From Bacillota bacterium (GTDB taxonomy: Bacteria > Bacillota_I > Bacilli_A > Erysipelotrichales > Erysipelotrichaceae), in the NCBI GenBank assembly GCA_029097145.1, contig JAQXNC010000023.1:1-38790 (forward strand): a stretch of DNA of 38,790 nucleotides. The letters are read 5' to 3'. Shown in pieces: positions 1 to 38,790 of the stretch. The notes beneath the pieces are model-generated. The model did no database searches, was not told the DNA's origin, and saw only the letters and a program-made list of their open reading frames with translations. How positions within the stretch are numbered: position 1 is the stretch's first letter; every line of letters begins with the position of its first letter. Both the position numbers and the translations under genes were made by a program.

Positions 1-40
1 CTGCTCAATTATTAGCTTTTATCAAAGTACCACATTTATT

Positions 41-97
41 ATTTTATCAAATTTTTACAGATATTATAATTATTATATTTTTTTACAATACATGTTA
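41..97 (+). promoter_or_regulatory. Promoter block of cassette A, shared with cassette B
   Basis: A TATAAT -10 box lies at 65-70 and ATTTTATCAAATT at 41-53. The same 13-mer sits at the identical distance (24 bases) before a TATAAT at 2688-2693. The two 57-base blocks (41-97 and 2664-2720) align without gaps, with 12 differences by my count. A further TTTTATCAAA copy near 18-27 makes a direct repeat with 42-51 and could be an operator. The -35 is not obvious, so an activator or repressor site is plausible (inference). Confidence 0.6.
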
Positions 98-125
98 TTT
101 TTTAAATAGAAATGGAGGAAAACTT

Positions 126-800
126 ATGAGAAAATTCTTTACTTTATTGTTGTCTTTATTTGTTGCTAGTATGATCATTGCTCCAGCATCGAATGTTTTT
201 GCTGAAGAAAATGGCGAAGGTGATCAAAACAATTTCATTGTTAACGTATCTGAAGATGGTCAATATATATCTCATATTTATGATGATGAAATTGTTGTAT
301 ATGATTTGGAAGGAAATATCGTTGCAACAGCTACATATACCGCAATCGAGATTCCTGAAAATATTGCAACAAATCAAAATGCGATTCCTAATGAAATAAT
401 TTCCCCTTTCTCTGTTGATGATTTTGAAAAATGGGGAAACTGGGTTCAAACTCAATTTGTACAATTTGTTCCTTCTTTCAATACCAGTGTAATTTCTGCT
501 TCTTTATTATCAACTTTGATGAAAGATGCATTTACTGGAAAAAACATTTTTGTGTCACTCTCTGCCATAGGGCTTTTATGTGATATTATTGCAGATCAAG
601 TAGTAAATGGACAAACGATTACGGTTAAAGGAGAATTTAGTTATAATGTATATTGCAATATTTTAAGAAAAGAACGCGTAAATCAATATAACACTAACGG
701 GAGTGTTAAAACATATGGTCAAATATCAGCTAACTGGTTAAGTTCTCCATGGGATTATTCTCAGCCTGCTGAATGTAGAGTATTGGCTGAAAGGTATTAA
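126..800 (+). CDS. Secreted protein A, unrecognised family with two-cysteine C-terminal motif
   Basis: I do not recognise this family. It is 224 residues with a clear Sec signal peptide (about 1-26, ending SNVFA) and a GGAGG ribosome site at 114-118. The mature part has an acidic start, a central amphipathic or hydrophobic stretch (about 115-165) and a conserved C-terminus. The paralogue at 3396-4229 shares the signal-peptide style (MRK...SNVFA), a CNIL cysteine motif and a closing DY[ST]QP..CRVL motif. Two shared cysteines suggest one extracellular disulfide. A small membrane protein follows after 4 bases, so a secreted effector with a self-protection partner is possible, but this is inference. 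It could equally be a surface or adhesion protein. Confidence 0.7.
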   Translation: MRKFFTLLLSLFVASMIIAPASNVFAEENGEGDQNNFIVNVSEDGQYISHIYDDEIVVYDLEGNIVATATYTAIEIPENIATNQNAIPNEIISPFSVDDFEKWGNWVQTQFVQFVPSFNTSVISASLLSTLMKDAFTGKNIFVSLSAIGLLCDIIADQVVNGQTITVKGEFSYNVYCNILRKERVNQYNTNGSVKTYGQISANWLSSPWDYSQPAECRVLAERY

Positions 801-804
801 TAAA

Positions 805-1119
805 ATGATAAAAACGTCATTGTATGAAGAAGCATTGAATTCTTGTTATAAATCATACAAAAACAATAACGATACATTTGACTGGCACAACAATACCTAT
901 CAGATAACCAATAAATTAATAGGAGCTGTGTATAATTACAGAATATTCCCTATTATGTCTTGTATAGGAATAGGTTTATCAGCGTTAATAAAAATGGATA
1001 ATCTTGTCTTGCTGATAATCATAAGAGCGTTTTGTGGATTAATTACGGCTTTAATATATAAAAATATAACGTTATATTTATTCTCTAAAGAGTTAAACAA
1101 AAGTATAAAGACTGCATAA
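805..1119 (+). CDS. Small membrane protein, partner of secreted protein A
   Basis: A 104-residue protein starting 4 bases after the secreted protein gene, with AAAGG about 10 bases upstream of its ATG, so the two are surely co-transcribed. Two hydrophobic segments (about 48-65 and 67-92) predict a two-helix membrane hairpin with charged ends. No family is recognised. Size, topology and coupling to a secreted protein are what one sees in many immunity or export-helper genes, but nothing in the sequence proves such a role. Its stop codon lies in the loop of the downstream terminator. Confidence 0.6.
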   Translation: MIKTSLYEEALNSCYKSYKNNNDTFDWHNNTYQITNKLIGAVYNYRIFPIMSCIGIGLSALIKMDNLVLLIIIRAFCGLITALIYKNITLYLFSKELNKSIKTA

Positions 1120-1130
1120 ATGCAGTCTTT
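1107..1130. terminator. Bidirectional terminator around a stop codon
   Basis: AAAGACTGCA (1107-1116) pairs perfectly with TGCAGTCTTT (1121-1130). The 4-base loop holds the TAA of the upstream + strand gene. The minus-strand HTH gene ends just beyond, so the hairpin can serve both directions. Confidence 0.75.
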
Positions 1131-1136
1131 ATCTAT

Positions 1137-1550
1137 TTATAATTCTCCTCCAAAAACTCTTTTTTCTTCTTTATATTCCAATTTCAATCGCAATTCTTTG
1201 TTATCTAATTTTAATTTGAAATTCTCATCTTTCATTACAGATAGTTGCTCAAACAATTGCACAGTTTTATTTTGGCTTTCAATAAGCTTATTCTGAAGGA
1301 TTTCTATTTCACCCTTCAATTCATTTATTTCTCTTTGTTGTTGGCTATCTCCAACCACAATTGGATTAGAAATCATTAAACCAGAGATAAACTCACATGC
1401 ATAATCATCTAGCCAAGTACCATTTTTACCTTGTTTCTGGACATGATCACCGAGTTCTTCTCTATGTCGATTGATATGCTTATATATAGCTTTATCTGTA
1501 ACTCCCTTTGAATGGGCAAAGTCCTGCACTTTTATCATATTATTGTTCAC
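1137..1550 (-). CDS. HTH and coiled-coil DNA-binding protein of plasmid type
   Basis: A 137-residue protein. The N-terminus (about 5-30) reads as a helix-turn-helix (KVQDFAHSKGVTDKAIYKHI). Residues about 70-130 are a heptad-rich coiled coil (EINELKGEIEILQNKL and onward), followed by a basic tail. This layout is common for small replication or partition regulators on Firmicutes plasmids and integrative elements. The start is GTG, with AGG six bases upstream; an ATG four codons in has no ribosome site at a proper distance. It lies 45 bases downstream of the truncated replication gene, on the same strand, and probably formed an operon with it. It may now lack a promoter, since the upstream gene is beheaded. 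Confidence 0.65.
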   Translation of the reverse strand: MNNNMIKVQDFAHSKGVTDKAIYKHINRHREELGDHVQKQGKNGTWLDDYACEFISGLMISNPIVVGDSQQQREINELKGEIEILQNKLIESQNKTVQLFEQLSVMKDENFKLKLDNKELRLKLEYKEEKRVFGGEL

Positions 1551-1564
1551 TTTCTACCTGTTCT

Positions 1565-1583
1565 CAACGGTTCTCTACCGTTG
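1565..1583 (-). other. Perfect inverted repeat between replication gene and HTH gene
   Basis: CAACGGT (1565-1571) and ACCGTTG (1577-1583) flank a 5-base loop in the gap between the two minus-strand genes. No T-run follows on either strand, so an mRNA hairpin or the HTH protein's operator is likelier than a terminator. Confidence 0.5.
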
Positions 1584-1595
1584 AATATATAAAAA

Positions 1596-2666
1596 TTATA
1601 CCTCATTCCACCACTTATATACAGTTGGTTTAGTCAATCCGGTATCACGAACACAGTCAGCTTTTCTACCATCCGGATGTTCTTTCCTCCAGCGTTGTAC
1701 TATTTCCTTTTTATCTGGTCTGCCATCTTTATTTCTCCACGTGCCATTTGGATAGTCTAAAGTCTGCACTAGCCTTGCACGTTCCAAATGGTCAGCTTGC
1801 TTTCTTCTGTTTCTCTTATTTTTCTGAATAGGCATATCTGATCTATAACTCATTTTATCGATAGGATATGTATACCAGGCACTATCGTATCCTTCTAAAG
1901 CTGCCAGAACATCTTCTTTTGTAAATGGATTTTTACCATCCTTATCTATCTTGTTCATTGATTCAATCAACCCAAAGGCATCTCTTTCTAGTTCTTCTTG
2001 GGATATACCGCATTTCATAGCTGTAACAGCTAATACCCATATTGACCAATATCTATGGCCTAATTTAGCTTCTCTTGGTAATCTTTCAAGCCATTTATCA
2101 TATACTTTTCGACTAAATTGCCATGTATTACGTGTTTTTTTATTGATTATTCTGTTTTGATACCACTCAGGATACTTATCCTTTGCCCTTTCAAGAGTTA
2201 AATCACTCTTATATGCAAAATCTTTTACTTTTTGATCCTCTCTTACAAAATGATTAAGATATTCTATATCTACTCTATCTTCAACGCTGAACGCACGTAC
2301 TCTATCACCGTTTTTAGTCATTGTTCCGACCATTCTGAATCCCTGACATACCGGTTCATACTGAATATCATCAACAAATTTGGAAATACTATCATGCCAC
2401 ATCATCCTGGTCAGCTCTTTTTTAAGTACTTCTAGCTGCTCTATTATGTTTTCAAACATAGGAATAGGCTGCTTTAAAAGGTAATATAGATGCAATCCAG
2501 TACCACTAGATACGATATAAGTCGGTATTGATATTCTATCAAACTCATCAAATTGATATATAGGGTTCTCTAAGCCATGAGTATACTCTTTTCCATCTCT
2601 TATATTCGTCTGAATTCCATCTAAATCAAAGGCTAATGCATATATTTCTCTACTGAAGCATTTATT
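1596..2666 (-). pseudogene. 5'-truncated primase-type replication protein gene of a plasmid or ICE
   Basis: The frame is open from 2666 to the stop at 1596 but has no ATG near its upstream end; the nearest usable start is TTG at 2495. Upstream of that TTG the frame still encodes family motifs: AFDLDG (the acidic DxD of archaeo-eukaryotic-type primases, near 2632) and VSSGTGLHLYYLL (around 2500). The middle matches replication proteins of mobile elements. The C-terminus is a helix-turn-helix (DTGLTKPTVYKWW). An in-frame stop at 2667-2669 and the missing N-terminal part of the domain show it is beheaded, exactly where the promoter block of cassette B begins. A TTG-initiated fragment of 299 residues could still be made but would lack the DxD. 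Confidence 0.75.
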
Positions 2667-2720
2667 TTATCAAATTATCACATATGTTATAATCATTATG
2701 TTATTTTAGTTTCTATGTTA
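2664..2720 (+). promoter_or_regulatory. Promoter block of cassette B
   Basis: The -10 is TATAAT at 2688-2693, with ATTTTATCAAATT at 2664-2676. The block aligns ungapped with 41-97. It begins within a few bases of the point where the minus-strand replication gene is cut off, so the recombination junction lies here. Confidence 0.6.
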
Positions 2721-2742
2721 GATTTATACGAGAGGTAGGGAT

Positions 2743-3378
2743 ATGTCATTTAAGAAAATTTCATCGCTAATAAGAAACGAAAGAAAATGGCCTTTATATA
2801 TTGTGGAAATATTTGTTGTCGGTGGTATATTAATTAACAATTTCTTTTTATCAAATGGCATTATTCTAGATGACGTTACTCCTATTTTATCTATGAAAGA
2901 CCTTGGATATAATGACTCACAAATAAGAGAAATAAGTTTAAAATCATATAAAAATACTGATATTTATAATTTAAGAGTTGCCAATACCAAAGATCTATCT
3001 TTAGACGATTATGAATTTGTTCACATAAAAATCTTTAATGTAAATGATGAATCTGCCACATATGACTTGTTAGTTGATGAAATGAAGGCTACCAAAAAGA
3101 AAGAGAAAGAATGGTTATTGAATTCTAATAATTATAAAAATGAAATTGATATAGATAAAGAATTCTATAAATTAGATAAAGTTAAATGGAATACTGAATA
3201 TGCATATTCTTTATATGACTATAATAATTACCCAGAAAACAAATATTATCGAAATTATATATTTCTAAAAAAAGATAACAGAGTTATGATTATTGAATTT
3301 CAAATATCTTTTGAAATAAATGAACAAAGAGTAAACGTACTTAAGGAATTAATAAATACAGATGTTTTTAATAATTAG
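2743..3378 (+). CDS. Single-pass membrane protein, partner of secreted protein B
   Basis: A 211-residue protein, not recognised. A GAGAGGTAGGG ribosome site precedes the ATG. One hydrophobic helix (about 17-38) follows a basic cytoplasmic start (KKISSLIRNERKW), leaving about 170 lysine-, aspartate- and tyrosine-rich residues predicted outside the cell. There is no detectable similarity to the partner in cassette A, although the promoters and secreted proteins are related. It is coupled to the downstream secreted gene (17-base gap). A role as membrane-anchored immunity protein, chaperone or receptor is inference from position only. Confidence 0.6.
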   Translation: MSFKKISSLIRNERKWPLYIVEIFVVGGILINNFFLSNGIILDDVTPILSMKDLGYNDSQIREISLKSYKNTDIYNLRVANTKDLSLDDYEFVHIKIFNVNDESATYDLLVDEMKATKKKEKEWLLNSNNYKNEIDIDKEFYKLDKVKWNTEYAYSLYDYNNYPENKYYRNYIFLKKDNRVMIIEFQISFEINEQRVNVLKELINTDVFNN

Positions 3379-3395
3379 TTATGGAAGTAACTTTA

Positions 3396-4229
3396 ATGAG
3401 AAAACTAATTACATCATTACTGTCAATCTTATTGCTTTGTTGTATGCTGTCTTCTAATGTTTTTGCATCATCTTCTAATTTAGATGATTCAGTGATATTA
3501 GATACGCAAACAACAGAATTAGATTGGTCAAACGACGGATTAGAAAATGCAGTAATTACAAACAGAAATATTGATTATGAATCTAGAACCAATTATTCGT
3601 CATTACCGCCATCTGTTGAACTTGATTTTATAATTTCATCAACAGGAGATAGGGTACACTTCGAAAGAATAGGCGATATTGGCTATTACTACGAGAATGA
3701 TATTTTAATTACAACTATCGAATATAATACTTTATCTCGTGTTAGAGCGACAATTCCTAATTCTATTAAAAGTTTAAATTTTAGTGCTGGCAGCGGATTC
3801 TCTAATTACTATTATTCAGGTTATAACGATTGGGTTGCTAATCATGTTGCTGGCAAAGCGGTAGATAAAGCAGTCCCTATATTGATAGCTGCCATCGCTG
3901 GAGGATTACCAACTCATTTATTAGAAGCCGCACAAAGTTTATATTCTGTTGCTAGCACTTTATTTACCTACTGTACCAATTCAAACGAATTTTCAGACGA
4001 TAGTTTAAGAGCTGTAAATATTTATTATGGCAGTTATAATGGCCAATGTAATATTCTTGCTTGGTATGGTTTCAAAGTTTATTCATTAAGAGAAGCTTGG
4101 AGTTCTGAAGTTGATACAAGTAGTGGACAGGCATTTAAAGCTAACGCAAATCACACATGGAATGGCACACCTTATGATTATACTCAGCCTTCTGCATGCC
4201 GTGTGCTAGTTAATAATTATCCATACTGA
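3396..4229 (+). CDS. Secreted protein B, paralogue of protein A
   Basis: From ATG 3396 the protein is 277 residues. This start is preferred because GGAAG lies eight bases upstream and the protein then begins with a normal signal peptide (MRKLITSLLSILLL...SNVFAS), as in the paralogue. The mature region has an extra N-terminal domain of about 110 residues. Next comes a hydrophobic alanine-rich stretch (about 155-195, including AIAGGLP). The shared C-terminal region carries CNIL and PYDYTQPSACRVL, with the two cysteines kept. The hydrophobic core plus compact cysteine tail recalls secreted antagonist proteins, but no known family is identified. Confidence 0.65.
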   Translation: MRKLITSLLSILLLCCMLSSNVFASSSNLDDSVILDTQTTELDWSNDGLENAVITNRNIDYESRTNYSSLPPSVELDFIISSTGDRVHFERIGDIGYYYENDILITTIEYNTLSRVRATIPNSIKSLNFSAGSGFSNYYYSGYNDWVANHVAGKAVDKAVPILIAAIAGGLPTHLLEAAQSLYSVASTLFTYCTNSNEFSDDSLRAVNIYYGSYNGQCNILAWYGFKVYSLREAWSSEVDTSSGQAFKANANHTWNGTPYDYTQPSACRVLVNNYPY

Positions 4230-4260
4230 AACCAGTGCTAATCTAAAGAGATACTACATT

Positions 4261-4350
4261 TAATACTCATATGGACTAATATCTATGGCCTAATTTAGCT
4301 TATCTAGGTAGTATTTCAAGCCAATTATCATATACTTTACGACTAAATTG
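4261..4350 (-). pseudogene. 90-bp remnant of a second replication gene
   Basis: This stretch aligns without gaps to 2031-2120, inside the truncated replication gene, with 9 differences in 90 bases by my count and in the same orientation. Read in the corresponding frame it keeps QFSRKVYD and AKLGHRY but now contains three stop codons. It is therefore a decayed fragment, not a functional gene. Confidence 0.85.
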
Positions 4351-4401
4351 GGGACTTGCGAAAAGCTCGAAGCTCAAAATTGAGTTTTCACAGCCCCTTT
4401 T
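4350..4401 (+). terminator. Possible terminator hairpin at the island's right edge
   Basis: GGGGACTTGCGAAAA (4350-4364) pairs with TTTTCACAGCCCC (4385-4397), allowing two bulges and one mismatch. TTTT follows at 4398-4401. The loop contains another short inverted repeat. It could stop transcription leaving cassette B, and it begins exactly where the replication remnant ends. On the minus strand it lies just past the glycosyltransferase stop but has no good T-run there. Confidence 0.5.
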
Positions 4402-4404
4402 AAT

Positions 4405-6213
4405 TTAGCCAAAATACCATGTAGGCAACCACCTTAAGAACTTCTGTACATAGAAATATGTTGTTTCAAAACCACCGGTTACCGGTAAAAAGATGATAAA
4501 CAGAATGAAGCTTAAAATGATTATAGCCTGCATCAGATATTCAAACTGGCGATTATTTTTTGAAAGATGATAAAGGGTATATGTCAGTATCAGAATCAGA
4601 AATGGTATACATGGGTAATAGTGATAGGCAAAGGTTGTGCGCGAGACAAACATCCAAGGGACAAGATTTGTAAAATACATAATCAGTAATATCAGGAAAG
4701 TCTTTTGTCTTTTGATGAGAACCTTATAAAAGCTATATATGATAGCTATGACACCTGAGATATTAATCAGAGGGTTATTCATGCACGAAATAGTCATGAT
4801 AGTATCAGGATTACGTTTGACGTAATACCAGATCGGGCGGATGTTGAAAAGCCATTCATACCACTTTGATGAGTATGGATGAGTTGATTCAAGTCCAGTG
4901 TGGTAGTTAAACATATAGGTATTATACTGGATAACCTGGTCGATAAACTCATTGAGATTATGCCATTTTGTGCCATACATCGGTACTATGATAAAACTCA
5001 AGATATATATCATAACAGGAATGATAATAAAGAAGATAAGTGAAAGTAAAAAGAGTTCAACTGTTCGATTATTTCTTAGACGATAGTCTTTCTCTTTAAT
5101 AAATGTCTGGATATTAAAGATAAAGTAGATTAATGCGAGTCCAACTACTGCATAACAGCCAGTCCATTTAACCGATATCGCCATTCCCATAAAAAGGCCT
5201 GATACAAGAAGATTGATATAATGTTTCCTTGAGTCATGAATATAGTTATGTTTCGTAGCTTTAATCATAAATAGAAACATCCCCATGATAAAGAAGATAC
5301 TGAAAGGTTCAAGGGTAGCGATTCTTCCAGTGGTATAATGCATAAAATCAAATGCCATAAGCATTGTTCCATAGGTTGCCCATTTATGCGAAGTAAATTC
5401 CTTAACCAGAAGATATGTCATAAGTAATATTGCAGATGAGAATACTACTCCCATAATACGGTAACCAAAAGGGTTCATACCAAAGATTTTAATGCCCAGG
5501 GCGATAATCTCTGTTCCTAAAAGCGGGTGAACAGCAGTATACATCTTTTGCGCGTTACTGATTTCATAGGCATTGCGGACATGATATATCTCATCAAAAT
5601 ATGTTTCATTGATAAATGATGGATCTTTGATGAATGTATCCTGTTCATCAATAATTTTATAGACATCATCATACTTAAGGCCTTCACTGTAACTTTCGAT
5701 ACTGACATCGATATATTTATCGTCATTGACAAGCCATATTTCACTCAGGATTGATTTTTTTGATGGGAATGTCAGTCTTAGATACTGATATGAAGGTGAT
5801 TCTATAATCTCATATTTGAAGAAATCTTTTTCTTTAAGGGTAGTTATTTCTTCAAAATGAACTGAGTCATTAGAACCTTCAATTAGAATGTCATTATAGT
5901 AAATCTGATATTCACCATCATTGGCATTATTATCACCTTCACCAGATATAGTATAGATTTTATTAAATGAATCACTGGCCTTAAGTATAATTTCAGTATT
6001 ATCATATTCTGGATCATAGGTGGATGAAGGCATCTTAAATGATCCGAGGTTATAGACTGAGAGAATAAAAAAGGCTGTTATGATATAAATTAATGTCAAA
6101 TAACGGTTTTTTCTAAAGATTAATTTTAAAAGAAAATAGACTGTAATACTGATGATTAACAAATTCAATAGGTCGGCATTCTGGAATATTTGAAGACTGA
6201 TTTTTTCTAACAT
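4405..6213 (-). CDS. PMT-family (GT39-like) membrane glycosyltransferase
   Basis: About 602 residues and many membrane helices. The family signature is visible after an early pair of helices: FDEIYHVRNAYE with its Asp-Glu pair, then HPLLGTEIIALG and FGMNPFGYR. Related enzymes move mannose from a polyprenyl-phosphate carrier to proteins or other acceptors at the outer membrane face. An extracytoplasmic domain of about 140 residues is inserted before the signature. The acceptor cannot be deduced. The start chosen is the second ATG (6213), because a TTGTCT-17-TAAAAT promoter ends exactly six bases before it and no ribosome site exists. The first ATG (6219) would lie between the -10 box and the likely start of transcription. 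Confidence 0.8.
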   Translation of the reverse strand: MLEKISLQIFQNADLLNLLIISITVYFLLKLIFRKNRYLTLIYIITAFFILSVYNLGSFKMPSSTYDPEYDNTEIILKASDSFNKIYTISGEGDNNANDGEYQIYYNDILIEGSNDSVHFEEITTLKEKDFFKYEIIESPSYQYLRLTFPSKKSILSEIWLVNDDKYIDVSIESYSEGLKYDDVYKIIDEQDTFIKDPSFINETYFDEIYHVRNAYEISNAQKMYTAVHPLLGTEIIALGIKIFGMNPFGYRIMGVVFSSAILLMTYLLVKEFTSHKWATYGTMLMAFDFMHYTTGRIATLEPFSIFFIMGMFLFMIKATKHNYIHDSRKHYINLLVSGLFMGMAISVKWTGCYAVVGLALIYFIFNIQTFIKEKDYRLRNNRTVELFLLSLIFFIIIPVMIYILSFIIVPMYGTKWHNLNEFIDQVIQYNTYMFNYHTGLESTHPYSSKWYEWLFNIRPIWYYVKRNPDTIMTISCMNNPLINISGVIAIIYSFYKVLIKRQKTFLILLIMYFTNLVPWMFVSRTTFAYHYYPCIPFLILILTYTLYHLSKNNRQFEYLMQAIIILSFILFIIFLPVTGGFETTYFYVQKFLRWLPTWYFG

Positions 6214-6219
6214 AGCCAT

Positions 6220-6248
6220 ATTTTAAGATATATTTAAAGAATAGACAA
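6220..6248 (-). promoter_or_regulatory. Promoter of the glycosyltransferase gene, probably leaderless
   Basis: On the minus strand, TTGTCT (6248-6243), a 17-base spacer and TAAAAT (6225-6220) end six bases before the ATG at 6213. The expected start of transcription coincides with that ATG. Confidence 0.6.
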
Positions 6249-6260
6249 ACAAAATAAGTG

Positions 6261-6266
6261 TATAAT
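6261..6266 (+). promoter_or_regulatory. -10 box directly before the sugar kinase start
   Basis: A TATAAT ends eight bases before ATG 6275, and no Shine-Dalgarno sequence lies between. No convincing -35 is seen at 16-18 bases. The mRNA would begin at or next to the ATG. Confidence 0.5.
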
Positions 6267-6274
6267 ATATGCAT

Positions 6275-7192
6275 ATGATATATACATGTACTGTTAATCC
6301 TTCACTGGATTACTACTTAAAAGTAGAAAAAGAAATTGAAATTGGCGAAGTTAATCGCAGCATTAATGAATTCTATACTGCTGGTGGTAAAGGAGTGAAT
6401 GTATCGATTGTCTTAAACAATCTTATGATTCCATCGACAGCTATAGGGTTTTTAGGTGGTTTTGTAAAGGACTACTATCTCTCATTCCTCAAAGGATATC
6501 CATTTATACAACCTATCTTTACTGGTATCAACGGCAATACCCGTATTAATATAAAGATTAATGGTAAGAAAGAAACTGATCTTAATACTAATGGACCACA
6601 TATCACTGATGAAGAGTTTGAACGTTTTTTAAAAAGAGCTTTAAAGGCCGATGAGGGTGATATCTTTATTCTGAGTGGTAATGTTCAAAGTGAAATATAC
6701 AGTCGTATTATTGCGATGATAGAAGAACTTTCAAGAAGAAATGTTAAGATTATCCTTGACACTAATCCAGTTTTGATCAGAGACTGTCTGAAATATAAAC
6801 CTTTATTGATTAAACCTAATCTTGATGAACTTGAAGAACTTGTTGAAAAGACTATTCATTCAGAAGAAGAGATTTATGAATCGGCTAAAAAACTGGTTGA
6901 AGCAGGAGCTAAGAATGTCATTGTATCATTGGGTTCAGATGGTGCAATTCTGGCAGATCAAAGCGGTATATATAAATCTCAGGCTGTAGCTGGACATGTT
7001 GTATCGACAACAGGTTGTGGTGATGCCATGGTTGGTGCCTATGTTTTTAATATTCAGCGTGGAGCCAATGCGATGGAAGCTTTTAAATATGCTTCAGCTG
7101 CCGGTAGTGCGACAGCGTTTGTCGATGGACTGGCAACCAGAAATGAGATTGAAACCTGGTATAAGGAAATAGAAGTTGAAAGGATACAATAA
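6275..7192 (+). CDS. PfkB-family sugar-phosphate kinase, FruK-like 1-phosphofructokinase
   Basis: 305 residues from ATG 6275, which gives the usual FruK beginning (MIYTCTVNPSLDYY). The ATG two codons earlier (6269) is less likely. Family features are the N-terminal substrate signature GGKGVNVS, a central KPNLDELE motif and the C-terminal anion-hole and catalytic-base motif TTGCGDAMVGAY. That motif is usually GAGD, so an Ala-to-Cys change is present while the catalytic Asp is kept. FruK makes fructose 1,6-bisphosphate from fructose 1-phosphate; LacC-type tagatose 6-phosphate kinase is the main alternative. No fructose PTS gene is adjacent, so the substrate is uncertain. The next gene begins at the base after its stop. 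Confidence 0.8.
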   Translation: MIYTCTVNPSLDYYLKVEKEIEIGEVNRSINEFYTAGGKGVNVSIVLNNLMIPSTAIGFLGGFVKDYYLSFLKGYPFIQPIFTGINGNTRINIKINGKKETDLNTNGPHITDEEFERFLKRALKADEGDIFILSGNVQSEIYSRIIAMIEELSRRNVKIILDTNPVLIRDCLKYKPLLIKPNLDELEELVEKTIHSEEEIYESAKKLVEAGAKNVIVSLGSDGAILADQSGIYKSQAVAGHVVSTTGCGDAMVGAYVFNIQRGANAMEAFKYASAAGSATAFVDGLATRNEIETWYKEIEVERIQ

Positions 7193-7747
7193 ATGAAGAA
7201 AATACTGATAGCTTTAGTGGTATTGGGAATAATGCTTACAGGTTGTGCAAAGGAAGAAGTAGAAAAAGTAGATATTTCTGAATTAAATTCATATCGTGTT
7301 GATATGTCTTCATATAGTGGAATGAACAGTGTCGATCACAGTTTTAAGGGTATTACACCTGAAGAGTTTCTGAACGCTCAAAAAGATGGGGCTTCAGGAA
7401 TATTCTATCTTGGTTATACAGGTTGTCATATCTGTCAGAATGCCGTCAGCCTGATGAATGAGGCTGCAATTCAAAGTGGTGTCTATATCTACTATATTGA
7501 CTGTTATAATGAACTGTATCCATTACTTGATTATGAAGAAGATTTCATTGAAACACTAAAACCAATGCTTAGAAAAGATGAAAATGGCAAGTATGGTATC
7601 TATACACCACATGTCTTTGCGATGGTTAATGGTGAATATGTCGACTATGAGATTGGACTTGGTGATTATGATGGTTCTGAGAAAGCTAGAGAAAAGGCTA
7701 TTAACCGTTATAAGGAAATCATGTCATACTTTATAGAAGCCCAGTAA
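7193..7747 (+). CDS. Lipoprotein with thioredoxin fold and CxxC
   Basis: 184 residues. A lipoprotein signal ends in LTGC at residue 18, so the protein is anchored outside the membrane. The rest reads as a thioredoxin-like fold, with GIFYLGYTGCHIC supplying the redox CHIC and TPHVFA giving the cis-proline. A role as extracytoplasmic thiol-disulfide oxidoreductase is the natural reading. The pair ATAAATG joins its start to the sugar kinase stop, so the two are co-transcribed, although no functional link is obvious. The stop codon lies in the loop of its terminator. Confidence 0.8.
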   Translation: MKKILIALVVLGIMLTGCAKEEVEKVDISELNSYRVDMSSYSGMNSVDHSFKGITPEEFLNAQKDGASGIFYLGYTGCHICQNAVSLMNEAAIQSGVYIYYIDCYNELYPLLDYEEDFIETLKPMLRKDENGKYGIYTPHVFAMVNGEYVDYEIGLGDYDGSEKAREKAINRYKEIMSYFIEAQ

Positions 7748-7754
7748 GGGCTTC
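7736..7754 (+). terminator. Terminator around the lipoprotein stop codon
   Basis: GAAGCCC (7736-7742) pairs with GGGCTTC (7748-7754). The AGTAA loop includes the stop codon. A TATTATAATAAT tail follows, a weak T-run. Confidence 0.65.
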
Positions 7755-7778
7755 TATTATAATAATATAAATAAGATA

Positions 7779-7806
7779 TTGAAGAAAAATAAAAAAGGGC
7801 TATACT
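7779..7806 (+). promoter_or_regulatory. Promoter of the ABC exporter genes
   Basis: TTGAAG (7779-7784), a 16-base spacer and TATACT (7801-7806). An AAAGGTGGG ribosome site and ATG 7830 follow. Confidence 0.65.
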
Positions 7807-7829
7807 AAGATTAAAGGTGGGTTAAAAAT

Positions 7830-8531
7830 ATGATTGAAGTTAAAAATCTTGTGAAGACTTATGGAAACTTTAAAGCTGTTGATGGAATTTCATTTACGGC
7901 TGAAAATGGAAAGATTACGGTACTTTTAGGTCCTAATGGTGCTGGTAAGTCAACAACCATCAAGAGTATTGCAGGATTATTAAAGTTTGATGGAGAAATA
8001 CTGATAGATGGATATGATAATCATGATATAGAGGCTAAAAGAGTATTTGGATATATACCAGAAGCAGCTAATCTCTATGATAATCTGACCGTAAGAGAAC
8101 ATCTTAGTTTTATTAAAAAGGCATATGATGTGAAGGGTGATGGATATGAGAAGGAACTGCTGTCACTTTTTGAACTTGAAGAAAAAGTAGATGTGACAGC
8201 CAAGGAACTATCAAAAGGTATGAAACAGAAGTTATCGATGATGATGGCTCTTGTAACTAGACCAGATTCATTACTGGTGGATGAACCAATGATAGGGCTT
8301 GATCCAATGGCGATTGAGAATACTTTGAAACTGTTAAAGAAACTGAAGGATAATGGGGTAGCTGTCTTAATCTCAACACATATTATTGATATTATCGATG
8401 ATATCTATGATGAGGCTTATATTATTGATAAAGGTGTTTTAAAAGCACATGTATCCAAGAGTGAATTGAATTTAAACAGTCTTAAGGATGAATTCTTGAG
8501 AATTACTGCTGGGGATGAGAAACATGAATAA
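7830..8531 (+). CDS. ABC transporter ATP-binding protein
   Basis: 233 residues with the full set of nucleotide-binding motifs. These are Walker A GPNGAGKST (about 34-42), the signature LSKGMKQK, Walker B LLVDEPMIGLDP and the switch histidine in STHI. The short MIEVKNLVKTYG start and the LSKGMKQ signature are typical of ABC-2-type exporters. It overlaps the following membrane gene and must work with it. The cargo is unknown. Confidence 0.9.
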   Translation: MIEVKNLVKTYGNFKAVDGISFTAENGKITVLLGPNGAGKSTTIKSIAGLLKFDGEILIDGYDNHDIEAKRVFGYIPEAANLYDNLTVREHLSFIKKAYDVKGDGYEKELLSLFELEEKVDVTAKELSKGMKQKLSMMMALVTRPDSLLVDEPMIGLDPMAIENTLKLLKKLKDNGVAVLISTHIIDIIDDIYDEAYIIDKGVLKAHVSKSELNLNSLKDEFLRITAGDEKHE

Positions 8532-10068
8532 GCTTTTATATCTATACTTTTTAAAGGCTAAAGGTTTTATCAGAAAACTGTTTTCAAGGGTATCAAGTGC
8601 AGTATTAACGATAGTGGTTATTGTGCTGATTCTGGGATTATGTTATGTGATGTCGATGATTGATATTCCTGAAGCTGAAAAGGCACCGTTTGAAATACTG
8701 GTTGTGCTCTATCTTGGTTTTTCACTGTTTATGATGATGACGATGATGTTTCAGAAAAGGACAGCCTATATCTATCCGGTTGATGGTAATTTGCTGTTTG
8801 TTGGACCATTTAAAAAGAAAGACGTTATTCTGTTTGGGCTTCTGGGTTCGCTTTCTGGGACGTTGATGTTTGCGGTTATGACCTATGGTTATACGATGCT
8901 GTTTTTTGGACAGTTGTTTAGCCATCTGATGATTGATAATATTACCTTTCTTATTACAGGTCTTTTGATATTCTATAATGTCTTTGTCTTCATTGATATG
9001 CTTTATATATGTCTCATGACATCTAAATATCAGTCATGGATTAAAAGAGGTGTGATAGCTTTAGTGATACTGGTTATTGCAGCTATCTTTGGCTATTATT
9101 ATCTGATGTCATCGACAAGAGATCTCGATGGAGGCTTTATGAGTTTTGTTGCCAGCAATGTCTTTAGTGCTGTACCGGTTATTGGATGGGCTAAGATGTC
9201 ACTTATAGGTTTCCATTATGGTGATATGGTTTCAGGTTTAATGGGACTTGGATTCAATCTTTTACTGGCTGTAATTCTGACATATGTGACATTAAATCAT
9301 GAAGATATTGATGTTGAAGTGATGATGGAAGATGCTTCGTGGGCTGCAGAACTAAAGACCAGAGCGAAGAATAACGGCAGTAATCTCTATACCAATTTAA
9401 AAGTTCATGAAGTGAAGGGTTTTAAATGGGGTAATAAGGCTAAAGCCATCAGATCGAGAATGCTGCTTGATATGCTTAAGACAAGAAGTTTCATTACAAA
9501 ACAGGAAATAGGATTGATTGCCTTATATCTTGTAATCAGTATCTTTGATAAGTTTGATTTCGCTGGTTATTCACGTTATGTCATGATAATTCTCTTTATG
9601 ATTACGATGTCATCTAACTATAATGATGAACTCAAACATCACTATATCTATTTATTACCAGATAAACCGATTAAGAAACTCATTGCCCTTTTGGAACCGA
9701 CATTTCTTAAATTAATGATAGTAATTATAGTGATGCTGGGAATGGGCTTATTTATGAATCCGTCAGTCTTTGAGTTTGTTTCGGCATTCTTTGAAATGAC
9801 AGGCTATGGAATTCTCTTTGTCAGTGCTAATATCTGGTCACTTAAAATGTTAAAGAGTTCAAGCAGTCAGACGATGAATCAGCTTGTAAAGATGTTGATT
9901 ATAGTTCTGGCAGCTATTCCAAGTATTCTGATTGGTATCTTCTTTAATCTTGTGACAAATATCGAAATCTTCTCATTTGTATGCTCAATAGTTAATATTG
10001 TAGTGGCATGTTTCTTTATATATATTTCTAAAGGTATTATTTCAAATGATGCCTTCATTGAAGATTAA
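8524..10068 (+). CDS. ABC-2-like exporter membrane subunit
   Basis: About 514 residues with a dozen or so hydrophobic segments in two blocks (about 25-260 and 330-510) split by a charged cytoplasmic stretch. It overlaps the ATPase gene by 8 bases if it starts at ATG 8524, where GGGG is nine bases upstream. ATG 8515 has no room for a ribosome site. Large permeases of this kind pair with single ATPases in Firmicutes and are usually annotated as putative ABC exporters. No substrate can be inferred. Confidence 0.75.
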   Translation: MNKLLYLYFLKAKGFIRKLFSRVSSAVLTIVVIVLILGLCYVMSMIDIPEAEKAPFEILVVLYLGFSLFMMMTMMFQKRTAYIYPVDGNLLFVGPFKKKDVILFGLLGSLSGTLMFAVMTYGYTMLFFGQLFSHLMIDNITFLITGLLIFYNVFVFIDMLYICLMTSKYQSWIKRGVIALVILVIAAIFGYYYLMSSTRDLDGGFMSFVASNVFSAVPVIGWAKMSLIGFHYGDMVSGLMGLGFNLLLAVILTYVTLNHEDIDVEVMMEDASWAAELKTRAKNNGSNLYTNLKVHEVKGFKWGNKAKAIRSRMLLDMLKTRSFITKQEIGLIALYLVISIFDKFDFAGYSRYVMIILFMITMSSNYNDELKHHYIYLLPDKPIKKLIALLEPTFLKLMIVIIVMLGMGLFMNPSVFEFVSAFFEMTGYGILFVSANIWSLKMLKSSSSQTMNQLVKMLIIVLAAIPSILIGIFFNLVTNIEIFSFVCSIVNIVVACFFIYISKGIISNDAFIED

Positions 10069-10086
10069 AAATAAATATTTTATAAT
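10058..10086 (+). promoter_or_regulatory. Promoter of the YdjI-to-barstar operon
   Basis: TTGAAG (10058-10063), exactly 17 bases, then TATAAT (10081-10086). The -35 lies inside the last codons of the preceding permease gene. AGGAGG at 10102-10107 precedes ATG 10116. Confidence 0.7.
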
Positions 10087-10115
10087 TAGAATAAGTATTT
10101 CAGGAGGAAATTATA

Positions 10116-11303
10116 ATGGGTTTAATTAAAGCAGCTTTAGATGCAACTGTATCTACTATGAGTGATGTCTGGAAAGACTATTTTGTATGCGACGCTTTAG
10201 ATAATGATATTTTGATGGTCAAAGGTGTCAAGAAAGCCAGTAAACGTTCACTTTTCGGTAATAATGATAATAATGTGATTACTGATGGATCTGGTATTGT
10301 GGTGGCTAATGGTCAGTGTGCTATTATCGTTGATGATGGTGAAGTACGTGAAGTAGCTGGTGAGCCAGGGTTATATACATTTGATACTTCTAAAGGTCCA
10401 AGTTTCTTTGGTCAGGGTTTTTTGAATGGTGTTAAGAATGCCTTTAATGAAGTTGTTGAACGTTTTACTTATGGTGGGGATGCGGCAAGTGATCATCGTA
10501 TCTACTATGTTAATATCAAGGAAATAGTAGGGAATAAATATGGAACTGCATCACCAGTACCTTTTAGAGTAATTGATAAGAATATTGGGCTTGATGTCGA
10601 TATCAGTGTACGTATGAACGGTGAATATTCATTTAGAATTGAAAATCCACTTATTTTCTATACAAATGTCGCTGGTAATGTCGCATCATATTACAGCAAG
10701 AGTGAACTTGAATCGCAGATGCGTTCTGAATTTTTAACAGCTTTACAGCCATCGCTGGCGATTATTTCTTCAAGAGGTGTCAGATATTCTGAAGTTCCAA
10801 TGCATGTATCTGAACTCAGCGATGCCTTAAATGAAGAACTGTCAGATAAATGGTTTAACTTAAGAGGTATTAAGGTTGTATCGCTGGCTGTTAATTCAAT
10901 TAATGCATCTAAAGAAGATGAAGATATGATTAAGCAGTTACAGAAATCAGCCGTAATGCGTGATCCAAATATGGCAGCTGCGACATTGGTTGGTGCTCAG
11001 GCTGATGCGATGCGTATGGCGGCATCTAATACAAAAGGAGCTATGCAGGGCTTTATGGGTATGAATATGGCTAATCAGGCTGGTGGTATGAATATTAACA
11101 GTCTTTATGAAATGGGTAATAAAGAAGTAAAGACAGATACAAATGCTGGCGGCTGGATGTGTGAATGTGGTGCTGCTAATACCGGTAATTTCTGTACAAA
11201 TTGTGGTAAACCAAGACCGGCATCTAAGTTTTGTTCAAAATGTGGCAAAGAAGTAAAGGCTGATGATAAATTCTGCCCAGCTTGTGGTAATCAGCTTAGT
11301 TAA
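10116..11303 (+). CDS. ydjI: YdjI-like SPFH-domain protein with C-terminal zinc ribbons
   Basis: 395 residues. Residues about 35-280 form the SPFH/Band-7-type domain of the YdjI family (RVIDKNIGLDVDISVRMNG, then a helical region ending QLQKSAVMRDP). The tail carries two zinc ribbons: CECGAANTGNFCTNCG and FCSKCGKEVKADDKFCPACG. In Bacillus subtilis YdjI links the phage-shock protein PspA to the membrane during envelope stress (established for that family). Here it opens a long operon followed by YdjG-like and YdjH-like genes. No pspA gene lies beside it, so a partner must be elsewhere or be different. The zinc ribbons may mediate contact with the next protein (inference). Confidence 0.85.
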   Translation: MGLIKAALDATVSTMSDVWKDYFVCDALDNDILMVKGVKKASKRSLFGNNDNNVITDGSGIVVANGQCAIIVDDGEVREVAGEPGLYTFDTSKGPSFFGQGFLNGVKNAFNEVVERFTYGGDAASDHRIYYVNIKEIVGNKYGTASPVPFRVIDKNIGLDVDISVRMNGEYSFRIENPLIFYTNVAGNVASYYSKSELESQMRSEFLTALQPSLAIISSRGVRYSEVPMHVSELSDALNEELSDKWFNLRGIKVVSLAVNSINASKEDEDMIKQLQKSAVMRDPNMAAATLVGAQADAMRMAASNTKGAMQGFMGMNMANQAGGMNINSLYEMGNKEVKTDTNAGGWMCECGAANTGNFCTNCGKPRPASKFCSKCGKEVKADDKFCPACGNQLS

Positions 11304-11328
11304 AGTATAAATAATTAAAGGAGACAAA

Positions 11329-12405
11329 ATGGGAGATATCAAAACCTATAAATGTCCAAACTGTGATGGAGCGATAACTTTTGATGCGACAGCACAGAAG
11401 ATGAAATGCCCCTATTGTAAAACAGAAATCGATGTCGCTTCATTAGTTGAATATGAAGATGATAAGGTACATGATGATGAAGATCATTTCGGCTGGGAAG
11501 AAGTGAATTTTGATAATGTCTTAAGTGAAGAAGAAGGCAATCTTAAGCGTTATATCTGTCAAAGCTGTGGTGGTGAAGTCGTAGGTGATGCCTATCTGGC
11601 TTCATCAAGCTGTCCATTTTGTGGTAATCCAGTTATCATGGAAGAACAGTTTGAAGGAATATTGAGACCAGATTATGTCATTCCTTTTAAATATAATAAA
11701 GAACAGGCTAAAGAAGCGATGCTTAAGCATTTTAAGGGTAAGTTTCTGTTACCTAATGATTTTAAGTCAGCTGGGAAACTGGATAAGATAAATGGTGTTT
11801 ATGTACCATACTGGCTCTTTGATGCGGATGCCAAAGGTGGAGTCAGATATCGCGCGACAAGAACTAATACATTTGTGAGTGGTGACTATAACGTTACTGA
11901 AACACTGCACTTTCTTTTATATCGTGAAGGAATCATGCATTTTGAGAAGATTCCTAATGATGCATCGATGAAATTTGATGATAAGACTCTTGAAGCCCTT
12001 GAACCTTATGATTTTAATGAAATTATGGACTTCAAGACAGCTTATCTGCAGGGATACTTAAGTGATCGCTATGGGGTTAAGCCGGATGATGTCAAAAACA
12101 GAGTTAATGAACGTATGCGTAATTCGATGATTGAAGAGCTTTCGATGACAACCGTTGGTTATTCATCAGTGATTCCTGAAAGTGTCAGACTGTCATTTAA
12201 TGATGGTAAGGTTCATTATGCTTTGTTGCCTGTCTATGTATTACATATGAAGTATCATGGTAAGGATTATCAGTTTATGATGAATGGTCAGACTGGAAAG
12301 TTTGTCGGTGACTTACCAAAAGACAATGGCAAACTCATAATAATGATGCTTAGTGTCTTTGCGATTACCTTTATTCTGTGTTTCTTATTAATGTATGTAA
12401 TCTAG
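11329..12405 (+). CDS. ydjG: YdjG-like zinc-ribbon membrane protein
   Basis: 358 residues. Two zinc ribbons open the protein: YKCPNCDGAI...CPYC near 8-34 and YICQSCGGEV...CPFCG near 75-100. A globular central region (YVPYWLFDADAKGG) follows, and one membrane helix ends the chain (about 334-357). The order of parts matches YdjG of the B. subtilis stress locus and related proteins often labelled TFIIB-type zinc finger. The anchor faces the ribbons into the cytoplasm. It lies 25 bases after the SPFH gene with its own GGAGA ribosome site. Confidence 0.75.
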   Translation: MGDIKTYKCPNCDGAITFDATAQKMKCPYCKTEIDVASLVEYEDDKVHDDEDHFGWEEVNFDNVLSEEEGNLKRYICQSCGGEVVGDAYLASSSCPFCGNPVIMEEQFEGILRPDYVIPFKYNKEQAKEAMLKHFKGKFLLPNDFKSAGKLDKINGVYVPYWLFDADAKGGVRYRATRTNTFVSGDYNVTETLHFLLYREGIMHFEKIPNDASMKFDDKTLEALEPYDFNEIMDFKTAYLQGYLSDRYGVKPDDVKNRVNERMRNSMIEELSMTTVGYSSVIPESVRLSFNDGKVHYALLPVYVLHMKYHGKDYQFMMNGQTGKFVGDLPKDNGKLIIMMLSVFAITFILCFLLMYVI

Positions 12406-12413
12406 GGGGATGT

Positions 12414-13208
12414 ATGAAGAAATTATTAGCATTGATTATCCTTTTGGGATTACTGGCATTTAACATAAGTGCTGATGGTATCGCCATTAAAGATGATGCC
12501 TATCTTTTAAGTGAAAGTGAGAAGTATCAGCTTGAAGAAAAAATAGACAGCTATAAAAGACAGTATCAGATTGATTTTGTCATCTATACCACAAATGAAT
12601 ATTATGCAGGTGATGTGAGATATGCCGCTGCTGATTACTATGATTATAACGGTTATCGAAGTGAGGGTGTCTTACTGTATATCAATATGGCTAATCGCGA
12701 GTATTTTGTTTTGACAACAGGTGATAATACAATATACCGTATTACTGATTATGCCATCGAAAAGATGAATGATGGACTTGGCGATAGACTGAGTGATGGT
12801 GACTACTTTAAAGCTATGAATCACTATCTGGATTCAATAGCTTATTATCTTGATTTCTATAATGAAACCCATTCACCATATGACTACAATAATCATAAGA
12901 CACAAAGTGAAAAGCTGAATGATGCACTGTTATTCTCGGGAATTATAGCTGCAGCAGTTACTTTGATATTTACAGTAATCATGGTTTCACAGCTTAAATC
13001 TATCAAGGCTCAAAGAAATGCCAGTGCCTATTCTGTCAATGGTCGAAGTTTCTTAAAGGCTGATATTACAAAGTCAAGAGATATGTTCCTTTATCGTACT
13101 GTCACAAGAGTGCCAATACCTAAACCTAATGACAGTTCACATGGCGGATCAAGTACTTTCCATGGTTCTAGTGGTATCAGTCATGGTGGTGGCGGAGGTC
13201 GCTTCTAA
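12414..13208 (+). CDS. ydjH: YdjH-like TPM-domain membrane protein
   Basis: 264 residues from ATG 12414, preceded by GGGGGA; an in-frame ATG further upstream lies inside the preceding gene and is rejected. A signal peptide (about 1-20) leads into a TPM/YgcG domain (about 25-145: IKDDAYLLSESEKYQLEEKI, then QIDFVIYTT). A second membrane helix sits near 168-192, and the tail is rich in Ser, Gly and His (ending GGGGGRF), as in many TPM proteins. TPM domains are assigned to thylakoid protein quality control in plants and to membrane-stress loci in bacteria. It completes the YdjG/H/I trio. Stop and next start overlap as TAATG. Confidence 0.8.
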   Translation: MKKLLALIILLGLLAFNISADGIAIKDDAYLLSESEKYQLEEKIDSYKRQYQIDFVIYTTNEYYAGDVRYAAADYYDYNGYRSEGVLLYINMANREYFVLTTGDNTIYRITDYAIEKMNDGLGDRLSDGDYFKAMNHYLDSIAYYLDFYNETHSPYDYNNHKTQSEKLNDALLFSGIIAAAVTLIFTVIMVSQLKSIKAQRNASAYSVNGRSFLKADITKSRDMFLYRTVTRVPIPKPNDSSHGGSSTFHGSSGISHGGGGGRF

Positions 13209-13447
13209 TGAAAGAATTAAAAGTATTTATCCTTAAGGGCTGTCCGTATTGCCAGATAGCCCTTAAGGCACTTGATAAAGCGATGTTTAAGGATGTCAAT
13301 GTCATCGTTATTGATGAGAGAGAAAATCCTGAAATCGCTGAACAATATGATTATTATTATGTACCTGCCTTCTATCTTGATGGTGTCAAGATTCATGAAG
13401 GGGTAATAGATAAGAAAGAGGCAGAAAGACTTGTTTCATCTATTTAA
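13208..13447 (+). CDS. Glutaredoxin-like thiol oxidoreductase
   Basis: A 79-residue single-domain protein with the redox motif GCPYC (residues 11-15) and a cis-proline in YVPAFYLDG. Size and motifs fit a small cytoplasmic glutaredoxin or NrdH-type protein. Its start overlaps the previous stop by one base, so it is translated by coupling. The TPM protein next to it has no obvious cysteine substrate, while the zinc-ribbon proteins have many (speculative link). Confidence 0.8.
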   Translation: MKELKVFILKGCPYCQIALKALDKAMFKDVNVIVIDERENPEIAEQYDYYYVPAFYLDGVKIHEGVIDKKEAERLVSSI

Positions 13448-13883
13448 AAAGAAAACATATGAAGGTGAAGTGGTAACACTTAAGATGAAGGCTCATTACT
13501 CAAAGGAAGAGACATATGACCACGTTGAGAGTGTTATCTTTGATATTTATACCAGTATCGATAATAAGAAGATTGGTTCGATTGATTTGAGACTGACGAT
13601 GAATGATATGATGTTTTATTATGGGCATGTCGGTTATCATATTCTTGAGAAGTATCGTGGACATGGATATGCTTATGAAGCCTGTCTTGTGCTTATGGAT
13701 ATTGCCAGAAATGAATATCATCTAAATGAGCTGATCTTTACTTCAAATCCTGATAATTTTGCTTCTATCAGGACAATTGAGAAACTGAATCCGGTATTTA
13801 AGGGTTGTTTTAAGGTGCCATATGGTCATCCTTTAAGAGATATTGGTGAATATGAGAAGAATGTATATAGTGTATTATTATGA
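13431..13883 (+). CDS. GNAT-family N-acetyltransferase
   Basis: About 150 residues. The acetyl-CoA binding signature is ILEKYRGHGYAYEACLVL, and the final beta strands (LIFTSNPDNFASIRTIEKL) are typical of this fold. The start taken is TTG 13431, inside the glutaredoxin gene, with GAAAGAGG upstream. It keeps a basic N-terminus (MFHLFKKKTYEGE) that reads as real protein. The first ATG (residue 18) is the alternative. The substrate is unknown. Its stop overlaps the next start as ATGA. Confidence 0.75.
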   Translation: MFHLFKKKTYEGEVVTLKMKAHYSKEETYDHVESVIFDIYTSIDNKKIGSIDLRLTMNDMMFYYGHVGYHILEKYRGHGYAYEACLVLMDIARNEYHLNELIFTSNPDNFASIRTIEKLNPVFKGCFKVPYGHPLRDIGEYEKNVYSVLL

Positions 13884-15415
13884 GAAAATTGGTTGAGTTT
13901 TTATTAAAATTTCTAAGCAGTCGTATCTTTCTGGTGGCTTTTATCCTATGCAGCCAGCTTTTACTGCTTTTGACTTTTCTTTTTAGAATTGGTACAGACA
14001 GCTATACTTTAAGAGTTATCTTTTATACAATCAATATTTTCTGTGCACTTAAGGTTATTAATCGTTATTCCAATACATCATACAAACTGGCCTGGATGAT
14101 TATTATCTTAGGACTTCCACTGGTTGGAGGCATAACCTATCTGATGTTTGCAGAAAGAAAGGTTCCTAAACGTTTAAGAGGTCGTATTATTTATCATCTG
14201 ATGGAATCGCGAGATTTCTTTCCAGAAAACCAGATTGAGATTGAAGATGAAGATATCAGACAGATATATACGTATCTCAATAAAAACAGTTATTATCCAT
14301 ATTATCAGAATACAGAGGTTGAATACTTTAAAAGTGGTGAAGATTTCTTTGAAGATATAATTAAGAAAATTAGAAATGCCAAACATTTTATCTTTATTGA
14401 ATTCTTTATCATTAAAAAAGGCTATATGCTCGATAGACTGATCGAAGCTTTAAGAGCGAAAATAGCTGAAGGCGTTGAAGTATACATGCTTTATGATGAT
14501 GGTGGTTGTATTACGTGTCTGCCTGAAAACTTCGAAAGTACACTTAAAAGTTATGGGATTAAGGTCGTTGCCTTCTCTCCAGTTACTTTAAGACTGTCTC
14601 TTTTATCAAAGGCTAATAATCGTTCACACCGCAAGATAATCGTTATTGATAATGAATATGGCTTTACGGGTGGTTTTAATCTGGCTGATGAATATATCAA
14701 TAAAACCAGTCCTTTTGGGTATTGGAAGGATACAGGTGTTATTTTACATGGTGAAGCAGTATGGAATCTGACAGTCATGTTTATTCAGTTTTATAATGCC
14801 AGTGTCAAGGATCAGGAAACACTTAACTATTATGACTTTAAGATTAATAATGTTGTGCCTGATAAGCAATCACTCTTTTTACCATTTTCTGATTCACCAA
14901 CTGATACTGAAGATCTCGCAAGAACAGTCCATCTTTCTTTAATTAATCATGCCAAGAAATATATTTATATCCATACACCATATCTGATACTTGACTATGA
15001 TTTGATTAACGCACTTACTATAGCTGCCAAATCAGGTGTTGAAGTCATCATTACCGTTCCGCATATTCCTGATAAGAAGACCGTCTTTATGGTTACCAGA
15101 TCTAATTATCAGGTATTACTGGAAGCTGGTGTCAGAATCTTTGAATATACCCCAGGATTTATTCATTCCAAGATGATTGTAGTAGATGATAAACTGGCAT
15201 TAAATGGTACATTTAATATGGATTTCAGATCATATTATCTGAATTATGAGTGCGGCGTCTTGATTGCTCAGGATGAAGAAATTCTGAAGATGCGTGATGA
15301 TTATCTCAATACATTAAAAGAATCAGAAGAAATAACGCTTGAAAAAGCTAAGAATGTGAATATCGTAGTTCTAATACTGCGCTCAATATTGAATGTTTTT
15401 GCACCTCTGTTATAA
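13880..15415 (+). CDS. cls: Cardiolipin synthase
   Basis: 511 residues. Two N-terminal membrane helices (about 15-60) precede two phospholipase-D catalytic motifs: HRKIIVIDNEYGFTGG and HSKMIVVDDKLALNG, both with the HxK and Asp residues. Length and order match bacterial Cls, which condenses two phosphatidylglycerols into cardiolipin at the membrane. Position in an operon of membrane-stress proteins fits a role in lipid remodelling. Confidence 0.92.
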   Translation: MRKLVEFLLKFLSSRIFLVAFILCSQLLLLLTFLFRIGTDSYTLRVIFYTINIFCALKVINRYSNTSYKLAWMIIILGLPLVGGITYLMFAERKVPKRLRGRIIYHLMESRDFFPENQIEIEDEDIRQIYTYLNKNSYYPYYQNTEVEYFKSGEDFFEDIIKKIRNAKHFIFIEFFIIKKGYMLDRLIEALRAKIAEGVEVYMLYDDGGCITCLPENFESTLKSYGIKVVAFSPVTLRLSLLSKANNRSHRKIIVIDNEYGFTGGFNLADEYINKTSPFGYWKDTGVILHGEAVWNLTVMFIQFYNASVKDQETLNYYDFKINNVVPDKQSLFLPFSDSPTDTEDLARTVHLSLINHAKKYIYIHTPYLILDYDLINALTIAAKSGVEVIITVPHIPDKKTVFMVTRSNYQVLLEAGVRIFEYTPGFIHSKMIVVDDKLALNGTFNMDFRSYYLNYECGVLIAQDEEILKMRDDYLNTLKESEEITLEKAKNVNIVVLILRSILNVFAPLL

Positions 15416-15424
15416 AATAAGGTG

Positions 15425-15679
15425 ATGAAAAAAATTGAAACCTTTAATGAGGTACTAAATAACCTATCGCATAAAGAAATAGTTACTCTGGCTAATGGTA
15501 ACTATTTTGTTATGAAGGGGGAGAAAATCTTGTCTTATTTTAAAGGCAACCGTATCGTAATGACTGTTCAGGATTTTATTGATTTATATTCTAGATGTGA
15601 TTTCTTTGAATATGAAGATGACAATGTCGTAATTGACAGTCTTAAGGACAGTGAATACTATAGTTTTAAACATAAATAG
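15425..15679 (+). CDS. Small hypothetical protein
   Basis: An 84- to 85-residue acidic protein (MKKIETFNEVLNNLSHKE...). A GTG just before the ATG is an alternative start; AAGG lies right upstream. It has no membrane segment or recognisable motif, and a middle portion (MKGEKILSYFKGNRIVMTVQDFIDLY) suggests a compact alpha/beta fold. It sits between cardiolipin synthase and patatin genes with 9-base gaps, so it is part of the operon. Function unknown. Confidence 0.6.
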   Translation: MKKIETFNEVLNNLSHKEIVTLANGNYFVMKGEKILSYFKGNRIVMTVQDFIDLYSRCDFFEYEDDNVVIDSLKDSEYYSFKHK

Positions 15680-15687
15680 GGGGAAAT

Positions 15688-16539
15688 ATGAAAACATCGC
15701 TGGTATTAGAAGGTGGAGGTATGCGTGGAGCCTATACTGCAGGCTGTCTTGCATGGCTTTTGGATAATGGAATTACATTTGACAGTGCCTATGGTATAAG
15801 CACAGGCGCAGTACATCTTTGTTCATATCTGTCTGAGAATGAAGATTATCTTTATGATTTATCAACTAATCATATTGCCGATAAGGAACTTGTAGGTATC
15901 AGATCAGTACTTAGAGAGGGACGTATTGTGGGTTATGACTATCTTTTCAATCATATCCTGCCAGTTGTTAAGCAATATGATATTACTAAAGCCTACAATT
16001 CAGATACTACAGCTAAGATTGGGGTTTATGATCTTGATCTGGGTAAGACTGTATTTTATAACCTGAAGGATATGGACCGTACAAACTATATTCTTAAGGC
16101 AGCTACAACTCTGCCTATTCTTGGAAGAATTGTTGAATATGATGGTCATAAGTTACTTGATGGTGGTATTACCAAGATGATACCAATTGAAGAGTCAGTT
16201 GAAGATGGTAATGATAAACATCTTGTAATATGTACTAAACCAGAAGGATTTAAACGTAAAAAAGCCAAATGGATTATCAGAGTGTTGATGAGATTAAACT
16301 ATCTGAAGTATAAATGTGTTTATGATGATTATTGTGTAAGACATATAAACTATGAAAAACAGATGGAACTGATTAAGAAACTTGAAGATGAAGGTAAGGT
16401 AATCTATATCTATCCAAGTGAGCAGTCTGAAGTCAGCCGTCTGGGTGGCGATAAGGAAAACCTGAGAAAACTGTATCAGCTTGGTAAAGATGATATGGAA
16501 AGACATAGAGAAGAGATTATCAGGAATTTTAAGAAATGA
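15688..16539 (+). CDS. Patatin-like phospholipase
   Basis: 283 residues. The patatin set is complete: the oxyanion loop GGGMRGAY at 9-16, the nucleophile motif GISTG near 37-41 and the dyad motif DGG near 163-165. Such proteins are serine-Asp lipid acyl hydrolases related to YjjU/RssA-type patatins. No signal peptide is present, so it is cytoplasmic or membrane-associated. A strong AGGGGGA ribosome site lies upstream. With the neighbouring cardiolipin synthase it suggests phospholipid turnover in this operon. Confidence 0.88.
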   Translation: MKTSLVLEGGGMRGAYTAGCLAWLLDNGITFDSAYGISTGAVHLCSYLSENEDYLYDLSTNHIADKELVGIRSVLREGRIVGYDYLFNHILPVVKQYDITKAYNSDTTAKIGVYDLDLGKTVFYNLKDMDRTNYILKAATTLPILGRIVEYDGHKLLDGGITKMIPIEESVEDGNDKHLVICTKPEGFKRKKAKWIIRVLMRLNYLKYKCVYDDYCVRHINYEKQMELIKKLEDEGKVIYIYPSEQSEVSRLGGDKENLRKLYQLGKDDMERHREEIIRNFKK

Positions 16540-17327
16540 TATTGAGATGTCCTAAATGTCTAAAAGAACTCGTTCAGAATGATTCAAGATATGTCTGTAT
16601 CAATAATCATTCTTTTGATATTGCCAAAGAAGGTTATGCTTCATTACTTTTAAATAACCGTAAACATACTGGTGATGATAAGAAAATGGCAAAAGCCCGA
16701 AAAGACTTCTTTAGTCATGATTATTATCATGCCTTAAAAGATACAATACTGGATATTGTAAAAGATTTGGAAGTTAAAGTAATCGTTGATGCCGGATGTG
16801 GTGAGGGTTATTATACCAATTATTTTAAGAGTCATCTCAATGCTGATATATATGGCTTTGATATGTCAAAATATGCCCTGATGTATGCATCAAAACGTAA
16901 TCATGATGTCCATTATTTTACTGCCAGTCTCTTTGATATGCCTCTTTGTGATCATAGTGCAGATCTGATACTTAGTATTTTTGCACCTATAGCGCATGAT
17001 GAATTCAAAAGAGTATTAAGGGATGGTGGATATTTTATAAAGGTCAGTCCACTCCCAAGACATTTATGGGAATTAAAGATGGCTTTATATGATAAACCTT
17101 ATGAGAATATGATTAAGGATGAAGATGATCCATGTTTAAATAAACTTTTTGAAAGACATGTCGAAGATTATGTAACTATTGATAATCATGAAGATATCGA
17201 AGCATTGTTTATGATGACTCCCTATTATTATCGCAGTCCGAAAAGTACTTTCGATAAGCTTTCAAAGCTTGATAGAATTGAGGTTAGTCTGGCATTTAGG
17301 GTGGAGGTATTTAAGGTAAAATCATGA
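16536..17327 (+). CDS. rlmA: RlmA-type 23S rRNA (guanine-N1) methyltransferase
   Basis: 263 residues. The N-terminus has the RlmA zinc finger (Cys5, Cys8, Cys21 and His25 in MILRCPKC...YVCINNHSF), followed by the family's linker FDIAKEGYASLLL. The SAM-binding motif is VDAGCGEGYYT. RlmA enzymes methylate N1 of a guanine in helix 35 of 23S rRNA (G745 or G748 depending on subtype); which base applies here cannot be told. It overlaps both neighbours by 4 bases (ATGA), including the barnase gene after it. Confidence 0.85.
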   Translation: MILRCPKCLKELVQNDSRYVCINNHSFDIAKEGYASLLLNNRKHTGDDKKMAKARKDFFSHDYYHALKDTILDIVKDLEVKVIVDAGCGEGYYTNYFKSHLNADIYGFDMSKYALMYASKRNHDVHYFTASLFDMPLCDHSADLILSIFAPIAHDEFKRVLRDGGYFIKVSPLPRHLWELKMALYDKPYENMIKDEDDPCLNKLFERHVEDYVTIDNHEDIEALFMMTPYYYRSPKSTFDKLSKLDRIEVSLAFRVEVFKVKS

Positions 17328-17740
17328 AGAAATTACTGACGTTAATGATTATCTTCCTGTGTCTTTTAGGATGTGAGAAGGAAGTAGATAATAAGTTAGA
17401 TATTAATGGAACATATTCATCAAAAGATGAAGTAGCTTTATATATTCATCTTTATGATAAACTGCCATCTAACTATATTACCAAAAAGGAAGCCAAGGCT
17501 TTAGGCTGGGATGCATCGCTTGGTAATCTTTGGGATGTGGCTTATGGTAAATCAATTGGTGGTGACTATTTTGGTAATTATGAAGGCAGATTACCAGAAG
17601 ATGATGAATACCATGAATGTGATATCGATTATGAAGGTGGATATCGAAATGAGAAAAGAATAATCTATTCGGATGATGGAGATATCTATTATACTGATGA
17701 TCATTATGAAAGCTTTGAATTACTGTATGGAGAAGAATAA
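17324..17740 (+). CDS. Lipoprotein barnase-family guanyl-specific RNase
   Basis: 138 residues. A lipoprotein signal with LLGC at 14-17 precedes an almost full barnase domain (about 36-137: LPSNYITKKEAKALGW, GNLWDVAYGKSIGGDYF, ECDIDYEGG, RIIYS, DHYESF). The catalytic residues align: Glu98, Arg108, Arg112 and His127 for barnase Glu73, Arg83, Arg87 and His102, and Lys54 for Lys27. The position of Arg59 is a tyrosine (Tyr86). Most barnases have a cleavable Sec signal; here the enzyme should stay tethered outside the cell. It could degrade extracellular RNA, act on competitors, or be a nutrient-scavenging RNase. The next gene is barstar, overlapping as TAATG. Confidence 0.88.
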   Translation: MKKLLTLMIIFLCLLGCEKEVDNKLDINGTYSSKDEVALYIHLYDKLPSNYITKKEAKALGWDASLGNLWDVAYGKSIGGDYFGNYEGRLPEDDEYHECDIDYEGGYRNEKRIIYSDDGDIYYTDDHYESFELLYGEE

Positions 17741-17991
17741 TGGAATATATTATTGATATAGCGAAAACAGATGATGTGAATCTTCATGAATATCTTAAGG
17801 AAGTCTTTGGTTTCAGGGATGGGTATGGGATGAATCTTGATGCCTTAAATGATATGGTATCTGAGATGTCAAAGGTTAAAATCAGGGTTATTAATGCTGA
17901 AATAGCCAGTGAATACCAAAGAAAGATGATTAATATCCTAATAAGAAATGCATTAGAGAATGATTCTCTTTCTTTAGAGATTGTTATGTAG
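17740..17991 (+). CDS. Barstar-family RNase inhibitor
   Basis: 83 residues, cytoplasmic. The core GYGMNLDALND matches barstar's YYGENLDALWD, and the C-terminal helix and strand align without gaps. Asp34 and Asp38 correspond to the key inhibitor residues Asp35 and Asp39. Tyr29, Trp38 and Glu76 of barstar are replaced here by Gly28, Asn37 and Asn70. It presumably protects the cell from the barnase just upstream, before export. It is the last gene of the long operon; a terminator follows. Confidence 0.88.
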   Translation: MEYIIDIAKTDDVNLHEYLKEVFGFRDGYGMNLDALNDMVSEMSKVKIRVINAEIASEYQRKMINILIRNALENDSLSLEIVM

Positions 17992-18013
17992 TTTGAGTGT
18001 TATCTTATAAGTT

Positions 18014-18036
18014 AAGAGGTGAGTAATCACCTTTTT
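18014..18036 (+). terminator. Terminator of the long operon
   Basis: AGGTGA and TCACCT with a GTAA loop, extendable by A-T pairs on the outside, followed by a run of T (18032-18036). Confidence 0.8.
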
Positions 18037-18039
18037 ATA

Positions 18040-18048
18040 TGTTATAAT
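18040..18048 (+). promoter_or_regulatory. Extended -10 promoter of the GTPase-nuclease fusion gene
   Basis: TGTTATAAT is an extended -10 (TGnTATAAT) only four bases past the T-run of the preceding terminator. Transcription would start near 18055. The leader is about 14 bases with a GAGGGA ribosome site, leaving no room for tetracycline-type attenuation. Confidence 0.65.
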
Positions 18049-18068
18049 TTTAAACGTTAGAGGGAATT

Positions 18069-20567
18069 ATGAGTGATAATAAGCAGAATAAAAAACTGAC
18101 TATTGGCCTTTTGGCACATGTAGATGCTGGGAAGACTTCGCTCTCTGAGAGCATCTTATATGAAAGTGGAGCTATCAGAAAAAGTGGTCGAGTTGATCAT
18201 CAGGATTCATTTTTTGATTTTGACAGACAGGAACGTGACCGTGGAATCACAATCTTCTCCAAGCAGGCTGTCTTTGAATATGAAGATACAACTTTCTATA
18301 TGATAGATACACCAGGACATGTCGACTTCTCATGTGAAATGGAAAGAACTTTATCGGTTTTGGATGTCGCTGTTTTAGTGATTAATGGACAATCAGGAGT
18401 AGAGGCTCATACATCAGTTATTTATAGGCTGCTTCAGACATATCATATTCCAGTCTTTATCTTTGTGAATAAGATGGATATTGCCTATGCGTCTAAGGAT
18501 GCATTGTTTGCGTCAATAAAAAAAGATCTGAAAGCTAATCTTGTAAACTTTGAAGCTCAGAATCTCTATGAAGAAGTGGCTATGTATGATGATCATCTGC
18601 TAGAGAGATATCTTGAAGGCGATATGAATGATGAAGATGTCATCAGAATGGTTAATGAATGTCAGATAATTCCAGTTTGTTTTGGTTCAGCCTTAAAAAA
18701 TGAAGGTGTAAAGAGAATGCTGGATATGATTGTCAAATATGTAATGCCAAAGAAATATGATGATGAATTCAGTGCCTATGTCTATAAAATTACTCATATC
18801 AATAATACCAGACTGGCTTTTGTAAAGATTAATGGTGGCAAAGTCAGGGTTAAAAGTCAGATTAATGATGAAAAGATTGATGAGATAAGGCTATATAACG
18901 GGCTTAAATTCAGTAATCTTGAATATGCTTCAGCTGGCGATATCTGTGCCTTTAAGGGTTTAAAGAATGTTTTGACAGGTGATACACTTGGTAAAAAGAC
19001 AAATGAACATCATCTCAATCTTGAACCATATCTTAAATATATGATTATTATTAATGATAATACTGATATCAAGGTATTATACGCTAAAATGAAGGAACTT
19101 GAGGATGAAGATCCTAAATTGAATCTCTTGGTTGATAATGATCATATTTATATTTCTTTGATGGGAGAAATCCAAAAAGAAATACTGAAGAAGATGGTTT
19201 ATGACAGATTTAATATCGATATCAGTTTTGATAATCCGATTATCAGTTATAAAGAAACCATAAAGGATACAGTTATTGGGATTGGACATTTTGAACCACT
19301 AAGGCATTATGCAGAAGTTCATCTTTTATTAGAACCGCTCAAAAGAGGAAGTGGTGTAGAAATTGAAAATAAGTGTATCAGTGACAGTCTGCCTTTGAAT
19401 TATCAAAGACAGGTTATCTCATTACTTTCAAGTCGTGAACATCGAGGTATCTTAACCAATTCACCCCTGACAGATATCAGAATCAGTCTTTTAAATGGTA
19501 AAGCTCATTTAAAACATACTGAAGGTGGTGACTTTATGGAAGCGACATATCGTGCCTTAAGACAGGGCCTTACCAAGGCGACTTCAGAAATACTTGAACC
19601 TTACTGTGAATTTGTCTTAAAGGTTAAGGAAGAATATATGTCTAAAGCCATATTTGACCTTGAACGTTTCCATGCGACACATACTTACAGTATCGATGAT
19701 GGTGAAGTGACATTCAGAGGGAAATCACCGCTTAGACTGATCATGAACTATAGCCGTGAAGTAGTGGCTTATACAAAGGGTACCGGTTCTTTTTACTATA
19801 GTTTCAAGGAATATGATAAAGCTTTTGATGAAGAAGAAATCATTAAAGAAAAAGCCTACGACTTTAAAAGAGATACAGATAATCCAGCCGGATCAATCTT
19901 CTGTGCTAATGGAGCAGGTTACTATGTAGACTATGATGAGGTTGATGAAAAAGCTCATCTTAATGACGATTATTTCAGTGAGAATACCCATACAAATAAC
20001 TATAATCCAGTCAAGATATCTGATGAGGAACTGGAAAGAATATTTGAGAGATCTAATCCTGTTAAAAAAGATAAGACATATATCTCTAAAGATAAGAAGA
20101 ACATTAAATACAAGAGTAAGGACAGTGGGTTAAAACCGATATGTTATGTGATTGATGGATATAATGTGATTCATTCAGATGAGTATCTAAAGAGTATTGC
20201 CAAGGAATCTATCGCAGATGCAAGAGATGCTTTTGTCGATATGGTATGTAACTTTAAACCGATAAAGAATGCTAGAATGATTGTGGTATTTGATGCCTAT
20301 AAACGTGATGAGGCGATGCATAAAAAGAAATATGATGGGATTGATGTCATATATACGAGCTATCAGATGACAGCAGATGCCTATATTGAAAAGAGTATCA
20401 AGGAACTGAACAGAGATTATCGGGTCTATGTCGTATCATCAGATTCTCTGATACAAAACGCTATCTTTTCACAATCAGCTTTTAGGGTATCATCAAAGAC
20501 CTTTATGTCAGAAATGAATCGAACATTATCAAGGATGTCTAGTGAGATAAGCAGCAAGACTTATTAG
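18069..20567 (+). CDS. Tet(M)/EF-G-like ribosomal GTPase fused to a Rae1/YacP-like NYN nuclease
   Basis: 832 residues. Residues 1 to about 640 form a translational GTPase of the ribosomal-protection type: G1 AHVDAGKTS, G2 RGIT, G3 DTPGH, G4 NKMD, G5 GSA, then the EF-G-like later domains ending in the CANGAGYYVDYDEV region. A charged linker (about 640-690) follows. Residues 691-832 are a YacP/Rae1-type NYN domain: VIDGYN, ADARD, VVFDA, TADAYIEK and VSSDSLIQ, with both acidic positions expected of the Rae1 active site. In B. subtilis Rae1 cuts mRNA in the ribosomal A site. Tet(M) relatives bind the A-site region, so the fusion could bring the nuclease to that site (inference). Tetracycline resistance itself is not shown. 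Confidence 0.85.
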   Translation: MSDNKQNKKLTIGLLAHVDAGKTSLSESILYESGAIRKSGRVDHQDSFFDFDRQERDRGITIFSKQAVFEYEDTTFYMIDTPGHVDFSCEMERTLSVLDVAVLVINGQSGVEAHTSVIYRLLQTYHIPVFIFVNKMDIAYASKDALFASIKKDLKANLVNFEAQNLYEEVAMYDDHLLERYLEGDMNDEDVIRMVNECQIIPVCFGSALKNEGVKRMLDMIVKYVMPKKYDDEFSAYVYKITHINNTRLAFVKINGGKVRVKSQINDEKIDEIRLYNGLKFSNLEYASAGDICAFKGLKNVLTGDTLGKKTNEHHLNLEPYLKYMIIINDNTDIKVLYAKMKELEDEDPKLNLLVDNDHIYISLMGEIQKEILKKMVYDRFNIDISFDNPIISYKETIKDTVIGIGHFEPLRHYAEVHLLLEPLKRGSGVEIENKCISDSLPLNYQRQVISLLSSREHRGILTNSPLTDIRISLLNGKAHLKHTEGGDFMEATYRALRQGLTKATSEILEPYCEFVLKVKEEYMSKAIFDLERFHATHTYSIDDGEVTFRGKSPLRLIMNYSREVVAYTKGTGSFYYSFKEYDKAFDEEEIIKEKAYDFKRDTDNPAGSIFCANGAGYYVDYDEVDEKAHLNDDYFSENTHTNNYNPVKISDEELERIFERSNPVKKDKTYISKDKKNIKYKSKDSGLKPICYVIDGYNVIHSDEYLKSIAKESIADARDAFVDMVCNFKPIKNARMIVVFDAYKRDEAMHKKKYDGIDVIYTSYQMTADAYIEKSIKELNRDYRVYVVSSDSLIQNAIFSQSAFRVSSKTFMSEMNRTLSRMSSEISSKTY

Positions 20568-20586
20568 AATGTATAAAGGAGACAAT

Positions 20587-21012
20587 ATGAATAATCTGAG
20601 TGATGAAGTTAAGAGTATTATGTATGAAAGATTTGGAAATGACTGTGTCATTTCGTTAGCTACGACCGTTGATAATATGCCATATGTACGCAATGTAAAT
20701 GCCTTTTATGAAGATGGTGCTTTCTATATATTGACTTATGGGAAATCAAATAAGATGAAACAGATAGCGATTAATCCTAATGTCGCCATCGCAGGGTTCT
20801 GGTTTCAGGCTTTTGGAACCGGTATTAGTCTTGGTTATTTTCTTAAACCTGAAAATGAAAAGATTGCTAGTATGATGAAAGATAAGTTTGCTGAATGGAT
20901 AGATAATGGTCATAATGATTTTAATGATGAAAATACATGTATCCTGAAGATTGAACTCACTCATGGATTGTTGTGGTCAAATGGTAAACGTTTTGAAATT
21001 ACATTCAGATAA
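20587..21012 (+). CDS. Pyridoxamine 5'-phosphate oxidase-like flavin-binding protein
   Basis: 141 residues from ATG 20587, which has AAGGAGA five bases upstream; an in-frame ATG at 20569 is unlikely. The split-barrel pattern is typical of small PNPOx-like or FMN-binding proteins: CVISLATTVDNMPYVRNV at the start and a TYGKSNKMKQIAINPNVAI middle. Substrates of this family vary (heme, F420, FMN, antibiotics) and none can be assigned. It follows the GTPase-nuclease gene by about 20 bases and probably shares its transcript. Confidence 0.7.
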   Translation: MNNLSDEVKSIMYERFGNDCVISLATTVDNMPYVRNVNAFYEDGAFYILTYGKSNKMKQIAINPNVAIAGFWFQAFGTGISLGYFLKPENEKIASMMKDKFAEWIDNGHNDFNDENTCILKIELTHGLLWSNGKRFEITFR

Positions 21013-21017
21013 TAAAT

Positions 21018-21045
21018 AAAGGGATAACCAGATGGTTATCCCTTT
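21018..21045. terminator. Bidirectional terminator between convergent genes
   Basis: AAAGGGATAACC pairs with GGTTATCCCTTT around a short loop, between the + strand oxidase-like gene and the minus-strand nnr gene. Confidence 0.8.
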
Positions 21046-21051
21046 AGTATA

Positions 21052-22503
21052 TTATTTACCGTGTTCTCTGAAGAATTTATCGGCATAGACAGGATATAAT
21101 TCATGATTATAAATGGTTTTTGAATGATCTTTTGTGATCATTTCAATCAGGTGATTGAATAACCATACAGCCATCATACTGGCTTTAAAATCATCGTTGA
21201 TCATGGCATTAGCCTGCATTATCATACCTGATAATATATCACCACTACCTGCTTTTGATAGAGCCTCATTGCCATGATTGTTAATAAATATATGTTTATC
21301 ATCTTTGATAAGAAGAGTGATGACATCTTTTAATATCAGAGTTACATGATATTTTTTGACAAAATCCAAAGCCAGTTCCATTCTATTAGCCCTAAGAGTA
21401 TTTATATCGGTATCGATAAGATTGGCGAATTCACCCATATGTGGTGTCAGAATAATCCTTGCCCTGGTGTTTTGCAGGTTATCGAGATATTTCTTAAGAA
21501 TTCTTAAGCCTTCGGCATCGATAATCAGTGTTCCATCAAATTCACTAAGTAGTATCCTTAAGATATCTTCCTTATACTCAAGATTATTTACCCCACTGCC
21601 ATAAAGAATGGTTCTGGTCTTTGGTATCATATCTTTAATAATGCGTTCGTATGTATCATTATCACATGGATGATATACAGGATTTATTAATGATGATGCG
21701 ATTATCGGATATATTGATTCATCCAGAATGACATATGTATAACTGTCACCAAATGATCTTACTCCAATAAGATTAAACATTAAGGCTCCAGCCATTCCAT
21801 AACTGCCACCAATCACAAGGCCTTTTCCATTTTGACCTTTATAACTGTCTTCTTTTAGAAAAGGGTAGTTATCAATAAAAATCTCATCATTCATTTCGTG
21901 ATATGTTGTAGAGTGTTCGAGATTTAATGGTAATCTAATCAGTCTTTTTTCTTTAAAGAGATGATGAATCTTCTGATACATATGAAAGACTTTATAGGCT
22001 CCAAGTGATAGAGTTATATCAGATTTAAAGGCGTCTTCATCAGCTTTATAATCGTTTGCCATGGCGCCAGAATTGATATCAATCGAAATTTTATAGGCGT
22101 GCATACAGTTTAGCTTTTTGAAGATTTCCCTTTCCCTTTCGTTAATAGGTGGATGAAAACTGAAACCATATATGCCATCAATAATCACATCATATTCATC
22201 CTTAAGTTCATTGATAAAGAGTGTTTTATCGAGTGTTTCATAATACTCTTTTGCATATGGTGAACTAAAATTATCTGATATGAGATAAATCCTGAGATTA
22301 TAGATATCTTTGATCAGAGCAGCTAAAACCAGAGCGTCTGCACCATTATTACCTTTACCAGCTACAATCAATAACTTCTTATCTTTTGGAATCTCTGATT
22401 GGATATATTCAGCAAGTTTTTCACCAACGGTATTAATTAATTCTCTTGTGTTTAGTGTAGAATTTTGCTCAATATCTATCATTTCTTCTCTTGTCACAAT
22501 CAT
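21052..22503 (-). CDS. nnr: Bifunctional NAD(P)H-hydrate repair enzyme
   Basis: 483 residues combining both NAD(P)HX repair activities. The N-terminal YjeF-type epimerase domain (1 to about 205) shows GKGNNGADALVLA. The C-terminal ribokinase-like dehydratase (about 215-483) shows GKGLVIGGSYGMAGA, LTPHMGEFA and KAGSGDILSGM. Together they convert damaged hydrated NADH or NADPH back to the normal cofactor using ADP or ATP. An AAGAGGA ribosome site lies seven bases before the ATG. It is divergent from the diguanylate cyclase gene and complements the NAD synthesis operon at the right end of the window. Confidence 0.92.
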   Translation of the reverse strand: MIVTREEMIDIEQNSTLNTRELINTVGEKLAEYIQSEIPKDKKLLIVAGKGNNGADALVLAALIKDIYNLRIYLISDNFSSPYAKEYYETLDKTLFINELKDEYDVIIDGIYGFSFHPPINEREREIFKKLNCMHAYKISIDINSGAMANDYKADEDAFKSDITLSLGAYKVFHMYQKIHHLFKEKRLIRLPLNLEHSTTYHEMNDEIFIDNYPFLKEDSYKGQNGKGLVIGGSYGMAGALMFNLIGVRSFGDSYTYVILDESIYPIIASSLINPVYHPCDNDTYERIIKDMIPKTRTILYGSGVNNLEYKEDILRILLSEFDGTLIIDAEGLRILKKYLDNLQNTRARIILTPHMGEFANLIDTDINTLRANRMELALDFVKKYHVTLILKDVITLLIKDDKHIFINNHGNEALSKAGSGDILSGMIMQANAMINDDFKASMMAVWLFNHLIEMITKDHSKTIYNHELYPVYADKFFREHGK

Positions 22504-22547
22504 TTTATAATCCTCTTAAATTAATTTTATCACTGTAATTTAATATG

Positions 22548-22556
22548 TGTTATAAT
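22548..22556 (+). promoter_or_regulatory. Extended -10 promoter, probably leaderless transcript
   Basis: TGTTATAAT ends eight bases before ATG 22565, with no ribosome binding site between them. The expected transcription start falls on or next to the ATG. Confidence 0.6.
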
Positions 22557-22564
22557 TTCTGTGT

Positions 22565-23656
22565 ATGCGCGAAAAAATCATCAGTTGGTTTCATTATGGT
22601 CTTGATAGAATGGCTTATAAAGAAGCTAAAATAAGAATCAGAAAATACAATCTTAAAAGATTGAGAATGTTTTCGGCTATTGTCGGAGCAATCTTTTTAT
22701 GTCTTTTCTTTTCGACTTATCTGACCAGTAAATCACCAGGTATGTTGTCACTTAGGGAAAATACCAGAGAATATTATCTTTATGTCGGTGTTGTAGCAGT
22801 TTTGATATATATCGTAACTCTAAATTTTCTTGAAAGATATAAATACTTTGTAATTATAGCGTGGTATTTGCTTTTGGGGGTGCTGTTTTATTTTGCGATA
22901 TGGATTGCGATAAATGTACAGATTTCACATCCGGCTGTGGCGTTCTGTGTCTTTATTATGACTTTACCATCGATGTTTATTGATAGATCATATCGAATAG
23001 TACCAATTATGTTGGGGCTTTCTGGTCTGTATCTTTATCTAAGTTATTCCAGTAAGATCTTCTCAATCTTTATGTATGATTTTGGAAATGTCCTGACATT
23101 TTTGATTATGGGTATATTTATGACCTTTAATAATCGTCATATTCAGATTAGAGCTATTACCAACGAAATATTACTTGAAAGACAGCGCGATATTGATCCT
23201 CTATCAACAATCAATAACCGTAAGGCTTTTGAAAGAAATGTTAAGAATCTGTCTGAGAATTCAAGTGGTACACTGATAATTCTTGATATTGATGATTTTA
23301 AGTCATTTAATGATGATTATGGTCATGTATATGGCGATGGTGTAATTAGAGAAGTTGGTGTCAGTATTAAGGAAGTCTTTAAGGATAATGCGGTTGTTGG
23401 CAGATATGGTGGCGATGAATTTTTGATTTATCTTATCAATAATACTGATAAGGAACAGATTCAGAAACGGTTTAACGATCTCAATAATCGTGTCAATCAG
23501 GTTGAAAATAAGAATGTCCGTAAGGTTTTCTTGAGTGGTGGAGCTGCCATTTATCCAAATGAAGGTCGCAAATATTCAGAGGTTTTCTATCTGGCTGATG
23601 AAAGACTGCTCGGTATTAAACGCCATAAGAAAGGCACTGTTAACTTTGGAGAATAG
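22565..23656 (+). CDS. Membrane diguanylate cyclase (GGDEF)
   Basis: 363 residues. Six or so membrane helices (about 36-190) are followed by a GGDEF domain starting at DPLSTINNRKAF (about 211). The active-site motif RYGGDEF ends at residue 286, and the metal-binding ILDIDDFKSFND is intact, so it should make cyclic di-GMP from GTP. The inhibitory RxxD site five residues before GGDEF is absent (KDNA at 273-276), which suggests no product inhibition by that route. The multi-helix sensor region has no recognised ligand. A terminator follows at once. Confidence 0.88.
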   Translation: MREKIISWFHYGLDRMAYKEAKIRIRKYNLKRLRMFSAIVGAIFLCLFFSTYLTSKSPGMLSLRENTREYYLYVGVVAVLIYIVTLNFLERYKYFVIIAWYLLLGVLFYFAIWIAINVQISHPAVAFCVFIMTLPSMFIDRSYRIVPIMLGLSGLYLYLSYSSKIFSIFMYDFGNVLTFLIMGIFMTFNNRHIQIRAITNEILLERQRDIDPLSTINNRKAFERNVKNLSENSSGTLIILDIDDFKSFNDDYGHVYGDGVIREVGVSIKEVFKDNAVVGRYGGDEFLIYLINNTDKEQIQKRFNDLNNRVNQVENKNVRKVFLSGGAAIYPNEGRKYSEVFYLADERLLGIKRHKKGTVNFGE

Positions 23657-23684
23657 AGATTCCTTGTATATAAGGAATCTTTTT
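23657..23684 (+). terminator. Terminator after the diguanylate cyclase gene
   Basis: AGATTCCTT (23657-23665) pairs perfectly with AAGGAATCT (23672-23680) and is followed by TTTT. It starts on the base after the stop codon. Confidence 0.85.
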
Positions 23685-23692
23685 GTTAGAAT
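23664..23692 (+). promoter_or_regulatory. Promoter lying inside the terminator, probably leaderless transcript
   Basis: TTGTAT (23664-23669, in the terminator loop region), 17 bases, TAGAAT (23687-23692), then six bases to ATG 23699. No ribosome binding site precedes the ATG. Confidence 0.55.
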
Positions 23693-23698
23693 CAGTTT

Positions 23699-25036
23699 AT
23701 GATTGAAAGACTTAGTGAGAAATATCTAAATAAGATGAAAGAACTGCTGGGTGATGAATATGATGATTACCTTAACAGTTTTAATGAGAAAAGGATTCAT
23801 AGCCTAAGAGTTAATAATGCCAAGATATCAAATGAAGAGTTTGAGAGAATCTGTCCATTTAAAATCAAGAGAATACCATGGATTGAAAATGGATATTATT
23901 TTGATGAAAATGACAGACCATCAAAACATCCATATTATTATGCAGGACTTTATTATCTGCAAGAACCATCGGCTATGACACCAGCCAATGTTTTACCGAT
24001 TGAAAAGGGAGATATCGTTCTTGATGCCTGTGCAGCACCAGGTGGTAAAAGTCTAGAGTTGGCCAGCAAGCTTGGCGATAGTGGTTTACTGGTATCTAAT
24101 GATATCAGTGTATCAAGAGCCTATTCGCTTTTAAAGAATCTTGAACTTGGGGGACATAAGAATATTTATGTTATGGCTGAAGATATATCTAAGTTATCAA
24201 AGAAGTTTGTAAAGAGTTTTGATAAGATACTGATTGACGCTCCATGTAGTGGTGAGGGTATGCTTCGCAAAGATCCTTCGATAATAAAGGAGTGGGAAGA
24301 TAAAGGTAATGAATACTATGCTAACTTACAGAAAGATATTGTCAAGAGTGCAGTATCAATGCTTAAAGATGGTGGAATGATGGTATATTCAACCTGTACT
24401 TTTGATAAATCTGAAGATGAAGATATAGTTTCATATATATTAAGTCTTGATGATGATTTAAAACTTGAAAGAATAAATGAATATGAGGGCTTTACAAGAG
24501 GTATTGATATGGATGAAGCTATCAGACTTTATCCACATAAACTTCAAGGAGAAGGCCATTTTGTGGCTCTTGTAAAGAAAGATACACCTAAGACTGTTAC
24601 TGTTAAAAAGAAACATGTATCAAAAATAGATTCTAAGGAAGCAGAAGAATTTATAAAGCTGATAAAGCGGGATTTTGATGATGGATATTTTGAAATTATC
24701 AACAATAATCTCTACTTCATACCTGAATATGATTTTGAAAAGAAAGGGTTAAGAATTTTGAGATCAGGACTTTTAATGGGGGAAATTAAAAAACACAGTT
24801 TTGAACCATCAATGGCACTGGCGTTAAATCTTAAAATGGATGAATTTAAAAATGTCATCAATCTGAGTGTTGATGATAAAAGAGTAATCAGTTATCTCAA
24901 GGGTGAAACCATCAGTGTTCCTGAAGCTAAAGATGGATGGGTTCTGGTTTGTGTCAATGGTTATTCTTTGGGTTTTGGTAAGATGCAAAGTGGAATTATG
25001 AAAAATAAATATGCAAAGGAATGGCGATATAAGTGA
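23699..25036 (+). CDS. RsmF/RsmB-family rRNA cytosine-C5 methyltransferase
   Basis: 445 residues. The SAM-binding site is LDACAAPGGKSLELA. The two catalytic cysteines of RNA m5C methyltransferases are present in DAPCSGEGMLRKDP and YSTCTF. The extra C-terminal domain (about 300-445) and length fit the RsmF/YebU branch, which modifies 16S rRNA (C1407 in E. coli). The exact target here is not certain. Expression looks leaderless. Its stop overlaps the GTG start of the next gene by 4 bases, joining two rRNA-modifying enzymes. Confidence 0.85.
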   Translation: MIERLSEKYLNKMKELLGDEYDDYLNSFNEKRIHSLRVNNAKISNEEFERICPFKIKRIPWIENGYYFDENDRPSKHPYYYAGLYYLQEPSAMTPANVLPIEKGDIVLDACAAPGGKSLELASKLGDSGLLVSNDISVSRAYSLLKNLELGGHKNIYVMAEDISKLSKKFVKSFDKILIDAPCSGEGMLRKDPSIIKEWEDKGNEYYANLQKDIVKSAVSMLKDGGMMVYSTCTFDKSEDEDIVSYILSLDDDLKLERINEYEGFTRGIDMDEAIRLYPHKLQGEGHFVALVKKDTPKTVTVKKKHVSKIDSKEAEEFIKLIKRDFDDGYFEIINNNLYFIPEYDFEKKGLRILRSGLLMGEIKKHSFEPSMALALNLKMDEFKNVINLSVDDKRVISYLKGETISVPEAKDGWVLVCVNGYSLGFGKMQSGIMKNKYAKEWRYK

Positions 25037-25737
25037 GATTAGATAAATATTTATCAGATATGAGAATCGGAACACGCAAAGAAGTAAAAGAAATTATCAG
25101 AAAAGGTCGTGTAAAGATTAATGATAGTATAGTAAAAAAGAGTGATATCCATTTAAGTGAGAGCGATATCGTGATGGTTGATGATAGAGTAATAGAATAT
25201 CTTGAATATGAATACTATCTTTTAAATAAACCTGCTGGATATATTACAGCTACAGATGATAACTTTCAAAAGACAATTATGGAACTTATAGATTCCAAAA
25301 GAAAGGATCTCTTTCCTTTGGGAAGACTTGATAAAGATACTGAGGGAGTATTGCTCATATCTAATGATGGTGTTTTAGGGCATCATTTATTATCACCTAA
25401 ATATCATGTTGATAAAAAGTATTATGTTGAAACTGATAAGCCAATTACTCCAGAAGCTGAAGAAATCTTTTCAAAACCAATGGAATTTGATGATTTTGTG
25501 GCTTCGCCAGCCAGATTTGAAAGAATAGATGATTATCATGCCTATCTTACAATATCTGAAGGTAAATTCCATCAAGTTAAAAGAATGTTTGAAAGGATAG
25601 GTACCAGGGTTATTTATCTCAATCGTGTTGAATTTGCCTTTTTAAATACAGACGGATTATCTAAAGGTGAATACCGTCATCTAACTAAAGAGGAGATAAA
25701 AGAATTATATAAACTGGCTAATCTCAATATGAAATAA
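25033..25737 (+). CDS. rsuA: RsuA-family 16S rRNA pseudouridine synthase
   Basis: 234 residues. An S4 RNA-binding domain (1-60: MRLDKYLSDMRIGTRKEVKE) precedes the catalytic domain with PLGRLDKDTEG, whose Asp is the catalytic residue. The motif LLNKPAGYITATDD and the overall length suit RsuA (U516 of 16S rRNA); RluB/RluE-type specificity cannot be excluded. The start is GTG, overlapping the methyltransferase stop (GTGA), so translation is coupled. Confidence 0.85.
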   Translation: MRLDKYLSDMRIGTRKEVKEIIRKGRVKINDSIVKKSDIHLSESDIVMVDDRVIEYLEYEYYLLNKPAGYITATDDNFQKTIMELIDSKRKDLFPLGRLDKDTEGVLLISNDGVLGHHLLSPKYHVDKKYYVETDKPITPEAEEIFSKPMEFDDFVASPARFERIDDYHAYLTISEGKFHQVKRMFERIGTRVIYLNRVEFAFLNTDGLSKGEYRHLTKEEIKELYKLANLNMK

Positions 25738-25757
25738 AAGTCTCATGCGAGACTTTT
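25736..25757. terminator. Bidirectional terminator overlapping two stop codons
   Basis: AAAAGTCTC (25736-25744) pairs with GAGACTTTT (25749-25757) around ATGC. The + strand TAA begins just before the stem, and the minus-strand gene's TGA lies at the loop. Confidence 0.8.
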
Positions 25758-26054
25758 AATATACTCTTTAAGAGCTTTCAGATACTTCTTAACAACGTTA
25801 TATTTACACCAGGTATAATTCAGATAGACTGTATCGTCAAGGAATGGTTTAATGGCAGGATTTTCTTTATCATAAGAGATATCACTAAGCATACCTTTAA
25901 GTTCCTTATATAATATATCCATCTTTCGCTTATCATTATCGGGCGCAACCCAGTTAGCTGCCCCAAGCCCTGTCATTGCAAGAATGCCATAATCTGGTGT
26001 GTTGTCAATTACATCAGTTATTTCATCAATTTTATTAATGATACTATCCTTCAT
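25743..26054 (-). CDS. Hypothetical helical protein
   Basis: A 103-residue soluble protein with no recognised motif. It is predicted mostly helical, with a lysine- and tyrosine-rich C-terminal half (KYNVVKKYLKALKEYIKSLA). An AAAGGAT ribosome site precedes the ATG. A small inverted repeat (AAAAGTG/CACTTTT, 26087-26102) lies in its leader. It has its own transcription unit between mscL's terminator and the convergent hairpin. Function unknown. Confidence 0.6.
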   Translation of the reverse strand: MKDSIINKIDEITDVIDNTPDYGILAMTGLGAANWVAPDNDKRKMDILYKELKGMLSDISYDKENPAIKPFLDDTVYLNYTWCKYNVVKKYLKALKEYIKSLA

Positions 26055-26146
26055 TTGATTATCCTTTCTTAAGGGTTGTTAAAAGTGACTGATTACACTT
26101 TTATGATAACAGATAGCTAATCAAAAAAACATTGACTATAAAAAAT

Positions 26147-26167
26147 GACAGAATCATCGATTCTGTC
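26147..26167 (-). terminator. Terminator of rarA-mscL
   Basis: GACAGAATC and GATTCTGTC form a perfect 9-bp stem with a 3-base loop. On the minus strand it is followed by ATTTTTT, a good T-run. Confidence 0.85.
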
Positions 26168-26176
26168 ACAGATAGT

Positions 26177-26560
26177 TTATTTACTTTCTTTTAATAAATC
26201 TCTGATTTCAGTTAAGAGTTTTTCTTCATTAGAAATAACTGGTGCTGGTTTAGTTTCTTCTTCCTTCTTTTTGTGAGAATTAATCAGTTTAACAAACATA
26301 AAGACACTAAAGGCAATTAACAGGAAGTTGATAATAGCGTTGATGAAATTACCAATATTAATATTGACACCATTTAAGCAAATTGTCAGAGCACTGAAAT
26401 CAACCCCACCAGTAATTATACCGATAACTGGCATAAAGATATCACCGACAAGACTGTTGACTATTGATGTAAAAGCACCACCGACAATAACACCGACAGC
26501 CATATCGAGCACATTACCACGCATTGCAAATTTCTTAAATTCAGCTAATAGATTTTTCAT
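26177..26560 (-). CDS. mscL: Large-conductance mechanosensitive channel
   Basis: 127 residues with typical MscL order. A short amphipathic start ([16 protein letters not shown]) leads to TM1 ([20 protein letters not shown]) with the pore-lining small residues, then a periplasm-type loop, TM2 (about 66-91) and a charged cytoplasmic helix ending [12 protein letters not shown]. It opens under membrane tension to release solutes in osmotic downshock. It overlaps rarA by 4 bases (ATGA) and ends in a strong terminator. Confidence 0.95.
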
Positions 26561-27879
26561 AGTTTCCCTTTCTGCTTTCTATAATTTTTCTTAATTTCTT
26601 TTATCTGTTCCATTCTCAGGGCTACCTTAGTTTCGGTACCTTCACCCTGTGGGACATAGTATACTTTATCACATAATTCCTTGGGCATACATACCATATC
26701 AGTCATATGATGTTTATAATCCTGAGAATATTCATAACCTTTGGAATAATCAAGCTCCTTCATCAGTTTTGTTGGGGCATTTCGCAAATGGAGTGGAACA
26801 CCGATATCTGAAGTTTGGATGGCATCCTCTTTAGCTTTTTCATAGGCGACATATAAGGCGTTAGACTTTGGAGCCAGCGCACAATAGGTAACGGCATGAG
26901 TGAGATGAACTGAACATTCTGGCATCCCGAGATAATGAGCAGCATCATAGGCTGCAACTGCAATTTCAAGCGCTCTTGAATCAGCCATTCCTATATCTTC
27001 TGATGCGAAACGGACAATTCTTCTGGCGACATATAATGGATCTTCACCGCCTTCAAGCATTCTGGCAAGATAATAGATACTGGCATCAATATCTGAATTA
27101 CGCATACTTTTATGTAGCGCAGATATGAGATTATAATGTTCCTCACCATTCTTATCATAAAGCATAGCTTTACGATTGAGACATTGCTTCAGAATTGATC
27201 TTGAGACTTTAATCTCATCATTGATACATGGTGAATTATTCAGAAGCATCTCCAGAGTATTTAAGGCAAAACGGGCATCACCATTTGCATAGGAACTGAT
27301 TATATTAATGGTTTCATCATCCATAATGACATTTTTATCACTGTAGAATTTACTGATAGCCCGTCTTATAAGTTCATTGATATCATCTTTACTTAATGGT
27401 TCAAGCAGGAAGGTACGACATCTTGAAAGTAAGGCATTATTGATTTCAAAACTTGGGTTTTCAGTAGTAGCTCCAATGAGGATAATACTGCCATTTTCAA
27501 CATATGGTAAAAAGGCATCCTGTTGAGCTTTGTTGAAACGATGTATTTCATCAATAAAAAGAATTGTCTTTTCATCAAACAGCGTTTTCTCTCTTGCTTC
27601 CTTTAGCACTTCCTTTATTTCCTTCATACCAGATGTGACGGCTGAAAAACTGATAAAATGAGAATTGGTTGTCTTTGCGATAATATGAGCCAGTGTAGTC
27701 TTACCAACACCTGGTGGACCAAAGAAAATCATGGAAGTCAGATTATCGTTAGTAATCATTTCATAAAGCAGAGATCCTTTAATGAGAAGATGTTTTTGAC
27801 CGACATAATCATTCAGTGTCTCAGGACGCATTCTGTCAGCTAATGGGGCATAGTTATTATTTATTCTTTTTTCCTGCAT
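26557..27879 (-). CDS. rarA: Replication-associated recombination protein RarA (MgsA)
   Basis: About 440 residues from ATG 27879. Motifs are Walker [10 protein letters not shown], Walker [21 protein letters not shown], sensor 1 GATTENPSF and the C-terminal RarA domain (HALSP-type part with [17 protein letters not shown]). These AAA+ proteins act at stalled replication forks. Codons upstream of the ATG are open but have no ATG. A TATAAT ends exactly six bases before ATG 27879 and there is no ribosome site, so the transcript is probably leaderless. Confidence 0.9.
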
Positions 27880-27885
27880 ATAGTT

Positions 27886-27914
27886 ATTATATATCAAATA
27901 CAATTAATGTATAA
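27886..27914 (-). promoter_or_regulatory. rarA promoter, probably leaderless
   Basis: The minus-strand TATAAT (27891-27886) is six bases from the ATG at 27879. A weak -35 (TTATAC, 27914-27909) lies 17 bases upstream and overlaps the -10 of the opposite-strand promoter at 27910-27915. Confidence 0.5.
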
Positions 27915-27915
27915 T
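27910..27915 (+). promoter_or_regulatory. -10 box of the pantothenate/CoA operon
   Basis: A TATAAT at 27910-27915 implies a start near 27922 and a 5' leader of about 117 bases. The -35 at 27887-27892 (TTATAT) is weak. Confidence 0.5.
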
Positions 27916-27921
27916 AGTATT

Positions 27922-28038
27922 GTTCTGTTAAAGGTGATGTTTATCAGATCAGACTTATGCTGATACTGATAATACGACATCATCCTTAAACTGATCCATA
28001 AGCATTGTATTTCGCAAGAAAACGATAGGGGAGGAAAA
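27922..28038 (+). ncRNA. Structured leader RNA with predicted pseudoknot, candidate riboswitch
   Basis: P1 is 27931-27940 with 27977-27987 (10 bp, one bulged U). P2 stacks above it: 27941-27947 with 27966-27972 (7 bp), then 27948-27952 with 27960-27964 (5 bp). The 7-base loop 27953-27959 contains CUUAUG, which is complementary to CAUAAG at 27997-28002 (6-bp pseudoknot). P3 is 28004-28013 with 28018-28026, closed by a GCAA tetraloop with one bulged A. The AGGGGAGG ribosome site begins two bases later. It does not match the riboswitch consensus sequences I know. The ligand is unknown; given the genes, pantothenate or CoA is the obvious guess. Confidence 0.6.
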
Positions 28039-28644
28039 ATGAATCATAATATCAGAAGATTTAGTTATCTTTGCTTATTTGTGACGATTGAGGTCATACT
28101 TGGAATTGTGCCTTTTCTGGGTTTTGTCCCAATCGGTTTAATTAACGCAACTACTATGCATATTCCAGTTATTCTATCTGGGATAATGCTCGGTCCAAAA
28201 GAAGGAATGATAACAGGTTTTGTCTTTGGATTGATGTCTATGATTAAGTCAACTATTAATCCAACACCGACATCATTTCTGTTTAGCCCTTTTTATTCAA
28301 TTAATGGTTTAAGTGGCAGTATGATATCACTCTTGATTGCCTTTGGACCAAGAATTCTGATTGGTTTTGTATCAGGATATACATATAGACTGCTTAAGAA
28401 GAAAGAAAATATCGCAGTGATGGTCTCATCTTTTCTGGGGTCACTTACAAATACAGCTCTTGTCATGACGCTGACATATATTTTCTTTAAGGATGCCTAT
28501 GCCTTGGCTATATCCAAGTCAGTTGATGCGATTGCCTATTTTATCATAACGGTCATTATGACCAATGGTGTAGCTGAAGCTTTTCTGGCAGTTGTCATAG
28601 TACTGATGGTGTATAAGGCTACAAAGAAAATGATTAAACTTTAG
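28039..28644 (+). CDS. ECF transporter substrate-binding component, probably pantothenate (PanT-like)
   Basis: 201 residues with about six membrane helices. The sequence is typical of ECF S components of the DUF3816 kind (GFVPIGLINATTMHIPVILSG, INPTPTSFLFSPF). The vitamin is inferred from context: the next two genes are coaBC and coaX, which start from pantothenate, and no pantothenate synthesis gene is seen here. The shared ECF energising module (EcfA/A'/T) is not in the window, as usual. Ribosome site AGGGGAGG. Folate and queuosine precursor transporters have different signatures. Confidence 0.8.
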   Translation: MNHNIRRFSYLCLFVTIEVILGIVPFLGFVPIGLINATTMHIPVILSGIMLGPKEGMITGFVFGLMSMIKSTINPTPTSFLFSPFYSINGLSGSMISLLIAFGPRILIGFVSGYTYRLLKKKENIAVMVSSFLGSLTNTALVMTLTYIFFKDAYALAISKSVDAIAYFIITVIMTNGVAEAFLAVVIVLMVYKATKKMIKL

Positions 28645-28655
28645 GAGGATTTTTA

Positions 28656-29834
28656 ATGAAAAAAACAATTGTAGTGGGGGTGAGCAGTTCAATAGCGGCT
28701 TATAAAAGTGCCGATCTTGTCAGTAAGCTTCTGAAGAAGGGTTATGATGTTGAAGTCATTATGACTAAAAACGCTACTGAATTTATCACACCATTAACTT
28801 TTTCATCTTTGACAAAACATAAAACATGTGTCGATACCTTTGACCGTAATGTTCAATATGATGTTGAACATATATCTTTAGCTAAAAAGGCTGATCTCTT
28901 TATTATTGCGCCAGCTACAGCCAATATTATTGCCAAGGTTGCAAATGGTATCGCTGATGATATGCTTTCAACAACATTCCTGGCATCAAAATGTCCAAAG
29001 ATTATCGCACCAGCCATGAATACGGCAATGTATGAAAATCCGATTACAGAGGATAATCTAAAGAAGTTAAGAAATTATGGTGTAGCGATTGTTGAACCTG
29101 ATAATGGGCTTCTGGCTTGTGGTGATACAGGTAAGGGACGTCTTGCGGATATTGAAACACTTCTTGATGCGATTGATGAACATATTCATATCGATAAACC
29201 TTTAAAGGGTAAGAAGGTTATAGTCAGTGCTGGTCCAACAATTGAAAAAATTGATCCTGTGAGATATATTACCAATCATTCAACAGGCAAGATGGGATAT
29301 GCAATTGCAGAAGCTGCCAGAAATATGGGGGCTGATGTCACGCTTGTCAGTGGTAAGACTAACTTAAGAGTTCCATCAAATATCACCTTTATTCAGATTG
29401 AATCAGCTAAAGAGATGTTTGAAGCGATTAAGAATATCTATGATGAAGCTGATTATGTCATTAAATCAGCAGCTGTCGCTGACTTTAGGCCAAAGGTGGA
29501 AGCTTTAAACAAGATTAAGAAAGAAGATTCAAATGGAGTTATTGAACTGGAGAGAACTGACGATATCTTAGCTTATCTTGGAAGCCATAAGACACATCAG
29601 AAACTCTGTGGTTTTGCGATGGAAACAGAAAACGTACTGAATAATGCCAAAGAAAAACTGCTTAAGAAGAACTGTGATATGCTGGTTTTAAATAATCTCA
29701 GAACTGAAGGCGCTGGTTTTGGGGTAGATACCAATGTCGTGACAGTTCTCACAAAAGAAAATACAGAAGAACTGGAATGCATGCCTAAAAAAGATTTGGC
29801 ATATATCATTCTGGAAAAATTGATGGAGGTATAG
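28656..29834 (+). CDS. coaBC: Phosphopantothenoylcysteine synthetase/decarboxylase
   Basis: 392 residues with both halves. CoaC (about 1-180), the FMN-dependent decarboxylase, shows GVSSSIAAYKSADL, the PAMNTAMYENP motif and ACGDTGKGR. CoaB (about 185-392), the synthetase, shows SAGPTIEKIDPVRYITNHS and KKNCDMLVLNN. Together they turn 4'-phosphopantothenate and cysteine into 4'-phosphopantetheine. An AGGAGG ribosome site precedes it. It lies between the pantothenate transporter and kinase genes. Confidence 0.95.
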   Translation: MKKTIVVGVSSSIAAYKSADLVSKLLKKGYDVEVIMTKNATEFITPLTFSSLTKHKTCVDTFDRNVQYDVEHISLAKKADLFIIAPATANIIAKVANGIADDMLSTTFLASKCPKIIAPAMNTAMYENPITEDNLKKLRNYGVAIVEPDNGLLACGDTGKGRLADIETLLDAIDEHIHIDKPLKGKKVIVSAGPTIEKIDPVRYITNHSTGKMGYAIAEAARNMGADVTLVSGKTNLRVPSNITFIQIESAKEMFEAIKNIYDEADYVIKSAAVADFRPKVEALNKIKKEDSNGVIELERTDDILAYLGSHKTHQKLCGFAMETENVLNNAKEKLLKKNCDMLVLNNLRTEGAGFGVDTNVVTVLTKENTEELECMPKKDLAYIILEKLMEV

Positions 29835-29839
29835 CGAGA

Positions 29840-30607
29840 ATGTTGCTGGTAGCGGATATAGGTAATACAAATATAACTTTTGGAATTTATGATGGTGATA
29901 AACTGGTTGGTACATATCGTTTAACCACATGGTTTAAAAGAACCAGTGATGAATATGGTTTTATGATATTAAACTTCTTAAATGCTTCAGGTGTTAGAAC
30001 TGATGAGATTGATGATGTGATAATTGCCTCGGTTGTACCAAAGATTATGCACTCATTCACTAATTCGATTCGTAAGTATATTAAAAAAGAACCAATCATT
30101 GTTGGTCCAGGTATTAAAACAGGCATCAAGATTAAATATGATAATCCTAAGGAAGTTGGTGCTGATAGAATTGTTGATGCGGTTGGAGCGCATTATACGT
30201 ATGGTGGTGATGTTTTGGTTGTTGATTTTGGTACAGCGACAACCTTTGAAATCATAGATGAAAGTGGTACTTACCGTGGGGGATCAATCGCCCCAGGTAT
30301 TCAGATTTGTGCTGAAGCTCTATCTTCAAAAACTGCCAAACTGCCAGAAATTGAAATTAAACCAACAGAAACGATTATCACAACCAACACCATTCAGGCT
30401 ATGCAGTCAGGTGTCTTTTATGGATATATCGGTCTTTGCGAATATCTGATAGATAAGTGCATCAAGGAATTTGGTAAGGATATGAAGGTTATTGCGACTG
30501 GTGGACTTGGACGCACAATTTCAAAATATACTGACAAAATCGATATCTATGATCCTGATTTAACATTTAAGGGATTAAAGATTATCTATGATAAAAACCG
30601 TGCCTAG
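29840..30607 (+). CDS. coaX: Type III pantothenate kinase
   Basis: 255 residues of the CoaX (acetate-kinase-like fold) family: phosphate motif DIGNTNITFGIYDG, VDFGTATTFEIID with the catalytic Asp, GADRIVDAVGAHYTYG and GGSIAPG. It phosphorylates pantothenate, the first step of CoA synthesis, and is not feedback-inhibited by CoA in characterised members. That leaves control to uptake or transcription, consistent with a regulated leader on this operon (inference). Its stop shares a CTAG with the stop of the convergent gene. Confidence 0.95.
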   Translation: MLLVADIGNTNITFGIYDGDKLVGTYRLTTWFKRTSDEYGFMILNFLNASGVRTDEIDDVIIASVVPKIMHSFTNSIRKYIKKEPIIVGPGIKTGIKIKYDNPKEVGADRIVDAVGAHYTYGGDVLVVDFGTATTFEIIDESGTYRGGSIAPGIQICAEALSSKTAKLPEIEIKPTETIITTNTIQAMQSGVFYGYIGLCEYLIDKCIKEFGKDMKVIATGGLGRTISKYTDKIDIYDPDLTFKGLKIIYDKNRA

Positions 30608-31698
30608 TGGTTTAAAAAGAGATATAAATATTTAATTGATGGTAGAGTAGCTATGATGGGATACTCTGCCTTTTTTATTTCTTTACTGATCCAGACTGCA
30701 TCAAGATTGGCGTTATATGCTCCTTTGATATCGCTGCTGATACTATCACCAATGACAAGAATCTTGGTTTTATCCTTTTCTTCAATATGGTCTAATACAT
30801 ATTCGAAATAATTTACAGATGGTTTTTCAAAACCAATTTCTTCAGAAATAAAGAGCTCTTCAAAATAGTTATTCAGGTCAGTTGAAGATATTCTTGATAT
30901 CTGAGTAGTCTTGACACCGTTTGTGATAATTGCGATATGGTAGTGTTCATTTAGTTCCTTCATGGCTTTTCTGGCACCTTCAATATAATCATTTCGATGT
31001 GATAATTCTTCTTTATATTCTTCGCCACAGAGAGGTCCGATATCTTCATTCATGTGAAGCTCTCTAAAAGTCAAAGTGAAACGCTGACGACTCATTTCAT
31101 CTTTGGTGATAAGTCCATCTTCAATTTCTTTCCACAACATTTTATTAATACGTTTATATGTTTCAAAGAAAGTGTCATTATATTCAAGGTTATGTTTCTT
31201 AATGACATTCACAAAAGAAATATACTCACCAAGATCAAAGTCAAAGATGGTGTTATCAAGGTCAATCAGTAATGTTGAATAGTCATGTTTAGTTAACCAT
31301 GGATTAAGGCACATATAGACATATTCACTGATTTCACCAACATCACCATCGACAGTCTTACCATCATAGTTTCTGATTTCAGAGCTGATAATTTCTTTAT
31401 TTAATTCTTCAATAAATTCATTTTCAGATTCAATCATCTTTTGATCAAAGGAAAGATTGATACATCTGACATTAGTATTGATACTATCGATTATAGCTCC
31501 TGAGAAAAGACCATAAACTAACGATTTATCATGGTTATTAAGTGATGGTTTAAGGTATTTTAAAAGAATATCATAAGGGTTATCGTAATTGATTAGATAA
31601 GAAAAGATACACCCTTTAAGGAGCGTTTGATATTCTAAAGTATTTATTCTGTCAAATAGATTGTCGATTACTTTTTTATGTAGATACCAGTTATGCAT
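30604..31698 (-). CDS. YjjG-like HAD nucleotidase with a novel N-terminal extension
   Basis: 364 residues from ATG 31698, which has GAGGTG six bases upstream; an ATG 11 codons earlier lacks a ribosome site. Residues about 141-364 are a complete HAD phosphatase of the YjjG type: LLIDLDNTIFDFD (nucleophile Asp), IITNGV, FEKPSVNYFEYVL with its Lys, and VIGDSISSDIKGA. YjjG dephosphorylates noncanonical pyrimidine nucleotides. The first 140 residues are helical and unrecognised; ordinary YjjG proteins are about 225 residues and lack them. They might be a regulatory or partner-binding domain. Confidence 0.8.
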   Translation of the reverse strand: MHNWYLHKKVIDNLFDRINTLEYQTLLKGCIFSYLINYDNPYDILLKYLKPSLNNHDKSLVYGLFSGAIIDSINTNVRCINLSFDQKMIESENEFIEELNKEIISSEIRNYDGKTVDGDVGEISEYVYMCLNPWLTKHDYSTLLIDLDNTIFDFDLGEYISFVNVIKKHNLEYNDTFFETYKRINKMLWKEIEDGLITKDEMSRQRFTLTFRELHMNEDIGPLCGEEYKEELSHRNDYIEGARKAMKELNEHYHIAIITNGVKTTQISRISSTDLNNYFEELFISEEIGFEKPSVNYFEYVLDHIEEKDKTKILVIGDSISSDIKGAYNANLDAVWISKEIKKAEYPIIATLPSIKYLYLFLNH

Positions 31699-31748
31699 TT
31701 TTTTCACCTCATAGTGATTTAAGTGTAGCATAACTAAATAAATAAATT

Positions 31749-31754
31749 TATAAT
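31749..31754 (+). promoter_or_regulatory. -10 box of the glutamate dehydrogenase gene
   Basis: TATAAT ends 24 bases before ATG 31779. The -35 is poor. An AGAGGTGG ribosome site follows at 31766-31773, so this gene, unlike several in the window, has a normal leader. Confidence 0.45.
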
Positions 31755-31766
31755 AAGTAAATATAA

Positions 31767-33113
<1,347 letters not shown>

Positions 33114-33134
33114 TAGTTTATATGAATATGGCAT

Positions 33135-33225
33135 GAAGGAATACTCAAGAGGTTGAAGAGGTTGGTCTCGAAAATCAATAGGTCATTGATATGGCGCATG
33201 GGTTCGAATCCCATTTCCTTCGCCA
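33135..33225 (+). tRNA. tRNA-Ser(CGA)
   Basis: The acceptor stem GAAGGAA/TTCCTTC and D arm CTC...GAG are present. The anticodon stem TTGGT/ATCAA has loop CTCGAAA, giving anticodon CGA (reads UCG). A long variable arm GTCAT/ATGGC, as in serine tRNAs, and a T arm with TTCGAAT complete the cloverleaf. The discriminator is G and CCA is encoded. It starts 21 bases after the gdhA stop. The sequences just outside the mature ends, AATATGGC (33125-33132) and GCCATATT (33222-33229), are complementary. Confidence 0.93.
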
Positions 33226-33251
33226 TATTTTTATTTTGTCCAAAATAAAAA

Positions 33252-33278
33252 AGGAATTATCATAAATCGATAATTCCT
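33252..33278 (-). terminator. Terminator around the GGDEF-REC-HD-GYP stop codon
   Basis: AGGAATTATC and GATAATTCCT form a perfect 10-bp stem with a 7-base loop. The minus-strand TGA stop lies at the loop edge, and a T-run follows on the minus strand. On the + strand it lies just after the tRNA. Confidence 0.85.
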
Positions 33279-35545
33279 GTAACACCCAGATAGCGGTTAT
33301 CAGTTTCATTAGACCATACTGCACGGACATGACATGTGCATTTAATATCGCCTTTTTTTGTGTGCATATTGATTGTAATATCTTTATCCGGATTCATATA
33401 GTCACAAGATTCAAGTTCTTTTGCCCACTTCTTGAAAGACATATCTGACAGCTTTAAGAGCGTATCATCATTGAGCGGATCGATGATTGATTCACTGACA
33501 CCAAACAGTTCAGCCAGAGGTGGTGAAAGTGAAAGAACACTGCTGGTAACACGATAGTCGAAAGTATATCTTGCCTTTTTCTCAGCGAGGAAGTCACTGC
33601 GGTTTTTCTCAAACCAGTATTTAAGAATAATCTTATTAGAAATAGAACTATTTGAAATCTCGTGTAATTCTTCCATGAGATGTGTCGTCTGTCGCTCTTC
33701 AGAAAGTTTATGAGCATCCTTTGAAAGTCTTGATTTCAGGATATTGCTGATATCATTAAGCGATTCGAGTAACAGTGGATTAAAGGCACCACATTCGCCA
33801 TCCATAATCATTCTGATAGCTGTCTCATGGCTATATGCCTTCTTATAACATCTTTCACTAGTCAGGGCATCATAGACATCAGCTAATGATACAACTTGCG
33901 CTGCAATAGGAATATCTTCACCCTTGAGTCCATCAGGATAACCATTGCCGTCATATCTTTCATGATGCCATCTAGCTATTTCCTTACCCATGATAATCAG
34001 TGGATCATCTTTGAATCCTTCGAGGTTTTCAAGGATTTTTGCACCATCAAGCGCATGTCCTTTCATAATCTCAAATTCTTCAGCTGTTAAACGCCCAGGT
34101 TTATTTAATATTTCATCAGGAATAGTTATCTTACCGATATCATGTAATGATGAAGCCATGCAAATACGATGAATCTCAGTCTGATTGAGATTATAACTGG
34201 TATTCTTCTTCTTTAACTGATTGAGCAAGAGCTCAGTAATGACATTGATATGCAGAATGTGTGGACCGCTTTCGTTATTTCGGAATTCAACGACATGCGA
34301 CAGTATGCTTAACATCATATCATAGTTTGATATCTGCTCCTGTACTTTGTCAGATACCATGGTTGAAAGCAGTTTATTCTTGGTGTAAAGGTTGATGGCA
34401 TTATCAACTCGTCTTAAGACAATCTGGGCATCAAATGGTCGACTGATATAGTCAATAGCGCCAAGGTCATAAGCACGGTTAATGAACTTAGGGTCATTCT
34501 CAGAAGATATGATGATGACAGGTAATATTTCATTCCAGCGATGATCTTTCATATAATCGAGTAAACCGAACCCATCAAGTTCTGGCATTGTCAGATCAAG
34601 TAAGACAAGAGCGAAATCATATTCAGCTTTTCTTAGATATTCGATAGCTTCAAGACCATTGGTAGCCTCATATGTATCATACTTATCTTCAAGAATTGAA
34701 GAGAGAATATCGCGGTTAAGTTCTGAATCATCGACGATTAAAACACTTTGACGGTGACTTGATGAGAGTGTTTCGAGTGACATTAATTCTCTTTCGGTTT
34801 CATCATAGATACAATATCCACCATGTTCGCTCTTTTTAATGAGTTTCATAGCCTGTTTGGCACGATTGAGGCCTTCTTGCGAATATGGAGTATCAGTAAA
34901 TGATATACCAGCACTGCATGATGCCTTAGGCAGATCATCAATTGGATTCAAAAGAGTACTGTTAATTATTGCGATCTTTCTTTTAATAACGTCACTTTCA
35001 TTACGGGTGATATTAGTCATTATAATCAGGAATTCATCACCGCCATAGCGGAAGACATAATCATAACTGCGCAGATTCTGTTTGATGATACCTGATAATT
35101 TCTGTAAGAGTTTATTACCCTTATCATAGCCATATAATTCGTTAATCCTGGAGAATCCATCAATATTAATCAGAACTGTCGCAGAAGGTATATCTTCTGC
35201 AAGGAATCTGTTTTTTGAAAGATCAATATTATTAAAATCAAGAAGTCCAGTTAATGAATCATACTGATTAGATGACATATCTGTTTTAACTGCTGATTCA
35301 TTTTCATCTGTTGTCTTTACAGTTTTGGATTCAATATTATGCGAGATAGCTGTAGGGCTTAAAATATAGATTATGGCATAGATATATCCTGTAAATGTCA
35401 GTAGTAATACAGCTCCAATCATAACAGCTTTATATATATTATCCTCCATTGATATACTTAAAATAACAAAAAGGATAATCAGGAAGATTACCGTTACGGC
35501 TATTATTTTAACAAGACCATTATTTGAATTTTTCTTTGAGAACAT
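33260..35545 (-). CDS. Membrane GGDEF-REC-HD-GYP cyclic-di-GMP signalling protein
   Basis: 761 residues. Two membrane helices (about 11-32 and 38-62) are followed by a GGDEF domain (about 95-250) with GGDEF at 168-172 and an intact inhibitory RxxD (159-162). A response-regulator receiver (about 266-385) has phospho-acceptor Asp317. An HD-GYP phosphodiesterase (about 405-600) has HD at 468-469, HH at 527-528 and GYP at 535-537. A C-terminal PAS-like part (about 640-761) ends the chain. All catalytic motifs look intact, so it should both make and break cyclic di-GMP. No histidine kinase is adjacent. An AGGTG ribosome site lies six bases before the ATG. Confidence 0.88.
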   Translation of the reverse strand: MFSKKNSNNGLVKIIAVTVIFLIILFVILSISMEDNIYKAVMIGAVLLLTFTGYIYAIIYILSPTAISHNIESKTVKTTDENESAVKTDMSSNQYDSLTGLLDFNNIDLSKNRFLAEDIPSATVLINIDGFSRINELYGYDKGNKLLQKLSGIIKQNLRSYDYVFRYGGDEFLIIMTNITRNESDVIKRKIAIINSTLLNPIDDLPKASCSAGISFTDTPYSQEGLNRAKQAMKLIKKSEHGGYCIYDETERELMSLETLSSSHRQSVLIVDDSELNRDILSSILEDKYDTYEATNGLEAIEYLRKAEYDFALVLLDLTMPELDGFGLLDYMKDHRWNEILPVIIISSENDPKFINRAYDLGAIDYISRPFDAQIVLRRVDNAINLYTKNKLLSTMVSDKVQEQISNYDMMLSILSHVVEFRNNESGPHILHINVITELLLNQLKKKNTSYNLNQTEIHRICMASSLHDIGKITIPDEILNKPGRLTAEEFEIMKGHALDGAKILENLEGFKDDPLIIMGKEIARWHHERYDGNGYPDGLKGEDIPIAAQVVSLADVYDALTSERCYKKAYSHETAIRMIMDGECGAFNPLLLESLNDISNILKSRLSKDAHKLSEERQTTHLMEELHEISNSSISNKIILKYWFEKNRSDFLAEKKARYTFDYRVTSSVLSLSPPLAELFGVSESIIDPLNDDTLLKLSDMSFKKWAKELESCDYMNPDKDITINMHTKKGDIKCTCHVRAVWSNETDNRYLGVTGIIDL

Positions 35546-35638
35546 CTAGAGCACCTGCATTTAATAAATTCTTTGATGGTTTATGTTTAATTATCTGGAT
35601 ATAGATAAAACCACGGGTGAAACGATTGGAAGTCTATT

Positions 35639-35670
35639 AATGTAAAGACTGGTAGTTATATGTCTACATT
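35639..35670 (-). other. 5' leader hairpin of the GGDEF-REC-HD-GYP gene
   Basis: On the minus strand AATGTA-GAC pairs with GTCTTTACATT, leaving a 2-base bulge. It is at the start of a leader of about 125 bases between the promoter and ATG 35545. I see no other clear structure and no cyclic-di-GMP riboswitch consensus. Confidence 0.35.
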
Positions 35671-35677
35671 AAATTAT

Positions 35678-35707
35678 ATTGTAGGCATATTTTTGAAATA
35701 ATATCAA
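35678..35707 (-). promoter_or_regulatory. Promoter of the GGDEF-REC-HD-GYP gene
   Basis: On the minus strand TTGATA (35707-35702), an 18-base spacer and TACAAT (35683-35678). Transcription would start near 35671. Confidence 0.5.
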
Positions 35708-35736
35708 CAAAATGATACCATACAAACACTATTATA

Positions 35737-35757
35737 ATATATATATATATATATATA
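35737..35757. repeat. Alternating AT dinucleotide tract
   Basis: 21 bases of strictly alternating A and T lie between the nadD terminator and the promoter of the cyclic-di-GMP gene. Such tracts can vary in length by slippage. Confidence 0.9.
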
Positions 35758-35778
35758 CAACAAGTTTGTCTATATTCA

Positions 35779-35805
35779 AAAACCACAGTTTATTTCTGTG
35801 GTTTT
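35779..35805 (-). terminator. Terminator of the NAD operon around the nadD stop codon
   Basis: AAAACCACAG and CTGTGGTTTT form a perfect 10-bp stem. The 7-base loop holds the nadD stop codon, and TTTTTG follows on the minus strand. Confidence 0.85.
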
Positions 35806-36308
35806 GCGAGTAAATGTTCTGCTTTTTCTTTATTATTTCTGATATAAGTTGAAGAGACATCAACTTTATCACAGTCAAGAATGGTATAATTCTCAGAATT
35901 CAACTGTTTCATCAAAGATACAATATCAAATTCATCACGCTTCATAATAATCAGATGATAATTAAGAAGTTCTTCGAAGTTGCGCCATTTATTTAAATTC
36001 TTCAGATTATCAGCACCGAGCATCAGAAAGAGAGTTTCAGAGGGATAATCTATTTGAACTTGACGCATAAGTTCATATGTATAGTTAAATTCTGAGTAAC
36101 GGATATCAGTAATGACATCTTCAATCCCTAAGGAATTAATCGTTTCAAGTCTTTCTTCAACTGTTGAATGCACTTTTTTATTCCAGTAGTCTTTAGTTGG
36201 AACGACGATTATTCTCTTGACAAGATGACTTTTTAAAGTTTCTTTGATAAATGTCAGATGCCCGATGTGTAGTGGATCAAATGAACCACAGTAGACAGCT
36301 ATTGACAT
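35790..36308 (-). CDS. nadD: Nicotinate-nucleotide adenylyltransferase
   Basis: 172 residues of the nucleotidyltransferase fold: YCGSFDPLHIGHLTF (ATP-binding HxGH) and the C-terminal SSTYIRNN. It adenylates nicotinate mononucleotide to deamido-NAD. It is somewhat shorter than typical NadD (about 190-210), mostly at the C-terminus after SSTxIR. The gene overlaps nadE by 10 bases and ends the operon. Its stop codon is in the terminator loop. Confidence 0.88.
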   Translation of the reverse strand: MSIAVYCGSFDPLHIGHLTFIKETLKSHLVKRIIVVPTKDYWNKKVHSTVEERLETINSLGIEDVITDIRYSEFNYTYELMRQVQIDYPSETLFLMLGADNLKNLNKWRNFEELLNYHLIIMKRDEFDIVSLMKQLNSENYTILDCDKVDVSSTYIRNNKEKAEHLLAKPQK

Positions 36309-37051
36309 GCCTTAACCTTTATGTCGTTTTCATAGGCTGGCATCAGTTCCAGTTTAAAACGATTAGCTTTATACTTGGCATCGATGAGTTTTTTATGTTC
36401 AAGGTTTTCAATATGGCCTGTACGAATATATTCATCAAGTTCCTTATATGTGAAACCCAGATTATCTTCATCAGTTTTTCCACAAAGACCATCCGAAGGT
36501 GTTTTTTCTGTGAATTTATCGCTGAGTCCCAGTTCTTTACCAATAGCCTTAACTTCCTGAACTGTAAAATGTGAAAGAGGCGAGAAGTCACCAGCAGCAT
36601 CACCATATCTTGTTGAATAACCAACCCAGTCTTCAGAGAGATTACATGTGTTGACTACTCTACCATTCATTGACTGGCTCACGGCATATACGGTCGCCAT
36701 ACGGATACGTGGAGCGATATTGATAACTGTCTGATTTGAAGGGTTGTCAAGCTGTTTGATTATGGCATTTTTAGCCTCACCAATATTGATAACAGTGTAC
36801 TTTATATCCAGGAAGCGACATAAATCATACGAAACATCGATATCACTTTGAGTATTATCTGGCATGAGTACACCAAAGACACGATCTTTACCCAGAGCTT
36901 TAACACATAAAGCTGCCGCAACAGATGAATCTTTACCACCACTGATACCTAATACAGCATTACAGCCTTTACCATTTTCTTTAAAGAAATCCTGTATCCA
37001 TTTAACGACATTTGCCGTTTCTTTTTTTACATCAAATCCATAATCAGTCAT
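36299..37051 (-). CDS. nadE: Ammonia-dependent NAD synthetase
   Basis: 250 residues. The ATP pyrophosphatase P-loop LGISGGKDSSVAAAL is near residue 37. GVLMPDNTQSD, the CNLSEDWVGYSTRYGDAAGD region and the TPSDGLCGKTDEDNLG motif complete the NadE pattern. There is no glutaminase domain, so it uses ammonia to amidate deamido-NAD. It overlaps the pncB stop by 8 bases, with GGAGGT as ribosome site inside pncB. Confidence 0.95.
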   Translation of the reverse strand: MTDYGFDVKKETANVVKWIQDFFKENGKGCNAVLGISGGKDSSVAAALCVKALGKDRVFGVLMPDNTQSDIDVSYDLCRFLDIKYTVINIGEAKNAIIKQLDNPSNQTVINIAPRIRMATVYAVSQSMNGRVVNTCNLSEDWVGYSTRYGDAAGDFSPLSHFTVQEVKAIGKELGLSDKFTEKTPSDGLCGKTDEDNLGFTYKELDEYIRTGHIENLEHKKLIDAKYKANRFKLELMPAYENDIKVKACQ

Positions 37052-38243
37052 TATTTAACCTCCAGTTTATACATCTTCTTAAATAATCGATATATGCAGG
37101 ATTCTTGCACATACCCTTACCTTCAACATCCGACAGTTTAGCTACATCTCTACCGTTACATTTAGTAATTTTCAGCACAATGTTTAATGGTTCAATAGCT
37201 GTATCGTTTGAAATGTAAGTACCAATTCCAAAAGCGACCTTACATTTATCTTTGAAATAGGCGTAGATTTTGCTGGCTCTTTCAAAATTCAGACTGTCTG
37301 AGAATAATAATGTCTTTTCTTTTGGGTTAATACCTAAAGACTCATAATGAGCGATCATGACCTTGCCCCAGATAAATGGGTCACCAGAATCATGTCTGAC
37401 GCCTGAGAATAATGTGGCATAGGTTAACTGGAAATCCTTGAGGAAACAGTCGGTTGTAATGGTATCAGTCAATGCAATACCATTTAAAACCCCATATTCC
37501 TTAACCCAGGCATCCATCATATACCAGTTGGAATAGGCTGGATTATGTTTCTGATTGCCCTGTCCAACAGCTTGAACCCATTCATGAGCCATAGTACCTA
37601 CTGGCGTCAGATGATACTTTTTAGCTAATAAGACATTTGATGTACCGACAAGTTTTGAATCAGGATAGCTGTTTTGCGAAAGTTCTTTGATTGCAAGACT
37701 TTGCATATCTTGTGATAATCTTCTTCTTAAACCGAATTCACTGAATGATCCAAGATTATATTTGCCTGTTTTAAGATCTTTAATCTTCTCTTGAAGTTTC
37801 TCTTTGAATTCTTTTTCAAGTTCTTCATAATCATACTGCATCCTGAAGTAGACTTCATTGACAATTGCAAGAGTAGGTACTTCATACATTGAAGTATTTA
37901 GCCATGTACCCTTGATTTCAATACTTAGACCTTTAGGGTCATCACTTGATATTTCATAATCTTCAAAACGTGGATGCCAGAGTCTTAGAAAATCAATATA
38001 TGAGCCCTTAAGCCAACGGATATTATTGAGATATTCCAGTTCATCTTCATTGAAACGCAAATCGCAATACATTTTTATCTGTCTTTTGATTTCATCAACC
38101 ATTTCTGGACTGAAGAAGACATCTTCGTTGCGACATTTGAATGACCATGTAGTTTTATAATCTGAAAACTGATGGTAGATGGCCTGACCCATAGAAAACT
38201 TATAGAGGTCATTTTCAAGTAGACTTGTGATTATCTGTTTCAT
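37044..38243 (-). CDS. pncB: Nicotinate phosphoribosyltransferase
   Basis: 399 residues starting at the second ATG (38243). AGAGGA lies six bases before it but directly abuts the first ATG (38249), which is therefore rejected. Motifs of PncB are visible: ENDLYKFSMGQAIYHQF at the start, EFGLRRRLSQDMQS, VGTMAHEWVQAVGQGN (with the active-site His) and GVRHDSGDPF. It makes nicotinate mononucleotide from nicotinate, the salvage entry to NAD. With nadD and nadE this operon gives a full nicotinate-to-NAD route; no de novo genes are present in the window. Confidence 0.95.
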   Translation of the reverse strand: MKQIITSLLENDLYKFSMGQAIYHQFSDYKTTWSFKCRNEDVFFSPEMVDEIKRQIKMYCDLRFNEDELEYLNNIRWLKGSYIDFLRLWHPRFEDYEISSDDPKGLSIEIKGTWLNTSMYEVPTLAIVNEVYFRMQYDYEELEKEFKEKLQEKIKDLKTGKYNLGSFSEFGLRRRLSQDMQSLAIKELSQNSYPDSKLVGTSNVLLAKKYHLTPVGTMAHEWVQAVGQGNQKHNPAYSNWYMMDAWVKEYGVLNGIALTDTITTDCFLKDFQLTYATLFSGVRHDSGDPFIWGKVMIAHYESLGINPKEKTLLFSDSLNFERASKIYAYFKDKCKVAFGIGTYISNDTAIEPLNIVLKITKCNGRDVAKLSDVEGKGMCKNPAYIDYLRRCINWRLNND

Positions 38244-38279
38244 AAACATTCCTCTTTATTGGTAAATATTATACAACAA

Positions 38280-38300
38280 ATGGCCTGAATAGTAGGCCAT
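38280..38300 (-). terminator. Hairpin between the small hypothetical gene and pncB
   Basis: ATGGCCT and AGGCCAT flank a 7-base loop just after the minus-strand stop of the hypothetical gene. The following TTTGTTGTA is a poor T-run, so it may only partly terminate and set pncB levels. Confidence 0.55.
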
Positions 38301-38557
38301 TAATTCATATTATTTAAAAGATTAATCTCTTCATCATTTAGTTCCCTGAAACTGTCACAATACATATAGAGTTCGCGTTTATCATCGCTGTATTTTACAA
38401 CAGGACGTTTGTTGAGCTCATAGAGAAAGAGATTCTGACAACTGATAAAACTTTCGATGATATCATTCTTTAAATCATCATCCATTCCTTCGATTGTGCC
38501 AAGCATATTAACGCGGTCTAATACTTCAAGACATCCTTCAAACTGATCTTTAGTCAT
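38300..38557 (-). CDS. Small hypothetical protein coupled to alr
   Basis: An 85-residue acidic soluble protein (MTKDQFEGCLEVLDRVNMLG...), not recognised. It has two or three helices and a short beta part (KRPVVKYSDDKRELYMY). Its ATG overlaps the end of the alanine racemase gene by 8 bases, with GGAGG inside that gene, so translation is coupled. A hairpin separates it from pncB. Confidence 0.6.
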   Translation of the reverse strand: MTKDQFEGCLEVLDRVNMLGTIEGMDDDLKNDIIESFISCQNLFLYELNKRPVVKYSDDKRELYMYCDSFRELNDEEINLLNNMN

Positions 38558-38790
38558 GGTTTTCCTCCTTTGAATAACGGTTTGATATCATATCCAGTAC
38601 CTTATCATCACTATCTACATAGACTCTTGTGACTCTGTCACTGATGGAAGTCAGGATTTCATAAGGGATGGTTTTATTATCATTAGCCATATCATAAAGA
38701 CTGATATGTTCACCAAAGATTTCGACATCACTTTTAATAGCGACAGGTTTATTAATATGTACCATCATCTGATCCATACAGATACTGCCG
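38550..38790 (-). CDS. alr: Alanine racemase, C-terminal part only (runs off the window)
   Basis: Only the last 80 or so residues lie in the window; the gene begins beyond 38790. The fragment has the racemase C-terminal signature GSICMDQMMVHI, then a beta-barrel part (KSDVEIFGEHISLYDMA) and the ending IPYEILTSISDRVTRVY. The methionine of CMDQ is internal, not a start. The enzyme supplies D-alanine for the cell wall. It is the upstream-most visible gene of the minus-strand group. Confidence 0.88.
   Translation of the reverse strand, partial: GSICMDQMMVHINKPVAIKSDVEIFGEHISLYDMANDNKTIPYEILTSISDRVTRVYVDSDDKVLDMISNRYSKEENHD

Follow-up and report, generated by a model that had tools for sequence, protein, structure and literature searches.

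Comparative sequence analysis identifies the leader of a panT-coaBC-coaX operon, located in the 38,790-nucleotide stretch of DNA analysed here (the window), as a variant of the known orphan pan RNA that has new target genes and occurs in hosts without panB. The element is a real, conserved, regulatory RNA, and its conserved signature is a pair of hairpins carrying bulged adenines, not a pseudoknot. The initial annotation of the window had postulated a structured cis-regulatory RNA of the pantothenate/CoA pathway at this place, and in this it was right, as the element both covaries and is conserved.

The panT operon and the fold of its leader

The region upstream of panT, between this gene and a divergent rarA-like gene, holds a TATAAT box, then the leader and then panT-coaBC-coaX. 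The TATAAT (27910–27915, + strand, read in the sequence) probably serves panT as its −10 promoter box and was missed by a promoter consensus scan because no good −35 box lies upstream; transcription is expected to start near 27922, and in nearly all homologous leaders a TATAAT lies 97–137 nt upstream of the Shine–Dalgarno sequence. The panT Shine–Dalgarno sequence (GGGGAGG, 28028–28034, +) is 4 nt upstream of the ATG at 28039. The product of panT (28039–28644, +) is the S (substrate-binding) component of an ECF-type pantothenate transporter, an assignment based on the PF12822 match, on the adjacency of coaBC and coaX and on its nearest solved relatives, 4rfs_S and 6zg3_C, which come from ECF-PanT structures (PDB 4RFS and 6ZG3). 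It is followed by coaBC (28656–29834, +; TIGR00521, 471 bits against a cut-off of 219.7) and by coaX (29840–30607, +), a type III pantothenate kinase gene according to PF03309 and the NCBIfam models for such kinases. No panB was found in the host genome (87% complete) or in its listed relatives, and the gene is present in just one of the 245 genomes of the phylum sample.

Three further genes in the window deserve mention. In an 832-aa frame (18069–20567, +) a ribosomal-protection GTPase of the Tet(M)/EF-G type (residues ~1–588) is fused to a C-terminal YacP-like NYN domain (PF05991, residues 694–829), YacP being Rae1, the ribosome-associated endoribonuclease; the fusion is no assembly artefact, since most of the related genomes searched have near-full-length matches. 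On the minus strand, 33263–35545 encodes a 761-aa protein with GGDEF, response-regulator receiver and HD domains, and 30604–31731 a 375-aa protein in which ~150 residues without a Pfam match precede a YjjG-type nucleotidase domain.

The leader of 117 nt folds with −32.8 kcal/mol (z = −3.9), and none of 200 shuffled sequences folded as well. In the predicted structure (27924–28034) an outer helix, P1, is combined with two tandem hairpins of one design: a basal stem, a 3′-bulged A, exactly 5 bp, a 5′-bulged A, at least one closing pair and a variable loop. P1 (27924–27940/27977–27994, +, from the minimum free energy fold) encloses hairpin 1 (27941–27972, +; UUAUCAG-AUCAG-[A27953]-C-UUAU-G-CUGAU-[A27965]-CUGAUAA), and the two together make up the long stacked hairpin that had been proposed from the sequence. 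Hairpin 1 is supported by the fold, the geometry, the covariation and the R2 alignment described below, and 11 of its 13 pairs have pair probabilities of 0.98–1.00. Hairpin 2 (28003–28028, +; C-AUUGU-[A28009]-UUUC-GCAA-GAAA-ACGAU-[A28027]-G), supported by fold, covariation and R2 alignment, corresponds to what had been described as a 9-bp GCAA-capped hairpin; it does exist, and at the ribosome site, but its helix consists of 5 + 4 bp split by the bulged A28009. In the thermodynamic ensemble its tested pairs above the basal C–G have probabilities of 0.83–0.97 and the basal C–G itself only 0.06; the GGGGAGG ribosome site begins with the terminal G of the hairpin. The bulged adenines are thus 27953 and 28009 on the 5′ sides of hairpins 1 and 2, and 27965 and 28027 on the 3′ sides. 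No terminator was found in the leader by a terminator scan, in line with the initial annotation, and when folding was used to look for sequestration of the ribosome site, the window leader showed no switch.

Conservation and covariation in homologous leaders

Genes resembling panT were present in 58 of 60 related genomes, most of their leaders having both hairpins close to the start codon; in eight panT-like leaders, weak and distant homologues among them, there was one hairpin or none. By a strict geometric scan, 31 of 45 leaders carry the tandem, as against 1% of dinucleotide shuffles (at most 3 of 45 in any shuffled set). As plain MAFFT misplaced hairpin 1 in diverse leaders, modelling started from the leaders of a single family, to which the other leaders were then aligned. 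A 12-leader model already had 14 of 18 pairs changed on both sides, and in a set of 49 leaders this rose to 17 of 18, with 220 doubly changed cells (64.5 in shuffles) and 97.9% of cells paired compared with 31–49% when the register was slid. The 49 rows include one likely false match (L061:2246–2334), which was dropped from the final 47. Because selection by a model favours the structure of that model, 17 weaker matches that had played no part in training R2 were counted separately, and here 93.2% of cells were paired (26–54% with slid register) and 15 of 18 pairs were doubly changed. The covariance model R2 was built from the 47 leaders with the window excluded; its alignment corrects the placement of the window's hairpin 1, which an earlier model, R1, had misaligned.

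Each of the 47 final leaders has an A at every one of the four bulged positions, and these adenines are the only invariant positions, the stems being free in sequence and the loops variable. The distance from hairpin 2 to the Shine–Dalgarno sequence is also kept, and in most homologues just GU or GUA separates the 3′-bulged A of hairpin 2 from GGAGG. Of 30 homologous leaders, 18 showed a pairing of the P1 type between the same two stretches that was better than in 95% of shuffles, though in some homologues the predicted duplex reaches into untranscribed promoter sequence. No conserved anti-Shine–Dalgarno strand was seen when the leaders were inspected by eye. Leaders of one family (f2, e.g. 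L017, L021 and L024) have a conserved AAAUUUAUAGAAA-like stretch in the linker, directly 5′ of hairpin 2, which is complementary to the −10 box region.

The pairing of the hairpin 1 loop with the linker fared differently. The initial annotation had built on it a riboswitch unrelated to known RNAs, with a match thought unlikely to arise by chance. The hexamers are indeed complementary (CUUAUG, 27954–27959, with CAUAAG in the linker), but linker shuffling gives p = 0.07; among homologues just one of 30 leaders reached p ≤ 0.05 (mean p 0.66), and in the four other leaders of the same genus that were tested the loop–linker matches are just 3–4 nt long. We therefore regard the complementarity as chance. 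The search for compensatory changes accordingly had a divided outcome, leaving the hairpins standing and refuting the pseudoknot, and with an architecture that is that of the pan motif a new riboswitch organized around this pseudoknot is barely credible.

Relation to the pan motif and genomic distribution

The pan motif was described in 2010 by Weinberg et al. upstream of panB, panC and panD genes and has been an orphan since (PMC2864571). In the Rfam family RF01749, the consensus given by cmscan is uGG-gcgGU-A-UC..GA-ACcgc-A-CCa for hairpin 1 and CuG-CCUgG-A-UCc..gGA-CcGGG-A-CaG for hairpin 2. The leaders studied here share with it two tandem hairpins, each having 5 bp between a 5′-side and a 3′-side bulged A, a short basal stem, a short closing stem, and a position in the leader of a pantothenate-pathway gene. 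The closing pairs above the 5′-bulged A, often UC/GA in the pan motif, are U–A/C–G or pair-preserving changes of these in most of the leaders; hairpin 1 of the window, like those of same-genus relatives, has a single C–G there instead of UC/GA. They differ from the pan motif in having the extra outer helix P1, which the RF01749 layout lacks, and in lying upstream of panT and coaBC-coaX in hosts without panB rather than upstream of panB, panC or panD.

By score, the Rfam scan that had been proposed for the leader returned no known family. There was no match to RF01749 up to E-values of 5–10 in the window, in 15 relatives or in L045, and none above the cut-off in 392 genomes; for other Rfam families, NAD+-I included, there were only chance-level matches to unrelated families. 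One RF01749 match of 30.3 bits (L052), in an unrelated genome and antisense within an ORF, was set down to chance; it served solely for reading the Rfam consensus. A link in the other direction comes from an Enterococcus faecium plasmid, where a panE-like-panBCD operon carries an RF01749 RNA (41.7 against a gathering score of 36.2). The best R2 match at this locus falls on the same bases (E 0.0026 for the locus alone, 0.041 among 27 sources), and no panB leader was used in training R2. Since the layout matches, RF01749 scores none of the leaders and the genes differ, the element is best placed as a pan-type variant that falls beyond the present limits of RF01749. The view that it forms an unrelated new RNA class is thus not sustained, the architecture being that described in 2010 even though the Rfam model does not score the leader. 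In the literature searched, with most subscription papers outside it, pan RNAs are reported only upstream of panB operons.

R2 matches the window at 27926–28034 (41.9 bits, E 2.7e-6), and on the whole host genome this element is the sole significant match (E 1.2e-4, the next having E 2). At E ≤ 0.1, R1 found a match in 57 of 245 genomes of the order; at E ≤ 0.01, R2 gave 40 matches in 37 of 392 genomes of the phylum (the genome search did not reach Bacillus genomes). All 40 R2 matches lie upstream of panT or of coaBC(-coaX). In five genomes with split operons one copy directly precedes coaBC-coaX and another a separate panT, and beyond the order matches occur in family f12 (panT-coaBC-coaX, then groES-groEL) and family f22 (panT alone), so the link to the pathway is no accident of synteny. 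One f12 genome (G296, locus L129) has two panT genes at a distance of 2.9 kb, both with a pan-type leader of their own, the first being followed by coaBC-coaX and the second by groES-groEL.

A proposed model of feedback control and its implications

The model that we propose, and to which we give somewhat better than even chances, is that the pan-type element feedback-represses pantothenate uptake and CoA synthesis, probably through a protein that reads CoA status. When the supply of pantothenate or CoA is high, both bulged-A hairpins would be bound, the likeliest binder being a pair of subunits of this protein; with hairpin 2 bound, the ribosome would be kept off the panT Shine–Dalgarno sequence and expression of the coaBC-coaX operon lowered. 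With just GU or GUA before GGAGG, anything bound at hairpin 2 would cover the ribosome site, and the placement of the leader supports the action on translation suggested by the initial annotation. A second route may operate in the coaBC leaders of one genus (L083–L085), where hairpin 2 is followed by a terminator (GCCAUUUC..GAAAUGGC plus a U-rich tail). The 5′ arm of this terminator is also able to pair with the 3′ strand of hairpin 2, at −8.8 to −11.1 kcal/mol. As both use this strand, hairpin 2 and the antiterminator are mutually exclusive, and a stabilized hairpin 2 would withhold its 3′ strand from the antiterminator and let the intrinsic terminator form. This logic is clear in three leaders, all of a single genus; in another genus a leader (L087) appears by eye to have a similar terminator-like hairpin, which the scan did not confirm. 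In one further coaBC leader (L086, genome G428) a short reading frame (ATGAAATATAGAAAAG..., 11 codons to TAG) lies between the element with its GGAGG and coaBC, perhaps a leader peptide or a remnant of panT.

The direction of repression, the protein binder and CoA status as the signal are what we infer from these arrangements. Feedback repression follows if a stabilized hairpin 2 means OFF, the direction adopted here; pantothenate/CoA status is a more likely signal than a pantothenate precursor because neither the host nor its listed relatives have panB; and a protein is favoured as binder because invariance is limited to the bulged adenines. The operator hairpins of MS2-type phages offer an analogy, in that a bulged-A hairpin at the ribosome site is read by a dimeric coat protein; like the hairpins here they have a short stem, but the present leaders belong to host metabolic genes and have tandem hairpins with two bulged adenines each. 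We know of no protein reader of pan RNAs.

Binding of a metabolite by the RNA itself, with CoA (or pantothenate, phosphopantothenate or an acyl-CoA) shutting the ribosome site or favouring the terminator, is possible but on balance unlikely. A parallel is the NAD+-I (nadA motif) riboswitch, found in the leaders of cofactor genes, which has two similar tandem bulged domains with the second at the ribosome site (PMC10043782). The studied leaders likewise place their second hairpin at the ribosome site, and it is this likeness that keeps direct reading of CoA in consideration; they differ from NAD+-I in bulges and sequence, have no Rfam match to it, and their binder is putative. Strict association with one pathway also fits a riboswitch, and a CoA class is expected yet none is known (PMC9971707). 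On the other hand, with bulged adenines as sole invariants, free stems and variable loops there is little from which to make a selective aptamer, and Weinberg et al. took the simple tandem layout as suggestive of a site for a dimeric protein (PMC2864571). That pan-type RNAs at large are the missing CoA-responsive riboswitch, their hairpins binding CoA or a close precursor directly and so repressing CoA synthesis along with both the uptake and the synthesis of pantothenate, we hold to be quite doubtful; the variant studied here would make the clearest case for it, because its hosts make no pantothenate.

Autoregulation by the operon, with CoaX or CoaBC binding its own leader when substrate is scarce or abundant, we consider improbable. 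Both are multimeric enzymes, and the element lies upstream of coaBC-coaX with or without panT, as such a scheme would have it. Neither has an RNA-binding domain in a Pfam search, however, and panBCD genes have this layout upstream of them in organisms that probably use other pantothenate kinases.

The position of a pan-type layout upstream of uptake and CoA genes, in hosts without panB, argues for pantothenate or something downstream of it (CoA status) as the signal and against pantoate or β-alanine. Any protein reader of pan RNAs must also be common to the users of panBCD and of panT/coaBC. The type III kinase CoaX is not known to be feedback-inhibited by CoA, and the element would supply the control that a CoA-insensitive enzyme of this type lacks. 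Among the ligands expected to have a riboswitch, CoA has been named as one that is missing (PMC9971707, PMC10043782), which makes the leader a concrete candidate for CoA sensing. The finding sharpens the search for whatever reads pan RNAs and is relevant to the CoA riboswitch that is still missing.
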